Shown here: positions 1 to 64,000 of the stretch, in pieces | How positions within the stretch are numbered: position 1 is the first letter of the stretch | Layout: every line of letters begins with the position of its first letter | DNA from: Alphaproteobacteria bacterium | Lineage (GTDB): Bacteria > Pseudomonadota > Alphaproteobacteria > Caulobacterales > Hyphomonadaceae | DNA length: 64,000 nt | Assembly (NCBI GenBank): GCA_016125405.1 | Contig: WGLW01000005.1 | Coordinates: forward strand, 1 to 64,000 | Reading direction: 5' to 3' | Translations under genes and position numbers: made by a program | Notes under the pieces: generated by a model | What the model was told of the DNA's origin: nothing | The model's input: only the letters and a program-made list of their open reading frames with translations | Database searches by the model: none

Positions 1-438
1 GGCGGCGTGCGGGCCGGGGCTGTTCGCCCCCGGTCCCCGGAAACACTCCTGCGCCTGGAGGGGTCTTCCCACACATTCACGCAAGGCTCATCACGCTCGA
101 CCGCATCGCCGCCGCTTCGTGGAACAGGGTGCACGACTGCCATCCCGCAACGGCGATGCGGTCAATGTAAGAGGGCGGGACGCCGGTCGGATTAGTTTTT
201 TCACCTCGCCGATGGCGGCTGGGGATGTCCGGGTTCGTGCGGGGGATAGAGCCCGTCCCGCCCTCGCATGCGCATCGCCTTGATCCAGCGCAAACCGGCG
301 AAAAAATCCTTATGCATCTGATCACGTGCCTTTGTGCAGCAGCGAGCGCCTCAAGGCTTCGCACCCGGCCCGCAATTGGCTAAGTCGTGACCCTGACCGG
401 CGAAAACGCCAGCGGGACAGATAAAGAGGGAGTGAGCA
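1..438. other. Left-edge region without a convincing gene
   Basis: Short open frames exist on both strands, but none has a plausible ribosome binding site, a recognisable protein, or the strong G/C third-position bias of the real genes nearby. No tRNA-like arms were found. The only structured signal is an FNR/FixK-like half-palindrome at 280-293. The stretch probably holds the promoter of the lipoprotein gene at 439 and, to the left, flanking DNA of a gene outside the window. Confidence 0.5.
280..293. promoter_or_regulatory. Possible FNR/FixK-type box (weak)
   Basis: The sequence reads TTGATCCAGCGCAA. The left half matches the FNR/FixK consensus TTGAT-N4-ATCAA exactly and the right half matches 3 of 5 positions. 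It lies about 145 nt upstream of the lipoprotein start at 439, rather far for direct activation, and could equally serve a leftward gene beyond the window. The partial match means chance is a real alternative. Confidence 0.2.
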
Positions 439-1260
439 ATGGCTTTCAACAAGATCTGGCTGATGGCGGCCGCATCGCTTGCAGCGCTTGGCGCCTGCAG
501 CACGGCGCCGGACGCCTCGGGAGCCAAGCCGCACGCCATGGGCAAGGCCGCGACCGGGTCCGTGCTTGACGCCGGCATCACGGCGGCGGGCGGTGAAGCC
601 GCGCTGTCGAAGGTGAAAGAGCTCTACTGGACCGGACACGCAACAGTCACGGCCGCCGGCAAGACCAGCGAAGTGGATGTGCGCGACGTGGTGCGTCCGT
701 TCACCTATGCCCGCTTCGGGTCCTGGCCGACGGACAAGAGCCCGATCCAGGCGATCACGATCCAGGTCGAGCAGAACAAGGCATGGGAAGTCAGGGGCTC
801 GAACTGGGGCCCGATGCCGGAAGACAAGGCGAAAAACGAAAACGACCAGATGGCGCTCTTCAGCATGATGCTGCTCGCGCCGCTGAAGGCGTCCGATGCG
901 ATGGTCAAGGAACAGCCGGCCGCAGGCGGAACCCGCGCCATACAGGCGACCTACATGAACCACTCGGCCGAGCTTGAATTCAACGCCAGCAACAAGCTGG
1001 TCAAGGTCGGCGGAATGGTCGCCAATCCCGATGGCGGCGCCGATATCACCCAGGTCGCCACGCTTACAGGGGAAGTCGAAAGCAACGGCGTGAAGTGGCC
1101 GAAGCATATCGCCATCACCCGCAACGGCGCCCCCTGGATGGATATCGACATCGCGACCTTCGAGGCCCTGCCCGAACCGGTCATCCGGCCGATGGAACAG
1201 ACGATGCAGAATGCGCCGCCGCCCAAGGGCGACATTCCGGTGATCACCGACGCCGGCTGA
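439..1260 (+). CDS. Putative lipoprotein, 273 aa, unknown function
   Basis: The start is supported by a purine-rich Shine-Dalgarno (AGGGAG) about 10 nt upstream. The N-terminus is a lipoprotein signal peptide with lipobox L17-G-A-C20, so the mature protein should be attached to a membrane in the periplasm. After a short low-complexity linker, the body is rich in beta-type sequence with repeated Trp-containing strands (for example near EVRGSNWGPMPED). I do not recognise the family. It stands alone ahead of the VWA gene, about 95 nt away. Length and composition would fit a periplasmic beta-sandwich or LolA-like fold, but that is inference only. Confidence 0.75.
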   Translation: MAFNKIWLMAAASLAALGACSTAPDASGAKPHAMGKAATGSVLDAGITAAGGEAALSKVKELYWTGHATVTAAGKTSEVDVRDVVRPFTYARFGSWPTDKSPIQAITIQVEQNKAWEVRGSNWGPMPEDKAKNENDQMALFSMMLLAPLKASDAMVKEQPAAGGTRAIQATYMNHSAELEFNASNKLVKVGGMVANPDGGADITQVATLTGEVESNGVKWPKHIAITRNGAPWMDIDIATFEALPEPVIRPMEQTMQNAPPPKGDIPVITDAG

Positions 1261-1355
1261 CCGGGCGCGCCTCGACTTCTGTGACCTTTGCCCTTGCGGC
1301 GGCTTCCGGGTAGGCTGATCGACAGTCTGCAGGAAGCCGCCCCGAGGCCCAGCCC

Positions 1356-2546
1356 ATGTTCCAGCATTTCTTCCATGAACTGCGCGCGGCGAAGGTGCCG
1401 GTGACGCTGAAGGAATACCTGACGCTGATCGAGGCGATGGACAAGGATGTCCTCGGCCTCGGCGGGTCTGATGTGCAGGACTTCTACTATCTGGCGCGCG
1501 CGACGCTGGTGAAGGACGAGAAACACCTCGACCGGTTCGACAAGGTGTTCGGCCACGTCTTCAAGGGGCTCGACAGCTTCGAGGAAGGCGTCGACGTCCA
1601 CCAGTTTCCGGAAGAGTGGCTGAAGAAGCTGTCGGAGAAATACCTCACCGAGGAAGAGAAGAAGCTGATCGAATCCATGGGCGGCTGGGACAAGCTGATG
1701 GAGACGCTGAAGCAGAGGATGGAAGAACAGAAGAAGCGCCACCAGGGCGGCAACAAGATGATCGGCACGGCCGGCACATCGCCCTATGGCGCCTACGGCT
1801 ACAACCCCGAAGGCGTGCGCATCGGACAGAAGGAAAGCCGGCACCAGCGCGCCGTGAAGGTGTGGGACAAGCGCGAGTTCAAGAATCTCGACGACACGGT
1901 CGAGATCGGCACGCGCAACATCAAGGTGGCGCTGCGGCGTTTGAGAAAATGGGCGCGCGACGGCGCCGAGGAAGAACTCGATCTCGACGGCACGGTGAAA
2001 AAGTCGGCGCGCGAGGGCTATATCGACATCGTCATGCGGCCCGAGCGCCGCAACGCCGTGAAGGTGGTGATGTTCCTCGACATCGGCGGATCGATGGACC
2101 CGCACGTGAAGGCTTGCGAGGAACTGTTTTCCGCGGCGCGGATGGAGTTCAAGAACCTCGAATTCTTCTACTTCCACAACTGCATTTACGAAGGCGTGTG
2201 GAAGGACAACCGGCGGCGGGGGGTGTCGAAGATCCCGACGTGGGACGTGCTGCATCGCTTCCCGGCGGACTTCAAGGTGATCATCGTCGGCGACGCGGCG
2301 ATGAGCCCCTATGAGATCACCTATCCCGGCGGCTCGGTGGAGCACTGGAACGAAGAGCCCGGCGCCGTGTGGCTGCAGCGCTTCGCCGAGGTCTATCCGC
2401 ATCTCGTCTGGCTGAACCCGACGCATCCTTCGGGCTGGGAGTATTCGGGCTCGACGCAGCTCATCCAGGAAATCATCGGGCCGGACCGGATGTTCCCGCT
2501 GACGGTCAAGGGCATCGAGGAAGCGACCCGGGAACTCGGACGCTAA
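1356..2546 (+). CDS. CoxE-like VWA domain protein
   Basis: A 396-aa cytosolic protein of the VWA-containing CoxE/COG3552 type. The N-terminal ~200 residues are helical and charged. The C-terminal VWA domain begins near residue 235 and carries the MIDAS-like motif FLDIGGSMDPH (D242, S246) and a later conserved VGDAAMSP (D313). The usual DxSxS has glycine at its middle serine, as I recall also for this subfamily. Family members normally work with a MoxR-type AAA+ ATPase in metal-centre insertion or complex assembly, but no MoxR gene is adjacent here. The protein lacks a signal peptide and membrane segments. Its partner and substrate cannot be read from the window. Confidence 0.85.
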   Translation: MFQHFFHELRAAKVPVTLKEYLTLIEAMDKDVLGLGGSDVQDFYYLARATLVKDEKHLDRFDKVFGHVFKGLDSFEEGVDVHQFPEEWLKKLSEKYLTEEEKKLIESMGGWDKLMETLKQRMEEQKKRHQGGNKMIGTAGTSPYGAYGYNPEGVRIGQKESRHQRAVKVWDKREFKNLDDTVEIGTRNIKVALRRLRKWARDGAEEELDLDGTVKKSAREGYIDIVMRPERRNAVKVVMFLDIGGSMDPHVKACEELFSAARMEFKNLEFFYFHNCIYEGVWKDNRRRGVSKIPTWDVLHRFPADFKVIIVGDAAMSPYEITYPGGSVEHWNEEPGAVWLQRFAEVYPHLVWLNPTHPSGWEYSGSTQLIQEIIGPDRMFPLTVKGIEEATRELGR

Positions 2547-2653
2547 CCGCCCGTAACTGCCCCATGAGGCTGGCGCTGACGAAAGGGTTGAGAGACCCCG
2601 CCGTGAACCCATATGATGCTCACATAAAACAAAAAGACCAAGGAGAAACGCCC

Positions 2654-2854
2654 ATGACATCAAGCCGTTACGATCGCCCGTCCACCCGTGCGCTGGCCGT
2701 GGAGCGGGAAGGCTTCCACAACTGGCTGTATTTCGCGCGCCGCTCGCGCGGCGCCTTCGACCACCGCGCCTCGAAGCGCCGCGAAAAGAGCGGCTGGCGG
2801 TCCACCGCGCTGGCCCGCTTCTTCGGCATGCCGGACGTGCTCTATTACGACTGA
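2654..2854 (+). CDS. Small basic protein, 66 aa, unknown
   Basis: The ATG at 2654 is preceded by an excellent Shine-Dalgarno (AAGGAGAAA, about 6 nt spacing), which makes this start much better than upstream in-frame ones lying inside the preceding gene. The product is short, Arg-rich and aromatic-rich and ends in PDVLYYD. It contains the dense segment HNWLYFARRSRGAFDHR. It has no signal peptide or transmembrane helix. I do not recognise the family. The basic central part could bind nucleic acid or a membrane surface. It is monocistronic, between the VWA gene and a convergent DUF1178 gene. Confidence 0.6.
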   Translation: MTSSRYDRPSTRALAVEREGFHNWLYFARRSRGAFDHRASKRREKSGWRSTALARFFGMPDVLYYD

Positions 2855-2879
2855 CTGATCCGCAACGACCCGGCGGGAG

Positions 2880-3314
2880 CTAGTTGATCTTGTCCGGGTC
2901 GGGCGGCGGATCGGGCGCGAAGGGTTTGGGCAGCGGCATCGCCGGCACCCCTTCCTCGTGGAGTTCGCGCGCCACATCGGGCGTCACCTGCCCCCAGACC
3001 GGGCGATGCTCGCGTTCCCCGTAATACATCGACCGGGCCTCGTCGGCGAAGCGATCGCCGACATAGTCATGCGTCGTCGCGATGTGCCGGCGCACTTCTC
3101 CGGCGACACGCGCGGCGATGGCGTCGCGGCTCGGGTCGGACTTGCCGCCTGAATCGCGCACGGCCGGCGCCATGATCTGCTTCGAGACATCGCGGCTGCC
3201 GCAGTCCGGGCATTCGATCTGGCCGCGCTTTTCCTGGCGGTCATAGGCGGCGGAGTTCGAGAACCAGGCCTCGAACTCGTGACCGCCGATGCATCTGAGG
3301 GCGTAGCGGATCAT
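2880..3314 (-). CDS. DUF1178 family protein
   Basis: A 144-aa protein starting MIRYALRCIGGHEFEAWF. The Cys/His pair near the N-terminus and the later IECPDCGSRDV form a small zinc-ribbon-like site, and KQIMAP follows, all typical of DUF1178. The rest is helical and acidic with a proline-rich tail. Function is unknown. In many alphaproteobacteria this gene sits with glutaredoxin and ComF, as here, which suggests a conserved but uncharacterised housekeeping role. It is the last gene of a probable comF-grxC-DUF1178 run on the minus strand. Confidence 0.85.
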   Translation of the reverse strand: MIRYALRCIGGHEFEAWFSNSAAYDRQEKRGQIECPDCGSRDVSKQIMAPAVRDSGGKSDPSRDAIAARVAGEVRRHIATTHDYVGDRFADEARSMYYGEREHRPVWGQVTPDVARELHEEGVPAMPLPKPFAPDPPPDPDKIN

Positions 3315-3335
3315 CGTGTCCTGCCTGACCCTTTC

Positions 3336-3599
3336 CTAGGCCGCCTGCGCCAGCAAGTCATCGAGCCGGCCTTCGGCGTCGAGATCGTGAATCTCGTCCG
3401 AGCCGCCAACGTGAACGCCATTGATGAAGATTTGCGGATAGGTGTAGCCGCCGTTAGAGCGCTGGATCATCTCCCGGCGCTTGTCCGGGTCCAGTCCGTC
3501 GATCTCCTCAAACGCAACGCCCTTGCTGGCCAGCAGCGATTTGGCGCTGGAGCAATAACCACAGAAGGACCGGGTATAAATTTCGACTTTCGCCGCCAC
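3336..3599 (-). CDS. grxC: Glutaredoxin 3
   Basis: An 87-aa thioredoxin-fold protein with the redox motif C13-G-Y-C16 (FCGYCSSAK), where classic GrxC has CPYC, so the proline is replaced by glycine. The family's TYPQIFI segment with the cis-proline and the GGSDE glutathione-binding turn are present. It should use glutathione to reduce protein disulfides and mixed disulfides in the cytosol. It lies between comF and DUF1178 on the same strand with short gaps, consistent with cotranscription. The dithiol motif argues against a CGFS monothiol Fe-S carrier. Confidence 0.9.
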   Translation of the reverse strand: MAAKVEIYTRSFCGYCSSAKSLLASKGVAFEEIDGLDPDKRREMIQRSNGGYTYPQIFINGVHVGGSDEIHDLDAEGRLDDLLAQAA

Positions 3600-3649
3600 G
3601 TCTCACTCCATCGATTCCGGTACGCGGATAGGCTGGAATCGTTCCAATA

Positions 3650-4456
3650 TCATATGGGGATGCTGCGCGGGCCCGCAACGCGCGCCAGTGTGAGCACATC
3701 GACGCAGACGGCGCCGGCCTTTTTCAGTTCGCGGGCGCACGCCTCGACCGTCGCGCCGGTGGTAAACACATCGTCGACCAGGAGGACGCGGCGGCCGGAA
3801 ACGCTGGCCTTCCGGCGGACCCGGAATGCGCCCTGGACGTTGCGGCGCCGGCCGTCCGGGGACAGGCCGGCCTGGCTGGGCGTCCGCCGCACCCGTTTCA
3901 GGACGTCGACGCCGACCCTCGCACCGCCGAGGCGGCCGAGACCGGCGCAGAGCCAGACGGACTGGTTGAAGCCCCTCCGCGCGAGGCGGATATAATGCAG
4001 CGGCGCGGGGACGAGGAGATCGGCTTCGGCGACCAGCGGGCCGCCGGCCTGCAGCATCCAGCGCGCCATCATCGCCAGACCGTCGCAGCGCCCCTGCCGC
4101 TTCAGAGCCAGAACGAGATCGCGCGAAACCTCGCCATAGACGGCGGCGCGGGCGCGATCGTAGGCCGGAGGACGGGCGAGACAGGCGCCGCAGACCTGGG
4201 CCTCGCCGTCGACCGCCCCGGCTGGCAGGTCGAACGGCGCGCCGCACCGCACACACAGCGGCGCCGACAGGAAACGCAGTTTCGCCCAGAGCTCCGGCTC
4301 GATGGCGCCGGGGCCGGCGACCTCCCGGCCGGAGATCAGGGAGCGCTGCGGCCAGATCAGCCCGGCCGCGCCGGACAGCAACCTCCGGACGGCCGGCTTG
4401 CGGCGACGGCTTTCAGATGCGCCGGAAGGCGCTACATAGTCCCCCGATGCCGACAT
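3650..4456 (-). CDS. comF: ComF family phosphoribosyltransferase-like protein
   Basis: About 268 aa from the ATG at 4456. A start 13 codons upstream is possible but would run further into the divergent gene. The protein has an N-terminal zinc-ribbon (CVRCGAPFDL ... VCGACLARPP) and a C-terminal type I PRTase domain with the PRPP loop VLLVDDVFTTGAT. The family is known from natural transformation (ComFC/GntX), where it supports handling of incoming single-stranded DNA, but it occurs widely in species not known to be competent. It shares a very short divergent region with the methyltransferase at 4504. Confidence 0.88.
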   Translation of the reverse strand: MSASGDYVAPSGASESRRRKPAVRRLLSGAAGLIWPQRSLISGREVAGPGAIEPELWAKLRFLSAPLCVRCGAPFDLPAGAVDGEAQVCGACLARPPAYDRARAAVYGEVSRDLVLALKRQGRCDGLAMMARWMLQAGGPLVAEADLLVPAPLHYIRLARRGFNQSVWLCAGLGRLGGARVGVDVLKRVRRTPSQAGLSPDGRRRNVQGAFRVRRKASVSGRRVLLVDDVFTTGATVEACARELKKAGAVCVDVLTLARVAGPRSIPI

Positions 4457-4503
4457 CCCCTGGCCCTTCGACTTCTGCCCCTTCAACCGGCGCACACGAT
4501 CCG

Positions 4504-5415
4504 ATGCGGATCTTCGACCGGCGCCTGCTGTCCCGCCGCCGGACGCGGGCCGCGGCTGGCTTCGAGGCCTATTCTTTCCTGAAACAGGCTGCGGCGGAAG
4601 ACATCGTCCTGCGGCTTTCGGCGATCAATCGCCAGTTCGCCCGCGTGCTCGATCTTGGCGGCCATGATGGCCGCGTCGGCCAGACCTTGCATGCCGATCC
4701 GGAGACACGGGATCGCATCGGCGAGATCATCACCACAGACCTTTCACCCGTCTGGCTGAGGCCGCCGCTCGGCGTCGCGTGCGACGAGGAGGCGCTGCCC
4801 TTCGCCGACGGGTCGTTCGACCTGGTGGTTTCGGCGCTCTCGCTGCACTGGATCAACGACCTTCCGGGAACGCTGATCCAGATCCGTCGCGCGCTGAAGC
4901 CGGACGGCCTTTTCATCGGCATCGCGCTGGGCGGACGGACGCTCAACGAGTTGCGCACGGCGCTGCTGGCGGCCGAGGACGAAATCCGCGGCGGCGCAGG
5001 TCAGCACGTCTCGCCCTTCCTGGACGTGATCGACGGCGCCGGACTGTTGCAACGCGCAGGCTTCGCCATGCCGGTAAGCGACGGCGATGCGCTGACCGTG
5101 CGATACGCCGAACCGCTGAAGCTGCTGGCGGACCTGAAGGGCATGGGCGAGACCGCCGCCTTTGCGCAACGCGCCGGGCCGCCGCTGACGCGGGCCGTGT
5201 TGTTCCGGGCGATGGAGATCTACCGCGAGCGCTTCAGCGACCCCGATGGCCGGGTGCGCGCGACGTTCGACTTCATTGCGCTATCGGGATGGGCGCCCGC
5301 GCCCGACCAGCCCAAACCGAAACGTCCGGGCAGCGCAACGACGCGCCTTGCCGACGCGCTGGGCGTGCGGGAGCAAAATGCCGGAGAGAAGACGGGGCGA
5401 AAACGCCAGTCTTAA
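4504..5415 (+). CDS. SAM-dependent methyltransferase, BioC/NDUFAF5-like
   Basis: About 303 aa from the ATG at 4504, which precedes the conserved N-terminus MRIFDRRLLSRRRTRAA; an upstream in-frame ATG at 4447 would add 19 residues. The SAM-binding motif I is VLDLGGHDGRVG, followed by the acidic DLSP and the ALSLHWINDLPG segment typical of class I methyltransferases. Alphaproteobacterial proteins of this type, divergent from comF, are relatives of mitochondrial NDUFAF5, a complex I assembly hydroxylase/methyltransferase-like factor. A role in respiratory assembly is therefore suggested but not proven. Confidence 0.8.
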   Translation: MRIFDRRLLSRRRTRAAAGFEAYSFLKQAAAEDIVLRLSAINRQFARVLDLGGHDGRVGQTLHADPETRDRIGEIITTDLSPVWLRPPLGVACDEEALPFADGSFDLVVSALSLHWINDLPGTLIQIRRALKPDGLFIGIALGGRTLNELRTALLAAEDEIRGGAGQHVSPFLDVIDGAGLLQRAGFAMPVSDGDALTVRYAEPLKLLADLKGMGETAAFAQRAGPPLTRAVLFRAMEIYRERFSDPDGRVRATFDFIALSGWAPAPDQPKPKRPGSATTRLADALGVREQNAGEKTGRKRQS

Positions 5416-5429
5416 AACGACGACGTGGC

Positions 5430-5606
5430 CTAGGCGCCCCAGCCCTGCGTGTTCAGCGTGTTGAACGACGTGTTGGCGCTCTGGCCTAGCTGCGAGACAG
5501 CGCCGACGATCACCAGGGCGATCATGCCAGCGAGAATGCAGTATTCGATCGCGGTCGCGGCGCGGCGATCGGAGAACAGCCGTTGCAGTTTCGGGAGGAC
5601 TTTCAT
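5430..5606 (-). CDS. Flp-type (type IVb) pilin
   Basis: A 58-aa prepilin with a short basic leader followed by the signature ATAIEYCILAGMIALVIV, that is, E+5 and Y+6 after a predicted prepilin-peptidase cleavage before A17. The -1 residue is Ala (A16) instead of the usual Gly. A single hydrophobic helix and a short polar tail complete it. Its ATG overlaps the stop of mutT (ATGA at 5606-5603), implying translational coupling, which is unusual because flp normally heads a tad/cpa locus. No tad genes are present, so it may be an accessory or orphan pilin. Confidence 0.85.
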   Translation of the reverse strand: MKVLPKLQRLFSDRRAATAIEYCILAGMIALVIVGAVSQLGQSANTSFNTLNTQGWGA

Positions 5607-6037
5607 GCGTGACCTGCGTGGGACCAATCGATGAAACGCTCGATCAGCGGAACATCCGCCGCCGGCGTCGGAAACGTCCGGACCTCGTCAGGCGAAGCCC
5701 AGACCAGCTTCTGCCCCTCGCAGGCAGTGGGCTCTCCCGTCCATCGCCGGCAAAGAAACACCGGCATCAGCAGATGGAAGCGCTCATAGGCGTGAGAGGC
5801 GAACGCAAACGCCTCCATGTCGGTTTCGGCGACGGACACGCCGAGTTCCTCGCGCAGTTCGCGCGCAAGCGCGGCCTGCGGGCTCTCGCCCGCCTCCACC
5901 TTGCCTCCCGGAAACTCCCACAGTCCCGCCATCGTCTTGCCCTCTGGCCTCTGCGCCAGCAAAAGCCGGCCGTCCGCCCGAACAAGCGCCGCCGCGGCGA
6001 CAATCACCAACGGTCTTGCGCCCGATGGTTCTCTCAT
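5603..6037 (-). CDS. mutT: MutT-like NUDIX pyrophosphohydrolase
   Basis: A 144-aa NUDIX protein with a complete Nudix box: GGKVEAGESPQAALARELRE continued by ELGV. MAGLWEFPGGKVEAGE and the VWASPDEV segment near the C-terminus match the (deoxy)nucleoside triphosphate pyrophosphohydrolase subfamily that removes 8-oxo-dGTP. It lies downstream of argJ and ppiC on the same strand, as in other alphaproteobacteria, and its stop codon overlaps the start of the Flp pilin gene. Confidence 0.9.
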   Translation of the reverse strand: MREPSGARPLVIVAAAALVRADGRLLLAQRPEGKTMAGLWEFPGGKVEAGESPQAALARELREELGVSVAETDMEAFAFASHAYERFHLLMPVFLCRRWTGEPTACEGQKLVWASPDEVRTFPTPAADVPLIERFIDWSHAGHA

Positions 6038-6068
6038 ATCGCGGTGAGCGTGAGGTGCATGGCGCGCA

Positions 6069-7325
6069 TCAACTTCTGTAGGCGCCGTTTATCTTCACGT
6101 AACCATCCGTGAGATCGCAGGTCCACACGGTGGCTCTGCCCGCGCCGCCGACGCCCGCATCGATGCGGATACGGATTTCCGGGCCCTTCACGGCGGCCGT
6201 CGCCCGGGCCTCGGAATAATCCGGGGCCCGTCCGCCGTCGCGGGCGACGAGATGGTCGCCGAAATGGATGGTCATCCGGTCGCGCTCGATGGGCTCGCCC
6301 GCCTTGCCGACCGCCATGACGACGCGGCCCCAGTTGGCGTCGCCGGCAGCGAGCGCGGTCTTGACCAGCGGCGAGTTGGCGACCGAGGCGGCGATCGCCT
6401 TGGCTGAAACGTCAGAGACGGCGCCGCCCACCTCGATCTCGATCAGCTTGGTGGCGCCCTCGCCGTCGCGGACGATCTGTAGGGCGAGATCCTTGAGCAC
6501 CCGGTGAAGGCCCTCGCAGAAGCCGGCAAGGCGTGGATCGTCAGGATCGTCGATGGGTTCGCCGCCTGCGGCGCCTGTGGCGAACAGCATCAGCGTATCG
6601 GACGTCGATGTATCGCCGTCGACCGTGATGCAGTTGTAGGTAAGGTCGCAATAGCGCGCGATCAGCGCCTGCACGGCGTTGGGCCCCAGCGCGGCGTCGG
6701 TGAAGACGTAGTTCAGCGTCGTCGCCATGTTGGGCTGGATCATGCCCGAGCCCTTGGCGAAACCGGCGATGGAGACGTTGCGGCGGTTGAGATCGACCGT
6801 CTCGCCTGCGGCCTTGGCGAAGGTGTCGGTGGTGCGGATCGCGTTGGCGGCGCGCGACCAGTCCGGCGCAGCCAACGAGGGCCAGGCCTTCGCCACGCCG
6901 TTGGCGACGAAGTTGTCGGGCAAGGGTTCGCCGATGACGCCCGTCGCGGCGAGGAACACTTCATGTGCATCGCATTTCGCCAGCTCGCGCACGGCGGCCA
7001 CCGTTGACCGGTTCTTGGCGATGCCCGCTGCGCCAGTGAAGGCGTTGGAGTTGCCGGCGTTGACCACCAGCGCGCGCGCCCTGCCCTTGCCGGCCGCCAG
7101 CGACTCCCGACACCAGTCGACATCGGCCGACCGCGTCTGCGAAGTCGTGAAGACGCCGCCCGCCGATGCGCCTTGCGGGAAATGAACAACGAGCAGGTCG
7201 TCGCGCGCGGTTCCCTTGTAGAGGCCGAGCCCATAGGTGGCGATCTGCATGCCGCCCACCTTGGGCAGTTGCGGAAACCGCTCTGGCGCGAGCGGAGAGA
7301 CGGGAAGATCGAGGCCGCTGCTCAC
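6069..7325 (-). CDS. argJ: Bifunctional ornithine acetyltransferase / N-acetylglutamate synthase
   Basis: A 418-aa ArgJ. It transfers acetyl from N-acetylornithine to glutamate and can also make N-acetylglutamate, recycling acetyl groups in arginine synthesis. The self-cleavage site lies in GSGMIQPNMATTLNYVF, where the Thr of the TL pair would be the N-terminal nucleophile of the beta chain. The usual ATML is ATTL here. The start is a GTG whose bases overlap the TGA of the upstream PPIase gene (GTGA), indicating coupling. The C-terminus ends in KINGAYRS as is typical. Confidence 0.95.
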   Translation of the reverse strand: MSSGLDLPVSPLAPERFPQLPKVGGMQIATYGLGLYKGTARDDLLVVHFPQGASAGGVFTTSQTRSADVDWCRESLAAGKGRARALVVNAGNSNAFTGAAGIAKNRSTVAAVRELAKCDAHEVFLAATGVIGEPLPDNFVANGVAKAWPSLAAPDWSRAANAIRTTDTFAKAAGETVDLNRRNVSIAGFAKGSGMIQPNMATTLNYVFTDAALGPNAVQALIARYCDLTYNCITVDGDTSTSDTLMLFATGAAGGEPIDDPDDPRLAGFCEGLHRVLKDLALQIVRDGEGATKLIEIEVGGAVSDVSAKAIAASVANSPLVKTALAAGDANWGRVVMAVGKAGEPIERDRMTIHFGDHLVARDGGRAPDYSEARATAAVKGPEIRIRIDAGVGGAGRATVWTCDLTDGYVKINGAYRS

Positions 7326-8440
7326 GGGGCGCCGCCCTGACGGGTTTCGCCGACAGGGCCTGCCGGCTGGGCGGGAGGCGCTGCGGGCGGCTTGGCGTCC
7401 GGTTTCGCCGCCGGTTTGGTTTCGGCCTTGGCCGGAGGATCGGCCTGCGCCGGACCATCGCTGTCGCGGGTCTCGGGAACTGGCGGACGCGGCGCCGCCG
7501 CCTCGAGCGGAGCGTTGAGGCTGTTGTCCGGAACCACCGGCGCGAGGTTGAACGGATCGGTGTCGATCGGCGCGTTGCGCGGCGAGTTCATCTTCTGGAT
7601 CTTCGCCTTGGTGCGCAACTCCTTCAGCTCCTCGCCGATCTGCACCATGGTGAGGTGTTTGAGGATCGGCTCGCGCAGCTGCTCAAGCGTCGGAGGCTGC
7701 GCCTTGCGGCGATCCTCGATCTTGGCGACGTGCCAGCCCATCGATGTCTGGAACGGTTTGGAGATGCCGCCGACAGGCGTCGACTTGATCACCTTCTGGA
7801 ATTCGGGCGGCGCATCGTCCTCGCCCATGTAACCGAGATCGCCGCCATCCAGACGCGTCCCCTGGTCGATCGATTCCTTGGAGGCGAGAACGGCGAAGTC
7901 CGCGCCCGCCTGAAGCTTGGCGACGATCTTGTCGGCGTCGTCCTTGGTGGCGGAGACGATATCGCGGACATGCGCTTCCTCGCCCGGTTCGGTGATGGCG
8001 ATCTGCGCGTCGTACATCTTCTTGATCGCCGCCTCGTCGACGCGCTCAGCCACCACCGTGTCGATCAGCACGTTGCCGAGAATGCGCTCGCGCGCAGACT
8101 GCAGCCGGTGACGCGCCTGCGGATCCTGGTCGAGGCCGCGGCCGATCGCTTCCTGCGCCAGGAGCTTCACGTCGATGAGCTGGTCGAGGACGCGGTTGAA
8201 TTCCGAGCTGTCGGGCTCGAGCGGCTTGCCGGGCTCGGCGATGCCCTGGGCCTCCGCCTCGAGCTCCACGTCGGAGGCGTAGATCGGCTCGCCGCTAACC
8301 ATGGCCGCAACCGAGGAATCGACCACGCCCGTGACGCCTGGAGATCGCGACGCCTCCTTCGAGCATGCCCCCAGCAGGGGCCCCGATCCCAGAAACATCG
8401 CCGCCGCCCCCGCCGCCAAAAGCCGCCTGCGAACGTCCAT
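7322..8440 (-). CDS. PpiC-type peptidylprolyl isomerase lipoprotein
   Basis: 372 aa. The N-terminus has a signal peptide with lipobox LLGAC. A SurA-like helical region follows (residues ~50-140), then a parvulin domain (~150-245) including DGGDLGYMGEDDAPPEF and TSMGWHVAKIEDRR. The C-terminal ~90 residues are Pro/Ala/Lys-rich and disordered. It should be a periplasmic chaperone/prolyl isomerase for outer membrane or secreted proteins. It is divergent from secA and overlaps argJ by 4 nt. The pairing of an export chaperone with secA is a conserved neighbourhood in related bacteria. Confidence 0.9.
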   Translation of the reverse strand: MDVRRRLLAAGAAAMFLGSGPLLGACSKEASRSPGVTGVVDSSVAAMVSGEPIYASDVELEAEAQGIAEPGKPLEPDSSEFNRVLDQLIDVKLLAQEAIGRGLDQDPQARHRLQSARERILGNVLIDTVVAERVDEAAIKKMYDAQIAITEPGEEAHVRDIVSATKDDADKIVAKLQAGADFAVLASKESIDQGTRLDGGDLGYMGEDDAPPEFQKVIKSTPVGGISKPFQTSMGWHVAKIEDRRKAQPPTLEQLREPILKHLTMVQIGEELKELRTKAKIQKMNSPRNAPIDTDPFNLAPVVPDNSLNAPLEAAAPRPPVPETRDSDGPAQADPPAKAETKPAAKPDAKPPAAPPAQPAGPVGETRQGGAP

Positions 8441-8662
8441 GCCTCGCGTGCTCCCTAAGCTGTGTAAGCTGTCATCAAGCAGTTCTGGCTATTGAGCCTA
8501 GATTGACACTGGATAGGCTGGTCCTTACGTCTCGCGGATGCGCAAGTCGAGGGAGTTGTCCCGCTTCGTGCGGCGCCCGGCGGCGGGTTCCAGCCGGCGG
8601 AAATTGGATTATATCATCGCGCGCCAGCAGCGTCGCGCAAGGCTGGCAGCGGATAGGCTTGC

Positions 8663-11374
<2,712 letters not shown>

Positions 11375-11519
11375 GGCGTAATCAAGCGAAGCCTGATCCA
11401 TCTGCAGCTGACCGGATTTTCATCCGGCGGCCCGGCGTCGGCCCGAATGTCGTCACACTTCCCCGTAGGTTCGGCCCGCGCCCTTCTCCCGGCGTCAGTT
11501 CGTTCTGAGCGGAGACGAC

Positions 11520-12275
11520 ATGAATTCCTCCCCGATCGCCTTCATCGCCTGTTCGCTGCTCGCCGCGCCGGCTTTCGCCCAGACGCCGCCGCCCGCCCCT
11601 TCGAAATGGACCGGCGAGGGATCGCTCAGCGCCGGCTACACCACGGGCAATACGCAGACGACAGATGGCGGCCTGGCGATCAACGCCAAACACGCCGGCG
11701 GGCTATGGACCCAACAGGGAAATTTCGCCGCGGACTACGGCGAGACAGACGGCGTTGAATCCAAGAACCGTCTTGCCGCCTCCGGCCAGGTGAACCGCGT
11801 CTTCACGCCCGCCTGGAACGGATATGTGCGGACGACATGGGAGCGCGACGAGTTTTCCGGCTTCGACAACCGCTACTTCCTCGGTCTCGGCATGTCGTAC
11901 AAGGCCTGGGAAACGCCGAAATCGACCCTGACGGTTGAAGGCGGACCCGGTTACAAGATCGACGAGGTCCGCCCCATCGAAGCGACGGCGACGGACCCCG
12001 CAATGCCGGCGATGACCAAGCGCACGTTTGGCGCGCGCGCCGGATCGAACTTCAAGTACGACTTCAACGACCGCGTATCGCTGAGCGACACCAGCGAGGT
12101 GGTCTATTCCAACACGTCGACGCAGCTTTCCAACGGCCTTGCGCTGACCGCCGGCCTGATGGGCAATCTTTCGGCCCGCGTGTCTTTCGACGTACGGCAC
12201 GACACCCATCCGCCGGACAGTTTCAAGTCCACGGACACCGCGACGAAATTCTCGCTCGTCTACAAGGTCAAGTAG
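11520..12275 (+). CDS. DUF481 outer-membrane protein (YdiY-like), copy 1
   Basis: A 251-aa protein with a Sec signal peptide ending AAPAFAQ, followed by alternating amphipathic strands typical of a beta-barrel (SLSAGYTTGNTQTTD, GGPGYKIDEV, ends FSLVYKVK). This matches the DUF481 salt-induced outer-membrane protein family. The final hydrophobic strand is canonical apart from ending in Lys. Its 3' end overlaps the convergent MFS gene by 8 nt. A paralogue lies at 14035-14799 on the same strand; see the finding on duplication. Function is unknown beyond an envelope role. Confidence 0.85.
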   Translation: MNSSPIAFIACSLLAAPAFAQTPPPAPSKWTGEGSLSAGYTTGNTQTTDGGLAINAKHAGGLWTQQGNFAADYGETDGVESKNRLAASGQVNRVFTPAWNGYVRTTWERDEFSGFDNRYFLGLGMSYKAWETPKSTLTVEGGPGYKIDEVRPIEATATDPAMPAMTKRTFGARAGSNFKYDFNDRVSLSDTSEVVYSNTSTQLSNGLALTAGLMGNLSARVSFDVRHDTHPPDSFKSTDTATKFSLVYKVK

Positions 12276-13638
12276 CCGGCCCCTCCAGCGGCGCAAGGCG
12301 CGCGGGCGTTTCACCGTCCTGGAGAACAACCTCCTCCATCTCTGGCTGCGGCTCGGCCTCGCCCCCGGGCTCGTCCTTCATTCTCAGCAGCGTCGGCGAG
12401 ATCAGCGGGATCATCGCCAGCAGGGCGCACCCGGCGCCGATCATCACGGCGGCTGGAACACCGACGGCCTCCGCGATGACACCCGAAAGCAGCGTCGTCA
12501 CAGTCATGCCAATGCCGCCTATGGCCTGAAAGAGTCCGTTGGCGCGCGCGATCTCGTTCGGCGGAAGCAACGCCTGCCGCAGGCTGGAGGCGAGGATCAT
12601 GTGCGCCATGAACGCGCCGTCGCTGAGCAGCTGCTGGATGAAGAGCAGCGGCGCGCCCGCCCCTGGCCAGATCGCCGCCGGAAGCAGCAGCGCGCTGCCC
12701 GCCATGCCGATTGCGAAGGTGACGATGATCGCAGGACCAAAGCCAAGCCAGCGCGACACGCGCCGCGCCAGGATCGCGCCGCCAAGCGCGCTGACGCCGC
12801 CCATGGAGACGATCACGCCGACCAGGCTGGCGCTGAGGCCCAGCGTGCGCAGGGCGAACAGCATGTAGAGACCGAAGAAGAATCCCGCCGACACATAGAA
12901 GGCGACCGTTGCAAAGAGCAGCGCACGCAAAGCGGGCCGCTGCATCACCGCGCGGAATCCGACCACGACATCCTCGCGCAGGGCGGCGAGCGCCGACTGC
13001 CCATGCGCAACAGGCACGCCGGGCGCATCCGCCTCTCCGGCGTGAAATCGCATGGCGGCGAGCCAGGCGGCCGACCAGAGGAAGGTGACGGCGTCGACAA
13101 TGATCGCGACCGGCGCGGTCAGTACGTCGACAAGAATGCCGGCGGCGCCAGGCCCCGCCAGTTCCGCGATGGATTCGGTTGTCTGCAGTTTCGAGTTGGC
13201 CTCGACCAGTTGCGACTTGCTGACCAGCGTCGGCAGGATCGACGTGTCGGCGTTCTGGAACAGCGTGCTGGCTGCGCTGACCGCCATCGAGACAAGCACG
13301 AGCAGCCAGAAGGAGCGGACGCCGAGCGCGAAGGCTATGGGTATCGCCATGACCAGGGCGAAGCGCAGCAGGTCCATCATCACCATGAGACGCACCTTGC
13401 GGGCGCGCTCGACCAGTCCGCCGCCGGCAAGACCGGCGACAACAACAGGCGCGAAGCCAAGCGCAGACAAGAGGGCGGCTTCCGCCGGAGAAACGGCAAG
13501 CACGGAGATCGCGATGATCGGCAGCGCCGTCCGCGTGATCCGGTTGCCGAAGGCGCTGAGACCCTGGGCGGCCCAGAGTCGCATGAACGCGGGATGCCGC
13601 CACAGCGTGGCGCCGCGCATTTGCGGTTTGGAAAGCAT
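12268..13638 (-). CDS. MFS transporter (EntS/exporter type)
   Basis: 456 aa with about twelve hydrophobic segments. It begins LWRHPAFMRLWAAQGLSAFGNRITR, a pattern typical of the MFS_3/EntS group that exports siderophores, drugs or other small molecules. The loop between TM2 and TM3 contains GGGLVERARKVRLM, the cytoplasmic MFS signature region. The C-terminal ~40 residues are acidic and cytosolic. It is monocistronic and transcribed towards the DUF481 copy 1. The substrate cannot be inferred. Confidence 0.85.
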   Translation of the reverse strand: MLSKPQMRGATLWRHPAFMRLWAAQGLSAFGNRITRTALPIIAISVLAVSPAEAALLSALGFAPVVVAGLAGGGLVERARKVRLMVMMDLLRFALVMAIPIAFALGVRSFWLLVLVSMAVSAASTLFQNADTSILPTLVSKSQLVEANSKLQTTESIAELAGPGAAGILVDVLTAPVAIIVDAVTFLWSAAWLAAMRFHAGEADAPGVPVAHGQSALAALREDVVVGFRAVMQRPALRALLFATVAFYVSAGFFFGLYMLFALRTLGLSASLVGVIVSMGGVSALGGAILARRVSRWLGFGPAIIVTFAIGMAGSALLLPAAIWPGAGAPLLFIQQLLSDGAFMAHMILASSLRQALLPPNEIARANGLFQAIGGIGMTVTTLLSGVIAEAVGVPAAVMIGAGCALLAMIPLISPTLLRMKDEPGGEAEPQPEMEEVVLQDGETPARLAPLEGPAT

Positions 13639-14034
13639 GTGTTTTCGATCCGTTGAGAGGGCCGCGCATTCAAAATGCTGCGGCCAGAAACATGAGATGC
13701 GCGCACGCGCCGCCGCAAACGAGCGGTGATGCAGTTCGCCCTGTGCACGGCCGGCCTGTGCCGGCCTGTATCAGACGGTGGTGGCTCTCATGGACATAAC
13801 CCCCGGATCTTCGGATCGCCGGGCGCGGCTTGTGAACCCGCCGGCCACATTCGTCAACGGAAGAAAAATTTATGTTGCGTAATGGTGAAGGCGGTGTGCG
13901 CACGCCGACACACAGATGCATCGAGCGCGGATCCGTTCCGGGAATGAGCGCGGGCATAAGTTGTCTTTTCACCCTTGCGCCTCAGTTAGGGGGGTGAACG
14001 CGCCCGATGGGCGGCTCCCCCGGAAGGAAACACG
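13639..14034. other. Divergent intergenic region, no gene seen
   Basis: This 396-nt gap between the divergent MFS and second DUF481 genes holds only weak short frames without ribosome sites. A short repeat of GGCCGGCCTGTG-like sequence occurs around 13748-13768, and an A/T-rich island at about 13860-13885 may contain promoter elements. No convincing RNA gene or terminator was identified. The region most likely carries the two divergent promoters. Confidence 0.4.
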
Positions 14035-14799
14035 ATGACATTCCAGATCGCGAAAATTCGCATTGTGCTCGCGGCTGCGTCGGCCGCGGCGGTCTTCGCG
14101 GCGCCAGCGCTTGCGCAGACAGACCCCACGCCGGAATGGACGGGCGAAGGATCGGTCAGCGCCGGCGTCACCAGCGGGAATACCTCGACAACCGATGTGG
14201 GTATTGCCGCGAAGCTGAAGCACTCGGGCGCGAAATGGTCCGAAAGCGGCGAGTTCAGCGACGACTACGGCAAGACCGATCACGTCGAGACCAAGAACCG
14301 CGTCGCCGCTGCAGGCCAGGTGGATCGCGTGATCACCGAGCGGCTCAGCGGCTTTGGCCGGCTGACCTACGAGAACGACAAGTTCTCCGGCTTCGAGAGC
14401 CGCTACTACGCGGGCCTCGGCCTCGCCTACAAGGTCCTCGACTCGGACAAGCTCAACTGGACGCTGCAGGGCGGCCCTGGCTACAAGGTCGATGATGTGC
14501 GCGAACAGGTGTCGGGCACGACGATCATTCCCGCGCACACCGAGGAATCGTTCGGCGCCAACGCCGGATCGCGCTTCAAGTGGGCGATCAACGACAAGGT
14601 CGATCTCTCCGACGACACCGACGTCACCTATTCGAAGGTCTCGACGCAGATCAAGAACAGCCTTGGCCTGACCGTCGGGCTGATGGGCAACCTCTCGGCC
14701 CGCATCTCCTACGATGTGGCGTACGACACCGATCCGCCGCTTGGCTTCAAGAGCACGGATACGGCGACCAAGGTGTCGCTGGTCTACAAGATCGGCTGA
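14035..14799 (+). CDS. DUF481 outer-membrane protein, copy 2
   Basis: 254 aa with signal peptide ending APALAQ. It is clearly paralogous to the protein at 11520-12275: both share WTGEGS-SAG, TKNR/SKNR-AA-GQV, the FSGF-RY--GLG--YK core, GGPGYK and the closing STDTATK-SLVYK segment. It should be an outer-membrane beta-barrel. A purine-rich GGAAGGAAA lies about 8 nt upstream of the ATG. Having its own promoter region suggests independent regulation from copy 1. Confidence 0.85.
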   Translation: MTFQIAKIRIVLAAASAAAVFAAPALAQTDPTPEWTGEGSVSAGVTSGNTSTTDVGIAAKLKHSGAKWSESGEFSDDYGKTDHVETKNRVAAAGQVDRVITERLSGFGRLTYENDKFSGFESRYYAGLGLAYKVLDSDKLNWTLQGGPGYKVDDVREQVSGTTIIPAHTEESFGANAGSRFKWAINDKVDLSDDTDVTYSKVSTQIKNSLGLTVGLMGNLSARISYDVAYDTDPPLGFKSTDTATKVSLVYKIG

Positions 14800-14809
14800 C
14801 GGCGGAGTG

Positions 14810-15154
14810 CTATTTGAGCGGTGACCGGCTTCGGTACAGGTCGATCATCGCCTCGCCCGTCTTGCGGGTGGTGCGCTCCATCGCCTCGAGGCGGGCGGCG
14901 ACGGCCCAGGGATTGAGCGACAGGCTGGCGCCCAGCGTTACGCGCATGCACGAAAGCGTCCACGCCGCCGTGGCGGTTTCCAGCGGCGTCGGCGTCACTT
15001 CGAAGACGGCTGCGATGCGACCCATCATCTCCTGATCGACGCGGAACATTTCCGCGCCGCCGGCTGGCGTGTTCTGGGTCACAGCGCTCGCCTCGACCCA
15101 CTGCTGCAGGATGCTGCGGGCTTCCGTCTCGGCGGATTTGAGCGTGGCGGCCAT
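14810..15154 (-). CDS. Hypothetical helical protein, 114 aa
   Basis: The start is taken at ATG 15154; a GTG three codons upstream is also possible. The product is all-alpha with heptad-like spacing (SAETEARSILQQWVEAS, LEAMERTTRKTGEAMIDLYRS), no signal peptide, and one mildly hydrophobic segment (TATAAWTLSCMRVTLGAS). It resembles small phasin-like or polyhydroxyalkanoate-associated helical proteins in general character, but this is only a resemblance. It is convergent with DUF481 copy 2 and lies 66 nt downstream of the accA stop region on the same strand. Confidence 0.65.
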   Translation of the reverse strand: MAATLKSAETEARSILQQWVEASAVTQNTPAGGAEMFRVDQEMMGRIAAVFEVTPTPLETATAAWTLSCMRVTLGASLSLNPWAVAARLEAMERTTRKTGEAMIDLYRSRSPLK

Positions 15155-15220
15155 TGGCGTCACCCGGCTGTACGGGCGAAACCTAGCCGATAATTTACGC
15201 CACGTCTGCGGTTCGTTTGA

Positions 15221-16177
15221 TCAGGCGAGGCCTTCGCGGCCGATGGCGTAGAAGCGCTCCTTGCGCTGGGCCCGGAGTTCGTCCGGCGTCATCGCCTTGA
15301 GGCTCGAGAGCGCCGCCTCGATGGCGTCGCCGACGCGGACGATCGCCGCCTTGGGATCGCGGTGTGCGCCGCCCATCGGCTCGGGCACGACGCCGTCGAC
15401 GATGTGGAACTTCTCGAGGTCCTGCGCGGTGATCTTCATCGCCTCGGCCGTGTCCTTGGCGCGCTTGGCGTCGTGGAACAGGATCGAGGCCGCGCCTTCC
15501 GGCGAGATCACCGAATAGACGGCGTGCTCCATCATCAGCACCTTGTTGCCCGAGGCCAGCGCCACCGCGCCGCCCGAACCGCCCTCACCGACGATGACCG
15601 AGATCATCGGCGTATCGAGCGTCAGGCTCGCCTCGATCGACCGGGCGAGCGCCTCGGCCTGTCCGCGCTCCTCCCCGCCCTTGCCGGGAAAGGCGCCGGA
15701 GGTGTCGACCAGCGTGATCACCGGCAGGCCAAAGCGGCCCGCCATCTCGATCAGGCGCACGGCCTTGCGATAGCCTTCCGGCTTGCCCATGCCGAAATTG
15801 TGTTTGAGACGGGTTGCGGTGTCGCGGCCTTTCTCGTGGCCGATGACGACGACGGGACGGCCGCGGAAACGCGCGAGCCCGCCCATGATGGCGTCGTCGT
15901 TCATGAACTTGCGGTCGCCGGCGAGCTCGACGAATTCGTCAAAGAGGCCTTCGACATAATCCATGAAGTGCGGCCGGTCCGGATGGCGCGCCACCTGGGT
16001 TTTCTGCCATGCGTTGAGATGGGAGTAGATCGTCTCGAGCTGCTTGGCGGCTTTCTCCCGCAGCTTGCCGACTTCCTCGTCGATCGCATCGCCGCCGGCG
16101 GTTTCCAGTTCGGCGATTTTGGTCTCAAGCTCCGCGAGCGGCTTCTCGAAATCGAGATAGGTGGACGGCGTGGTCAT
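15221..16177 (-). CDS. accA: Acetyl-CoA carboxylase carboxyltransferase subunit alpha
   Basis: 318 aa from the ATG at 16177 (MTTPSTYLDFEKPLAELE). The open frame extends further upstream but without family-like sequence. Crotonase-fold carboxyltransferase features include VVVIGHEKGRDT, LVDTSGAFPGKGGEERGQ, and GEGGSGGAVALASGNKVLMM. With AccD it transfers carboxyl from biotin to acetyl-CoA to form malonyl-CoA, the first step of fatty acid synthesis. It is divergent from the zntB-like gene. Confidence 0.97.
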   Translation of the reverse strand: MTTPSTYLDFEKPLAELETKIAELETAGGDAIDEEVGKLREKAAKQLETIYSHLNAWQKTQVARHPDRPHFMDYVEGLFDEFVELAGDRKFMNDDAIMGGLARFRGRPVVVIGHEKGRDTATRLKHNFGMGKPEGYRKAVRLIEMAGRFGLPVITLVDTSGAFPGKGGEERGQAEALARSIEASLTLDTPMISVIVGEGGSGGAVALASGNKVLMMEHAVYSVISPEGAASILFHDAKRAKDTAEAMKITAQDLEKFHIVDGVVPEPMGGAHRDPKAAIVRVGDAIEAALSSLKAMTPDELRAQRKERFYAIGREGLA

Positions 16178-16341
16178 GGCTGGGTTCCACAGAGGCCCGG
16201 AAATGCGGGCGATTCTAGGCGTTTCCGGGCGGAGAGGTAGCCTCCGGACGGGATTGAGGCAAGGTTTGTGACATTGACCCGCTGTGCCAGTCCGGGACGC
16301 CGGCAGCAGTAATGGCGGGCGCAACCGGCAAGAGGCCAGAA

Positions 16342-17364
16342 ATGTTGAGCGATGCGCCCGGACCAACGGACCCCTCCCAGGGCGAGGATCCCGCCCACGG
16401 ACTGATCTTCGGGCGGGTGCTCGATGGACACGGCGGATGCGCCGCAATCGGCTGGGAGGCCGCCTCGGACTGGACGCCCGCCCGCCCCGGAGAGGTGCTC
16501 TGGCTGCATCTCGACCGGACGCATCCGGAAGTCGAGCGCTGGCTCGCGGCCCGCGCAGACCTCTCGGAAGCGACGCACGACGTGCTGGTGTCGAACGAGA
16601 CGCGGCCGCGCGCCTATCGCGAGGGTGATGCGCTGATCGCGGTGGCGCGCGGCATCAATCTCAACCCGGGCGCAGAGCCCGAGGACATGATCGCGATGCA
16701 GATCTGGGCCAGCGCCACGCGCGTCGTCAGCTTTCGGCGTCGTCCGCTGCAGACGCCCCGCGATGCGCTTTCCACGCTTGAAGCGGGACAGGGGCCGCTG
16801 ACGGCGGGCGACCTCGTCTCCGACCTGCTGCAGCGGCTGGTCAGCAAGATGAACCAGTCGATTGTCGAAATGAACGACCGCATCGACCAGATGGAAGCCG
16901 AAGACGAAGACCTTGATGTCGAGGCCATGCTCGCCGACATCCGCGACATCCGCAGGAACTCGCTGGCGCTGAAGCGCTACATGTCGCCCCAGCACGAAGC
17001 GCTTCTGGAAATCCAGCGCGGGGCGCCGGCCTGGCTGTCGGAGACGAACCGCCAGGAGATTCGCGAAACCATCGACCGCCTGCGCAGGTATCTCGAGGAG
17101 CTCGATGTTTCGAAGGAGAGCGTCCTCGTGCTGCAGGACGATCTCAACAACCGGGCGGCCAACCGGATGAACCGGACGATGTACGCGCTCTCGATTGTCG
17201 CCGCCGTGTTTCTTCCCCTGAGTTTCATCACCGGCCTGCTCGGCATCAATGTCGGCGGCATGCCCGGCGTGAATTCGCATATCGCCTTCTGGGTGACGGT
17301 GGCGTTGCTGGTTGCGATCTTTGGCGTGCAGTACCTGATCTTCAAGAAGCTCAAATGGCTTTGA
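16342..17364 (+). CDS. zntB: ZntB/CorA family divalent-cation transporter
   Basis: 340 aa from the ATG at 16342, which has an AGAGG site about 6 nt upstream; an ATG at 16312 would add ten residues. A long soluble N-terminal domain and a highly charged helix ([25 protein letters not shown]) lead to two C-terminal transmembrane helices. The pore signature is [10 protein letters not shown], where GxN replaces CorA's GMN, as is usual in ZntB-type members. It ends FKKLKWL in the cytosol. The likely role is zinc or other divalent cation flux, perhaps proton-coupled. Confidence 0.88.
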
Positions 17365-17376
17365 CAAGCGCGACGG

Positions 17377-18993
17377 TCAGCCCTTCGCGTCTTCCAGAAC
17401 CATGGCGGCGCCCTTTTCGGCGATCATCAGCGTCGGGGAATTGGTGTTGCCCGAGGTGATCCTCGGCATGACCGACGCGTCGATCACCCGCAGCCGCTCG
17501 ACGCCGATAACGCGCAGGCGCTCGTCGACAACGGCGGATTTGTCGGAGGCGACGCCCATCTTCGCCGTGCCGACGGGATGGAAGATGGTGGTGCCGATGT
17601 CGCCGGCGGCGGCTTCGAGTTCGGCGTCAGAGGCGAGCGAGGCGCCGGGCTTCAGTTCTTCCGGAGAGAATTTCGCCAGCGCCGGCTGGGCCACGATACG
17701 GCGCACAAGACGGATCGCGTCGACGGCCACCTGCCGGTCGGCGGCCTGCGAGAGATAGTTGGGCTGGATGGCCGGGCCGGCCGCCGGGTCTGGCGAACGC
17801 GCATGGATCGAGCCGCGGCTTTCCGGACGGAGATTGGCGACGCTGATCGTGATGGCCGGAAAGGGATGCAGCGTCTCGCCGAATTTCTCCAGCGACAGCG
17901 GCTGGACGTGGAACTGCAGGTTGGGGGTCGCCTGCCTCTCGTCGGATTTCGCGAAGGCGCCCATCTGGGAAGGCGCCATGGTCATCGGTCCGCGCCGGCG
18001 CAGGCCATAGTCGAGCGCCATCAGAGGACGCCGCCAGACTTGCGCATACTGCTCGTTCATCGTGGCGACGCCGGAGACCGCATAGATCGGGCGGAGCTGC
18101 AGGTGGTCCTGCAGGTTTTCGCCGACACCCGGCGCCTCGCGCACGACCGGCAGGCCGAGATCGCGAATGCGCTCGCCCTGGCCGATGCCGGAGAGTTCGA
18201 GCAGTTTGGGCGTCTGCACCGCGCCGGCCGACAGGATGACCTCGCCGCTGACGTTGGCGATGAGGGGCTCGCCGTCGCGCGACCAGGCGACGCCCGTGGC
18301 GCGGCCCGTGTGCGTGATGATGTGATCGACGGTTGCACCGGTTTCGAGCCGGAGATTCGGCCGGTTCAGCACGGGCTTCAGAAAGCCGCGCGCCGCGCTC
18401 CAGCGGCGGCCCTGCTTCTGGTTCACCTGGAAATAGCCGACGCCGGAATTGTCGCCGGTGTTGAAGTCCTTGACCTTCGGGATGCCCGCCGACTCCGCCG
18501 CGTCCGCGAACGCATCAAGCACGTCCCAGCGCATGCGCGGATGCTCGATGCGCCATTCGCCGCCGGCGCGGTGATGGCCGTCCGGCGCGACGTGGTCCTC
18601 GTGGCGCAGGAAATAGGACAGCACATCGTCCCAGCCCCAGCCCGCGAGGCCAAGCTGGCGCCAGCCGTCATAGTCGGCCGCCTGCCCGCGCATGTAGATC
18701 ATGGCGTTGATCGCGGAGCAGCCGCCGATCACCTTGCCACGCGGATAGTTCAGCGTGCGTCCGTTGAGGCCGGGGATGGCGTCGGTCTCGAACATCCAGT
18801 CAGCGCGCGGATTGCCGATGGCGAAGAGATAGCCGACAGGGATGTGAAACCAGATCCAGTTGTCCTTGCCGCCCGCCTCCAGCACCAGCACGCGCGTCTT
18901 CGGATTGGCCGACAGCCGGTTGGCGAGAAGACACCCCGCCGTGCCGGCGCCGATGATGATGTAGTCGAATGTGTCGGTGTCGCCCGTGGCCAT
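17377..18993 (-). CDS. GMC-family FAD oxidoreductase (choline/alcohol dehydrogenase-like)
   Basis: 538 aa. The Rossmann dinucleotide motif [19 protein letters not shown] is at the N-terminus. The GMC signatures [20 protein letters not shown] and [15 protein letters not shown] follow. The active-site His is in [10 protein letters not shown], and the Asn in [15 protein letters not shown]. It has no signal peptide, so it is a cytosolic flavoprotein. It is related to BetA and to the alcohol dehydrogenase AlkJ. No betaine pathway genes are nearby, so an aliphatic alcohol is a more cautious substrate guess. It lies 21 nt downstream of a lipoprotein gene on the same strand. Confidence 0.88.
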
Positions 18994-19014
18994 CAGCTCG
19001 CCGTCAGGTCGTTG

Positions 19015-19608
19015 TCAGTGGGGGGCGTTGTAGTTGTAGACGCCGCAGAGCGCGCTCTCGTCCTTGGGCGGCCAGGCGTCGCCCTTGAAGGCGGCGATGC
19101 TCATCATGACCCCCGTGGGCGTCGAGATCGGGATCGCCATGGCGAAGGCGTAGGTCTTGTCCTTGCCGCAGAAGCCGCCATTGGGCGCCGAGGTGGAGAT
19201 GGTTTCGCCGGTGACGATGTGCAGGTCGACGCTTGGGATGTCGGCCGGCGCCTGCGGGTCGAAATCGATCTTCGTGTTGAAGATCTTCGACCAGTCGATG
19301 GCCGTGGCTTCCTGCGCGCCGGCCGGGCGCAGGCTGGTCTTGTAAACCGAGCCATTCGAGGTTTCGAGCTTCATGGTGGGCTGGCCATCGCTCCCCTCGC
19401 CCGTCGATGTGAGGCTGACGGCGCCGGTGACGGCCTCTGCGGTCTTCGACAGCGGATCGAAGCTGACCGGCTTCACGGCGACCGGCGTTGGAACATCCGC
19501 CGCAGCGGCAGCCGGAGCGTCCTTTGTCGCCTCGGCCGCGGGCGCCTTTGCTGCCGGCTGGCAGGCGGCGAGCGCGAGGACGGAGACGGCGAAGACAGCA
19601 AGACGCAT
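19015..19608 (-). CDS. Putative lipoprotein, 197 aa, unknown
   Basis: The start at ATG 19608 gives a clean lipoprotein signal (VLALAAC, lipobox Cys16). The mature part begins with an Ala/Pro/Lys-rich linker, followed by a beta-rich domain with GGFCGKDKTYAFAMAIP and a C-terminal ALCGVYNYNAP, whose two cysteines could form a disulfide. No family is recognised. It precedes the GMC oxidoreductase by 21 nt and may be cotranscribed with it, and is divergent from the phosphodiesterase-fold lipoprotein at 19767. Confidence 0.75.
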   Translation of the reverse strand: MRLAVFAVSVLALAACQPAAKAPAAEATKDAPAAAAADVPTPVAVKPVSFDPLSKTAEAVTGAVSLTSTGEGSDGQPTMKLETSNGSVYKTSLRPAGAQEATAIDWSKIFNTKIDFDPQAPADIPSVDLHIVTGETISTSAPNGGFCGKDKTYAFAMAIPISTPTGVMMSIAAFKGDAWPPKDESALCGVYNYNAPH

Positions 19609-19766
19609 GATGATTCCCTTCAGTTTCAGGCGTGACGCTAGCCCGCCCTCGCCCGCAGTTGAAGGGCGCTCGCCCGACCGCCATAAAAGTGCAACATCTG
19701 CGCGCCACAAGCATCCGGGGACGGCGCAACACGATTTTGCGGCTGGCAGGCACGAGGGGTGACGAC

Positions 19767-21566
19767 ATGATCCGGTTTCGCAGGCGTCTGGCCGCAGCAT
19801 TCGTGGCTCTCGCGGCCCTGGGCGCCGCGGGTTGCCAGCCCAAGGCCGCAACACCCCACAATGTCGTGATCCTGGTCGCCGACGGGCTGCGTTACAGCTC
19901 GGTCAATCCCACGGATGCGCCGGCGCTGGATGCGGTGCGCGCCAACGGCGTCGACTTCACCAACAGCCATGCGCTCTATCCCACCGTCACCACGGTCAAC
20001 GCCTCGGCCATCGCCACGGGACACTATATCGGCGACACGGGCGATTTTTCGAACGGCATCTATGCCGGGTCGCCGCCGCTCAAGGCCTCGTACTTCTCGC
20101 GGCTCGCGAGCGTCGAGAACGACGATGTGCTGCGCGACCTCAACGAGCGGTTCGGCGGCAACTACATCAACGAGACCACCCTGCTCGCGGCCGCGCGGGC
20201 CAAGGGCTACAACGTCGCCGCCATTGGCAAGACCGGCCCGGCCGCCATCCAGGACATGGCGGCGCTGACCGGGGCGGGCGGCATCGTCATCGACGAGGCG
20301 ACGCAGGTCCCCGAAGGCATTTACCCGAAGGGCGTTCCGCTTTCGCCCGAGCTGTCGAAAGCCATCGCCGACGCAAGGCTGCCGCCGACGCCGCCGCTGC
20401 GCTCCTACCCTGACAAGGACGGCGTGAACTGGCTGGTGAGCGTTGCGACCGACATCCTGCTGCCGAAGTTCAAGGCGGACAACAAACCGTTCGTGATGGT
20501 CTTCTGGTCGCCTGATCCGGACATCAGCCAGCACGAAGCCGAGGATGGCGAACTGTACGCCCTGTCGCCGGGGATCAACGGAAAGACCTCGAAGGGCGCG
20601 ATCAGCAACGCCTCGAGCGCGCTGGAGCGCATCCAGGCGGCGCTGAAGGCGCAGGGGCTGGACAAGACGACCGATATCTTCGTGACCGCCGACCACGGCT
20701 TTGCGACGATCTCGAAGGAAAGCAAGAACGCCTATTCGGCCAGCCTGAAATATCGCGACTATCCCGAAGGCCAGCTGCCGCCCGGCTTCCTGGCGATCGA
20801 TCTCGCCCATGCCCTCAACCTGCCGCTCTACCAGACCAACGGCCTGCCGGTGGCTGTGGAAGACGGCCTCTCGCCCAAGGGCGGCAGCGCCATGCTGGGC
20901 GAAGACATCGATCATCCCCACGTCATCATTTCAGCGACCGGCGGCTCGGACCTGATCTACCTGCCCGAGGACGACGCCAAGACGCTGGCGCCGAAGATCG
21001 TCGAGGCGCTGACGCAGCAGGACTACACCGCCGCGATCTTTGTCGATGAGCAGTACGGCAAGATCCCCGGGGCGCTGTCGTTGAGCGATGTGAGGCTGGT
21101 GGGCTCCGCCAAGACGCCCCGGCCCGCGATCGTCGTCACCTTCCGCAGCTACAACACCGATTGCGGACGGCCCCAGCCGGAACTCTGCACCGTCGAGGTG
21201 TCCGATACGGGACTCGCCCAGGGCCAGGGCATGCATGGCGGGCTCAGCCGCGCCGTTACGCGCAATTTCATGGCCGCCATCGGGCCGGACTTCAAATCGA
21301 ACTACGACGACCCGACGCCGGTGAGCAACGCCGACATCGCGCCGACCATCGCGCATGTACTGGGCATCGACCTGCCCTCCGTCGGCACGCTCAAGGGCCG
21401 CGTGATCTCGGAAGCGCTGGTGAACGGAAAAGCCACGCCTTCAACATCCGAAGTGAAAACATCGGAGCCGGCGGCGAATGGCTTCAAGACCATTCTCAAC
21501 CTGCAACACGCGGACGGCGCGGAGTACTATGACTTCGTCGGGCCCGCGCCGGCAGCCAAGCCCTAG
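19767..21566 (+). CDS. Alkaline-phosphatase-fold (type I phosphodiesterase/NPP-like) lipoprotein
   Basis: 599 aa from ATG 19767. The lipobox is LGAAGC. The mature domain opens NVVILVADGLRYSSV, the metal-binding start of alkaline phosphatase superfamily enzymes. The likely nucleophile Thr lies in ALYPTVTTVNASA, matching the NPP pattern. Further metal ligands appear in SPDPDISQHE and FVTADHGFAT, the classic DHG segment. It should hydrolyse a phosphodiester, phosphate or sulfate ester in the periplasm. The substrate is not determinable. It is convergent with the ParA-like gene, with only 8 nt between stops. Confidence 0.87.
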   Translation: MIRFRRRLAAAFVALAALGAAGCQPKAATPHNVVILVADGLRYSSVNPTDAPALDAVRANGVDFTNSHALYPTVTTVNASAIATGHYIGDTGDFSNGIYAGSPPLKASYFSRLASVENDDVLRDLNERFGGNYINETTLLAAARAKGYNVAAIGKTGPAAIQDMAALTGAGGIVIDEATQVPEGIYPKGVPLSPELSKAIADARLPPTPPLRSYPDKDGVNWLVSVATDILLPKFKADNKPFVMVFWSPDPDISQHEAEDGELYALSPGINGKTSKGAISNASSALERIQAALKAQGLDKTTDIFVTADHGFATISKESKNAYSASLKYRDYPEGQLPPGFLAIDLAHALNLPLYQTNGLPVAVEDGLSPKGGSAMLGEDIDHPHVIISATGGSDLIYLPEDDAKTLAPKIVEALTQQDYTAAIFVDEQYGKIPGALSLSDVRLVGSAKTPRPAIVVTFRSYNTDCGRPQPELCTVEVSDTGLAQGQGMHGGLSRAVTRNFMAAIGPDFKSNYDDPTPVSNADIAPTIAHVLGIDLPSVGTLKGRVISEALVNGKATPSTSEVKTSEPAANGFKTILNLQHADGAEYYDFVGPAPAAKP

Positions 21567-21574
21567 GCCTCGAC

Positions 21575-22348
21575 CTAGGCGGCGGCGGACACCGAATACT
21601 GAAGCCCGGTCAGTTCCGCGAGCATGGCGCGGACTTCCGAACGGCCGGCGATCTCGCTCATGGTGAGATGCCCGTCGGCCGGCTCGTCGAAGACCGTGCG
21701 GCCGTCGAGCGAGATGGCGCGGTGGGCGACGCGGTCGCGCAGTTGCCAGCTGCTGTCGAAACCGGTTTCGGCCGCCATGTTGTCGATCTGGTCGGAAATG
21801 ATCCGTCCGATCCGCGTGGGCAGCGCCGAGGCGCGGTTGCGGCACACATGCCAGCGCTGCACCGGCATCCGGGCGCGCATGCGGTCGAAGCGGACCGTGT
21901 CGATCAGGTCGCGATAGTTGTTCTGCGGGGCCGACTGGGCTTTGGGCGGCGTGAACAGGCCATGCACATCAGCGGGGCTTTCGTTCATCGGCGTGATGAT
22001 GACGTCGGCGAGCAGGTGCGCTTCGTAAATATCGGTCTGAGCGCCCGAGGACGTATCGATGATGAGCAGATCGTAGCCGTCCATGCGCGCCATGTGCACG
22101 AGCGGCTCCAGGCGCTTGCCGGATTTGCGTTTCGCCGGGCGATCCAGATCCATCAGCATCACGTGGTCCGGGCTGGCGAGGCCGCTGGCGCGACGCAGGG
22201 TAAGGAAATTCGTGAGGTTGCGCGTGTTGCGGTCGAGGTCGAGCGCGGCGACCCGCAACCCGTCCTGCACCGCCGCAACGCCGATGAGGGCCGCCAGCGT
22301 GGTCTTGCCGGTGCCGCCCTTGAAGCCGCTGATCGTGATGACCTGCAT
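21575..22348 (-). CDS. ParA/MinD-family P-loop ATPase
   Basis: 257 aa. The deviant Walker A motif is FKGGTGKTTLAAL, with the signature lysine of ParA-type ATPases, and the Walker B-like region is YDLLIIDTSSGAQTD. The insertion around DLDRPAKRKSGKRLEPL is basic. Such proteins position chromosomes, plasmids, division sites or protein clusters. No ParB partner or parS-like repeats are visible, so this is an orphan ATPase comparable to MipZ/PpfA-like proteins. It is divergent from chvI across 249 nt. Confidence 0.85.
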   Translation of the reverse strand: MQVITISGFKGGTGKTTLAALIGVAAVQDGLRVAALDLDRNTRNLTNFLTLRRASGLASPDHVMLMDLDRPAKRKSGKRLEPLVHMARMDGYDLLIIDTSSGAQTDIYEAHLLADVIITPMNESPADVHGLFTPPKAQSAPQNNYRDLIDTVRFDRMRARMPVQRWHVCRNRASALPTRIGRIISDQIDNMAAETGFDSSWQLRDRVAHRAISLDGRTVFDEPADGHLTMSEIAGRSEVRAMLAELTGLQYSVSAAA

Positions 22349-22597
22349 GTTGACCTCTGACCAAACTCGCCCCGGACACCGTTAACGAGTGTGGCCCCGG
22401 GGACAGCCGGAAGGTCGCAATTCGCGTGCCAGACGAGGCGCCAGCCGCCTTAACCAACCTTACGGCTGTGACGGATCAGGGAAAAATCACTGTCAGCGAT
22501 GCGGGATCGTCTGGCATCCAGCCCTTGCCCTCGGGCGCAACGGCCTCGATTATGTCCCCGGTCAGAGCGGCGGACGGCCGCCAACGGAGATTTGTAA

Positions 22598-23293
22598 ATG
22601 GCAACAATCGCCCTCGTCGACGACGACGAAAACATCGTCGAAGCGCTGAAGGCGTTTTTCGAGGCGGAGGGCTATCAGGTCCGGGCCTATCACGATGGCG
22701 CGGCGGCCTTCGCCGGCCTGTCCGACAACCCGCCGGACATCGCCATTCTCGACGTGAAAATGCCGAAAATGGACGGCATGGAGCTTCTGAGGAAGCTGCG
22801 CCAGACCTCCAACCTGCCCGCCATCTTCCTGACGTCCAAGGACGACGAGATCGACGAGGTGGTCGGATTCAACATCGGGGCCGACGATTTCATCCGCAAA
22901 CCCTGCTCGACCCGCCTGCTGGCCGAACGGGTGAAGGCGATCCTGCGCCGGTCGCGCGGCGCCGGGGCCGGTCCCGAGGAAGGCGACAAGAAGCCGATCG
23001 TGCGCGGCCGGCTGACGCTCGATCCCAACCGGCATGCCTGCACCTGGGACGGCCAGGTCGTGCGGCTTACCGTGACCGAATTCCTGATCCTCCAGGCCCT
23101 GGCCCAGCGCCCGGGCTATGTCAAAAGTCGCGACCAGCTGATGGACGCCGCCTACGACGATCAGGTTTATGTCGACGACCGGACCATCGACAGCCACATC
23201 AAGCGGCTGCGCAAGAAATTCCGCGATCTCGACGACACCTTCGATTCGATCGAGACGCTGTACGGCGTGGGGTACCGCTATAAGGAAGTCTGA
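22598..23293 (+). CDS. chvI: ChvI-type response regulator
   Basis: 231 aa. The receiver domain has the acidic pocket VDDDEN and phospho-acceptor D52 in [12 protein letters not shown]. An OmpR-type winged helix follows (residues ~135-231), ending in [10 protein letters not shown]. Sequence and neighbourhood match ChvI/ExoR-pathway regulators, which control envelope, acid-stress and host-interaction genes in alphaproteobacteria. The ribosome site is ACGGAGA. It is followed by the chvG sensor gene after about 37 nt. Confidence 0.93.
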
Positions 23294-23330
23294 CACCCAC
23301 CCGGGCAAGGCTCGGCCGGGGAAAGCGGCG

Positions 23331-24935
23331 GTGGGACAGCGTGCAAGCCGCGGCCTGCTGCTGTCGCCGATCGCGCGACTGATCCTTGCCTCCAACCTCG
23401 CCGGACTGCTGATCCTGATCGCCGGCGCGCTGGTGCTCAACGAGATGCGCTCGAACCTGGTCCAGGCCCGCAAGGAAAGCCTGAAGGAGACCAGCGAGTG
23501 GATCGGATCGGCGCTGAGCCAGGTCGCCACCCGGGGCGATCCGGAGCCGGTGCTCAACGATCCCGACGCCCGGGCGTTCATCAAGAGCCTGTCGTTCACC
23601 TCCAACACGCGGATCCGTCTTTACGACCCGGAGGAACACAAGGTCGCCGACAGCTACCTGCTGAACGACGAGGTGGAGGGCCAGCGCCTGCCGCCCATCA
23701 AGGAGCCGGGGCCGCTGGCCAAGGCCTGGCTCGACATCACCCGGTCGTTCAACAGCGCCGTCGAAAGTCTCTCGCCGCGCAACGGTCCCAGGCTGGCGAC
23801 CGCGCGCTCGCTGGAAGAAGAAGTGCAGACCGCCCTGCGCGGCGACGCCGTGGCGTCCGAACGCTTCGGCGACCGGGCGGAGCGCGTCATCTCTGTGACC
23901 GTGCCGGTCCGCCGCGTCGGCGCTGTTGTGGGCGCCCTGACGCTGGAAACCAACGACGTCGCCAAGATCATCGCCGCCGAACGCACCGCCCTCCTCCCGT
24001 TCATCATCGTCGCCATCCTCGTCGCCATCAGCACCTCCACCCTGCTGACGGCGGTGATCGCGCGGCCGCTGCGAAAACTGTCGATCGCCTCTGACCATGT
24101 GCGGACCGGCGCGGCGGAGCGCCTCAACCTCGGCAAGGTGCACAACCGCAAGGACGAGATCGGCGATCTCGCGCGGGCGATGGAGGCGATGACCGCCGCG
24201 CTTTATGACCGCATCCAGGCCAACGAGCGCTTCGCCGCCGACGTGGCGCACGAGTTGAAGAACCCCCTCACCTCGATCCGCTCGGCGGTCGAAACGTCGC
24301 AGGCGGTGGCGGATCCGGCCGTGCGCGACCGCATGCGCGAGGTGATCGCCCGGGACGTCATCCGGCTCGACCGCCTGATCAGCGACATCTCCAACCTGTC
24401 GCGCCTCGAAGGCGAGATCGTTCGCGAAAAGCTGGCGCGCATCGATTTCGGCCGCCTGCTGGACGATATCGTCTCGATCTACCGCGACACCAAGCGCGAC
24501 GGGGATGCGCCCGTGACGCTCGACAATAATGCCGGCGACGGCCGCGCCTTCGTCAACGGAAGGGAGGGCCCTCTTGGCCAGGTGATCCGTAACCTGATTG
24601 AAAACGCCCGCTCTTTCTCGCCGCCCGGCGGCGAGGTTTCGGTCAAGCTGACACGGGTTAACTCGCTGCAGGACGGCCCGATGCTTCGCCTGACGGTTGA
24701 GGATGAAGGACGCGGCATCCCGCCCGACAAGCTCGAGAAGATCTTCGACCGGTTCTACACCGACCGGCCCGAGGGCGCGAAGTTCGGAAATAATTCAGGT
24801 TTGGGGCTTTCTATCGTAAGGCAGATCGTCGAGACCCACAGGGGCCGGGTCTGGGCTGAGAACCGGATAGTGGATGGCAATGTCGCCGGCGCAAGGTTCA
24901 CCGTCGATCTGCCTCCGGCGCCTTCGGACGGTTGA
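23331..24935 (+). CDS. chvG: ChvG-type sensor histidine kinase
   Basis: 534 aa if the GTG at 23331 is used (GGGGAAAG lies about 9 nt upstream); an upstream ATG start would lie inside chvI. Layout: TM1 (LILASNLAGLLILIAGALVL), a ~220-residue periplasmic domain, TM2 (LLPFIIVAILVAISTSTLL), HAMP, then a HisKA domain with DVAHELKNPLTSIRS (His307) and an HATPase with NLIENA, DEGRGIPPDKLEKIFDRF and GLGLSIV. It phosphorylates ChvI. In relatives the periplasmic domain is inhibited by ExoR; no exoR is present here. Confidence 0.92.
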   Translation: MGQRASRGLLLSPIARLILASNLAGLLILIAGALVLNEMRSNLVQARKESLKETSEWIGSALSQVATRGDPEPVLNDPDARAFIKSLSFTSNTRIRLYDPEEHKVADSYLLNDEVEGQRLPPIKEPGPLAKAWLDITRSFNSAVESLSPRNGPRLATARSLEEEVQTALRGDAVASERFGDRAERVISVTVPVRRVGAVVGALTLETNDVAKIIAAERTALLPFIIVAILVAISTSTLLTAVIARPLRKLSIASDHVRTGAAERLNLGKVHNRKDEIGDLARAMEAMTAALYDRIQANERFAADVAHELKNPLTSIRSAVETSQAVADPAVRDRMREVIARDVIRLDRLISDISNLSRLEGEIVREKLARIDFGRLLDDIVSIYRDTKRDGDAPVTLDNNAGDGRAFVNGREGPLGQVIRNLIENARSFSPPGGEVSVKLTRVNSLQDGPMLRLTVEDEGRGIPPDKLEKIFDRFYTDRPEGAKFGNNSGLGLSIVRQIVETHRGRVWAENRIVDGNVAGARFTVDLPPAPSDG

Positions 24936-25005
24936 GCGGGCTTGACCCTGCGCCAAACGAAGCGTCACGATGAGAAAGAAGCTGTGACATGCGGGAGTTG
25001 CGCGA

Positions 25006-25410
25006 ATGATCGGTTTGGTCGTGGTCACTCACGGCCGTCTGGCCGAGGAATTCATAGCCGCCGCGGAGCACGTGGTGGGTCCCCAGCAGGCGGTCCTTGC
25101 CGTTTCAATTGGCCCTGACGACGACATGGACATGCGTCGCAAGGAAATCATCGCGGCCGCCCGGGAATGTGACAGCGGCGACGGCGTCATCATCCTCACC
25201 GACATGTTCGGCGGTACGCCCTCGAACCTGGCGATTTCGGTGATGAGCACCGGCAAGATCGAGGTCATCGCCGGGGCGAACCTGCCGATGCTGATCAAGC
25301 TGGCGGAAGTGCGGGCGAAAATGCCGATGGCCGAAGCCGCCCTCGCCGCGCAGGAAGCCGGCCGCAAATACATCTCGGTCGCCTCGGCTCTCCTGCAACG
25401 GGCCGAATGA
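25006..25410 (+). CDS. manX: PTS EIIA, mannose-family (ManX-like)
   Basis: A 134-aa EIIA-Man domain with active-site His9 in VVVTHGRLAEEF and the family's LTDMFGGTPSN and VIAGANLPML segments. In alphaproteobacteria this protein is part of a PTS without a sugar permease, receiving phosphate from HPr and acting as a regulator. It starts 70 nt after chvG, where hprK is normally found, and overlaps the HPr gene by 4 nt (ATGA). No EIIB or EIIC is present. Confidence 0.92.
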   Translation: MIGLVVVTHGRLAEEFIAAAEHVVGPQQAVLAVSIGPDDDMDMRRKEIIAAARECDSGDGVIILTDMFGGTPSNLAISVMSTGKIEVIAGANLPMLIKLAEVRAKMPMAEAALAAQEAGRKYISVASALLQRAE

Positions 25411-25685
25411 CTGAACGGCTCCAGCGAAACGCGGATATCGTCAACCAGCGCGGCCTGCATGCGCGCGCCTCAGCGGCCTTCGCCAGGGATGCAGCCAAAT
25501 TCGACGCCAGCGTCACGGTGACGATCGACGGCATGTCGGCCAACGCCATATCGATCATGGACCTTTTGATGCTGGGCGCCCGGATGGGACAAACCATCTG
25601 CATCGAGGCGGAGGGCCGCGAGGCCGCCGAGGCGCTGGACGCCCTGTGCGATCTCGTCGCCCGGAAGTTCGACGAAGAAGACTAG
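25407..25685 (+). CDS. ptsH: PTS phosphocarrier HPr
   Basis: A 92-aa HPr with phospho-acceptor His18 in GLHARASAAFAR. The regulatory serine region is NAISIMDLLML, with Ser49 exactly three residues later than Ser46 of classical HPr, matching the three-residue N-terminal offset. The target site of HPr kinase is therefore retained even though no kinase gene is adjacent. It is translationally coupled to the EIIA gene and convergent with the EF-hand gene, 12 nt between stops. Confidence 0.93.
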   Translation: MTERLQRNADIVNQRGLHARASAAFARDAAKFDASVTVTIDGMSANAISIMDLLMLGARMGQTICIEAEGREAAEALDALCDLVARKFDEED

Positions 25686-25697
25686 GCGGCGCCCGGG

Positions 25698-26327
25698 TCA
25701 GTTGGCCGAAGCGTGCCGCCCGCGTCCGCGGCCCTGCTGGGGCGCGCCGTTCTCGCTGGTCTGGTCCTCTGCGCCCGGCAGCCGCTCCAGATTGCGCACC
25801 AGGTCGCTGTAGAGCAGCTCGCCCTGGCCCGGCTTCATCAGCGTCTTGGCCAGCCGGTGGAACCCGTCGACGAATTCCGTTTGCGTAATTGCGTGGTCAA
25901 GGTCGGTGTCGAACTGCATCGGATTGGACAGAACGTCGTCCGCGTCGCCAACCAGTTTCGCCCAGTCGCTCAGTTCGAACGCGCTGATCGAACCGTCGCC
26001 GTTCTTGTCGGCAACCGCGAAACTGGCGGCCGCGCCGGCGTCGATCTCCGCGTCGCTGATGTGGCCGTCGTGGTTGGTGTCGAAACTGGCGAACAACAGC
26101 GCGCCCGGCTGGACGATCCGAATGCCCTCACGGCCGACGCCCGGCGGCAGACCGCCCTGGCGAAGCTCCACCACGCGGTCAACCTGTTCGACGGGGGCGG
26201 AGGCATCCGAGCTCGTCGGCTGGGGCGTTGACGGCACGTTCGGGGTGATGACCTGCGCGGTCGCCGAGCCGGCCAGCGCAATCGCCGGGAAGGCCGCGGC
26301 CAGCAGGAGAACAGCGATCCGGGTCAT
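25698..26327 (-). CDS. Secreted EF-hand protein
   Basis: 209 aa from ATG 26327. A Sec signal peptide (LLLAAAFPAIALAGSATAQ) is followed by a Pro/Ser-rich linker and three EF-hand loops: DTNHDGHISDAE, DKNGDGSISAFE and DTDLDHAITQTE. The third has His where glycine is usual. The C-terminus is Gln/Gly/Arg-rich (GAPQQGRGRGRH). It probably binds calcium in the periplasm or outside the cell, as a sensor or buffer. It is divergent from ahcY, so the 213-nt region between them holds both promoters. Confidence 0.85.
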   Translation of the reverse strand: MTRIAVLLLAAAFPAIALAGSATAQVITPNVPSTPQPTSSDASAPVEQVDRVVELRQGGLPPGVGREGIRIVQPGALLFASFDTNHDGHISDAEIDAGAAASFAVADKNGDGSISAFELSDWAKLVGDADDVLSNPMQFDTDLDHAITQTEFVDGFHRLAKTLMKPGQGELLYSDLVRNLERLPGAEDQTSENGAPQQGRGRGRHASAN

Positions 26328-26456
26328 CAAACAGCCTTTCGAACAAGCGTCCGCCCCGACGCTGGGCGGGGACTGTCGCCCAGCCGCAACAGACTCCGCA
26401 AGAGCCAGCTGCAGGGTCTCCGCTACAGCAGATGGGAAGGGAGCCAGGAAAATTCG

Positions 26457-26474
26457 TATAAAGATTTCTTTATA
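26457..26474. promoter_or_regulatory. 18-bp palindrome upstream of ahcY, candidate SAH/SAM-cycle operator
   Basis: TATAAAGATTTCTTTATA is a perfect inverted repeat with 8-nt arms and a TT spacer, ending 66 nt before the ahcY start. It is A/T-rich in a very GC-rich genome. Methionine/SAM-cycle genes in many proteobacteria are controlled by ArsR-family regulators (SahR/SamR type) that bind A/T-rich palindromes containing AAAGA/TCTTT, and this site has that look. The regulator gene is not in the window, and I could not compare with a motif library. Confidence 0.5.
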
Positions 26475-26540
26475 TGATTTGCCGAATGGCTCCGGGATTG
26501 CTATGAGCCTCTCGCAAATCTGATGATGAGGACAACCGTC

Positions 26541-27941
26541 ATGGCGTTCGACGATTTCAAAGTGGCCGATCTTTCGCTGGCCGACTGGGGCCGCAAGGAG
26601 CTGACCATTGCGGAGACGGAGATGCCCGGCCTGATGGCGACCCGGGAGGAGTACGGCAACTCCAAACCCCTGAAGGGCGCCCGGATCACCGGCTCGCTGC
26701 ACATGACGATCCAGACCGGCGTGCTGATCGAGACGCTGAAGCACCTCGGCGCCGAGGTGCGCTGGGCCTCGTGCAACATCTTCTCGACGCAGGACCACGC
26801 CGCCGCCGCCATCGCCAAGGCCGGCACGCCGGTGTTCGCCGTGAAGGGCGAGAGCCTTGAGGAGTACTGGGAGTACACCGACAAGATCTTCCAGTGGCCG
26901 GACGGCAAGCCGACCAACATGATCCTCGACGACGGCGGCGACGCCACGATGTACATCCTGATCGGCGCGCGCGTGGAAGCCGGCGAGACGGGGATCATCG
27001 AGAAGCCGGAGTCGGAAGAGGAGATCTACTTCTTCAAGCAGATCAAGAAACGCCTCGCCGCCTCGCCGGGCTGGTTCACCAAACAGCGCGACGCCATCAA
27101 GGGCGTGACCGAGGAGACGACGACGGGCGTCAACCGGCTCTACCGCCTGGTCGAGAAGGGCCTGCTGCCCTTCCCGGCGATCAACGTCAACGACAGCGTC
27201 ACCAAGTCCAAGTTCGACAACAAGTATGGCTGCAAGGAATCGCTGGTCGACGGCATCCGCCGCGCCACCGACACGATGATGGCCGGCAAGGTGGCCTGCG
27301 TCTGCGGCTATGGCGATGTCGGCAAGGGTTCGGCGGCCTCGCTGCGCGGCGCGGGCGCGCGGGTGAAGGTGACCGAGATCGATCCGATCTGCGCGCTGCA
27401 GGCCTGCATGGACGGCTATGAAGTGGTGACGCTGGAAGAGGTGGCGCCCTCGGCGGACATCTTCATCACCACGACCGGCAACAAGGACGTGATCCGGCTG
27501 GAGCACATGCGCGCCATGAAGGACATGGCGATCGTCGGCAACATTGGCCACTTCGACAATGAGATCCAGGTCGCCTCGCTGCGCAACTTCAAGTGGGACA
27601 ACATCAAGCCGCAGGTTGACATGGTGAACTTCCCGGACGGGAAGCGGATGATCCTTCTCTCCGAAGGCCGCCTGCTGAACCTGGGCAACGCGACCGGCCA
27701 TCCGAGCTTCGTGATGTCGGCCTCGTTCACCAACCAGACGCTGGCGCAGATCGAGCTCTGGACCAACGGCAAGGCCTACGAGAACAAGGTCTATACCCTG
27801 CCCAAGGCGCTGGATGAAAAGGTCGCCCGCCTCCACCTCGGCAAGCTGGGCGCGACCCTCACCGAACTGTCGGGCGAACAGGCGGCCTATATCGGCGTGA
27901 CGCCGCAGGGCCCCTACAAGCCGGAACATTACCGCTACTGA
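26541..27941 (+). CDS. ahcY: Adenosylhomocysteinase
   Basis: 466 aa from ATG 26541, preceded by GATGAGGA; two upstream in-frame ATGs at 26523-26526 precede the Shine-Dalgarno and are less likely. Family landmarks: [53 protein letters not shown], the NAD Rossmann motif [12 protein letters not shown], and the C-terminal KPEHYRY. It splits S-adenosylhomocysteine to adenosine and homocysteine, relieving methyltransferase product inhibition. In alphaproteobacteria ahcY commonly follows the chvIG-PTS genes, as it does here. Confidence 0.97.
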
Positions 27942-27954
27942 CACTGCACCCCAG

Positions 27955-27984
27955 GGCGGCGGCGGCATTGTGCGCCGCGCCGCC
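27955..27984 (+). terminator. GC-rich hairpin between ahcY and the mutase gene
   Basis: Eleven base pairs with a single bulged G: GGCGGCG and CGGC pair with GCCG and CGCCGCC around the loop ATTGTGC. It starts 13 nt after the ahcY stop. No U-run follows, so it is not a textbook intrinsic terminator; it may assist Rho-dependent termination or stabilise the ahcY mRNA 3' end. The downstream gene starts at 28036. Confidence 0.4.
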
Positions 27985-28035
27985 TGAGGCTACCCAACCC
28001 CACAGCCGACGACTGGCAAAGGGATTGGGTTCGAC

Positions 28036-29556
28036 ATGAAGACGCCGCGCGCCGATATCGCCGCCAACACCTATGATTTCGAAACGACGCCGCTGGTGAA
28101 ACCCACGGGTTTCCGCGAATACGACGCGCGCTGGTGGTTTGGCGGGCCGCAATATCCCCAGGCGCCGGAGCTGAATTTCCTAGGCGTCCAGGCGCTGGGC
28201 CTTGGCCTTGGAACCCTGATCCGCGAGATGGGCGTCGCCCCGCGGGTGGTGGTCGGCCACGACTACCGGTCCTATTCGCTCTCGATCAAGCAGGCGCTGA
28301 CGCTCGGGCTACTGGAAGCCGGATGCGAGGTGCATGACATCGGGCTGGCGCTGTCGCCGGTGGCCTATTTCGCGCAGTTCGCCCTCGACATCCCGTGCGT
28401 CGCGATGGTGACGGCGAGCCACAACGAGAACGGCTGGACCGGCGTGAAGATGGGCGCCAACAAGCCGCTGACCTTCGGGCCCGACGAGATGGGCAAGCTG
28501 AAGGACATCGTGCTCGGCGGGAAGTTCAGGCCGCAGCCGGGCGGAACGCTGATCCGTGTTCAGGGCATGCGCGAGCGCTATATCCAGCATGTCGGAAGCG
28601 CCGTGAAACTGTCGCGGCCGATCAAGGTGATCGCGGCCTGCGGCAACGGCGCTGCGGGCGCCTTCGCGCCGGACGCCCTTCGCATGATGGGCGCCGAGGT
28701 GATCGAGATGGACACCGAACTCGACTACACCTTCCCGAAATACAACCCGAACCCGGAAGACATCGAGATGCTGCATTCGATGTCGGCGGCGGTGAAGGCG
28801 CATGGGGCGGACCTTTGCGTCGGCTTCGACGGCGATGGCGACCGCTGCGGTGTGGTGGACGACAAGGGCGAGGAAATCTTCGCCGACAAGATCGGCCTGT
28901 TGCTGGCCCGCGATCTTTCCAGGCTGCACAGGAACGCGACCTTCGTGGTCGATGTGAAATCGACCGGTCTCTACAAGACGGACCCGGTGCTGAAGGAAAA
29001 CGGCGCGACGGTGGACTATTACAAGACCGGCCATTCCTACATCAAACGGCGCACCACTGACCTCAACGCCCTCGCCGGCTTCGAGAAGTCGGGCCACCTC
29101 TTCTTCCGCGAACCCTATGGCTACGGCTATGACGACGGCATCGTCGCCGCCGGCGCGGTGCTGCAGATGCTGGACCGCAATCCCGGTCGGTCGCTGTCGG
29201 AGCTGAAGGCCGATCTCGGCGAGGCGTGGACCTCGCTGACGATGAGCCCGCACTGCGCGGACGAGAAGAAGTACGGCATCGTCGACAAGGTGGTCGCGGA
29301 CTACGAGGCGCTGAAAGCATCCGGCGGCTCGATCCTCGGCCGGAAGGTGATCGACGTGAACACCGTCAACGGGGCGCGCGTGACGCTGGACGATGGCTCG
29401 TGGGTGCTGGTGCGCGCGTCCTCCAACAAGCCCGAACTTGTGGTGGTGGTGGAGAGCATGAGCAGCACCAGCGACATGAAGGCGCTGTTCCGCGAGGAGG
29501 TGAAGCCGCACCTCGCGAAATTCTCCGAGGTCGGCGCCTACAACCAGGAAATCTGA
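28036..29556 (+). CDS. Phosphomannomutase/phosphoglucomutase
   Basis: 506 aa of the alpha-D-phosphohexomutase family. The phosphoserine loop is VTASHNENGWTG (Ser128), the metal-binding loop is FDGDGDRCGVVD, and the sugar-binding region includes EKSGHLFFREPYGYGYDDG. The C-terminal phosphate-binding loop is VRASSNKPELVV. It interconverts hexose 1- and 6-phosphates (mannose and probably glucose), supplying nucleotide sugars for LPS, exopolysaccharide or holdfast. It is followed by a methyltransferase after 16 nt and is likely cotranscribed with it. Confidence 0.93.
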   Translation: MKTPRADIAANTYDFETTPLVKPTGFREYDARWWFGGPQYPQAPELNFLGVQALGLGLGTLIREMGVAPRVVVGHDYRSYSLSIKQALTLGLLEAGCEVHDIGLALSPVAYFAQFALDIPCVAMVTASHNENGWTGVKMGANKPLTFGPDEMGKLKDIVLGGKFRPQPGGTLIRVQGMRERYIQHVGSAVKLSRPIKVIAACGNGAAGAFAPDALRMMGAEVIEMDTELDYTFPKYNPNPEDIEMLHSMSAAVKAHGADLCVGFDGDGDRCGVVDDKGEEIFADKIGLLLARDLSRLHRNATFVVDVKSTGLYKTDPVLKENGATVDYYKTGHSYIKRRTTDLNALAGFEKSGHLFFREPYGYGYDDGIVAAGAVLQMLDRNPGRSLSELKADLGEAWTSLTMSPHCADEKKYGIVDKVVADYEALKASGGSILGRKVIDVNTVNGARVTLDDGSWVLVRASSNKPELVVVVESMSSTSDMKALFREEVKPHLAKFSEVGAYNQEI

Positions 29557-29572
29557 CGCAGGCGGTCCGGGC

Positions 29573-30181
29573 ATGAGCGAACCGGATGGCGTGATCGGAA
29601 CCTACCGGCGCCACGCCGCCGCGTTTGACCGCCGCCGCACGCGGCGGCTCGACGAGCAGGCGTGGCTCGACCGGTTCCTTGCACAGCTTCCCGACGGCGC
29701 CGAGGTGCTCGACCTCGGATGCGGACATGGCGAACCGGTCGCCGCCTACCTTATTGAAAAGGGATGCCGCGTCACCGGCGTCGACGCCTCGCCGCCGCTG
29801 ATCGCACTCTGTCGCAACCGCTTTCCCGCCCATGACTGGCGCGTCGGCGACATGCGGGCGGCGAACCTTGGACGCAGCTTCGACGGCGTGCTTGGCTGGG
29901 ACAGTTTCTTCTTCCTGACCTATGACGAACAGCGCGCCATGTTTCCGGCGTTTCGCGATCTGGTCCATCCCGGCGGCGCGCTGATGTTCAATGCGGGACC
30001 CCGCCATGGCGAAGCGATGGGCGCGTTCGAGGGCGAACCGCTGCATCATTTCAGCCTGGCGCAGGAGGACTATCGCGCCCTGCTGGACGCCAACGGCTTC
30101 GAAGTTGTGGCGCATCAGGCGGACGCGGCGGACGCCAGCGGACGATCGCCCTGGCTGGCGAAAGCGCGGATGGCGGGTTGA
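29573..30181 (+). CDS. Class I SAM-dependent methyltransferase
   Basis: 202 aa with motif I VLDLGCGHGEPVAAYL, the acidic motif II VTGVDASPPLI, and the post-I segment GVLGWDSFFFLT. This is the small-molecule Methyltransf_25 type. The region PGGALMFNAGPRHGEAMG is typical of these enzymes. It follows the hexose mutase by 16 nt and is probably in the same transcript. The substrate is unknown. Confidence 0.85.
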   Translation: MSEPDGVIGTYRRHAAAFDRRRTRRLDEQAWLDRFLAQLPDGAEVLDLGCGHGEPVAAYLIEKGCRVTGVDASPPLIALCRNRFPAHDWRVGDMRAANLGRSFDGVLGWDSFFFLTYDEQRAMFPAFRDLVHPGGALMFNAGPRHGEAMGAFEGEPLHHFSLAQEDYRALLDANGFEVVAHQADAADASGRSPWLAKARMAG

Positions 30182-30724
30182 TCCCGCACGCGCATACGCC
30201 CGCGATCTCGCAGATGAGTCTGCAAGGCGCGGGTGATCCTGCGTGGCGAGGAAACAGGGCGGCGCGCGGGCTTTGGCGGCGGTGCATGGCGAGACCGCCT
30301 CGCGGATGTGCGGGCGAACCGAACGGTCCGTCGCAACAGGTGCGGTGACAGCGCGCGCGGCGCGGGCGAGCATACGCACAACGGCGCGCTCCATGCCGCG
30401 GAACAGGCTGAAATGGGCGCAGAAGCGGCGATAGAGCGTGCGCTGGGTTCGCGGCGGCGCCTGCATCGTCCATGCGGGATCGGGCCCGCGTTCGGAGCGG
30501 CGGCGCGCCTCGCGCGCAACGAGCCAGATGAGACTGGCCTCGGCGTGGGCGAAGGCGACGGCCATCACGCGCAGGTCTTCGGGAAAGAAGGTCTTGCGGC
30601 CAGCAGAGCGCGCGCGGCTGTGGCCATGAAAGAAGAGGATCATCCAGATCACGCCATCGCGCAGCAAGCGGCCCCAGGCGACGGGGTCGGCGCAGAGCCA
30701 GCGAGGAAACGATCGGCGCGACAT
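30182..30724 (-). CDS. Possible gene of unknown function, 3' end unclear
   Basis: From ATG 30724 the minus-strand frame reads MSRRSFPRWLCADPVAWG and contains a hydrophobic stretch GVIWMILFFHGHS, then AVAFAHAEASLIWLVARE. By my count about 83% of the third codon positions in the first 120 codons are G or C, as in true genes here, which favours coding. However, no stop appears before the frame runs deep into the convergent methyltransferase gene (30181 and below), so the displayed left end is only the boundary of that gene. A frameshift or lost stop near 30240 would explain this. I do not recognise the protein. Confidence 0.35.
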
Positions 30725-30817
30725 GAGACTGGACAGGGGCTCCCGGTTGAAACGCGGGGGCCATCCTGCGGCGGCGGACAAGCCGGTCGGATAAGTTGGG
30801 CAGAATTTCTTTCGAGG

Positions 30818-30895
30818 CTCATCCTTCGAGAGGCTCGGGATGAAGAAAGTCTCGCCGTTGAGAGAGACCTCATCCGGAGCTTGTCGAAGGATGAG
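30818..30895. repeat. Inverted pair of 26-nt REP-like repeats
   Basis: Two copies of a 26-nt element lie head to head: one at 30818-30843 beginning CTCATCCTTCGAGAGGC, and its inverse at 30870-30895 ending GTCGAAGGATGAG. They agree at about 22 of 26 positions and are separated by 26 nt, so the transcript can fold into a long hairpin. Similar CTCATCCTTCGACAAGCTC-type sequences are dispersed in many alphaproteobacterial genomes. The right copy encodes the end of the aquaporin gene, including its stop codon. Confidence 0.7.
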
Positions 30896-31583
30896 AGCGC
30901 GAGGCGTGCGTCGCGCCTGCGCTGGACGCCGCCGGATAGAGGCCGGCGAAGGCGCCCCACCCTGCCAGCGCGCCAACGAGCTGGGCCGCGATGAAGCCGG
31001 CGACGTCCGCGGCGCGAATGCCGGAGAAGGTGTTGGTGAGCGAGCGGGCGAGCGTGACCGCCGGGTTGGCGAAGGAGGTGGAGGACGTCCACCAGTAGCC
31101 CGCGGCGATGACGAGCGCGACGGCCCAGGCGACCGCCTCGGGCCGGGCGCGGCGCACGGCTAGAATGGCGAAGACCAGCCCGAAGGTGGCGACGCCGTCG
31201 GCCATGGCTGTGGCGAACCCGGCGCGGGCGTGGGTTGCCGTCTGGATCAGCGGCAGACCGAACATGGCGTGGGCCAGCATGGCGCCGGCGGCGGCCCCTG
31301 CGCATTGCGCCAGCACATAGGCCAGCGCGCGGCCCGGCGGCAGCTCGCGGCGCAGCGTCATCACCAGCGTCACCGCCGGATTCAAATGCGCGCCGGAAAC
31401 GGGACCGAGCGCCAGGATCAGTACGGCCAGCATGGAGGCGGTGGCGAGCGTGTTGCCGAGCAGCGCGACGGCGTCGTCGGCAGACATGGCGTCGGCGAGG
31501 ATGCCCGAGCCGATGACCGTGCCGACCAGGAGCAGCGCGCCCAGCCCCTCGGCCGCAATCGCGCGCCAGCCGGCGGCGGTCAT
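30870..31583 (-). CDS. Aquaporin/MIP-family channel of the ars operon (AqpS-like)
   Basis: 237 aa from ATG 31583, overlapping the arsC stop by 4 nt. Six hydrophobic helices and both NPA boxes are present (GAHLNPAVTLVM and SFANPAVTLARS). In rhizobial ars operons, AqpS releases arsenite formed by ArsC down its gradient, replacing an ArsB/Acr3 pump; the same logic fits here, where no arsenite pump is present. The last ~9 residues (ending HPSTSSG) and the stop are encoded by the dispersed repeat at 30870-30895, so the native C-terminus appears to have been replaced. Confidence 0.87.
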   Translation of the reverse strand: MTAAGWRAIAAEGLGALLLVGTVIGSGILADAMSADDAVALLGNTLATASMLAVLILALGPVSGAHLNPAVTLVMTLRRELPPGRALAYVLAQCAGAAAGAMLAHAMFGLPLIQTATHARAGFATAMADGVATFGLVFAILAVRRARPEAVAWAVALVIAAGYWWTSSTSFANPAVTLARSLTNTFSGIRAADVAGFIAAQLVGALAGWGAFAGLYPAASSAGATHASRSHPSTSSG

Positions 31584-32083
31584 TGCTTGCCGATGTCGTG
31601 CAGGTGCTGCTGCAGGCTCATGCGGCTGAGCGATGCGTGCGGCAGGCTGGCGAAGGCCGTGATGCGCGCATTGAGCATCCGGTAGGTCTCGTCGAACGCC
31701 TCGGCGATCACGGCTTCCTTGCCCTCGACGCGCGCCGGATCGGGCACACCCCAGTGGGCCGTCATCGGATGGCCCGGCCAGATGGGGCAGACTTCCTCGG
31801 CCGCATCGCCGCAGACGGTGAAGACGAAATCCATCTTCGGCGCGTCCGGCGTGGAGAATTCGTCCCACGACTTGGAGCGCAGGTCCTTCGTCGGGTAGTG
31901 CAGCGCCTCGAGCAGGCGCAGCGTGTGCGGATTGACCTCGCCCTTGGGCTGCGAACCGGCGCTGTAGGCCCGGAACTCGCCCTTCCCGATGCGGTTGAGA
32001 ATAGCCTCGGCGATGATGCTGCGCGCGGAATTGCCGGTGCAAAGAAAGAGCACGTTGAGCGGCTCTGAGGACGAGTCGGGCAT
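31580..32083 (-). CDS. arsC: Arsenate reductase ArsC, LMW-phosphatase type
   Basis: 167 aa. The phosphatase-like P-loop is LFLCTGNSARS (Cys15), and the later DFVFTVCGDAAEEVCPIWPG supplies the paired redox cysteines. It reduces arsenate to arsenite using thioredoxin or a related donor. The C-terminal ~25 residues extend beyond the minimal domain. It lies one base downstream of arsR and overlaps the aquaporin gene, forming a compact arsR-arsC-aqp operon. Confidence 0.93.
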   Translation of the reverse strand: MPDSSSEPLNVLFLCTGNSARSIIAEAILNRIGKGEFRAYSAGSQPKGEVNPHTLRLLEALHYPTKDLRSKSWDEFSTPDAPKMDFVFTVCGDAAEEVCPIWPGHPMTAHWGVPDPARVEGKEAVIAEAFDETYRMLNARITAFASLPHASLSRMSLQQHLHDIGKQ

Positions 32084-32084
32084 G

Positions 32085-32420
32085 TCAGGCTCGTTTTGCT
32101 GGAGGAGAAGCGGGTTGCGCGAGCGGGCCGCAGGGCTGGCCGCCGCAGCATTTGTCGGTGAGGAAGCCGACGAGCGCGTTCATCCGCTCGAAGTCGGCGG
32201 TGTAGATCAGCGACCGGCTTTCGCGGCGCTGCGCGATCATGCCGGCGCGGTTGAGATGGGCGAGATGGAAGGAGAGCGAGGACGGCGGCAGCCCGAGCGC
32301 GTCGGCGATGGCGCCGGCGGCCATGCCTTCGGGGCCCGCCTGGACCAGCAGGCGGTAGATCGCGAGGCGGTGCTCCTGCGCGATGGCGGCGAGGGCGGGA
32401 ACGGCGTCGTTGGTGTTCAT
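32085..32420 (-). CDS. arsR: ArsR-family arsenic-responsive repressor
   Basis: 111 aa, winged helix (ALGLPPSSLSFHLAHLNRAG recognition region). The C-terminus has the cysteine cluster DKCCGGQPC (Cys91, Cys92, Cys97), resembling the As(III) site of the Acidithiobacillus-type ArsR, where adjacent cysteines plus a third a few residues on bind arsenite, rather than the N-terminal helix CxC of plasmid R773 ArsR. It should repress this operon until arsenite binds. Confidence 0.9.
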   Translation of the reverse strand: MNTNDAVPALAAIAQEHRLAIYRLLVQAGPEGMAAGAIADALGLPPSSLSFHLAHLNRAGMIAQRRESRSLIYTADFERMNALVGFLTDKCCGGQPCGPLAQPASPPAKRA

Positions 32421-32443
32421 TTGATATTTCCAGTATTATCGAA
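32420..32443. promoter_or_regulatory. Candidate ArsR operator (weak)
   Basis: TTTGATA and TATCGAA form an imperfect inverted repeat (6 of 7 pairs) separated by 10 nt, in an A/T-rich patch that starts at the arsR initiation codon. Autoregulated ArsR repressors usually bind such dyads close to their own start. A GAATC adenine-methylation site at 32441-32445 overlaps it. The match is too short to be certain. Confidence 0.3.
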
Positions 32444-32538
32444 TCATTGAAACCGCAAGCCCCACAAGGCGTGCGGGCGGCGGCGTTCTCCGGGGCCGGA
32501 CCGGCGCCCGGCAGATTTTGCCGAGTGATTGCAGGCGC

Positions 32539-32554
32539 TTAACGACCCGTTAAC
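32539..32554. promoter_or_regulatory. CtrA box upstream of divL
   Basis: The sequence TTAA-CGACCCG-TTAAC is a perfect match to the CtrA full-site consensus TTAA-N7-TTAAC. It lies about 115-130 nt before the divL start, with another GTTAAC half-site at about 32572-32577. CtrA is the master cell-cycle regulator of Caulobacterales and related orders, and DivL acts in the CckA-CtrA phosphorelay. TTAA is rare in this GC-rich DNA, so chance occurrence exactly here is unlikely. Confidence 0.65.
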
Positions 32555-32619
32555 GGTTCCCCTTCCATTTGGTTAACTGGCAGCTTCCCGGTAACGCGGG
32601 AAGCCAGTAGGGGCGTTGC

Positions 32620-32624
32620 GATTC
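32620..32624. promoter_or_regulatory. GANTC (CcrM) methylation site in the divL promoter region
   Basis: GATTC at 32620 lies 49 nt before the divL start; a second site, GAATC, is at 32441. CcrM methylates GANTC in alphaproteobacteria, and hemimethylation timing feeds GcrA/CtrA control of cell-cycle promoters. Position close to the likely promoter makes a regulatory role possible, but single GANTC sites are common enough that this remains a suggestion. Confidence 0.35.
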
Positions 32625-32668
32625 GGGGTGTCCGTCCGACGGGACGGCGGCCGATTTTGAGGCGCGAG

Positions 32669-35146
32669 ATGGACCTGAACATGACCCAGCCGCTGATCGT
32701 GCTGATCGCCGGGGCCGCCGCTTTCGGTCTGGCCGCCTTGCTCTGGGCCCTGAGGATTTCGAGCGGCGCGCGCGGCGCGGCCACCAAGTACCGCGAAGAA
32801 ACCCAGAAGATGCGCGAGAAGCTGGCGCGCGCCGAAAGCGTGTTCGGCGCCCACCCCGGCGTGATCCTGGTGTGGGAGGAAGACGAGAGCGACGACAAGC
32901 GCGCGCCGCTGGATGCGCCCGAGCCGGAATGGGGCGTGCCGAGCCTCTATGGTTCGCCCGTCGCGCTGATGGGCCTGATGCGGTTCGCCGACGACGGCGT
33001 TTCGGAAAATCCGGCCGTGCGCATCCTCGAAGGCGTCGCCGATCTTGAGGCGCGCGACGGCGCCGGCCAGGACGCGACGCTGCGTGACCGGCTGAAACAG
33101 CTGCGCGAGGAAGGCGCCCCCTTCTCTCTTACCATCATCGGACCCTCGGGCCGGTTCCTCGAAGCCGACGGCCGCACCGCAGGCGCCCGCGCCGTGCTGT
33201 GGATCACCGACACGACGATCAAGGGCCTTGAGGAATCGGGCGCACGCGCGCGCTTCGAGGAAGCCCGCGCCGCCGTTGCGCGCGATCCGATGGCGTTCCT
33301 CGAAATGCTGGGCAAGGCGCCCTTCCCGGCCTGGCGCATGTCCGGCGCGGGCAAACTGCAGTGGGTCAACAAGGCGTATCTCAACGCGGTGGGCGCAGGC
33401 AATCTCGACCAGGTGCTCGACCGCCAGATCATGCTCGACCAGCATGTGACGGGCCAGGCGCAGAAGACCATCCAGTCCAGCGCCGAAACCGACGACACGC
33501 GCCACATAGTGATGGCCGGCGAGCGCCGGGCGCTGCGGGTGAAGATGTTCCCGCTGTCGGGCGGTCTGGGCGGCATGGCGTTCGACATCACCGACCAGGA
33601 ATCGGCGCGCGAAAATCTCGACAAGCACGTCAAGGCGCACGACGAGACGCTGAACCATGTGGCCGACGGCGTCGCCATCTTCGGGCCCGACCGCAAGCTG
33701 ATCTTCCACAACCGCGCCTTCGAGCAGCTGTGGAGCCTCGATCCCGGCTACCTGATGGAGAAGCCCGACCACGGCACGCTGCTGGACCGCCTGCGCGAGC
33801 GCCGCAAGCTGCAGTCGCGGCCCGACTATGCGCGCTGGCGCGCCGGCGAGCTGGCCTATTACCAGGGCGAGAAGAACGACATCGTCGAGGACCAGTGGAA
33901 CCTGCCCGACGGCCGCATCCTGAAGGTGACGCGCCAGCGCCACCCGCTCGGCGGTCTCTTGATGCTGTTCAAGGACATGACCGACGAGCTGTCGCTGCGC
34001 AGCGAGTACAACGGCCTGATCAACGTGCAGAAGGCGACGCTGGACCACCTGCGCGAAGCCGTCGCCGTGTTCGGCGCGGACGGGCGGCTGCGGCTGCACA
34101 ACGAGGCCTTCACCGAACTCTGGGGCCTGCAGGGCAAGCTGGCCGACGCGCCGGAATTCGACGCCGTGGTCGATGAATGCTCGCGCATGTACCACGACCG
34201 CAATGTCTGGTCGAACATCAAGAGCCGCGTCACCAACCCGTCGCCGGAATACCGCCAGCAGGACAACGGCGTGATGAAGACGTCGGATGGCAAGACGCTG
34301 CGCTGGCTGAGCCAGCCGCTGCCCAACGGGGCGACGCTGCTGGCCTTCATGAACGTGACGGCCCAGCTTCAGGTCGAGCAGGCGCTGAAGGACAAGGCGG
34401 AAGCCTACCAGGCGGCCGACAAGCTGAAGACGGAATTCGTGCAGAACGTTTCCTACCAGCTGCGCTCGCCGCTGACGACGATCCTCGGCTACGCCGAGCT
34501 GCTGGAAAGCGGCAAGCCGGGCGACCTGACCGACAAGCAGCGCGAGCAGGTGGTTGCGATCCTCTCGGCCTCCGACCACCTCTCCAAGCTGATCAGCAAC
34601 ATTCTGGACCTGGCCATGATCGAGGCGCAGCGGATGGAACTGGATCTCACCGACGTGGACCTGCGCGTGGCGATCGAGGAATCGGTCGACCTGGTCGTCA
34701 CCACCGCCGAGAGCACGAAGGTGAAGGTCGAGATCGTCTGCGACGAACGCATCGGCACGATCCACGCCGACGAGCGGCGCATCAAGCAGATCCTGTTCAA
34801 CCTGCTGACGAACGCGCTGCGCTTCACCGGACCGGGCGGCCATATCAAGGTCGAGGCCCGCAAGGTGGACGGGGTCGTACAGCTGTCGGTGTCGGACAAT
34901 GGCAAGGGCATGCCGCAGGACCGCCAGGCCAGCGCCTTCGACAGCTTCACCTCCAGCGACAACCGCGGCGCGGGTCTTGGCCTTGCCCTGGTGCGCTCGT
35001 TCGTCGAACTGCACGGCGGCTGGGTGGCGATGAAGTCGGCCCCGGGCGCCGGCGCGGCGGTGATGTGCTTCCTGCCGGAAACGGCAAGCCCGCGCGCGGC
35101 GCGGGCCGAACTGGAGCTGGGACCGGCCGCGATCGCCGCGCAATAG
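32669..35146 (+). CDS. divL: DivL-type tyrosine pseudo-histidine kinase
   Basis: 825 aa from ATG 32669, which has GAGG 7 nt upstream. A single N-terminal transmembrane helix (PLIVLIAGAAAFGLAALLWAL) is followed by several PAS-like domains, including ones around LNHVADGVAIFGPDRKLIFHN and LDHLREAVAVFGADGRLRLHN, then a HisKA-like dimerisation domain and an HATPase domain. The H-box reads FVQNVSYQLRSPLTT, with Tyr596 replacing histidine, the hallmark of DivL. DivL senses phosphorylated DivK and controls the CckA kinase and thereby CtrA at the cell pole. The ATPase domain retains NLLTNALRF, DNGKGMPQ and GAGLGLALV. Confidence 0.93.
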   Translation: MDLNMTQPLIVLIAGAAAFGLAALLWALRISSGARGAATKYREETQKMREKLARAESVFGAHPGVILVWEEDESDDKRAPLDAPEPEWGVPSLYGSPVALMGLMRFADDGVSENPAVRILEGVADLEARDGAGQDATLRDRLKQLREEGAPFSLTIIGPSGRFLEADGRTAGARAVLWITDTTIKGLEESGARARFEEARAAVARDPMAFLEMLGKAPFPAWRMSGAGKLQWVNKAYLNAVGAGNLDQVLDRQIMLDQHVTGQAQKTIQSSAETDDTRHIVMAGERRALRVKMFPLSGGLGGMAFDITDQESARENLDKHVKAHDETLNHVADGVAIFGPDRKLIFHNRAFEQLWSLDPGYLMEKPDHGTLLDRLRERRKLQSRPDYARWRAGELAYYQGEKNDIVEDQWNLPDGRILKVTRQRHPLGGLLMLFKDMTDELSLRSEYNGLINVQKATLDHLREAVAVFGADGRLRLHNEAFTELWGLQGKLADAPEFDAVVDECSRMYHDRNVWSNIKSRVTNPSPEYRQQDNGVMKTSDGKTLRWLSQPLPNGATLLAFMNVTAQLQVEQALKDKAEAYQAADKLKTEFVQNVSYQLRSPLTTILGYAELLESGKPGDLTDKQREQVVAILSASDHLSKLISNILDLAMIEAQRMELDLTDVDLRVAIEESVDLVVTTAESTKVKVEIVCDERIGTIHADERRIKQILFNLLTNALRFTGPGGHIKVEARKVDGVVQLSVSDNGKGMPQDRQASAFDSFTSSDNRGAGLGLALVRSFVELHGGWVAMKSAPGAGAAVMCFLPETASPRAARAELELGPAAIAAQ

Positions 35147-35177
35147 TCCGCGCGGCGCCAACGGCTGGCGGCTTCCC

Positions 35178-35936
35178 CTACTTCGTGACCGTGACGCGGG
35201 CGATGGTCGTGCCGTCGCCGCCGTTGCGCAGTTCGTATTCGACGACGTCGGCGATGATCTCTCCGCCATCCGGCCCGGGCTGCACATGCTTGATGCGGAC
35301 CAGCGCATCGAGGTTGACCGAACTCGACGAAATGCGGTCCCGGATCGACTGCGCATCCGCCGCCGGCACACTCCAGGTCTGGGCCTGGCGGGCGTTGCCG
35401 AATTTCAGCGAGACGTTCTCTCCGAACGCCTTCCACGAAAGAACCGAACTCGGCGCCAGCGCGCGGACGGTGAACTCGCTGTAGCTCGGATCGTAATCGC
35501 TGAGGTTGGCGTTCATGGTGAGATGAAGCGCGCCGATCGTCTTGACCGCCGCCATGCCGGCGGTGATGCCGGCCTTCACTTCCTCGCGCGTGGCCGCCTT
35601 GTCGATGGGCTGGGCGTAACGGACCTTGTTGTCTTCCTCGACCCACTTGTCGACCGGCGCGGGAATGCCCGCGAGGTCATGGTAGAGGAACACCATCGTC
35701 GCATCGTCGGGGTTGGACAGTTCGCCGGTGCGTTTCTCGAAATCGCCGGGCGTGGCGGCCGCAACCTTCGCTGCGCCCGCCGTATCCGCGGCCTTCATGG
35801 CCCCGCCAGACGCCGCGCCCATTGCCGCGGCGCCGCTCGCGGACGAAGCGTCCGCTGCAGCCTTGCCATCGCCCTTGCCGCCGCAGGCCGCCGTGGAGAG
35901 GGCGGCCAGGACCAGCAGTCCCGCCAGTTTGCGCAT
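35178..35936 (-). CDS. Putative lipoprotein, 252 aa, unknown
   Basis: The signal peptide ends in the lipobox TAAC with Cys18 (MRKLAGLLVLAALSTAAC). A long Ala/Gly-rich low-complexity linker (residues ~25-65) precedes a folded domain with FLYHDLAGIPAPVDKWVEED and HLTMNANLSDYDPSYSEFTV. No family is recognised. It is encoded directly after another lipoprotein gene (16 nt apart on the same strand), so the two probably form an operon, convergent to divL. Confidence 0.75.
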   Translation of the reverse strand: MRKLAGLLVLAALSTAACGGKGDGKAAADASSASGAAAMGAASGGAMKAADTAGAAKVAAATPGDFEKRTGELSNPDDATMVFLYHDLAGIPAPVDKWVEEDNKVRYAQPIDKAATREEVKAGITAGMAAVKTIGALHLTMNANLSDYDPSYSEFTVRALAPSSVLSWKAFGENVSLKFGNARQAQTWSVPAADAQSIRDRISSSSVNLDALVRIKHVQPGPDGGEIIADVVEYELRNGGDGTTIARVTVTK

Positions 35937-35952
35937 GTGTCCCGTCCCCGGC

Positions 35953-36930
35953 CTAAAGCTTCGGCGCGTCGGCGTTCTTGCCCGCCTTGTTCAGCTCGTC
36001 CTGCTGGCGCTGAAGATCCATCTTGTGGAGCGCTTCTTCCGTGCCGGTGATCGCCGCATAGCCATTGGCCTGGTCCATCACGCCAGCCTGCATGAATTTG
36101 GCGAGCCCCGGATTGTCCTTCAGCGAGCGGATCTGCGCACGGACGATGACGCCGCAATCCGGCGAGAAGTTGGTTCCGCTATCCGGATCGGCGACGCCGT
36201 TGCACTGGTTGTAGAGCGGCGAGGTTTCGGTGATCGGCCGGCCGTTGGGATCGTAGTCCCATTCGAGCTGGCGATCGATCGGCCCGATGTCGAGCTTCTT
36301 GGTCGGCTCGCCGTATTTCGCGGTCAGCGCCTGGATGACGCTGTCGACCGGCGGGTTCTTGCCTTCGTTGAACCATTCCTCGCGGGTCGCGTAGATCACC
36401 TTTTCCTGGCCCGGCACGCCCATCGTGGCGACATAGTATTTGACCTGACCGGGCTTCATGTCCTCGCTGATCGCATTCGTGCCACGCGCGATCGCCTCGT
36501 TTTCCATTTCCTGCACGATCTGCTGGCCGGTCTTCTGGACGCGGGCGACGGCGAACGTGCCGTCGAAACCCTGCCGGATCTTCTGGCCATAGGTGTTGAT
36601 GTTGAAGCCGCGCGACTTGTCTTCCGTCACGACCAGCAGGGGATTGTCACATTCGACGATGTTGACGGCCTCGTCGTAGGTGATGCCGGGGCGCAGGCCA
36701 ACGACATCGATCACCGGGCCGCCGGCGGGCGCAGCTTCCGCCACCTTGGCCGGGCAATGCACCTTGCCGCGCATTTCCTTGGCCACCTGCTCTGCGGATG
36801 CGTTGCCTGAAGGCGCAGAGGACGAAGATGAGGCGCCGCCGCCGTTCGAGGCGGTCTTTGCGCCCTTCGAGCCGCAGCCCGTTACGGCCAGCAGGGCGAC
36901 AAGCCCCACACACAGGTTGAGATGTCTCAT
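35953..36930 (-). CDS. Putative lipoprotein, 325 aa, unknown
   Basis: From ATG 36930 the signal peptide runs to the lipobox VTGC (Cys19), followed by a Ser/Gly-rich linker. The domain has VVGLRPGITYDEAVNIVECDNPLLVV, an arrangement also seen in other periplasmic proteins with a conserved GLRPGMxYDEA segment, and later cysteines (YNQCNGV, SPDCGV) that may form a disulfide. A C-terminal helix is Gln/Lys-rich. Function is unknown. It heads a two-lipoprotein unit and is divergent from the serine hydrolase gene. Confidence 0.75.
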   Translation of the reverse strand: MRHLNLCVGLVALLAVTGCGSKGAKTASNGGGASSSSSAPSGNASAEQVAKEMRGKVHCPAKVAEAAPAGGPVIDVVGLRPGITYDEAVNIVECDNPLLVVTEDKSRGFNINTYGQKIRQGFDGTFAVARVQKTGQQIVQEMENEAIARGTNAISEDMKPGQVKYYVATMGVPGQEKVIYATREEWFNEGKNPPVDSVIQALTAKYGEPTKKLDIGPIDRQLEWDYDPNGRPITETSPLYNQCNGVADPDSGTNFSPDCGVIVRAQIRSLKDNPGLAKFMQAGVMDQANGYAAITGTEEALHKMDLQRQQDELNKAGKNADAPKL

Positions 36931-37089
36931 GAAGCGCCCCTTTGTCCAGCAACTCGAAGAATGCACATGACGCCGCGCATGACAACGTTTTCGTGCTCGT
37001 AGTTGATGCCTGGATTCTTGACGTGGACGGCCGGGAGACGCACGGTCCCGCCACCTTGCGGGGGAACACAGCAGGGAGGCAGGAAGCCC

Positions 37090-38298
37090 ATGTTCAGAAG
37101 ACGAATCCAACTCGCTGCGTTCGCCGCAGCGTGCCTTGTGGCGGCTGGCGCTATGGCCGGTCCGGCGCTGGGGCAATCGACCAAGGGACCGAAGAAGGAA
37201 CTCGATCCTTCAGCCGTGCTCACCTGGTCGCCCGCGCAGCAGCGCGAGCGCTACAAGGATATGGAGGACTATTTCAAGGTCGCCACGATCAAGAAGGGCG
37301 ATCATGTCTCTCCCCTTCCCGCCGGAACGGCGATCGATCCGAAAGTCACCTTCCAGGGCAAGACCTACACGGTCGACCGCTTCATGGAGAAGTTCCGCAT
37401 CTCCGGGCTGATGGCCGTGAAGGACGGCAAGGTCGTGCTGGAGAAATACGGCCTCGGGCGCACGCCGGCCGATCGCTGGACATCGTTCTCGGTCGCCAAG
37501 TCGGTGACGTCCATCCTCTATGGCGCTGCGCTGCGCGATGGCTGGATTCCGGCGCTGACCGATCCGGTGGTGAAGTACATCCCCGAACTGAAGGGCAGCG
37601 CCTATGACGGCGTGAACCTCGAGGAAGTTCTCACCATGACCTCCGGGGTGAAATGGAACGAGGACTACACCGATCCGAAATCCGACGTTGCGCGCTCGGG
37701 CGACCAGAAGTGGGACGGCAAGGAATTCGATCCGCTGGTGACCTACATGGCCAAGCTGCCGCGCGAGGCGCCTCCGGGCACCAAGTTCGTCTACAAGACC
37801 GGCGAGACCGATCTGGCGGGCCTGATCCTCACTCGCGCGCTGGCCGGCAAGACGCTGTCGCAATACGCCTCCGAAAAACTCTGGGCGCCCTATGGCATGG
37901 AGCAGGACGGGATCTGGATGCTGGACAAGGCCGGGCATGAGCGCGGCGGCTGCTGCATGAGCATGACGCTGCACGATTACGCGCGCATCGGCCTCTTCAT
38001 GCTCGGCGACGGCAAGATCGGCGACACCGACACGTTCTGGCCGGGCTGGGTGCAGCAATCCACGTCGGACGAGGAGCCGAAGGGCCAGAAGGTCAGCTAT
38101 GGCTATCTGTGGTGGGCGACCGATCCGCCGAACTACCAGGCGATCGGCATCTACGGTCAGGGCATCGCCGTCTATCCCGGCGACCAGCTGGTGATCGCGC
38201 TCAACTCGGCCATGCCGAAGGCCAGCGACAAGACGCAGTCGGCGGCCAAGCAGGCGCTGTTTGACGCGATCCGCAAGGCTGCGGCGGGACAGAGCTGA
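37090..38298 (+). CDS. Serine hydrolase, class C beta-lactamase/NylB-like
   Basis: 402 aa from ATG 37090. A Sec signal peptide ends AGPALGQ. The catalytic SxxK is S134-V-A-K137 in TSFSVAKSVT, followed by Y-containing KFVYKTGETD and the C-terminal GIYGQGIAVYPG region, as in esterases and 6-aminohexanoate-dimer hydrolases of the beta-lactamase fold. It should act in the periplasm on an ester or amide; antibiotic hydrolysis is not implied. A GGAGG site lies about 9-10 nt upstream. Confidence 0.88.
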   Translation: MFRRRIQLAAFAAACLVAAGAMAGPALGQSTKGPKKELDPSAVLTWSPAQQRERYKDMEDYFKVATIKKGDHVSPLPAGTAIDPKVTFQGKTYTVDRFMEKFRISGLMAVKDGKVVLEKYGLGRTPADRWTSFSVAKSVTSILYGAALRDGWIPALTDPVVKYIPELKGSAYDGVNLEEVLTMTSGVKWNEDYTDPKSDVARSGDQKWDGKEFDPLVTYMAKLPREAPPGTKFVYKTGETDLAGLILTRALAGKTLSQYASEKLWAPYGMEQDGIWMLDKAGHERGGCCMSMTLHDYARIGLFMLGDGKIGDTDTFWPGWVQQSTSDEEPKGQKVSYGYLWWATDPPNYQAIGIYGQGIAVYPGDQLVIALNSAMPKASDKTQSAAKQALFDAIRKAAAGQS

Positions 38299-38357
38299 AC
38301 GCCGCACGGCAAGACGCCTGATTGACAGGACAGCCGGCCGACGCGACCTTCCGGGTC

Positions 38358-38717
38358 ATGTCGAGCCGGCTGTTCCGCATTTTCCTCGCCGTCTCCATCG
38401 CGCTGGTGTTCACCGGGCGGATGGAAGCTGCGGCGAACCATTGCCGCAGCATCGCCGCGGCGATGGAGATGGCGGATGCGCCCGCCTCGCACATGGCAGG
38501 CATGGACATGTCCGGCTGCCACGACGCCGGGGCGCCCGCGCCGCACGATCACAGCAACCAGCCCTGCGAGTGCCTTGCCCTGCTGATGGGGGATTGCCCC
38601 GAGCTGGCGGGACCGGCCGGCGCGGCGCGGATCGTTGCGTTCCGCTGGGAGCGTCCCGCGGAGGCGCGGCTTGCTTCGCTGGAGCGCGCGCCCGTAACGC
38701 CTCCCCCGAGGGCCTGA
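38358..38717 (+). CDS. Small secreted Met/His/Cys-rich protein, possible copper binder
   Basis: 119 aa from ATG 38358; an ATG at 38322 is an alternative. An N-terminal hydrophobic helix (LFRIFLAVSIALVF) serves as signal or anchor. The mature part carries HMAGMDMSGCHDAG, PHDHSNQPCEC and further Cys residues, a mix of Met, His and Cys typical of periplasmic copper-handling proteins. It lies 93 nt upstream of a Met-rich outer-membrane protein gene on the same strand, which supports a shared metal role. The family is not recognised with certainty. Confidence 0.6.
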   Translation: MSSRLFRIFLAVSIALVFTGRMEAAANHCRSIAAAMEMADAPASHMAGMDMSGCHDAGAPAPHDHSNQPCECLALLMGDCPELAGPAGAARIVAFRWERPAEARLASLERAPVTPPPRA

Positions 38718-38810
38718 GAAAACCCTGACGACCTCATGCGCATCGGGCCGGTGACATCCGGCGTGAGCCGGCGCGCACACCTGTCAATTTTCTCAAGGTA
38801 CGAGTCTCAA

Positions 38811-40124
38811 ATGATCCGAACTTCGCTGATCGCCTCGGCGATCCTGGCCGCGCCTGCCGCGCTTGCGCAGACGCCGGCCGAACACCCGCACGACATGTCC
38901 AAGATGAAGATGGACGGCATGGACATGTCGAAGATGAACATGGCCGGCATGGACATGGGCGGGATGACGATGCCCGGCATGCTGGGGGACTATCCCGCGA
39001 CGCGCGACGCCTCCGGCACGAGCTGGCAGCCGGACGCGGCGAGCCATTCGGGCGTCCACGCCATGGCCGGCGACTGGATGCTGATGGGCCACGCGCTCTT
39101 CAACGGCGTCTATTCCTGGCAGGACGGCCCGCGCGGCGACGACAAGGCGTTTCTCGCCGGCATGGTGATGGGCATGGCCCGGCGCAGTTTCATGAACGGC
39201 GACACACTGTCGTTCCGCGCCATGCTGAGCCCCGATCCGCTGATGGGAAAGGACGGCTATCCGCTACTGCTGCAGGGCGGCGAGACGGCGGATGGCGTCA
39301 CCCCGCTGGTCGACCGGCAGCATCCGCATGACCTGTTCATGGAACTGTCGGCCAGCTACGCGAAGCGGCTGACGGACAAGGACAGCCTCTACATCTATGG
39401 CGGACTTCCCGGCGAGCCGGCCTTCGGCCCGCCCGCCTTCATGCACCGGCCGGCGGCGGTCGACGATCCGGCGGCGCCGATCACCCACCACTGGCTCGAT
39501 TCCACCCACATCACCTTCGGCGTGGTGACAGCCGGATGGGCGCATGGGCCGGTTAAGATCGAGGCCTCGCAATTCCACGGCCGCGAACCGGACCAGCACC
39601 GCTATGACATCGAAACCGGCGCGCTCGATTCAACGGCGGTGCGCGTGTCGTGGAATCCCGGGCCGAACTGGGCGCTGCAGGCTTCGTGGGCGAACCAGAA
39701 AAGCCCGGAACAACTCGAGCCCGATGTCGACGAGAAACGCTGGTCGGCGAGCGCGCTCTACACCCGCAAGCTGGGCGAGAGCGGCGAGCTCTCCTTCACC
39801 GGCGCATGGGGCCGCAAGGAGCGCAGCGACGGCGTCGACCTCAATGGCTGGCTCGGCGAGGCGGCGTGGAAGCCAAACGGGAAATGGACCGTGTTCGGCC
39901 GCGCCGAAAAGATCGAGACCGACGAACTGGCGCTCGTTCATGACGGCGTGGTGCGGAAGCCGAGCGAAGTCAGTCTCGGGTTGATCCGCGACTGGCGCGT
40001 GGCGGAGCACGTGCTGTTCGGCGTCGGCGGCCTTGTCAGCCACAACTGGACGGATGGTCTCTCCGCCTCCTATGGCGGCGATCCGAACGGCGCGATGGGC
40101 TTCGTGCGGCTGAAGATCGGCTAG
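38811..40124 (+). CDS. Met-rich outer-membrane beta-barrel protein, probable copper resistance factor
   Basis: 437 aa from ATG 38811, with AAGG about 11 nt upstream. The signal peptide ends PAALAQ. Residues ~28-60 are an array of Met motifs (KMKMDGMDMSKMNM, MGGMTMPGM) like the copper-binding segments of PcoB/CopB. The remainder alternates as beta strands with HPHDLFMEL and ITHHWLDSTHI, ending FVRLKIG like a barrel. It probably sequesters or exports copper at the outer membrane. The neighbouring small Met/His/Cys-rich protein is consistent with this. Confidence 0.7.
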   Translation: MIRTSLIASAILAAPAALAQTPAEHPHDMSKMKMDGMDMSKMNMAGMDMGGMTMPGMLGDYPATRDASGTSWQPDAASHSGVHAMAGDWMLMGHALFNGVYSWQDGPRGDDKAFLAGMVMGMARRSFMNGDTLSFRAMLSPDPLMGKDGYPLLLQGGETADGVTPLVDRQHPHDLFMELSASYAKRLTDKDSLYIYGGLPGEPAFGPPAFMHRPAAVDDPAAPITHHWLDSTHITFGVVTAGWAHGPVKIEASQFHGREPDQHRYDIETGALDSTAVRVSWNPGPNWALQASWANQKSPEQLEPDVDEKRWSASALYTRKLGESGELSFTGAWGRKERSDGVDLNGWLGEAAWKPNGKWTVFGRAEKIETDELALVHDGVVRKPSEVSLGLIRDWRVAEHVLFGVGGLVSHNWTDGLSASYGGDPNGAMGFVRLKIG

Positions 40125-40143
40125 CGCCATCCACGTTCCGCGT

Positions 40144-40242
40144 TGTCATCCCGGTCGAAGCGCAGCGGAGAGCCGGGACCCAGGTCCTGCTTCGCCGCCG
40201 AAGGATGGGTCCCGGATGACGCTTTGCGTCTCCGGGATGACA
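40144..40242. repeat. Nested palindromic intergenic repeat
   Basis: A 99-nt element bounded by TGTCATCCCGG and its inverse CCGGGATGACA, with an inner inverted pair GGGACCCA / TGGGTCCC. It fills most of the gap between two convergent genes (ends at 40124 and 40271). Such TCATCCCGG-type repeats are dispersed in many alphaproteobacteria. It may act as a bidirectional terminator or mRNA stabiliser. Confidence 0.75.
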
Positions 40243-40270
40243 GCCGCTGGAATGCCCGAAATCTGTGCGC

Positions 40271-41434
40271 CTAAAGCGTGCGGGCGATGAGCAGCTTCAT
40301 GATCTCGTTGGTGCCGCCGTAGATGCGCTGGATGCGGCCGTCGCGGTAAAGGCGGCTGATCGGGAACTCGTCCATGAAGCCGTAGCCGCCGAAGAGCTGG
40401 AGGCAACGGTCGACGATCTTGCCTTCCAGATCGGTGAGCCAGTACTTGGCCATCGAGGCGGTGGCCGCATCAAGTTTCCCTTCGAGATGGACCTTGATGC
40501 AGTGGTCGACGAACACGCGGCCGACCGTCGCCTCGGTCTTGCATTCGGCGAGCACGAACTGCGTGTTCTGGAAGTCGGCGATAGCGCGGCCGAAAGCCTT
40601 GCGGTCCTTCACATAGTCGATGGTGAGTTTCAGCGCGCGCTCGATGGCGGTGATCGCCTGCACCGCGATGTTGAGGCGCTCCTGCGGAAGCTGGCCCATC
40701 AGCTGGTAGAAGCCCTGCCCTTCCTCGATGCCGAGAAGGTTCTCGGTCGGCACCTTCACGTCGTTGAAGAAGAGTTCGGAGGTATCCTGCGCCGGCTGGC
40801 CCAGCTTGTTGAGGTTGCGGCCGCGCTCGAAGCCCTCGGCGCCGTCGGTTTCAAGGAAGACCAGCGAGATGCCTTTCGCGCCCTGTGACTTGTCGGTCTT
40901 GGCGACGATGCAGATGAGGTTGGCGGTCTGGCCGTTGGTGATGAAGGTCTTGGAGCCGTTGATGACGTACTGGTTGCCGGACTTCAGCGCCGTCGTCTTG
41001 ACGCCCTGGAGATCGGACCCGGCGCCCGGCTCGGTCATGGCGATGGCGCTGACCAGTTCGCCGGTGCACATTTTCGGCAGCCAGCGGCGCTTCTGCTCCT
41101 CCGTGCCGTAGTGGAGGATGTAGGGCATGACGATGGCGTTGTGCAGCGAGATGCCGAAGCCGTCGACCGCCTTGTGGCCGAGCTGCTCCATCAGGATCAC
41201 TTCGTGGCGATAATCGCCGCCGGCGCCGCCGTATTGCTCAGGCGTCGAGAGGCCGAGCAGGCCCGCCTCACCCGCCTTCGTCCACATCTCGCGGTCGACG
41301 ACGTGGTTCTCGCGCCATTTGTCGACGACTTCCGGCGGGGCGGTCTGTTCGAAGAACTTGCCGACCGAATCCTCGAACATGCGGAGATCTTCCTCCGCCA
41401 GAAAATCGGGGCGTTCGACATTGAGGACGGACAT
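40271..41434 (-). CDS. Acyl-CoA dehydrogenase, LCAD/IVD-like
   Basis: 387 aa from ATG 41434, with AGGA 8 nt upstream. FAD-binding signatures are SAIAMTEPGAGSDLQG and FGRAIADFQNTQF, and the C-terminus is IYGGTNEIMKLLIAR. The position that holds the catalytic Glu in medium-chain enzymes (YEGT) is Gly here, so the base is expected to be Glu252 in LPQERLNIA, as in long-chain and isovaleryl-CoA dehydrogenases. It introduces the alpha-beta double bond in an acyl-CoA. It is the last of five co-oriented acyl-CoA genes. Confidence 0.9.
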   Translation of the reverse strand: MSVLNVERPDFLAEEDLRMFEDSVGKFFEQTAPPEVVDKWRENHVVDREMWTKAGEAGLLGLSTPEQYGGAGGDYRHEVILMEQLGHKAVDGFGISLHNAIVMPYILHYGTEEQKRRWLPKMCTGELVSAIAMTEPGAGSDLQGVKTTALKSGNQYVINGSKTFITNGQTANLICIVAKTDKSQGAKGISLVFLETDGAEGFERGRNLNKLGQPAQDTSELFFNDVKVPTENLLGIEEGQGFYQLMGQLPQERLNIAVQAITAIERALKLTIDYVKDRKAFGRAIADFQNTQFVLAECKTEATVGRVFVDHCIKVHLEGKLDAATASMAKYWLTDLEGKIVDRCLQLFGGYGFMDEFPISRLYRDGRIQRIYGGTNEIMKLLIARTL

Positions 41435-41548
41435 CAGGCTTCCTGCGGACTGGACGTTGAAGTTTACGTGCGCGTCATCCATGCACGATCAGGGCGCACG
41501 CTGTCCAATCCGAAATGGATGCGCCAAGGGCTGACGTTGCGTCGCTGG

Positions 41549-43420
41549 TTACTGGACGACCACGACGCCGGCGCCGGGCGGCGTGGTGAAGAGGTCCGCG
41601 ACTTCGGCGGCGCGGCGGTCCTGCGTCACGCGCTGGTTCACATAGCCCTTGTCGGTGATCTCTCCCGCATCGAGCGATGGCGGCGTCGAGAGGAGGCTGA
41701 ACCGGGCGATGCGGCGGGACGACCCGCCCTGCGTGCGATTGAAGGTAGAAAGCCGCGCGGCGATGTCGCGCGCGAGGCTGGCGAAAGCGGCCTGGGCGTC
41801 GCCGCCGGCCGCCTGCATTGCGGCTTTCATCGCTGCCGGAGCGGGCCAGATCAGCGCGCCGACAAACGGCTTGTCCTGGCCGCAGATCACCGCATCGCCG
41901 ACGAAGGGCGCGCACGCGGCGACGAGATCGGGGCGCAAGGTGCCGACCGACACCCACGTGCCGGAATCGAGCTTGAAGTCTTCCGTCACCCGGCCATCGA
42001 AGACGAGACCCGCTTCCGGATGATCGGGATCGGCGAAGCGGGCGGCGTCACCCAGACGGTAGAAGCCCTCCTCGTCGAACGCCTCGCGGTTCTTCTCGGG
42101 CAGGTTGAGATAACCCGACATCACCGTTGCGCCCTTGACGCGCACTTCCATCTTGGAGCCGGCGGGCGTCAGCTTCAGCGTCAGGCCGGGCAGCGGCAGG
42201 CCGACCATGCCGACCCGCTCCAGCTCCCAGTGAACCATGGTGACGCCCTGGGTTTCGGTGGCGCCGTACATCGTGGTGAGCGGAATGCGCCGGCCCGTCG
42301 CGGCGATCGCCAGCGCCTGCAGCCGGTCGTAGAGATCGTCCGACAGCGTGGCGCCGCCATAGACCATGTATTCCATGCGCGAGAAGAAGGCGTCGCGAAA
42401 CGCGGGGTCCGCCTCCATGGTTTCGGCCAGCATGGCGAAGGCGACGGGCGCAGACCCGAAATACTGCGGCCGCACCTCATAGAGATTCTTCATCGTGGTT
42501 TCGAAGAGACCCGGCGCCGGGCGCCCCTCATCAATGTGGAACGTGCCGCCAAGCGCCATGACGCCGTTGAAATTGACGTTGCCGCCGGAGATGTGGCTCC
42601 AGGGCATCCAGTCCAGCACTTCGAGGTCTTCGCCGGTGGCCTCCTCGTCCGGCGCATCGATGCCGCGGCGGGCGGCGATCTGCGCGACCATGGCGCCCTG
42701 CGTCTGCGGCGTCGGTTTCGGCATGCCGGTCGAGCCGGAGGTGAAGAGGTATTTGCCGACGGCGTCAGCGTCGATCCAGGCCATCGCCGTATCGACCGCG
42801 AGCGTCGGCTCGGTTTGCGCAAGATCGTCGAACGCCTCCGCGCCCTCCCCGCCATCGCCCGAGATCACCGACACGCCCGCAAGGTCCAGCGCGGAGAGCG
42901 CCTTGCGGAACGGATCCATGGTCTCGACATAGATCGCCTTCGGCTTCACCGCGTTGAAGCAGTGCTTCAGCTTGGCGAAGTCGCTGGAGAGCGTGGAGTA
43001 CGCCATGCTGATCGGCGTCGCCGGCGCGCCGATGCGCTGGGCGGCGAGACTCATCAGGGCGTGCTTGATCGAATTGCCGGAGAGGATCAGCAGCGGCGCG
43101 TCCGGCCCCAGACCCCGGTCGAGCAGCGCTTGCGCAAGCGACCGCGTGATCCGGGCGCCTTCGCCATAGGTGACGGAGCGCCAGGGCCCGTGGTTCGGCT
43201 CGCGCTGTTTCAGCCAGGCGCGATCGGGATGTTCGGCGGCCTTTTCATCGAGCTGATGGGGGATCGATCGCGGCGCGGGACCGGGCGGCGTGCGCGAGGT
43301 GAGATAGACCGAGCCATCGGGCCCGTGCCGCACCTCCATGTCCGGCGCCTTGAACGGCAACTTGCGAAATGGCGGAAGCTTGGCGCTGGCGCGCTCTGTG
43401 GTCGCGGTTTCAGCCGGCAT
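41549..43420 (-). CDS. AMP-binding acyl/aryl-CoA synthetase, feruloyl-CoA synthase-like
   Basis: 623 aa of the ANL superfamily. The P-loop is YLFTSGSTGMPKPTPQTQ, the adenine motif TTMYGATETQGV, and the A8 region GFYRLGDAARFAD. The N-terminal FKAPDMEVRHGPDGSVYLTS and GAPATPISMAYSTLS resemble feruloyl-CoA synthases rather than fatty-acyl ligases. It would activate an aromatic or long-chain acid to its CoA ester. It lies between the KAS III-like gene and an acyl-CoA dehydrogenase with gaps of about 90-115 nt. Confidence 0.85.
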   Translation of the reverse strand: MPAETATTERASAKLPPFRKLPFKAPDMEVRHGPDGSVYLTSRTPPGPAPRSIPHQLDEKAAEHPDRAWLKQREPNHGPWRSVTYGEGARITRSLAQALLDRGLGPDAPLLILSGNSIKHALMSLAAQRIGAPATPISMAYSTLSSDFAKLKHCFNAVKPKAIYVETMDPFRKALSALDLAGVSVISGDGGEGAEAFDDLAQTEPTLAVDTAMAWIDADAVGKYLFTSGSTGMPKPTPQTQGAMVAQIAARRGIDAPDEEATGEDLEVLDWMPWSHISGGNVNFNGVMALGGTFHIDEGRPAPGLFETTMKNLYEVRPQYFGSAPVAFAMLAETMEADPAFRDAFFSRMEYMVYGGATLSDDLYDRLQALAIAATGRRIPLTTMYGATETQGVTMVHWELERVGMVGLPLPGLTLKLTPAGSKMEVRVKGATVMSGYLNLPEKNREAFDEEGFYRLGDAARFADPDHPEAGLVFDGRVTEDFKLDSGTWVSVGTLRPDLVAACAPFVGDAVICGQDKPFVGALIWPAPAAMKAAMQAAGGDAQAAFASLARDIAARLSTFNRTQGGSSRRIARFSLLSTPPSLDAGEITDKGYVNQRVTQDRRAAEVADLFTTPPGAGVVVVQ

Positions 43421-43508
43421 GGGTCCATCCTCCCCAGGATGATCGTCGTATTTTACCGGACCTTATCCGGATGGGACGCGGGTGCAATCGTCGGCCTGAT
43501 CGCAGCCG

Positions 43509-44630
43509 CTAGGCCCGCTTCTCGACAAATACCGTGCCCGCCGAATAGCCCGCACCGAACGAGCAGATGAGGCCCTTGTCGCCGGGTTTGAAGTCCGACG
43601 AGTGCTTGTGGAAGGCGATGATCGAACCGGCCGAGGATGTGTTGGCGTAAGTGTCCAGCACCGTCGGGCTTTCATCCTCGCTGGCCTCGTGGCCGAGCAC
43701 CTTTTCGGCGATCAGCCGGTTCATGCCGGCGTTGGCCTGGTGCAGCCAGAGACGCTTGAGATCGGTCGCGGCAAGGCCCAGCCGGTCCATCTCGCCGAGG
43801 ATCATCTGCGAGACCATCGGCACGACTTCCTTGAACACCTTGCGGCCTTCCTGGACGAACAGCTTGTCGGCCTTGCCAATCCCCTCCGGCGCCGTGCGGT
43901 TGAGGAAGCCGAAATTGTTGCGGATGTTGTTGGAGAACTGCGTCTTGAGATGCGTGCCGAGGATCGACCACGCCCCTTTCGGCGCGATCTCTTCCGCCTC
44001 GATCAGCACGGCGGTGGCGACGTCCCCGAAGATGAAGTGGCTGTCGCGGTCGGTGAAGTTGAGGTGGCCGGAGCAGATCTCCGGGTTGACCATAAGCACC
44101 GACTTCGCATGGCCTGCCCGCACGAAATCGGCGCCGGTCTGGATACCGAAGGTGGCGGAGGAGCACGCGACGTTCATGTCGAACGCGAAGCCCTGCGCGC
44201 CGATGGCGTCCTGCACCTCGACCGCCATGGCCGGATAGGCGCGCTGCATGTTTGAAGCGGCGCAGATGACGGCGCCGATATCCTTCGGCTCACGGCCCGC
44301 GCGGTTCATCGCCTCGCGCGCAGCGGCGACGGCGATCTCGGCCAGAAGCGAAATCTGTTCGTTGGGACGTTCGGGAATGCGCGGCGCCATGATCTTCGGA
44401 TCGAGCACGCCGACGCGATCTATCACATAGCGCGACTTGATGCCCGATGCCTTTTCGATGAATTCGACGGAGGAGTGCTGTTTGGCTTCCAGGGTACCGG
44501 CCTTGATTTCATCGGCGTGCTCGGCGTTCCAGTTGTCGGTCCAGGCGTTGAGGCTGGCGACCAGCTCAGCGTTGGAAATCGACTCGGACGGGGTGAAGAG
44601 GCCGCTCGATGAAATTACAGGACGCGTCAT
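43509..44630 (-). CDS. Beta-ketoacyl synthase III (FabH-like)
   Basis: 373 aa thiolase-fold enzyme with the full KAS III triad: Cys156 in MNVACSSATFG, His297 in WLHQANAGMN, and Asn330 in TYANTSSAGS. It is about 50 residues longer than housekeeping FabH, mainly in the N-terminal third, so it is better viewed as a specialised Claisen-condensing enzyme. Its setting among acyl-CoA dehydrogenases and a CoA ligase suggests use of CoA thioesters rather than initiation of general fatty acid synthesis. Confidence 0.87.
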   Translation of the reverse strand: MTRPVISSSGLFTPSESISNAELVASLNAWTDNWNAEHADEIKAGTLEAKQHSSVEFIEKASGIKSRYVIDRVGVLDPKIMAPRIPERPNEQISLLAEIAVAAAREAMNRAGREPKDIGAVICAASNMQRAYPAMAVEVQDAIGAQGFAFDMNVACSSATFGIQTGADFVRAGHAKSVLMVNPEICSGHLNFTDRDSHFIFGDVATAVLIEAEEIAPKGAWSILGTHLKTQFSNNIRNNFGFLNRTAPEGIGKADKLFVQEGRKVFKEVVPMVSQMILGEMDRLGLAATDLKRLWLHQANAGMNRLIAEKVLGHEASEDESPTVLDTYANTSSAGSIIAFHKHSSDFKPGDKGLICSFGAGYSAGTVFVEKRA

Positions 44631-44724
44631 GACTGCCTCTGGGTTGACTGGGGTCGAGGTTTAGGCCCGTGCGGCAGAGGCGTCGAGATGCGCTGAACAT
44701 TTGCAGCCGGTTCCTGCCGCAGCG

Positions 44725-46134
44725 TCAGACCCGCCCCAGCGCCTCGATCGCGCCGGGATAACGCGGCTGGTCGATCAGGACCTGCGCAAGGACGCTGGTC
44801 CGCAGATAATCGTGCAGCCCGGGCGCATCGAGCGGCATGAGGCCTTGCCGGATCTGCTCGCAGAGCCGCTGGCGCAGGGCGGCCGCCTCGCCGGGCTCGC
44901 CCAGTAGCTGCGAAAGCATCAGACGCTCGCGAGCGACGGCGTCGGCGCCCAGCGACAGTTCGCGCAGGACGGTGTCGACGGAATTGGCGGCGACGCGCGC
45001 GAGGAAGGCGTTGCGGCCCTCGACCGACGCAACGAGATCGCGTGCGAGGAAATCCCGCACCGCGGTGAGCAGTTCGGCGGTGCGCGGCAGCGTGGAGGTT
45101 GAGAGATCGTGCCGGGCCTCGGCGGGCGGCGTCGCCGGGCCGGGGATCAGCAGGTTGACGCAGTCGATCTGGCATTCCGAACTGCGCCGGCCAATCGCCG
45201 GCCGTTCGACGCTGGTTTCCGATCCGTCGCGCCACGATTGCGCCATCGCAAGCGTGCCGACGGCCCACCAGAACGACCCGAAGACTTCCCAGAAACGCAC
45301 GGCCTCGCGATCAACCGGCTGGCCAGTGACGGACTCATAGCCGGCGAAGAGATCGTCATAGCCGCCGAAGCCGCCGACAGGCTTGCCCCTTACGCCGAAG
45401 CGCCACGAGCGTGTGCAGATCCAGCCGAGATCGCGCATCGGATCGCCGATGTGGGCCAGCTCCCAGTCGAGCACCGCGACGACGCCGTCATCCGGCCGGA
45501 CAATGAAATTGCCATTGCGGAAGTCGCTATGCACCAGGGCGGGCGGACGATCCGATGGCAGATTGGCCAGTAGCCAGTGCGCCGCGAAATCGATCATCGG
45601 CTGGGCGGTGTTGAAGGCAAGGTAGGAGGCGTAGGTCTGCCGGACGCAATCCTCAGGCGTCATCACATCGAGCAGCTTGTCGAGGCCGGACGCTGCGATG
45701 TCGATGGAATGAAGCCGGCCGAGAATCTCGCCGCACTGGCGCGCAAGTTTCGGACGTATCGCGGCGAACGCGTCGCTGCGGGCGATGCGCGCGCCCAGCG
45801 TTTCGCCATCGATCCAGTCCATGACGAACCCCGCGCCGAGATTGTCCGCCGCCTCCAGCACAAGGCAGACCTGGGGACCGGGAACGCCGGCGGCGCGCGC
45901 TGCGCGGAACAGGCTGGCTTCAGCGGTAAGGCCCGGGCCCTGCTTCAGCGACGATTCTTCGCCCGTCGCAGAACGCCTCAGCGCGAGCTGCTTCTCGACG
46001 CCGGCGATCCGCGCGTTGAGACGATAGGTCTCGCGGCTCGCGCCCGCGGTCAGACGCTCGCACGAAAGCAACGCCTCGAAGCCGGGCAGCCGCGCGCCGA
46101 GCACGCTTTCGAGTTTCGCCCGATCGATGTTCAT
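44725..46134 (-). CDS. Phosphotransferase (APH/ACAD10-like) fused to a DUF6285-like domain
   Basis: 469 aa from ATG 46134. Residues ~1-330 form an aminoglycoside-phosphotransferase-like kinase: LVHSDFRNGNFIV and VLDWELAHIGDPMRDLGWI are the catalytic and metal loops. Such kinases near acyl-CoA dehydrogenases act on hydroxyacyl-CoA or related metabolites (compare ACAD10/11). The last ~120 residues (from TAELLTAVRDFLARDLV) resemble DUF6285, usually a separate small gene next to the kinase. The linker SSECQIDCVNLLIPGPA joins them. It is 16 nt downstream of an acyl-CoA dehydrogenase gene. Confidence 0.85.
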   Translation of the reverse strand: MNIDRAKLESVLGARLPGFEALLSCERLTAGASRETYRLNARIAGVEKQLALRRSATGEESSLKQGPGLTAEASLFRAARAAGVPGPQVCLVLEAADNLGAGFVMDWIDGETLGARIARSDAFAAIRPKLARQCGEILGRLHSIDIAASGLDKLLDVMTPEDCVRQTYASYLAFNTAQPMIDFAAHWLLANLPSDRPPALVHSDFRNGNFIVRPDDGVVAVLDWELAHIGDPMRDLGWICTRSWRFGVRGKPVGGFGGYDDLFAGYESVTGQPVDREAVRFWEVFGSFWWAVGTLAMAQSWRDGSETSVERPAIGRRSSECQIDCVNLLIPGPATPPAEARHDLSTSTLPRTAELLTAVRDFLARDLVASVEGRNAFLARVAANSVDTVLRELSLGADAVARERLMLSQLLGEPGEAAALRQRLCEQIRQGLMPLDAPGLHDYLRTSVLAQVLIDQPRYPGAIEALGRV

Positions 46135-46150
46135 GTCCAGCCCGAACCCG

Positions 46151-47410
46151 CTATTCACGCACGCCCTTCGGCGCACGCTGTTCCATGAAACCGAACATAT
46201 AGCCGGCGACGCGCCGCATCTGGATCTCCTCCGATCCCTCGGTGATGCGATATCTGCGGTGATGACGATAGATGTGTTCGAACGGTTTGTGGCGCGAATA
46301 GCCGAGGCCGCCATGTACCTGCATCGCGCGGTCGGCGGCCTCGCAGCACAGCCGGTTTGACCAGTAGTTGCACATGGAGACCTGTTCCGAGGCGGCGAAA
46401 ACGCCTTCCGTATCCATCCGCCACGCCGTCTTGTGGATCAGCGCGCGCAGCATCTCGCATTGCGTCTGGAGTTCGACGAGCGGGAACTGGATCGCCTGGT
46501 TGGCGGCGAGCGGCTTGCCGAACGGCTTTCGCACTTTCGCGTAGGCGACCGCCTCGTTGATGCAGTATTGCGCAGCGCCGAGCGAGGACGCCGCCTGCCG
46601 GATGCGGTTCTCGTTGAAGAAGTGCTGGACGACCTGAAGGCCCCTTCCCTCGCCGCCGAACACCGCGCTGTCGGGAACCTCGACGTCGGTGAGGGTGATG
46701 TGCGCGTGGTCGGTCGGCATGTTGAACGTCCAGAGATACTCCTCGATGTGGAAGCCAGGCGCCTCGACGGGCACGAGGAAGGCGGTAATGCCCTCGCCGT
46801 CGCCGGCCTTGCCGCTGGTGCGCGCGAAGATGAGGTCGTGGCTGACCGCATGGACGCCCGTGTTCCATGTCTTCTCGCCGTTGATGACCCAGCCGCCATC
46901 CTTGCGCACAGCCGTGGTTTCCATGTGGGTCGCATCCGAGCCGTGCGCCGGTTCGGTGATGCCGAAGCCAAAGCCGCGCCGGCCATGCGCCAGTCCCTCG
47001 AAGAATTCGGCCTTCTGCTCCGCTGTGCCGTAATGCGCCATCAGCATGGCGCCGACGCTGTTGCCGACGATGGAATGCTCGTTCTGGAGGTCGTTGTGGA
47101 GGCCGAGGCCTTTTGCCGCGAGATGCTCGCGGATCACCGCCATGGCGAGATTGGAGCCCCCGCCGCCGCCCAGGTCCTTCGGCAGGGCGAACCGATAATG
47201 CCCGGCCCGATCGGCCCTCGCCCGCGCCTCAGCCAGCAACGCCTCCCAGTCCGGGCGAGGCAATCCCCTGTTTTCCCAGTCCGTTCTTGCGTGTTCGCGC
47301 CGGTGGTCGAAGAATCGGATATTGTCATCGGCGCGTTCTAGTGGCTTGATTTCGGCTTCAATAAAGGCGTCGAGAACGCCCAGATAGGCCGTAAGCTCTT
47401 GGGGGAGCAT
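46151..47410 (-). CDS. Acyl-CoA dehydrogenase, ACAD10/11-like
   Basis: 419 aa from ATG 47410. FGFGITEPAHGSDATHMET is the FAD/substrate motif and FGKPLAANQAIQFPL the second signature. The C-terminus has YRITEGSEEIQMRR, with Glu at the canonical medium-chain catalytic position, so this enzyme differs in chemistry layout from the one at 40271. It heads the minus-strand cluster and pairs with the downstream kinase, an arrangement matching the fused human ACAD10/11. It is divergent from the TetR regulator. Confidence 0.9.
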   Translation of the reverse strand: MLPQELTAYLGVLDAFIEAEIKPLERADDNIRFFDHRREHARTDWENRGLPRPDWEALLAEARARADRAGHYRFALPKDLGGGGGSNLAMAVIREHLAAKGLGLHNDLQNEHSIVGNSVGAMLMAHYGTAEQKAEFFEGLAHGRRGFGFGITEPAHGSDATHMETTAVRKDGGWVINGEKTWNTGVHAVSHDLIFARTSGKAGDGEGITAFLVPVEAPGFHIEEYLWTFNMPTDHAHITLTDVEVPDSAVFGGEGRGLQVVQHFFNENRIRQAASSLGAAQYCINEAVAYAKVRKPFGKPLAANQAIQFPLVELQTQCEMLRALIHKTAWRMDTEGVFAASEQVSMCNYWSNRLCCEAADRAMQVHGGLGYSRHKPFEHIYRHHRRYRITEGSEEIQMRRVAGYMFGFMEQRAPKGVRE

Positions 47411-47470
47411 GAAGTTCAAATCCTCGCCTCCGGCAGGGTTTCTGCATCTCAAGCTGACAGGAACGACGGC

Positions 47471-47481
47471 ATGTGTCACAT
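47471..47481. promoter_or_regulatory. Candidate TetR operator
   Basis: ATGTGTCACAT is a perfect 11-nt palindrome around a central T, placed midway in the 107-nt divergent region between the acyl-CoA dehydrogenase and TetR genes, where autoregulated TetR repressors usually bind. Longer TetR sites are typical, so this may be the core of a wider dyad. Confidence 0.35.
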
Positions 47482-47517
47482 GGCACGTTAGTGAAGTAGA
47501 CGGTGTCCAGGAGTACC

Positions 47518-48135
47518 ATGAAGTTGCGCCAGCAGGCTGAAACCAAAGTCATTCCGGTCGAGGACGTTCGCGGGTCGATCCTCAACGCCAGCCTCGAGCT
47601 GATGAACCAGGGCGGTCTGGCGGCGTTGAGCATGCGCGAAGTCGCGCGCCGCGCCGGAGTAAGCCACCAGGCGCCGTATCACTATTTCGCCGATCGCGAA
47701 TCAATCCTCGCCGAACTGGTGCGGGACGGGTTCGAGAAACTGACCGGCTATATGGAGAACTCGCTCCGCGACGTTCGCAGCTATGACGACAGCATCGCCG
47801 CGATGGGCGAAGCCTATGTCGCCTTCGCGCTCGATCATTCTTCGCAATTCCGGTTGATGTTCCGGTCCGAAATGGTGGACTCGACCCGACACCCCGAAGC
47901 CCACGCGGCTGCGGAAAAGACCTTCGACCTCTGCGTCAAGATCGTCACCGGCCGGGACCATTGCGAAGAGGCAAAGGACCGAATCCCCGTGATCGCGGCG
48001 TGGTCGATGGCGCACGGCCTCGCGACGCTGTATCTCGAAGGCAAGCTGACGCAGGCGACCGGAGATACGCGGGCCGAGCGGCTCGCCGGGGCTCGCGCTG
48101 TCTTCACTCACTATCTCGCAAAACCCAGGCGCTGA
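47518..48135 (+). CDS. TetR/AcrR-family transcriptional regulator
   Basis: 205 aa from ATG 47518, with AGGAG 5 nt upstream; a GTG at 47503 is an inferior alternative. The N-terminal HTH is ALSMREVARRAGVSHQAPYHYF, and the C-terminal ligand domain resembles the TetR_C_33/WHG type (FRLMFRSEMVD). It is divergent from the acyl-CoA gene cluster and probably represses it, responding to an acyl-CoA or its acid. The TonB-like gene follows after 18 nt and may be cotranscribed. Confidence 0.88.
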   Translation: MKLRQQAETKVIPVEDVRGSILNASLELMNQGGLAALSMREVARRAGVSHQAPYHYFADRESILAELVRDGFEKLTGYMENSLRDVRSYDDSIAAMGEAYVAFALDHSSQFRLMFRSEMVDSTRHPEAHAAAEKTFDLCVKIVTGRDHCEEAKDRIPVIAAWSMAHGLATLYLEGKLTQATGDTRAERLAGARAVFTHYLAKPRR

Positions 48136-48153
48136 CCCCATGAGGCGGATCCC

Positions 48154-48573
48154 ATGATCGTCCGCAGCTTCGCCATCTCCGCGCTGGCGGCGGCCTTGCT
48201 GATGACCGCTCATGCAGATCCTCCCGCAGCGGCGACCACAGAGCCGACATTCCGTGCGGACACGCCGCTGCCCGCCTATCCGCCCCGCTCGCGGCGGCAC
48301 AAGGAGGCCGGCGTCGTCAAGCTGGCGCTCTGCGTCGATGCGGCGGGCAAGGTGACGAAGGCGGATCTCGCGAAATCGAGCGGCTATCCCAACCTCGACA
48401 AAGCCGTGCTGACCTGGATTCACAGCGTGACCATGAACCCGGCCATGCGGGGCGCTACGCCGGTCGCGGTTTGCGACATTCCCTTCAGCTATGAATTCAA
48501 GGTCACCAAGGGGCCGGACAAACTGCAGACCCGGACGACCAACCCGTTCGACGTCGGCCCACCGTCAAACTGA
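48154..48573 (+). CDS. Secreted TonB C-terminal domain protein
   Basis: 139 aa. The Sec-type signal peptide (AISALAAALLMTAHA) is followed almost directly by a TonB C-terminal fold: TPLPAYPPRSRRHKEAGVVKLALCVDAAGKV through WIHSVTMNPAMRG. Two Cys residues (CVDAAG, VCDIPF) could form a disulfide. Full TonB proteins have a membrane anchor and a Pro-rich spacer, both missing here, so it is more likely a stand-alone periplasmic TonB-domain protein of unknown role than an energy transducer. Confidence 0.75.
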   Translation: MIVRSFAISALAAALLMTAHADPPAAATTEPTFRADTPLPAYPPRSRRHKEAGVVKLALCVDAAGKVTKADLAKSSGYPNLDKAVLTWIHSVTMNPAMRGATPVAVCDIPFSYEFKVTKGPDKLQTRTTNPFDVGPPSN

Positions 48574-48585
48574 CCGCGCCGGAGA

Positions 48586-49296
48586 CTAGCTCCAGCCGCC
48601 CGACATCTGGATGACCTGTCCGGTGAGGAAGGCGCTGTCGCCGAGCGTCAGCAATTCCGCCACCGCCGCGACTTCCGAGGCCCGGCCGAGCCGGCCAAGC
48701 GGGATGCGCGAGAGCAGTTTCGGGCCCTTCACCGGATCATCCAGCAGGGATTGCGGATAATAGGTCTCTGTCTGCACATAGTTGGGTGCGACCGCGTTGA
48801 CCGAAATTCCGTCCCGCGCCAGTTCGAGGGCGAGGCTGCGCACCGCACCGTTCACCGCGGACCGAGCCGTCACGTAGGCGATGAAGCCCGGGCCGCCGCC
48901 CATGGGCGTGGCCGAGGTGCCAAAGACGATGCGCCCGGATTTGCGCGGCCGCATCGCCTTGGCCGCAGCTGAGGCGAAGACCAGCGCTTCGGCGGCGAGC
49001 CGCTGGTAGAATGGCATCAGCTGGTCGACCGTGAGTTCGTCCGCCGGCGTTCTCGGCGCCGGCATGGCGGGCGCGATGAAGATGGCGTCGAGACGGCCGC
49101 CGAACCGCTCCACGGCGCGCTCGACCAGCACGCGCGGGTCGGCCCAGGCAAGGACTTCGATCCCGCCCTCTTCGCCGTGTCGATCGATCGCCGGATCGCA
49201 CGCGATCACGCGCGCGCCCGAGGCCCCGAGATGACGCGCCACATCGGCGTTGGCGAAGCCGCGCAGGTCGGTGACGAAAACGGATTTCCGGGTCAT
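48586..49296 (-). CDS. SDR-fold protein with halohydrin dehalogenase signature
   Basis: 236 aa. The catalytic set is Ser128, Tyr141 and Arg145 (TSATPMGG and YVTAR), which is exactly S-X12-Y-X3-R. Ordinary SDR oxidoreductases have Y-X3-K. The N-terminal NAD motif TGxxxGxG is missing; instead VTDLRGFAN gives T-X4-F, close to the T-X4-F/Y-X-G motif of halohydrin dehalogenases, with Asn in place of the last Gly. From memory, KSGRIVFGTSATP, VAPNY and LTGQVIQMSGG line up with HheC. These enzymes close vicinal haloalcohols to epoxides and release halide. An inactive SDR relative is the alternative. Confidence 0.7.
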   Translation of the reverse strand: MTRKSVFVTDLRGFANADVARHLGASGARVIACDPAIDRHGEEGGIEVLAWADPRVLVERAVERFGGRLDAIFIAPAMPAPRTPADELTVDQLMPFYQRLAAEALVFASAAAKAMRPRKSGRIVFGTSATPMGGGPGFIAYVTARSAVNGAVRSLALELARDGISVNAVAPNYVQTETYYPQSLLDDPVKGPKLLSRIPLGRLGRASEVAAVAELLTLGDSAFLTGQVIQMSGGWS

Positions 49297-49358
49297 GTGT
49301 GGCGTCTCCTGTTTCGACGGGGACGATAGACCTCCGGGCGGCCTTTGCGCGAGGGCGG

Positions 49359-49952
49359 ATGACGGCAAGAGACAAGACAGGCGGGCTGATCCTCGCGGGC
49401 GGACGGTCCTCGCGGTTCGGATCTCCGAAGGCGCAGGCGATGCTGGCCGGCGCCAGCCTTGCGGAGCACGTGGCGGCACGGCTGCGGCCATACGTCCGGG
49501 CGCTTGCGGTCGCGGGCGTTCAGGGGACTGACGGCCTCGGCGCAGACCCGCTTGCCGATCCGCCAGGCGCGCCGGCCGGGCCGCTGTCAGGCGTGCTTGC
49601 GGGGCTGGACTGGGCGGCGGGAAAGAAACTCGACTGGCTGCTGGTTGCGCCGTGCGATGCGCCTTTGCTGCCGGCGGAGTTTGCGCCCCGGCTGGCGGCG
49701 GCGGCGGATGCTTCAGGCGCGCCGCTCGCCATCGCTGCGACAGCCGATGGCTGGCAACCGCTCTGCGGGCTCTGGCGCACGACACTGGCCGGAGCCTTGC
49801 GCGCCGCGCTGGCGGACGGACGACATCCGCCCGTGCATCGGTTTGCAGAAGAAGCCGGCGCAGCCATCGCGTGGTTTGACGACGCCAGCCGGTTTCTCAA
49901 CATCAATACGACCGAAGACCTGGCCAACGCCGAAGCCCTGATCAGGCGGTAG
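49359..49952 (+). CDS. mobA: Molybdenum cofactor guanylyltransferase
   Basis: 197 aa from ATG 49359, with GAGGG just upstream. The nucleotidyltransferase motif is LILAGGRSSRFGSPKAQ, the metal-binding Asp is in VAPCDAPLLPAEF, and the C-terminus FLNINTTEDLANAEAL matches MobA. It attaches GMP to molybdopterin to make the bis-MGD cofactor. Asn/Gly variations are within the family. It stands alone, divergent from the SDR gene and convergent with the next gene, so no molybdoenzyme is linked to it here. Confidence 0.88.
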   Translation: MTARDKTGGLILAGGRSSRFGSPKAQAMLAGASLAEHVAARLRPYVRALAVAGVQGTDGLGADPLADPPGAPAGPLSGVLAGLDWAAGKKLDWLLVAPCDAPLLPAEFAPRLAAAADASGAPLAIAATADGWQPLCGLWRTTLAGALRAALADGRHPPVHRFAEEAGAAIAWFDDASRFLNINTTEDLANAEALIRR

Positions 49953-49961
49953 GCGGAGCGA

Positions 49962-51041
49962 TTATTCCGCCGGACCGCGCGCCTCGCCGATGGGTGTGCC
50001 GAAGATGCCCGGCCCCATGCTCGGTTTGATTCCCTTCGCTTCTTCCAGCCGTGCGCCGCCGAGAATGCCCTTCATGGCATAGTTGCCTTCGTGGCAGGCG
50101 TATTCGTAGACGGCTTCGTGCCGGGCGTTGAGACTCTCTTCGCCCTTCCACGGCTGGGTGTAGTAGACCGGATCATCAACCGTGAATTCGTAGAAGATCT
50201 GGTCCTTTGAGACGCGGGTGAAGCGTTCGGTCACCTTGCCCTGCGCGCTCATGAAGATGGGACCGGACTGACCCTGCTCGGGATTCACGTCGGTGGTTTC
50301 GACGACGAGCGTATCGCCTTCCCACCAGCCCACGCTGTCGCCGAGCCACGGCTTGATGACGCTCGGCTTGTGGTGCGCAGACGCCCTGTCCCTGGCGATC
50401 GGAATGATGCGCGCATCGTGGACCATCTCGACCATGATCATCACGGCGCCGGGCGTCTGCACGATCTGGTAGTTGTTGTTGTAGATCGTGTTGAGCATGC
50501 CCGGACCGCCTGCGCCGGTGAAACCGATCAGGCAGCGCTCGGCTGTGGGCAACGCTTCCGGGCCGCCGAACAGCACCTTGCGGCGGGAGGCGCCAAACGC
50601 AGTCGCCTTCTTGCGGCCTTCATCCGACAGCGGCATGCGCCCGTCGGGCGGGTCGACGATCCACGACGTACGGATTTCGCCCTTGACCACCGCAAGCGAC
50701 TTGCCCGGATCGATCCAGAACGTGTTGTAGCCCCGGTCATTGTTGCCGTCGGCCAGCAGGTTGTCCTTGAGGTTCGAGGCGCCGGCTTCCGACTGCGCCA
50801 GACGAATCCACGGATTGTTCTTCACCAGATCTTCGGCCTCGCCCTTCGAGACGACGAGCTTGGGAATGCTGGCCGGGCGCGTGAGATTGGTGAGCGAGGC
50901 GTTGGACCAGATGCCCTGCAGGTCGGCATGCCCGTCGGCGGCCCGCGGCGCGACGTAGGCGTCGGTGGCGCCGGTCTGGGCGCTGGCCGGCAGGGCGAGC
51001 GCAAAACCGAGCGCGATGGTTGCGGCAAGGCGAACCTTCAT
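49962..51041 (-). CDS. Secreted protein, 359 aa, unknown function
   Basis: A Sec signal peptide ends PASAQ. The mature protein has the segment ADLQGIWSNASLTNLTRP near its start, then VGWWEGDTLVVETTDVNPEQG, and ends near YEYACHEGNYAMKGILGGAR. This set of motifs recurs in a large uncharacterised family of periplasmic proteins in Proteobacteria and Acidobacteria, whose role is not known to me. It lies 114 nt downstream of the HAD gene on the same strand and might belong to the phosphotriesterase-HAD unit. Confidence 0.8.
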   Translation of the reverse strand: MKVRLAATIALGFALALPASAQTGATDAYVAPRAADGHADLQGIWSNASLTNLTRPASIPKLVVSKGEAEDLVKNNPWIRLAQSEAGASNLKDNLLADGNNDRGYNTFWIDPGKSLAVVKGEIRTSWIVDPPDGRMPLSDEGRKKATAFGASRRKVLFGGPEALPTAERCLIGFTGAGGPGMLNTIYNNNYQIVQTPGAVMIMVEMVHDARIIPIARDRASAHHKPSVIKPWLGDSVGWWEGDTLVVETTDVNPEQGQSGPIFMSAQGKVTERFTRVSKDQIFYEFTVDDPVYYTQPWKGEESLNARHEAVYEYACHEGNYAMKGILGGARLEEAKGIKPSMGPGIFGTPIGEARGPAE

Positions 51042-51155
51042 GGCGGCGTTTCCTCCAGCTTTGCGGCGGGCGTATTGATGCGCCCGTCCTTCGGGTTGGG
51101 AGGAAATCTATGCCCGGTTGACGCGCGGGTGAAGCGTGACGCCGGGGCAAGCGCC

Positions 51156-51872
51156 TCAGGCGCCGAGCTGGCGCGCCAGATCGTTGAAGTCGGCTGCAAC
51201 GATGTCGTATGCGCCCGGCTCGGCCGCCGGACCGCTCTTGCCCGGGCCATACTCATCAGGCCGCGGGATGAAGGCGGTGGAGAGACCGCGCGACCTGGCG
51301 GCGTCGAGATCCCAGACATGGCAGGCGACCATCATCACCTGGCCGGGTTCGAGATCGAGAGAGGCCGGAACGCTGTCATAGACCGGCGCCATGGGTTTGT
51401 AGGTCTGCACGAGTTGCGACCCGAGAATGACGTCCCAGGGAAGTCCGGCGCGCTTGGCCATGGCGACGGCGAGCGAGAAATTGGCGTTGGAGACGGCGGC
51501 CAGGATGAACCGGCTTTTAAGCCTTTGCATGCCGGAGAGCACATCAGGCCAAGGGTCCAGCCGGCGCCAGGCGTGCGCCAGTTCGTCCTTGTCCGCTTCG
51601 GTGAGGTCGGACACGGAAAACTCGGGCAGCACCGCCTCCAGCATCTCGCGGTGGAGCGTATCCATGGTCACGTAGCCGCGCTTGCCCGACCGCACGCCGT
51701 CCATCGCCGGCTGGTATTCCGAACGCCAGCGATTGGCGAAGGCGATCCAGTCCAGCTGGTAACCGCGTGCGCCGAGCATCTGCTCCGCATCGCGCGCGAC
51801 GCCAGAACACCAGTCGACCGTTGTGCCGAAAATGTCGAACGACAAGGCGCGGATGCGGGACAGGTCGGCCAT
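51156..51872 (-). CDS. Haloacid dehalogenase type II-like HAD hydrolase
   Basis: 238 aa from ATG 51872; a GTG at 51884 overlapping the upstream stop (GTGA) is an alternative. The nucleophile is Asp13 in LSFDIFGTTVDW, with Thr17 behind it. The substrate Arg lies in FANRWRSEY, the Lys in QTYKPMAPVY, and AAVSNANFSL is motif II. At the position of L-DEX Asn177 it has His (ACHVWDLDAA). That mix fits the type II haloacid dehalogenase group but leaves the actual substrate open. It follows the phosphotriesterase-like gene directly. Confidence 0.8.
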   Translation of the reverse strand: MADLSRIRALSFDIFGTTVDWCSGVARDAEQMLGARGYQLDWIAFANRWRSEYQPAMDGVRSGKRGYVTMDTLHREMLEAVLPEFSVSDLTEADKDELAHAWRRLDPWPDVLSGMQRLKSRFILAAVSNANFSLAVAMAKRAGLPWDVILGSQLVQTYKPMAPVYDSVPASLDLEPGQVMMVACHVWDLDAARSRGLSTAFIPRPDEYGPGKSGPAAEPGAYDIVAADFNDLARQLGA

Positions 51873-51880
51873 GGCGGCGG

Positions 51881-53017
51881 TCACGCCTTCCGTTTGATCT
51901 TCGGCACGAAGGCGAGAAACCGGCGGGGATTATCGACCATGATCTTGTGCAGCACCTCGTCGGATGCGCCGAGCTTCTTCACTTTCGGAACGAAGACAGT
52001 GAGCGCCTTTGCATAACCGCCGTCGGGATTGTTGCGCTTGATCTCGCGCGGCGAGGAAATGTCAGCGGAAAACATCAGGTTGTCGGCATAGCCGGCGTCG
52101 ATGAGGGACATCGCCATCGCGGCGACCGGATCGTCATTGGCCCCGCCCTGCCGGTCGAAGCCAACAAAAGCGCCGCGGCGGATGATGGCGCGCTGGATCT
52201 CCGTATTCGGGTCGTTGAGATTGCCGAGGTGCCCGATGACGACCCGCTTCGGGTCGACGCCGGCGTCCTCAAGGATGTCGAGCTGTTCCAGCGCGGATTT
52301 TCCCGGAATGCCGGTGTGGGTGAAGATCGGCAGGTTGGTGGCGAGGTGGACCCTGCCGACGGCGCGGAAGACCTTGCGCTCGTCCTTGCTGATATAATCC
52401 CACGAGCCGATCTCGCCGAGCGCGCCGATAGGGTCGGCCCGGACCTGCTTCATGATCGCTTCGAAGACCTGGTCCTCGCTCCAGGAGGAGAGCTCCTTCG
52501 GGTAGAAGGGCTGCGTGTAGAAGCCGGCGCTGGCCACGATCGGCAAGCCGGAATTCTTCGAGATCTTGCGCAGGAAATTGATGTCGCGACCCATGTCCGG
52601 ATGGCCGGCGTCGACGATGCAGGCGATCCCTTCTTTTTTCGCGATCGACATCTCGTCGGACATCAGATCGACGTCCTCGAGAAAGTTGGGCGGCGGGGTT
52701 GCAGGTGTCGCCGGGGACGGCCGCGCGGGCGGCGGCGGAGCGTTCGGCGCGCGGTTGGCGGCGCGGGTCTCGCCCGCATACCGCATCCAGTCGACCATGA
52801 ACCCGTCGCGAAGCGACATGTGCTCGTGGAAAAGCGTTGCACCGCCCGCAAGGTCTTCCGGCGCGTAGTCCTTGAACAGCGTGCGGATGACGGCGCCCTT
52901 GGGAAAGGCCGGCGCCGCCTGGGCCGGTCCCGGCAGCGCCGCGGCGGCCGCGCCGGCGGCGAGAAGTCCCAGCGTCTCGCGGCGGGTCCGCCCCGCGCTG
53001 TGCGGATGTCCTCTCAT
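51881..53017 (-). CDS. Phosphotriesterase-family amidohydrolase with Tat-like signal
   Basis: 378 aa. The N-terminus GRTRRETLGLLAAGAAAAALPG has a twin-arginine signal pattern and an Ala-rich hydrophobic core. The amidohydrolase metal ligands start at LFHEHMSLRD; IGALGEIGSWDY and IFTHTGIPG follow, and VVIGHLGNLND and FSADISSPRE complete the TIM-barrel set. Family members are lactonases, esterases or phosphotriesterases. A Pro/Ala-rich insert (~residues 92-112) is unusual. It is cotranscribed with the HAD gene, whose start lies at its stop codon. Confidence 0.82.
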   Translation of the reverse strand: MRGHPHSAGRTRRETLGLLAAGAAAAALPGPAQAAPAFPKGAVIRTLFKDYAPEDLAGGATLFHEHMSLRDGFMVDWMRYAGETRAANRAPNAPPPPARPSPATPATPPPNFLEDVDLMSDEMSIAKKEGIACIVDAGHPDMGRDINFLRKISKNSGLPIVASAGFYTQPFYPKELSSWSEDQVFEAIMKQVRADPIGALGEIGSWDYISKDERKVFRAVGRVHLATNLPIFTHTGIPGKSALEQLDILEDAGVDPKRVVIGHLGNLNDPNTEIQRAIIRRGAFVGFDRQGGANDDPVAAMAMSLIDAGYADNLMFSADISSPREIKRNNPDGGYAKALTVFVPKVKKLGASDEVLHKIMVDNPRRFLAFVPKIKRKA

Positions 53018-53140
53018 CGATCGCTCCTCCCCGAGCTTCCAAGGCCGCCCGTCTCATGTGCAGGTATGACCTTCGCCAGTGAGCCTAGCGCGAGCGGCAG
53101 GAGCGGGCCAGCCGCTTCCGCTTGCTTGAGCTGGACGATG

Positions 53141-54517
53141 TCAGGCCGGGAGACGCGGTATCTTCACGCGGACCTTGAGGCCGGGAGCGTTGTCTTCGAG
53201 CAGAAGCTCGCCGCCGTGCATCCGCGCAAGCGTTGCGGCGAGGCTGAGGCCGAGGCCGCTGCCGGACGTGGTGCGCGCCTCATCCAGCCGGCCGAAGCGC
53301 TTCAGCGCAAGCTCGCGCTGGTCGGCGGGAATGCCCGGACCGTGGTCGGCGACCGACACCACGGCCATGTCGCCTTCAACATCGACGCGCATGTCGATTT
53401 CGGCGCCCGGCTGTCCACGCCGCGCGCCGTGCTTCAGCGCGTTGTCGACAAGGTTCGACACCAGCTGCGCGAGGAACTGTTCGTGCCCGCGTATCTTCGG
53501 CGTGGCTCCCGCCTCGAAGGTCAGCCCGACGCCCATGTCGTCGGCCAGCGGCTGGTGAAGCTCCCACACGTCGCTGACCAGGGCGGCGAGATCGATGACC
53601 GTAAACTGTTCGCGCGGACCGCCCGCTTCGGCGCGCGCCATGTCGATCATGGCGGAGAACGAGGCCAGCAGGCGGTCGGCCTCGTCCGCCGCCGACCCCA
53701 GCGCATCCTTGCGGGCGCTGGCTGGTAGCTCGGCGTCGGCGCCCCGCTGGATCTGGGTCTTGAGGCGGGTGAGCGGCGTGCGGAGGTCGTGCGCAAGGCT
53801 GTCGGTCACCGTCCGCAGTTCGACCACCAGCATCTCGATCCGTTCGAGCATGCCGTTGAGCGTCGCAGCCAGCCGACCAAATTCATCGGACCCATCGCGC
53901 AGGGGGATGCGCCGCGTCAGGTCGCCCGCCACGATGGCGCGGGCCGTTCCGTCGATGTCGCCGATGCGCCGCATGACGACGCGGTTGAGCAGGTATGCAG
54001 CGGCCGAAGCCAGCAGGATCGCCGCCAGCATGGCCAGCGCGCCGGACTGCGCCAGCGCCGCGGAGAACCGCCGCTGCGCCCGCAGGTCGCGCCCGACCAG
54101 CAGGGCCAGACGGTTTTCGACCTTGAAGGCGCGGGCGCCGATATTCACCGACTGCCCGCCCCGCTCCACCCTCACACGCGTCCACCGGCCGGTGAGCGGG
54201 GCGCCGGACGGCCATTCGGACAGGTTGCCGGCGATGCGCTGCCCAGCGGGCGTGGCCAGGAGATAGACGGCTTCGGTTCCCTCGACCCCGGAGCGTTGTT
54301 CGACCGCCTGCACAAGTTCGAGGAGCCCACCTTCGGCGAAACGCTCCTTCAGGCCCTGAAGCTCATCCTCGACGGCCGCGGCCGTCTCGTATTCGAAGAT
54401 GCGCTGGGCCGACACGTAGGTGAGCGTAAAGGCGATGCCGATGATGCCCAGCGTCATCAGCGCCGACAGGGCGATCACCCGCGCGCTCAGTGTCACAAAC
54501 CGGCGCCGCCGCTCCAT
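53141..54517 (-). CDS. Sensor histidine kinase (CusS/QseC-like)
   Basis: 458 aa. TM1 (VIALSALMTLGIIGIAFTL), a ~110-residue periplasmic domain, TM2 (ALAMLAAILLASAAAYLL), HAMP, then the H-box DSLAHDLRTPLTRLK (His243), and an HATPase with NLVDNALKHG, DHGPGIPADQ and GSGLGLSLA. It starts 4 nt after the response-regulator stop, so the two are one operon downstream of degP. An envelope or protein-folding stress signal is the simplest guess given the linkage. Confidence 0.9.
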   Translation of the reverse strand: MERRRRFVTLSARVIALSALMTLGIIGIAFTLTYVSAQRIFEYETAAAVEDELQGLKERFAEGGLLELVQAVEQRSGVEGTEAVYLLATPAGQRIAGNLSEWPSGAPLTGRWTRVRVERGGQSVNIGARAFKVENRLALLVGRDLRAQRRFSAALAQSGALAMLAAILLASAAAYLLNRVVMRRIGDIDGTARAIVAGDLTRRIPLRDGSDEFGRLAATLNGMLERIEMLVVELRTVTDSLAHDLRTPLTRLKTQIQRGADAELPASARKDALGSAADEADRLLASFSAMIDMARAEAGGPREQFTVIDLAALVSDVWELHQPLADDMGVGLTFEAGATPKIRGHEQFLAQLVSNLVDNALKHGARRGQPGAEIDMRVDVEGDMAVVSVADHGPGIPADQRELALKRFGRLDEARTTSGSGLGLSLAATLARMHGGELLLEDNAPGLKVRVKIPRLPA

Positions 54518-54521
54518 CCTG

Positions 54522-55202
54522 TCAGCTCGCGCCGGTGATGCGATAACCTTCGCCGCGCAACGTCTCGATCAACGGCCGTTCGCCCGGCCCGTCGATCTTC
54601 TTGCGCAGGCGCGAGATATGGACGTCGACAACATTCGCCTGCGGCTCGAACTGGTAGTCCCAGACGTGGTTGAGCAGCATCGAGCGCGTAACCGGACGTC
54701 CGGCATTGCGCATCAGGTATTCAAGGATGGCGAATTCGCGGGGGTGGAGTTCGACCTCGCGCGCGCCCCGCATCGCCCGGCGCGCCACGAGATCCAGCCG
54801 GAGATTGTCCACCCTGAGTTCTGTCTGTTCGGCGGCGCGCGGATCGGCCCGGCGGACGATGGCCTCGATGCGCGCCAGCAGCTCGGAAAAGGCGAAGGGC
54901 TTCACCAGGTAATCGTCGCCGCCAGCCTTGAGGCCCTCGACCCGGTGATCGATCTGACCCAGCGCCGAAAGGATGATCGCGGGGGTATCGTGCTTTTCAG
55001 CCCGAAGGGCTTTCAGGACGCTGAGCCCGTCCATCTGGGGCAGCATCCGGTCCAGGATAATGGCGTCGTGATCGCCGTGAAGGGCGAAGGCAAGGCCATC
55101 CGGGCCGTTGGCGCAGACGTCGACCGCATGCCCTTTCTCCTTCAGCCCCTTCTCGATGAAGTCGGCCGTCTTCGCTTCATCCTCGATCACCAGAATCCGC
55201 AT
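54522..55202 (-). CDS. OmpR-family response regulator
   Basis: 226 aa. The receiver domain has the acidic pair IEDE and phospho-acceptor Asp51 in IILDRMLPQMDG; a winged-helix DNA-binding domain follows (HPREFAILEYLMRNAGRPVTR) and ends GEGYRITGAS. It is of the CusR/PhoP general type. It precedes its kinase gene by 4 nt and lies downstream of degP, but a strong intrinsic terminator between degP and this gene implies its own promoter or controlled read-through. Confidence 0.92.
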   Translation of the reverse strand: MRILVIEDEAKTADFIEKGLKEKGHAVDVCANGPDGLAFALHGDHDAIILDRMLPQMDGLSVLKALRAEKHDTPAIILSALGQIDHRVEGLKAGGDDYLVKPFAFSELLARIEAIVRRADPRAAEQTELRVDNLRLDLVARRAMRGAREVELHPREFAILEYLMRNAGRPVTRSMLLNHVWDYQFEPQANVVDVHISRLRKKIDGPGERPLIETLRGEGYRITGAS

Positions 55203-55219
55203 GTGGCCTAGTCTAAAGC

Positions 55220-55252
55220 AAAAACCGGCAAAGGGTCATGGCCCTTCGCCGG
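55220..55252 (-). terminator. Intrinsic terminator between degP and the regulator gene
   Basis: Read on the minus strand, CCGGCGAAGGG and CCCTTTGCCGG form an 11-bp stem (one G-U pair) around CCATGA, followed directly by TTTTTG. The U-run points leftwards, so it terminates transcripts coming from degP. It lies only 17 nt before the regulator's start codon (plus-strand 55202). Confidence 0.8.
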
Positions 55253-55297
55253 TGAGGGGTCATTCTCGGGAAGGCGCTCACTTGCCGGAGAACGGGA

Positions 55298-55338
55298 GCG
55301 TGGTCGCCCATCTTGGGGGGACGGCCGGACGACCACGC
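55298..55338 (-). other. Large hairpin downstream of degP
   Basis: GCGTGGTCG and CGACCACGC form a perfect 9-bp stem with a 23-nt loop, extended by a partially matched outer stem (GAGAACGGGA against CCGCTCTC). It sits between the degP stop (55360) and the intrinsic terminator. It could be a second, U-less terminator or an mRNA structure governing read-through into the two-component genes. Confidence 0.45.
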
Positions 55339-55359
55339 CCGCTCTCCTCGAAGTCCTGT

Positions 55360-56886
55360 TCAGGACTGCGAGAAGGGCACTCCGACAAACAGTTTGGATC
55401 CGTTCCGTTCGAGCTGCAGCAGCACGGCGTCCCGGTTCCGTCTCTTGGCGTCCGCGACGGCTTTCTGGGCGTCGCTTGCGGATTTGACTTCGGTCTGGTT
55501 GACCATCAGCAACTTGTCGCCCGCCTGAAGGCCCGAATCGGCGGCGGACGAGTTCACCGTAACGTCGGCGATCACCGGACCGTCGTCGCTGTCGGCGAGC
55601 TTCAGCCCGAGACCGTCCAGCGCGACATGGTCGTCGCTATTCGAGGACCGATCGGAGAGGCTGACCTTCTCGGCCTTGGGGGTGTCCTTGAGGGCGGCGA
55701 TCTTGACCGCCACCGTCTGTTGCTTGCCGTTGCGCAGGATCTTGAGGTCCTTGGTCGCGCCGGCCTTGGTGTCGGCCACGGCCCGGGTCAGATCGTGCAT
55801 GTTGGTGATGGCGTGGCCGTCATAGGACAGGATGACGTCCTGCGTCTTGAGACCGGCTTTCGACGCCGGGCTGTCCGCCGTCACTTCACCCACGAGGGCG
55901 CCCTTGGCGTCCTTCATGCCGAGGCTCTGGGCGATCTCCGGCGTCACGTTCTGGATGCCGACGCCGAGCCAGCCGCGCGAGACGGAGCCATGGTCGATGA
56001 TCTGCTCGACAACCGACTTGGCCATATCGGACGGGATCGAGAAGCCGATGCCCACGTTGCCGCCGCTGGGCGAATAGATCGCCGAGTTGACGCCAATCAC
56101 CTGGCCGTTGGCGTCGAGCAGCGGACCGCCCGAGTTGCCCATGTTGATGGGCGCGTCGACCTGGAAGTAGTCGTCATAAGGACCGGAGTGGATGTCGCGG
56201 CTGCGGGCCGAGATGATGCCGGCGGTCACCGTATTGCCGAGGCCGAAGGGCGAGCCCACCGCAAAGACACTGTCGCCGACGCGGGACTTGTCGCTGTCGC
56301 CCCATTTGAGAGAGATCGGCGCAACCTTCGGATCAACCTTGATCACGGCAAGGTCCGTCTTGGGATCGACGCCGACAACCGTCGCATCAACCTCCTTGCC
56401 GTTGTCCATGCGGACGGTGACCTTCTTGGCCTTGTCCACCACGTGGTTGTTGGTGACGATGTAGCCGCCTTCGATGAAGAAGCCGGAGCCTGACGCCATC
56501 TGGTCCGGCGCCTGTTGTTGCTGGCCGTTGCCGTCGCCATCGCCGAAGCCAAAGCCGCGGCCGAAGAACTGGCGGAACTCAGGCGGAAGATTTTCCAGAC
56601 CGGGCCCGGACGTGGTGCGGATCGAGCCGGGCTCGCGCACGATGATCTGAACAACGGACGGAGACACATGGTCCACAAGGTCCGCGAGATTGGGCAGCGT
56701 GCCCCAGCGGTTCAGCTGGCCGACGGCGGACGCCGTCACGTTTCCGGAGACAGGGGCGGTTACGGCGGACGGGGAGGTCGCGCCATCAGTCTTGAATGCG
56801 TAGGAGGGCGCAGCCAGGACCAGCGTCGCGAGCGATGCGCCCGCCAGAAGTCCTGCCGCCCCACCCACCATCATGCTACGTTTCAT
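55360..56886 (-). CDS. degP: DegP/HtrA-type periplasmic serine protease (Do family)
   Basis: 508 aa. Signal sequence, then a trypsin-like domain with catalytic His148 (IVTNNHVVDKAKK), Asp178 (DPKTDLAVIKV) and Ser252 (INMGNSGGPLLD), followed by two PDZ domains (about residues 295-390 and 420-505). It degrades or refolds misfolded envelope proteins. The Gln/Gly-rich LA-loop region (GDGDGNGQQQQAPDQ) is typical of Do proteases. It is followed by a two-component pair that may regulate it. Confidence 0.95.
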   Translation of the reverse strand: MKRSMMVGGAAGLLAGASLATLVLAAPSYAFKTDGATSPSAVTAPVSGNVTASAVGQLNRWGTLPNLADLVDHVSPSVVQIIVREPGSIRTTSGPGLENLPPEFRQFFGRGFGFGDGDGNGQQQQAPDQMASGSGFFIEGGYIVTNNHVVDKAKKVTVRMDNGKEVDATVVGVDPKTDLAVIKVDPKVAPISLKWGDSDKSRVGDSVFAVGSPFGLGNTVTAGIISARSRDIHSGPYDDYFQVDAPINMGNSGGPLLDANGQVIGVNSAIYSPSGGNVGIGFSIPSDMAKSVVEQIIDHGSVSRGWLGVGIQNVTPEIAQSLGMKDAKGALVGEVTADSPASKAGLKTQDVILSYDGHAITNMHDLTRAVADTKAGATKDLKILRNGKQQTVAVKIAALKDTPKAEKVSLSDRSSNSDDHVALDGLGLKLADSDDGPVIADVTVNSSAADSGLQAGDKLLMVNQTEVKSASDAQKAVADAKRRNRDAVLLQLERNGSKLFVGVPFSQS

Positions 56887-57014
56887 TCCGACAACTCCTT
56901 TGGGAAGAACTGGTTGTCATGTGGGTCTAAAAACGCGACCCGCATGACCCTCGCCTGACGCGAACATTAACTTGGTGACATAAAGCAAATGACCAAGGAT
57001 TTTGGGCATTTTTT

Positions 57015-57037
57015 GGCGCCGAATAAGGCTCGGCGCC
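57015..57037 (-). terminator. Stem-loop after the CDGSH fusion gene
   Basis: GGCGCCGA and TCGGCGCC form a perfect 8-bp stem with a 7-nt loop (ATAAGGC on the plus strand). It lies about 60 nt past the stop of the minus-strand gene at 57097 and before degP. On the minus strand it is followed by an A-run rather than a U-run, so intrinsic termination is uncertain; Rho-dependent termination or mRNA protection is possible. Confidence 0.4.
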
Positions 57038-57096
57038 TGCCAGAATGACGCAGACAGCGCCGCCCCGTTCCCGGATTTCCGGTCACGGCCGCGCGA

Positions 57097-59085
57097 TCAG
57101 CTCCGGAATCCGGCCTTTACGTGGCTGCCATCGCAGAACGGCTTGGTCTGCGAATGCCCGCAGCGGCAAAGCATGGCTGACCGGACGCGCGCGACCACCC
57201 TGCCCGTGCCCGCCGTGATTTCGAGATTTCCGCGCACGCGAAGCGGACCGTCGGTCTGGGGATCGATGGCGAGCGGGCCGTCGCGCACCTCCAGCATGTC
57301 GGCCTTTCCGGTCGGCGGTTCGCCGGTGGCCGAAAAACCGATCTCGTGATGCGAGCCGTCGCAGAACGGCTTGTTCTTCGACGCGCCGCACCGGCACAGC
57401 GTCATGCGGTAGCCTGCCGGCTTGCCATCGAGCACGATATCGCCATGCACGGCGTAGGGTCCGCTTTCGCGGATGGTCGCGAGGTTGACCGGCGGCGGCG
57501 CCTCGGCGGGACGTCCGTCGCTGCGGCGGTACTGGATGGCGCCGGATGGACAGACTTCAGCGATGGCGATCAGCTTTTCCGCGTCCATCGCGTTTGGGTG
57601 GATCCACGGACCCTCGACATTGGCGAGAAACACTTTCGGCGCGCCGGTGACGCAGAAGCGCGCATGGATGCAGCGTTTGGCCTCAAAAGCGATTGTAACC
57701 GCATCGCCCACGACGGTTTCAATGCCGCCTTCGACCGAAGTCGCCTCGGTTCCGGCCGAGGCGTTAGATTGGCGGCTGGGACTGTTCGCGGCGCCCTGGG
57801 GCGTCGTCGCCATCTCTGCGCGCGCAGCATCGGCGAACTTGCGCCGCGCCTCCGCGGAAAGATCGGCGAGCCGTTTCGCGGCGCGCTCAGCGCGGTCATC
57901 CCCGCCCGCCGCCAGCGCAGCCGCCGCATCCGCCAGCTGGTCAAACCGTTCGACGAAGAATTCCCGCGCGGCCGCGCCTTGCGCGAACGGCGCGGAATCC
58001 CGCAGCGCCGTGAACGACATGCCGGCATGACAGCCCGGATTGGACGGTCCCGCCGGAAGCCGCGCCGCGCGTTCGCCCAGAAGCGCCATCGCCTGCATCA
58101 ATCCGATGCCGAGATCGATCGACAACACCTTTTCCGGATGTGGTCGCCGGACGTTGTAGCTGTAGGCGAGCAGCCGGATCATCAGCTGATAGCTGGCGTT
58201 GGCGAGGTCGACGGCCGCAATTGCCTCCGGCGTCTCGATCCACACCCGGCCCTCGGGCCGCGGCGGGCGACGCAGGACCGGGTTCACGGCTGCAGGAAAG
58301 GCGGGCTGGAAGTCGGGGTTCTTCGCCAGCAGGGCGTCGTATTCGTCGCGCATGTTGCGGAAGGTGCAGAAGTGCGAGGTTTCGTTGGCCTCGGAGGCGC
58401 CCTCGCCCTGCGTGACGATGGCGTCGAACGCCTGCAGCGCCGTCTTGAGGCAGATGACGGGTTTGGCCCCGCCGAGGTCGACCTCCTCGGGTCCGAGTTG
58501 CAGCTCCGCCTCGCCACAGAAAGCAGTGCTCTCCCCGACGCGTCCTGCGAAACCGCGCAGCGAGTCGCCAAGATGGTGGTAAAAGTCGCCAACGGTTTCG
58601 TAGTCGAACCCCATCGGCGTCAGGCGCGGCACATCGCTGCCGCGCGTGAAGGGACGCTCGACGCTGAAGCCTTCGCCATCAGGCTCATCCGACGCGGAGG
58701 GACGTTCGAGATGGATGAAGTGCTGCAGCACGGCCTGGTTGAACGGCGCCAGCTTCACCACGATGCCGGCCGGCAGGTAGCCCGGATCCAGGGGAAAATT
58801 GCCCCGGCCAAAGCGCGGCTGGCCGCCCAGGGCCGCCGTGATGTTCCAGACCGCCGCCAGATGCCCCATCTCGTCGATGGCGACATCGATGATCGCCTTG
58901 CGCCAGCGCGCCGTCGCCTCGGCTTCTTCCGGGGAGAGCCCCTCGTCCGTTCCGGATTTCAGGCTGAACGCGGCGTAGAGGTAGGTGCACATCAGGTTGT
59001 GCTCGATTTCCGCCGCCTCGTAGAGGGCGTGGATCAGATGCTCCCGGCCAATCTCGCCGATGCCCGCCGTCGCCGTATCCGCCAT
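57097..59085 (-). CDS. Ferritin-like + mono-cluster Fe-S + double CDGSH fusion protein
   Basis: 662 aa from ATG 59085. Residues ~10-240 form a ferritin-like domain (VioB-type), with EAAEIEHNLMCTYLYAAF and the ExxH in IDEMGHLAAVWN as likely iron ligands. After a long helical middle and a Ser/Ala linker, a (4Fe-4S) mono-cluster-like domain has Cys472, Cys478 (RCIHARFC) and Cys512 (EVCPSGA). Two CDGSH motifs end the protein: CRCGASKNKPFCDGSHH (Cys564 to His579) and CRCGHSQTKPFCDGSH (Cys640 to His655). It thus could bind a di-iron centre and three Fe-S clusters. A redox or iron-related role is inferred; the substrate is unknown. Confidence 0.85.
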   Translation of the reverse strand: MADTATAGIGEIGREHLIHALYEAAEIEHNLMCTYLYAAFSLKSGTDEGLSPEEAEATARWRKAIIDVAIDEMGHLAAVWNITAALGGQPRFGRGNFPLDPGYLPAGIVVKLAPFNQAVLQHFIHLERPSASDEPDGEGFSVERPFTRGSDVPRLTPMGFDYETVGDFYHHLGDSLRGFAGRVGESTAFCGEAELQLGPEEVDLGGAKPVICLKTALQAFDAIVTQGEGASEANETSHFCTFRNMRDEYDALLAKNPDFQPAFPAAVNPVLRRPPRPEGRVWIETPEAIAAVDLANASYQLMIRLLAYSYNVRRPHPEKVLSIDLGIGLMQAMALLGERAARLPAGPSNPGCHAGMSFTALRDSAPFAQGAAAREFFVERFDQLADAAAALAAGGDDRAERAAKRLADLSAEARRKFADAARAEMATTPQGAANSPSRQSNASAGTEATSVEGGIETVVGDAVTIAFEAKRCIHARFCVTGAPKVFLANVEGPWIHPNAMDAEKLIAIAEVCPSGAIQYRRSDGRPAEAPPPVNLATIRESGPYAVHGDIVLDGKPAGYRMTLCRCGASKNKPFCDGSHHEIGFSATGEPPTGKADMLEVRDGPLAIDPQTDGPLRVRGNLEITAGTGRVVARVRSAMLCRCGHSQTKPFCDGSHVKAGFRS

Positions 59086-59187
59086 GATCGCCGCCTGCGC
59101 TGACCGCTTCCGCCGCTCGTGCAGGCAGAGCTTAGGCCGACGCCGCGGCGCCGTCATCCGGGGAGCGATCGAAAGGGGGCTTGTTCG

Positions 59188-60198
59188 TCAGCCGCTGGCG
59201 GCTTTGTCATCCGGCCAGCCGCCCGGCGGCGGATGGTCAAACATGCCCGGCGGAATGAACTCCTCGCGGAACCAGGGCTGCTTCCGGCGGTCGAACACGT
59301 CGCGCATCCATTCCACGACCGAGCGGACGCGCGGCACACGACGTGCATTCTCGTTGTAGCTGAGCCAGAGGCGCACCGAAGCGAGCGGCGGGATCGGAAG
59401 AGAGACCAGCCGGGCGTCGAAATTCGCGACCCAGCTCGGCATAACAGCTATTCCGGCGCCGGCCGCCGTGGCCTGCATCATCGCAGGCGAACAATCGGTG
59501 GTGATGGCCGGCTCGACGAGGGCGGTGATCTGGGCCGTCTTGTCTCTCCAGCCAGGCTTCTCCGAGTAAAGCGCATGGTTCAGCAAGCGGTGTCCGCCGA
59601 CATCCAAAGGACCACTGGGCGCTCCGTAAGTGTCGATGTAGTCGCGCGAGGTGAAAGCACAGTAGTGGACGGTCGCCAGGGGGAACGAAACCAACTCGGT
59701 GGACTTCGGCTGGTCGAATGAGACAACGACGTCTGCGTAGCCGGGCCCAGACTTTGGAAGATAGCGGTCTGTATAAAGAGAAAGCCGCAATTGCGGGTGT
59801 TCGGCGAGGAAGGCGGGAATGCCGGGTGCAATCCAGTAGGTAAGTACGCCGTCGTTCGACCAGACTTTGACTTCACCTTCGGCGCGCGTCTCAAGTCCTC
59901 GCAGAGTATTCTCCAGAGACTGACTTGCGCGCATCATGGTCGAGACGTGGTCGAGCGCCTCGATGCCGGCTTCGGTGAGCTGGATGCCCGAGGGCGAGCG
60001 ATCGAGTAGGCGCGCGCCAAGTCTTAACTCAAGCTGGCTGAGGCGTTTGGAAATCGCGGACTGCGTGACGCCCAGCGCTTCAGCCGCCGCGTTCATCGAT
60101 CCAGCCGACGCCACCGCGTAAAACGTACGCAAATCAGACCAGTCGACGAGTTCGCGGCCGAGACGGTCGTTGCGATCTCCCCCATCGCTCTTCGTCAT
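59188..60198 (-). CDS. LysR-family transcriptional regulator
   Basis: 336 aa from ATG 60198. The HTH is AVASAGSMNAAAEALGVTQSAISKRLSQLE (quoted in parts: AAEALGVTQSAISKRLS). The substrate-binding domain includes VSFDQPKSTELVSFPLA and MMQATAAGAGIAVMP. The C-terminus is Pro/Gly-rich (PPPGGWPDDKAASG). It may regulate the divergent three-gene unit at 60282-62031 or the Fe-S fusion gene 102 nt downstream on the same strand. Confidence 0.88.
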   Translation of the reverse strand: MTKSDGGDRNDRLGRELVDWSDLRTFYAVASAGSMNAAAEALGVTQSAISKRLSQLELRLGARLLDRSPSGIQLTEAGIEALDHVSTMMRASQSLENTLRGLETRAEGEVKVWSNDGVLTYWIAPGIPAFLAEHPQLRLSLYTDRYLPKSGPGYADVVVSFDQPKSTELVSFPLATVHYCAFTSRDYIDTYGAPSGPLDVGGHRLLNHALYSEKPGWRDKTAQITALVEPAITTDCSPAMMQATAAGAGIAVMPSWVANFDARLVSLPIPPLASVRLWLSYNENARRVPRVRSVVEWMRDVFDRRKQPWFREEFIPPGMFDHPPPGGWPDDKAASG

Positions 60199-60281
60199 AC
60201 CGGTTCCGCCTAAATCGCCGAAGCGCACCGCCCCACTTATGTGCTTAATCATCTTGGCTAATAATTTGTTAAAAGTCCCCG

Positions 60282-60905
60282 ATGATCGCCCAAGAGGTTA
60301 AATTTGACGCACGCCGTGCGCTCGCCGACCTCGGCGGCGAGCGCCTGCATCCGCGTTATGCGCGCGGGCCGTCCGAGGAGATGATGGCCTCGCTGCGTCT
60401 TGAGCGGCCAACGCCGGACGAAGTGGTCGACATTCACCGCGTCGCCAGCGAACAGATCGGCGGGTCGCTTGCGACGCTGGACGAGATCCGCCGGGTCGAC
60501 GCACTGACCGACGCTGCTCTCTGGGCGCTGCGCCGGAGGGGTGAGGTGACGGGCTTTCTGGCGCCGCTCGCCCTGACGCTGGCGGGCCGCGATGCGCTGG
60601 TCGACGGAACCTTCAACGCCGGCGCCGTCGAGGCGCGCTGGGTCGCCCGCATCGGCGAGCCGCTGGCCGGTTTCTACTGCTGGTCCTACGCCGGGCGCGA
60701 TCAGGTGACACGCGGCGCGCTGGTGCTGGCGCTGCGCACGCTGATCGACCGGCATTTCCCGGATCTGCCCTTTTTCGGGCGCGACACCACGGCGGCGGGC
60801 GCCAGGATCATGTCGCATCTGGGTTTTGAAGCGTTCAACGACACGCCGCATCTTTACTGGAGATGCCAGTCTGTCATGACTTTGGTTGGGGAAAAGATGC
60901 AATGA
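60282..60905 (+). CDS. GNAT-like protein, 207 aa, unknown substrate
   Basis: The start at ATG 60282 gives MIAQEVKFDARRALADLGG. The C-terminal half has an acetyltransferase-like pattern: EARWVARIGEPLAGFYCWSY (strands 4-5) and TAAGARIMSHLGFEAF, which resembles the acetyl-CoA-side helix and the LGF strand of GNAT proteins, but no clear Q/RxxGxG/A loop is visible. It overlaps the following GNAT gene by 4 nt (ATGA), so the two are coupled. I do not recognise a specific family. Confidence 0.6.
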   Translation: MIAQEVKFDARRALADLGGERLHPRYARGPSEEMMASLRLERPTPDEVVDIHRVASEQIGGSLATLDEIRRVDALTDAALWALRRRGEVTGFLAPLALTLAGRDALVDGTFNAGAVEARWVARIGEPLAGFYCWSYAGRDQVTRGALVLALRTLIDRHFPDLPFFGRDTTAAGARIMSHLGFEAFNDTPHLYWRCQSVMTLVGEKMQ

Positions 60906-61483
60906 TGGCGATCGATAACAATCACAGGCCAAATGACATGCATGTTGAGGTCGTTCGCGATCTCAACGAGTTCATGAAGATCGTGGCCATACGCGCGTCG
61001 GTTTTTCTCGCTGAGCAGGACTGCCCCTATGATGAGGAGTTCGACCAGAACGACCTGCAGGCCTGCCACCTGATCGCCTATCTGCGCGGCGAACCCGTGG
61101 GCACGCTTCGCATTCGCTGGTTCGCGAACTTCGCCAAGATCGAGCGCGTGTGCATCATGAAGCATGTGCGCGGCGGAGCGCTGGTGAAGCTCCTGATCGA
61201 AACCGCGATCGACCTGATCAGCCGCAAGGGCTATCCGATGGCGATCGGCTACATCCAGAAGCGCCTCGTTCCCTTCTGGCGCCAGCTTGGCTTCACCGCG
61301 CGCGAGGGCCGGGACGGCTTCCGCTTTTCCGACTACGACTATGTCGAATGTTCGCGCCAGCTGCCGGCGCGCGCCGATGCGCTCACGGTCGACAGCGACC
61401 CTTATGTGCTCATGCGCCCCGAAGGCGACTGGGACCACGAGAATGTGCTCGACAGGTCAGCCCTCCGGCCCGCGGTTGCGTAG
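60902..61483 (+). CDS. GNAT-family N-acetyltransferase
   Basis: 193 aa from ATG 60902. It has AIRASVFLAEQDCPYDEEFDQND, the substrate-side opening seen in ElaA/LuxI-like GNATs, LIAYLRGEPVGTLRIRW (strand 4), and a GYIQKRLVPFWRQLGF segment. The usual acetyl-CoA loop is reduced to KHVRGGALVKLLIE. Cytosolic. It is translationally coupled to the upstream GNAT-like protein and followed at 5 nt by an isochorismatase-like gene, making a three-gene unit of unknown purpose. Confidence 0.82.
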   Translation: MMAIDNNHRPNDMHVEVVRDLNEFMKIVAIRASVFLAEQDCPYDEEFDQNDLQACHLIAYLRGEPVGTLRIRWFANFAKIERVCIMKHVRGGALVKLLIETAIDLISRKGYPMAIGYIQKRLVPFWRQLGFTAREGRDGFRFSDYDYVECSRQLPARADALTVDSDPYVLMRPEGDWDHENVLDRSALRPAVA

Positions 61484-61488
61484 TCCCC

Positions 61489-62031
61489 ATGTCCGCCGCC
61501 GACCGCCTTCTCTGCATCGATCTTCAGGTCGATCCCCAGCGCGGCCTGCAGCCTGACGCAAACGCCATCTTCGGCGCGCGTGCGCTGCTGTCGGTGGCCC
61601 GCCGCTCCGGCTGGACGATCGCCCACACGCGCATGCGCAGCCATCCGGGCGGCCCGACGGGGTTTGGCGAAACCCGCATCAGCGGCATGCGGCCCTTGAT
61701 GTCGGAAAAGGTTTTCCTGCGGTCCGGGCGGTCGATCGCGGACTCCCCCGGCCTGCTCGCCCTGCTGGACGAGTGGAGGCACGAAACCGTCTATGTCGCC
61801 GCCTTCGATCACGTAACGCTGCTGTCCTGCCTGCTGCTGCGCTATGAGAGCGGCCCGCGCATGGTGCTGGTTGAGAACGCCCTCTCCGCCGGAACCTCGG
61901 TGGCCACCCGCGCGGCCCTGGACGCCTTCCGCAGCGCCGCCAGCCATCTCGCCGCCGGCTCGACGACCATCCACAAGATCCTGTCGCGCAGCGAAAACCG
62001 GATCGCCCCGCTGCACCAGCAATCGGCCTGA
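61489..62031 (+). CDS. Isochorismatase-like hydrolase (divergent)
   Basis: 180 aa from ATG 61489. The opening LLCIDLQVDPQRG replaces the usual LLVIDMQ-DF with the catalytic Asp kept. Near the middle, KVFLRSGRSIADSPG parallels the Lys-containing KxxxSAF region. The nucleophilic-Cys segment reads TLLSCLLLRYES, where the cysteine is displaced by one position relative to the usual T-x-x-C-V, so activity is uncertain. It is the last gene of the unit beginning at 60282. Confidence 0.6.
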   Translation: MSAADRLLCIDLQVDPQRGLQPDANAIFGARALLSVARRSGWTIAHTRMRSHPGGPTGFGETRISGMRPLMSEKVFLRSGRSIADSPGLLALLDEWRHETVYVAAFDHVTLLSCLLLRYESGPRMVLVENALSAGTSVATRAALDAFRSAASHLAAGSTTIHKILSRSENRIAPLHQQSA

Positions 62032-62122
62032 AACGCCTGAAGGCCGTCGAATCTGGGGATTGCCCGGCCGGGGGCCGCCCGCGGACCTAGCCCAACCGGC
62101 CGGCGTCCGGCACAGTTCGGCC

Positions 62123-62821
62123 ATGGCCAAGCTCTACTTCAGCTATGCCGCGATGAACGCGGGCAAGTCGACCATCCTGCTGCAGGCCTCGTACAACTAC
62201 CAGGAGCGCGGCATGCGCACGCTGCTCCTGACCTCCTCGCTCCACCTGACCACGGAAAACGGCTGGATCACCTCGCGCATCGGCGTCCACGCCTCGGCTG
62301 ACCTCTACGATCCGGACGACGATCTCTACGCCCTGGTCCGGCGTACCCATCGCAAGACCCGGATCGACTGTGTCTTTGTCGACGAGGCCCAGTTCCTCAC
62401 TCCCGAACAGGTCTGGCAGCTGGCCCGCGTGGCCGACCGGCTGGACGTGCCTGTGATGTGTTTTGGCCTGCGGACGGATTTCCAGGGGAAGCTCTTCCCC
62501 GGCTCGGCGGAGCTGCTCGCCATCGCCGACACGCTGCGGGAGGTGCGGACGATCTGCCATTGCGGCCGCAAGGCGACGATGGTCGTACGCAAGGGCCCGG
62601 ACGGCGCGGTCGTGACGGCGGGCGACCAGATCGGCATCGAAAAGGCGATGTACGTGTCGCTCTGCCGGCGGCACTGGGAAGAGGAGATGGGCCGCTGGCC
62701 GGCTGTGACGCCCGCCAGGTCCCGCGCCCCGCGCTCGCAGGAGACCCGACCGAAGAAGGCGGCCGCGACCCACCCGCGCACCCAGGCGAGACCCGCCCGG
62801 CCAGCCGCCAAGCGCCGCTAG
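62123..62821 (+). CDS. tdk: Thymidine kinase (type II)
   Basis: 232 aa from ATG 62123. The P-loop is YFSYAAMNAGKSTILL, the Walker B DCVFVDEAQFL, and the lasso/zinc residues include CHCGRKATMVV plus CRRHWEEEM. It phosphorylates thymidine to dTMP for the salvage pathway. The C-terminal ~35 residues are Arg/Ala/Pro/Lys-rich and extend beyond the catalytic domain, probably disordered. It is monocistronic. Confidence 0.95.
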   Translation: MAKLYFSYAAMNAGKSTILLQASYNYQERGMRTLLLTSSLHLTTENGWITSRIGVHASADLYDPDDDLYALVRRTHRKTRIDCVFVDEAQFLTPEQVWQLARVADRLDVPVMCFGLRTDFQGKLFPGSAELLAIADTLREVRTICHCGRKATMVVRKGPDGAVVTAGDQIGIEKAMYVSLCRRHWEEEMGRWPAVTPARSRAPRSQETRPKKAAATHPRTQARPARPAAKRR

Positions 62822-62949
62822 CCCAGGCCTGCGCGCAACTCTTCCTTCACCCTTTTTCGCGCCCCGCCGAAACAGCGCGTTAAGCTTGATGGGGCATAAA
62901 CGGTCCTGCTCAGAACGAGCCCAGACGCGACGACCGGCAGGACAGCTTC

Positions 62950-63813
62950 ATGTTTCAGATTATCGGCATCGTCGTCGTCTTCGCGATGGTGTTCGGCGGA
63001 TTCGTTTTCGCCGGCGGAAATCTAGAACCCGTTCTGGAAGCCGGTCCGCACGAGATGATCATCATCGGAGGCGCCGGGATCGGCTCGTTCCTCATCGGCA
63101 ACTCGCTCAAGACCGTGATCGCGGCGGCGACCGGCATCGGCAAGCTGATGGCCGGACCGAAGTGGAAGCCCAAGGACTACACAGACCTGCTCTCCCTGCT
63201 CTTCATCCTCACCAAGACGATGAAGACAAAGGGCGTGGTGGCGATCGAATCCCACATCGAAAAGCCCGGTGAGTCCACGATCTTCCAGAACTATCCGAAG
63301 ATCCTGAAGGACCATTTCGCGACCGACCTCATCTGCGACACGCTGCGGATGATGACGATGAACCTCGAAGACCCGCACCAGGTCGAGGACGCCATCGAAA
63401 AGCAGATCGAGAAACACCACCACGAGGCGCACAAGCCTGCGCACGCGATCCAGAACCTCGCCGACGCCATGCCGGCGCTGGGCATCGTCGCGGCCGTGCT
63501 CGGCATCATCAAGACGATGGGCGCGATCGACCAGCCGCCGGCATATCTGGGCAAGATGATCGGTTCGGCGCTGGTTGGAACCTTCCTCGGCGTGTTCTTC
63601 GCCTACGGCCTGATCGGCCCCTTCGCCTCCCGCCTCGGCCAGGTGGTCGACGAGGAAGGCCAGTTCTACAAGATCATCAAGGACGTGCTGGTCGCCCACC
63701 TGCATGGCAACGCCGCCCAGGTTTCCGTCGAGCTTGGCCGCGGCCAGATCCCGAGCGCCAGCCAGCCTTCGTTCGGCGAGCTGGAAGAAGCGCTCGGCGC
63801 GATCACCATCTAG
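62950..63813 (+). CDS. motA: Flagellar motor stator protein MotA
   Basis: 287 aa with four transmembrane helices: two at the N-terminus (IIGIVVVFAMVFGGFVFAG; MIIIGGAGIGSFLIG) and two after the cytoplasmic loop (LGIVAAVLGIIKTMGAID; LVGTFLGVFFAYGLIGPFA). The cytoplasmic loop includes the charged residues that contact FliG. With MotB it forms the proton channel that drives rotation. No motB is next to it; the following gene runs on the opposite strand with a 4-nt overlap of stop codons. Confidence 0.93.
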   Translation: MFQIIGIVVVFAMVFGGFVFAGGNLEPVLEAGPHEMIIIGGAGIGSFLIGNSLKTVIAAATGIGKLMAGPKWKPKDYTDLLSLLFILTKTMKTKGVVAIESHIEKPGESTIFQNYPKILKDHFATDLICDTLRMMTMNLEDPHQVEDAIEKQIEKHHHEAHKPAHAIQNLADAMPALGIVAAVLGIIKTMGAIDQPPAYLGKMIGSALVGTFLGVFFAYGLIGPFASRLGQVVDEEGQFYKIIKDVLVAHLHGNAAQVSVELGRGQIPSASQPSFGELEEALGAITI

Positions 63814-64000
63814 GGCGCGGTGACGGCAGCGGCGCCCTCGCCTGCCGGTCTGGCGGGCATGATCCGGATTTCCTGGGCCTGGTCATCCTTGAGCCATGTG
63901 TTCGCCGCCGCGACCACGTCGGCGATCGTCACGGCTTTCAGCCGGGCCTCCTGACTTGAAAGCTTCGCCCGCTCCATTGCATCCGGCCGCGTCTGCGCCT
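63810..64000 (-). CDS. M16-family metallopeptidase, C-terminal fragment at window edge
   Basis: A minus-strand frame enters at 64000 and stops at 63810 (TAG), giving about 62 codons. The end reads KAVTIADVVAAANTWLKDD followed by QAQEIRIMPARPAG and a short Ala/Pro tail. The pattern 'ADV..AA..WL....IRIMP' is the usual last helix and strand of M16 (insulinase/PqqL/processing-peptidase) proteins. The N-terminal part with the HxxEH zinc site lies outside the window, so activity cannot be judged. Its stop overlaps that of motA by 4 nt. Confidence 0.6.
   Translation of the reverse strand, partial: AQTRPDAMERAKLSSQEARLKAVTIADVVAAANTWLKDDQAQEIRIMPARPAGEGAAAVTAP

Follow-up and report, generated by a model that had tools for sequence, protein, structure and literature searches.

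An HHDH-like protein of the SDR fold with asparagine fixed at the motif 1 glycine in a lineage of Hyphomonadaceae

Within the 64,000-nucleotide stretch of contig WGLW01000005.1 analysed here (the window), a 711-bp open reading frame on the minus strand encodes a protein of the SDR fold, and the plus-strand reading of the same interval is interrupted by a stop. The locus raises the question of whether its product is a halohydrin dehalogenase (HHDH) hidden among SDR oxidoreductases, as claimed in a preliminary description of the sequence, or a protein with another role. Residues T9, F14, N16, S128, Y141 and R145 are read directly from the translation, which contains a single match to S-X12-Y-X3-[RK] and a single match to T-X4-[FY]-X-[GN]. 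Two fingerprints of HHDHs are given in the literature, T-X4-F/Y-X-G (motif 1) and S-X12-Y-X3-R (motif 2) (PMC4989007, PMC11976700). Motif 2 is present as Ser128-X12-Tyr141-X3-Arg145, just as the preliminary description had it, and this motif with its Ser-Tyr-Arg triad is found in all 15 members detected in the taxonomic family; motif 1 is not present, the protein reading T9-X4-F14-X-N16. Both classical SDR motifs are likewise absent: where the cofactor motif T-G/A-X3-G/A-X-G (as defined in PMC11976700) would lie, the sequence is TDLRGFAN and the dinucleotide-binding turn is lost, and the catalytic S-X10-14-Y-X3-K is broken by Arg145. The claimed loss of the NAD-binding Gly-rich motif and the claimed Lys-to-Arg change thus hold, and do so in 15/15 family members. 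Seven of the 15 other matches in the same genome were used as SDR controls (L002-L008). All seven have Lys at the R145 column; five can be read at motif 1 and show the Gly-rich turn (L004 through its last three letters only), and L007 and L008 have gaps at the motif 1 positions. A scan of genome contigs gave six remote loci, and the HHDH triad is found in none of the three compared, L009 and L011 having S-Y-K and L010 having T-I-K (L012-L014 lay outside this comparison).

Pfam assigns the HHDH-like protein to adh_short and adh_short_C2, and 173 NCBIfam families match it at 0.001, none of the best 25 of which is above its cutoff; a generic annotation would indeed say SDR, as had been anticipated. 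The top phmmer match in the PDB is 6a41 ('dehalogenase', 7e-41), followed by the SDR 1x1e, a deoxygluconate dehydrogenase, as the best oxidoreductase (3e-25), and chains of HheC, HheG, HheB and HheA are among the best 60 of 375 matches at 1e-5. The segments TSATP, PNY and LTGQV, said to resemble HheC, are all present, and phmmer aligns them with HheC (5kvc). A literature search on 'halohydrin dehalogenase' together with '6A41' found no paper combining them, and one pairing HheE or HheF with the family name likewise gave none from which to assign a subtype to the 6a41 branch. An AlphaFold model computed on 42 sequences, from the window and the loci, reaches a mean pLDDT of 95.6 and a pTM of 0.93. 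Structural modelling had been proposed as a check, and among the best 50 Foldseek matches the predicted fold is nearest to the HHDH-type structure 6a41 (TM 0.92, rmsd 2.1, 36% identity), with HheA and HheC chains at TM 0.90-0.91 and SDR chains lower at 0.78-0.86; chains of HheG and HheD8 score 0.82-0.86, no better than the SDRs.

In a tree of 59 rows, which included the 15 family members, class proteins, HHDHs and SDRs, the family members form one clade (100/100) whose stem is 1.49 changes per column long. This clade adjoins the class proteins L033 (94/78) and L031 (98/91) and lies within the HheA/HheC/6a41 branch (the A/C branch, 97/94), the SDR rows being separate (100/98) and the HheG rows lying beside the SDRs (92/79). 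In a second tree, which left out the motif columns and four rows, a split of 99/99 divides the A/C branch from the SDRs plus HheG, and there is no clear tie of L033 and L031 to the family clade. Given that HheG falls on the SDR side, HHDHs as named do not form one clade in these trees. AU tests rejected all three placements of the family clade with parts of the SDRs, the groups having been defined with knowledge of the first tree (p 6e-6, 2e-4 and 2e-4). Placing the family clade and all SDRs on one side was not rejected (p 0.167 and 0.423), and the family clade may therefore be sister to the A/C branch instead of nested in it. The tree with SDR outgroups envisaged at the outset favours a grouping on the A/C side, and three SDR placements are rejected, but a position adjoining the A/C branch from outside is compatible with the tests. 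The HHDH-like protein probably sits with the A/C-type HHDHs rather than with the NAD(P)-dependent SDRs.

The structure 6a41, entered in the PDB as 'dehalogenase' or 'Dehalogenation enzyme', shares the Ser-Tyr-Arg triad and reads N-Y-V in the loop; unlike the HHDH-like protein it has T-X4-F-X-G, and its stretch following strand 2 is longer. HheC (5kvc/1pwx) and HheA (4z9f/1zmo) share the fold (TM ~0.90), S-X12-Y-X3-R and the PN-F/Y loop, but are ~25-27% identical to the HHDH-like protein and have Gly, not Asn, in motif 1; enzymes of this type are known from haloalcohol-enriched strains (PMC4989007). HheG and the B/D-type HHDHs (5o30/6i9v; 4zd6, 7b73, 8xxb = HheD8) have the SDR fold and Ser-Tyr-Arg in common with it but are more distant, HheG being the nearer to SDRs in the trees. 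Classical SDRs in acyl-CoA pathways, LvaD among them, resemble it in fold and in the adjoining genes for CoA ligase, kinase and acyl-CoA dehydrogenase (PMC6692424), but LvaD uses NADH or NADPH and the HHDH-like protein is without the cofactor motif.

Searches for relatives, with the HHDH-like protein as query and its own genome counted, found the gene in 14/15 genomes of the genus at 1e-20, the other copies being 62-67% identical, and in 15/105 genomes of the family at 1e-22, the only one outside the genus being G092 (61% identity). At the level of the order it was found in 13/398 sampled genomes at 1e-30, all 13 within this family, in the class in 44/385 sampled genomes at 1e-22, with the best matches outside the family at ~40-43% identity, and in the phylum in 2/398 sampled genomes at 1e-30. 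A plasmid search returned 60 records at 1e-15, all below 60% identity. Outside the own genome, the search of the class pointed to 47 places; 29 of these were fetched and examined. Pairwise comparison of the 15 family genes (105 pairs) gives a median dN/dS of 0.16 and a maximum of 0.29, with synonymous change near saturation in many pairs, which indicates purifying selection and a gene that is maintained and not decaying.

The residue that sets this lineage apart is at position 16, which is Asn in all 15 family members and Gly in all 29 examined class relatives; in a 42-row alignment it is Asn in 14/14 family rows and Gly in 28/28 other rows. Phe14 accompanies the triad in all 15 family members and Thr9 is kept in 14 (Ala in L021), and the 29 class relatives all have Ser-Tyr-Arg, with Thr in 27 (Ser in L044 and L050) and Phe or Tyr as the aromatic residue of motif 1 in 27 (Trp in L052 and L056). 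Residues after strand 2 are missing in the family clade, leaving a shortened loop, and 13 of the 14 family rows have a GAW end where the others have GGW, the window protein being the exception that keeps GGW. N172, Y179 and P181 are invariant in 42/42 aligned proteins and lie in what is presumably the counterpart of the halide-site loop of HheC; its PNY also reads ANF or ANY in relatives.

Saturation mutagenesis of the motif 1 Gly in HheC and HheG left detectable activity with Ala only, in qualitative assays; according to a figure legend, certain HheC mutants were not obtainable, so that Asn in HheC is not certainly among those tested (PMC11976700). Even with Ala, the kcat of HheC G14A on 1,3-dichloro-2-propanol fell from 1.84 to 0.05 per second, and HheG G20A retained activity mainly with thiocyanate and bromide, indicating that the motif 1 Gly residue can tune anion preference (PMC11976700). 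In the passages of PMC11976700 consulted, natural variation in motif 1 is named at the threonine only, and a broad search, not narrowly aimed, that took in parts of PMC11976700, PMC11536340 and PMC10099379 turned up no naturally occurring substitution of the Gly. Deletion of loop 39-47 of HheG gave a soluble, inactive enzyme (PMC11536340); this loop would correspond to the stretch shortened in the family clade. The preliminary description gave the residues of T-X4-F correctly and counted Asn for Gly as one deviation; the change is not a minor one, being fixed in 15/15 members at a near-immutable residue. Given that Asn16 is fixed where HheC and HheG tolerate only Ala, the published motif 1 is lacking and ordinary HHDH activity is not to be assumed, and for lack of this motif the protein is not classed here as an HHDH.

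Table 1. Features of the window at and around the HHDH-like gene.
Feature	Position	Strand	Basis
HHDH-like SDR-fold protein, 236 aa; T9-X4-F14-X-N16, S128-Y141-R145, P171-N172-Y173, Y179-Y180-P181	48586..49296	-	sequence, alignment, fold comparison
TetR-family regulator (TetR_N, TetR_C_33), convergent with the HHDH-like gene	47503..48135	+	Pfam, synteny
Acyl-CoA dehydrogenase, conserved acyl-CoA cluster	46151..47479	-	Pfam, synteny
APH-type kinase fused to DUF6285, conserved cluster; kinase part matches ACAD11 structures	44725..46314	-	Pfam, synteny
Beta-ketoacyl-ACP synthase III-like, cluster in some relatives	43509..44630	-	NCBIfam NF005703 above cutoff, synteny
AMP-binding acyl-CoA synthetase, cluster in some relatives	41549..43420	-	NCBIfam NF009232 above cutoff, synteny
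Second acyl-CoA dehydrogenase; 84%-identical counterpart in G092	40271..41482	-	Pfam, synteny
359-aa protein, unmatched in Pfam (1e-5) and NCBIfam (1e-10)	49962..51041	-	synteny

The genes around the HHDH-like gene (Table 1) are partly conserved. The TetR gene is convergent with it in all 12 testable genus genomes, L017 and L018 being left out where the contig ends before the flank, and no TetR gene was found next to it in G092. A small gene with a TonB C-terminal domain (48154-48573; Pfam) separates the two in the window. Beyond TetR, counterparts of the first dehydrogenase (46151-47479) and of the kinase-DUF6285 gene occur in 8/8 genus regions of greater length, and counterparts of the beta-ketoacyl-ACP synthase III-like, acyl-CoA synthetase and second dehydrogenase genes in some of these eight, within limited region lengths. 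In one region, a gene for an AcrB-type RND pump (L058:4534-7698; Pfam) separates TetR from the acyl-CoA dehydrogenase gene; a gap of 3-4 kb is found at this position in six other genus regions (the pump was Pfam-checked in L058 alone), and the window and G007 have no insert there. With start codons assumed, the HHDH-like gene of G003 and G010 begins 61 bp downstream of a same-strand gene for an AMP-binding CoA ligase (the Pfam assignment being from the G003 copy alone), and the G092 counterpart (84%) of the second dehydrogenase starts 34 bp past the end of the HHDH-like gene. In G007, a counterpart of the 359-aa protein lies directly upstream on the same strand; counterparts of this protein in the regions of G003, G007 and G011 have 59-66% identity.

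Copies of the kinase with at least 54% identity, a cut chosen after the list was seen, are present in 14/105 family genomes vs 15/105 for the HHDH-like gene, both occurring in 13. The HHDH-like gene is without the kinase in G009 and G012 (73% and 77% complete), the kinase is without the HHDH-like gene in G101 (82% complete), and G013 (99% complete) has neither; in G092 the two are ~600 kb apart. This pattern of co-occurrence could come from shared ancestry alone. The kinase is of the ACAD10/11 type, ACAD11 chains are among the four PDB matches of the kinase-DUF6285 protein at 1e-8, and its sequence possibly represents an LvaA-LvaB-like fusion. The Lva (4-hydroxyacid) pathway that this protein suggested is kept as a lead only, the dehydrogenase at 46151-47479 being without an ACAD10/11 match among 12 PDB sequences (1e-40).

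A type II haloacid dehalogenase gene (51156-51884; NCBIfam 156 vs cutoff 125 bits) lies 1.9 kb from the HHDH-like gene in the window, followed by a gene for a phosphotriesterase-family protein (51881-53017) with an N-terminal export signal apparent by eye. No such dehalogenase was seen near the HHDH-like gene in the nine family regions compared, and a search covering the PF06441 family found no EHN-type epoxide hydrolase in the genome, which weakens the case for a haloalcohol-degradation cluster.

The reading preferred here, at a probability of roughly 0.55, is that the protein is a cofactor-independent SDR-fold enzyme of HHDH descent with a rebuilt anion pocket and perhaps an acyl-CoA-linked substrate. 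Judged from sequence and the predicted model, its build is that of an HHDH, and it may function as such. With activation by Arg145 and help from Ser128, Tyr141 would then take the proton of a substrate hydroxyl or give one to an epoxide oxygen, while an anion in the pocket that would replace the nicotinamide site leaves or attacks the neighbouring carbon. The fixed Gly-to-Asn change and the shortened loop after strand 2 would have rebuilt this pocket in the lineage, in which case the anion or substrate is probably other than that of classical HHDHs; the neighbouring genes suggest one linked to acyl-CoA. The long stem of the family clade is a trace expected of a change of function and counts against an HHDH-type reading. 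Of the original claim of an HHDH hidden among SDRs, the A/C-type grouping is supported by sequence, tree and predicted fold, but motif 1 is altered and dehalogenase activity is put forward as a hypothesis.

It is conceivable, albeit unlikely, that the protein is an ordinary HHDH, compensated for the Asn and still interconverting classical haloalcohols and epoxides, given that it has retained the fold and the triad together with Phe14 and the PNY/YYP loop, and a haloacid dehalogenase gene is close by. However, Ala alone was left active at the motif 1 Gly in two HHDHs (PMC11976700), the gene is present genus-wide next to acyl-CoA genes, no EHN epoxide hydrolase was found in the genome, and the haloacid dehalogenase is not a feature of the nine regions compared. 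A descendant of HHDHs that has abandoned their chemistry, keeping the triad for another acid-base reaction (acyl-CoA or hydroxyacid) or for a binding role, would account for the long stem, the clade-wide Gly-to-Asn change, the shortened loop and the operon-like pairing with acyl-CoA ligase or acyl-CoA dehydrogenase genes. This is also unlikely, and the triad and several loop residues, invariant in 42/42, would not be needed for a pure binding role. It is very improbable that the protein is an SDR oxidoreductase that depends on NAD(P) and has some atypical residues: Pfam and the best 25 of 173 NCBIfam matches give SDR models only, 1x1e is the second-best PDB match and the AU tests leave a position next to the SDRs, but the Gly-rich turn and catalytic Lys are missing throughout the family, 6a41 is the nearest fold among the best 50 matches, and three placements among the SDRs, for groups picked after the first tree, are rejected. 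A more specific proposal, tentative and rather improbable, is a lineage beside or within the HHDHs in which acyl-CoA or hydroxyacyl substrates undergo anion-leaving or epoxide chemistry in the normal metabolism of the genus, with Asn16 as an evolved anion-selectivity switch.

HHDHs are biocatalysts and have been mined through the two sequence motifs (PMC4989007). The statement that known members are few is dated, 37 mined genes and 26 further sequences having been counted by a 2016 review (PMC4989007). A mining filter that demands both motifs would miss the Asn16 lineage, in which the Asn fixed at the motif 1 Gly constitutes a natural experiment on a residue reported to be nearly immutable. 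The native role presumed so far for HHDHs is haloalcohol detoxification (PMC11536340), and the Asn16 lineage may indicate a native role other than this.
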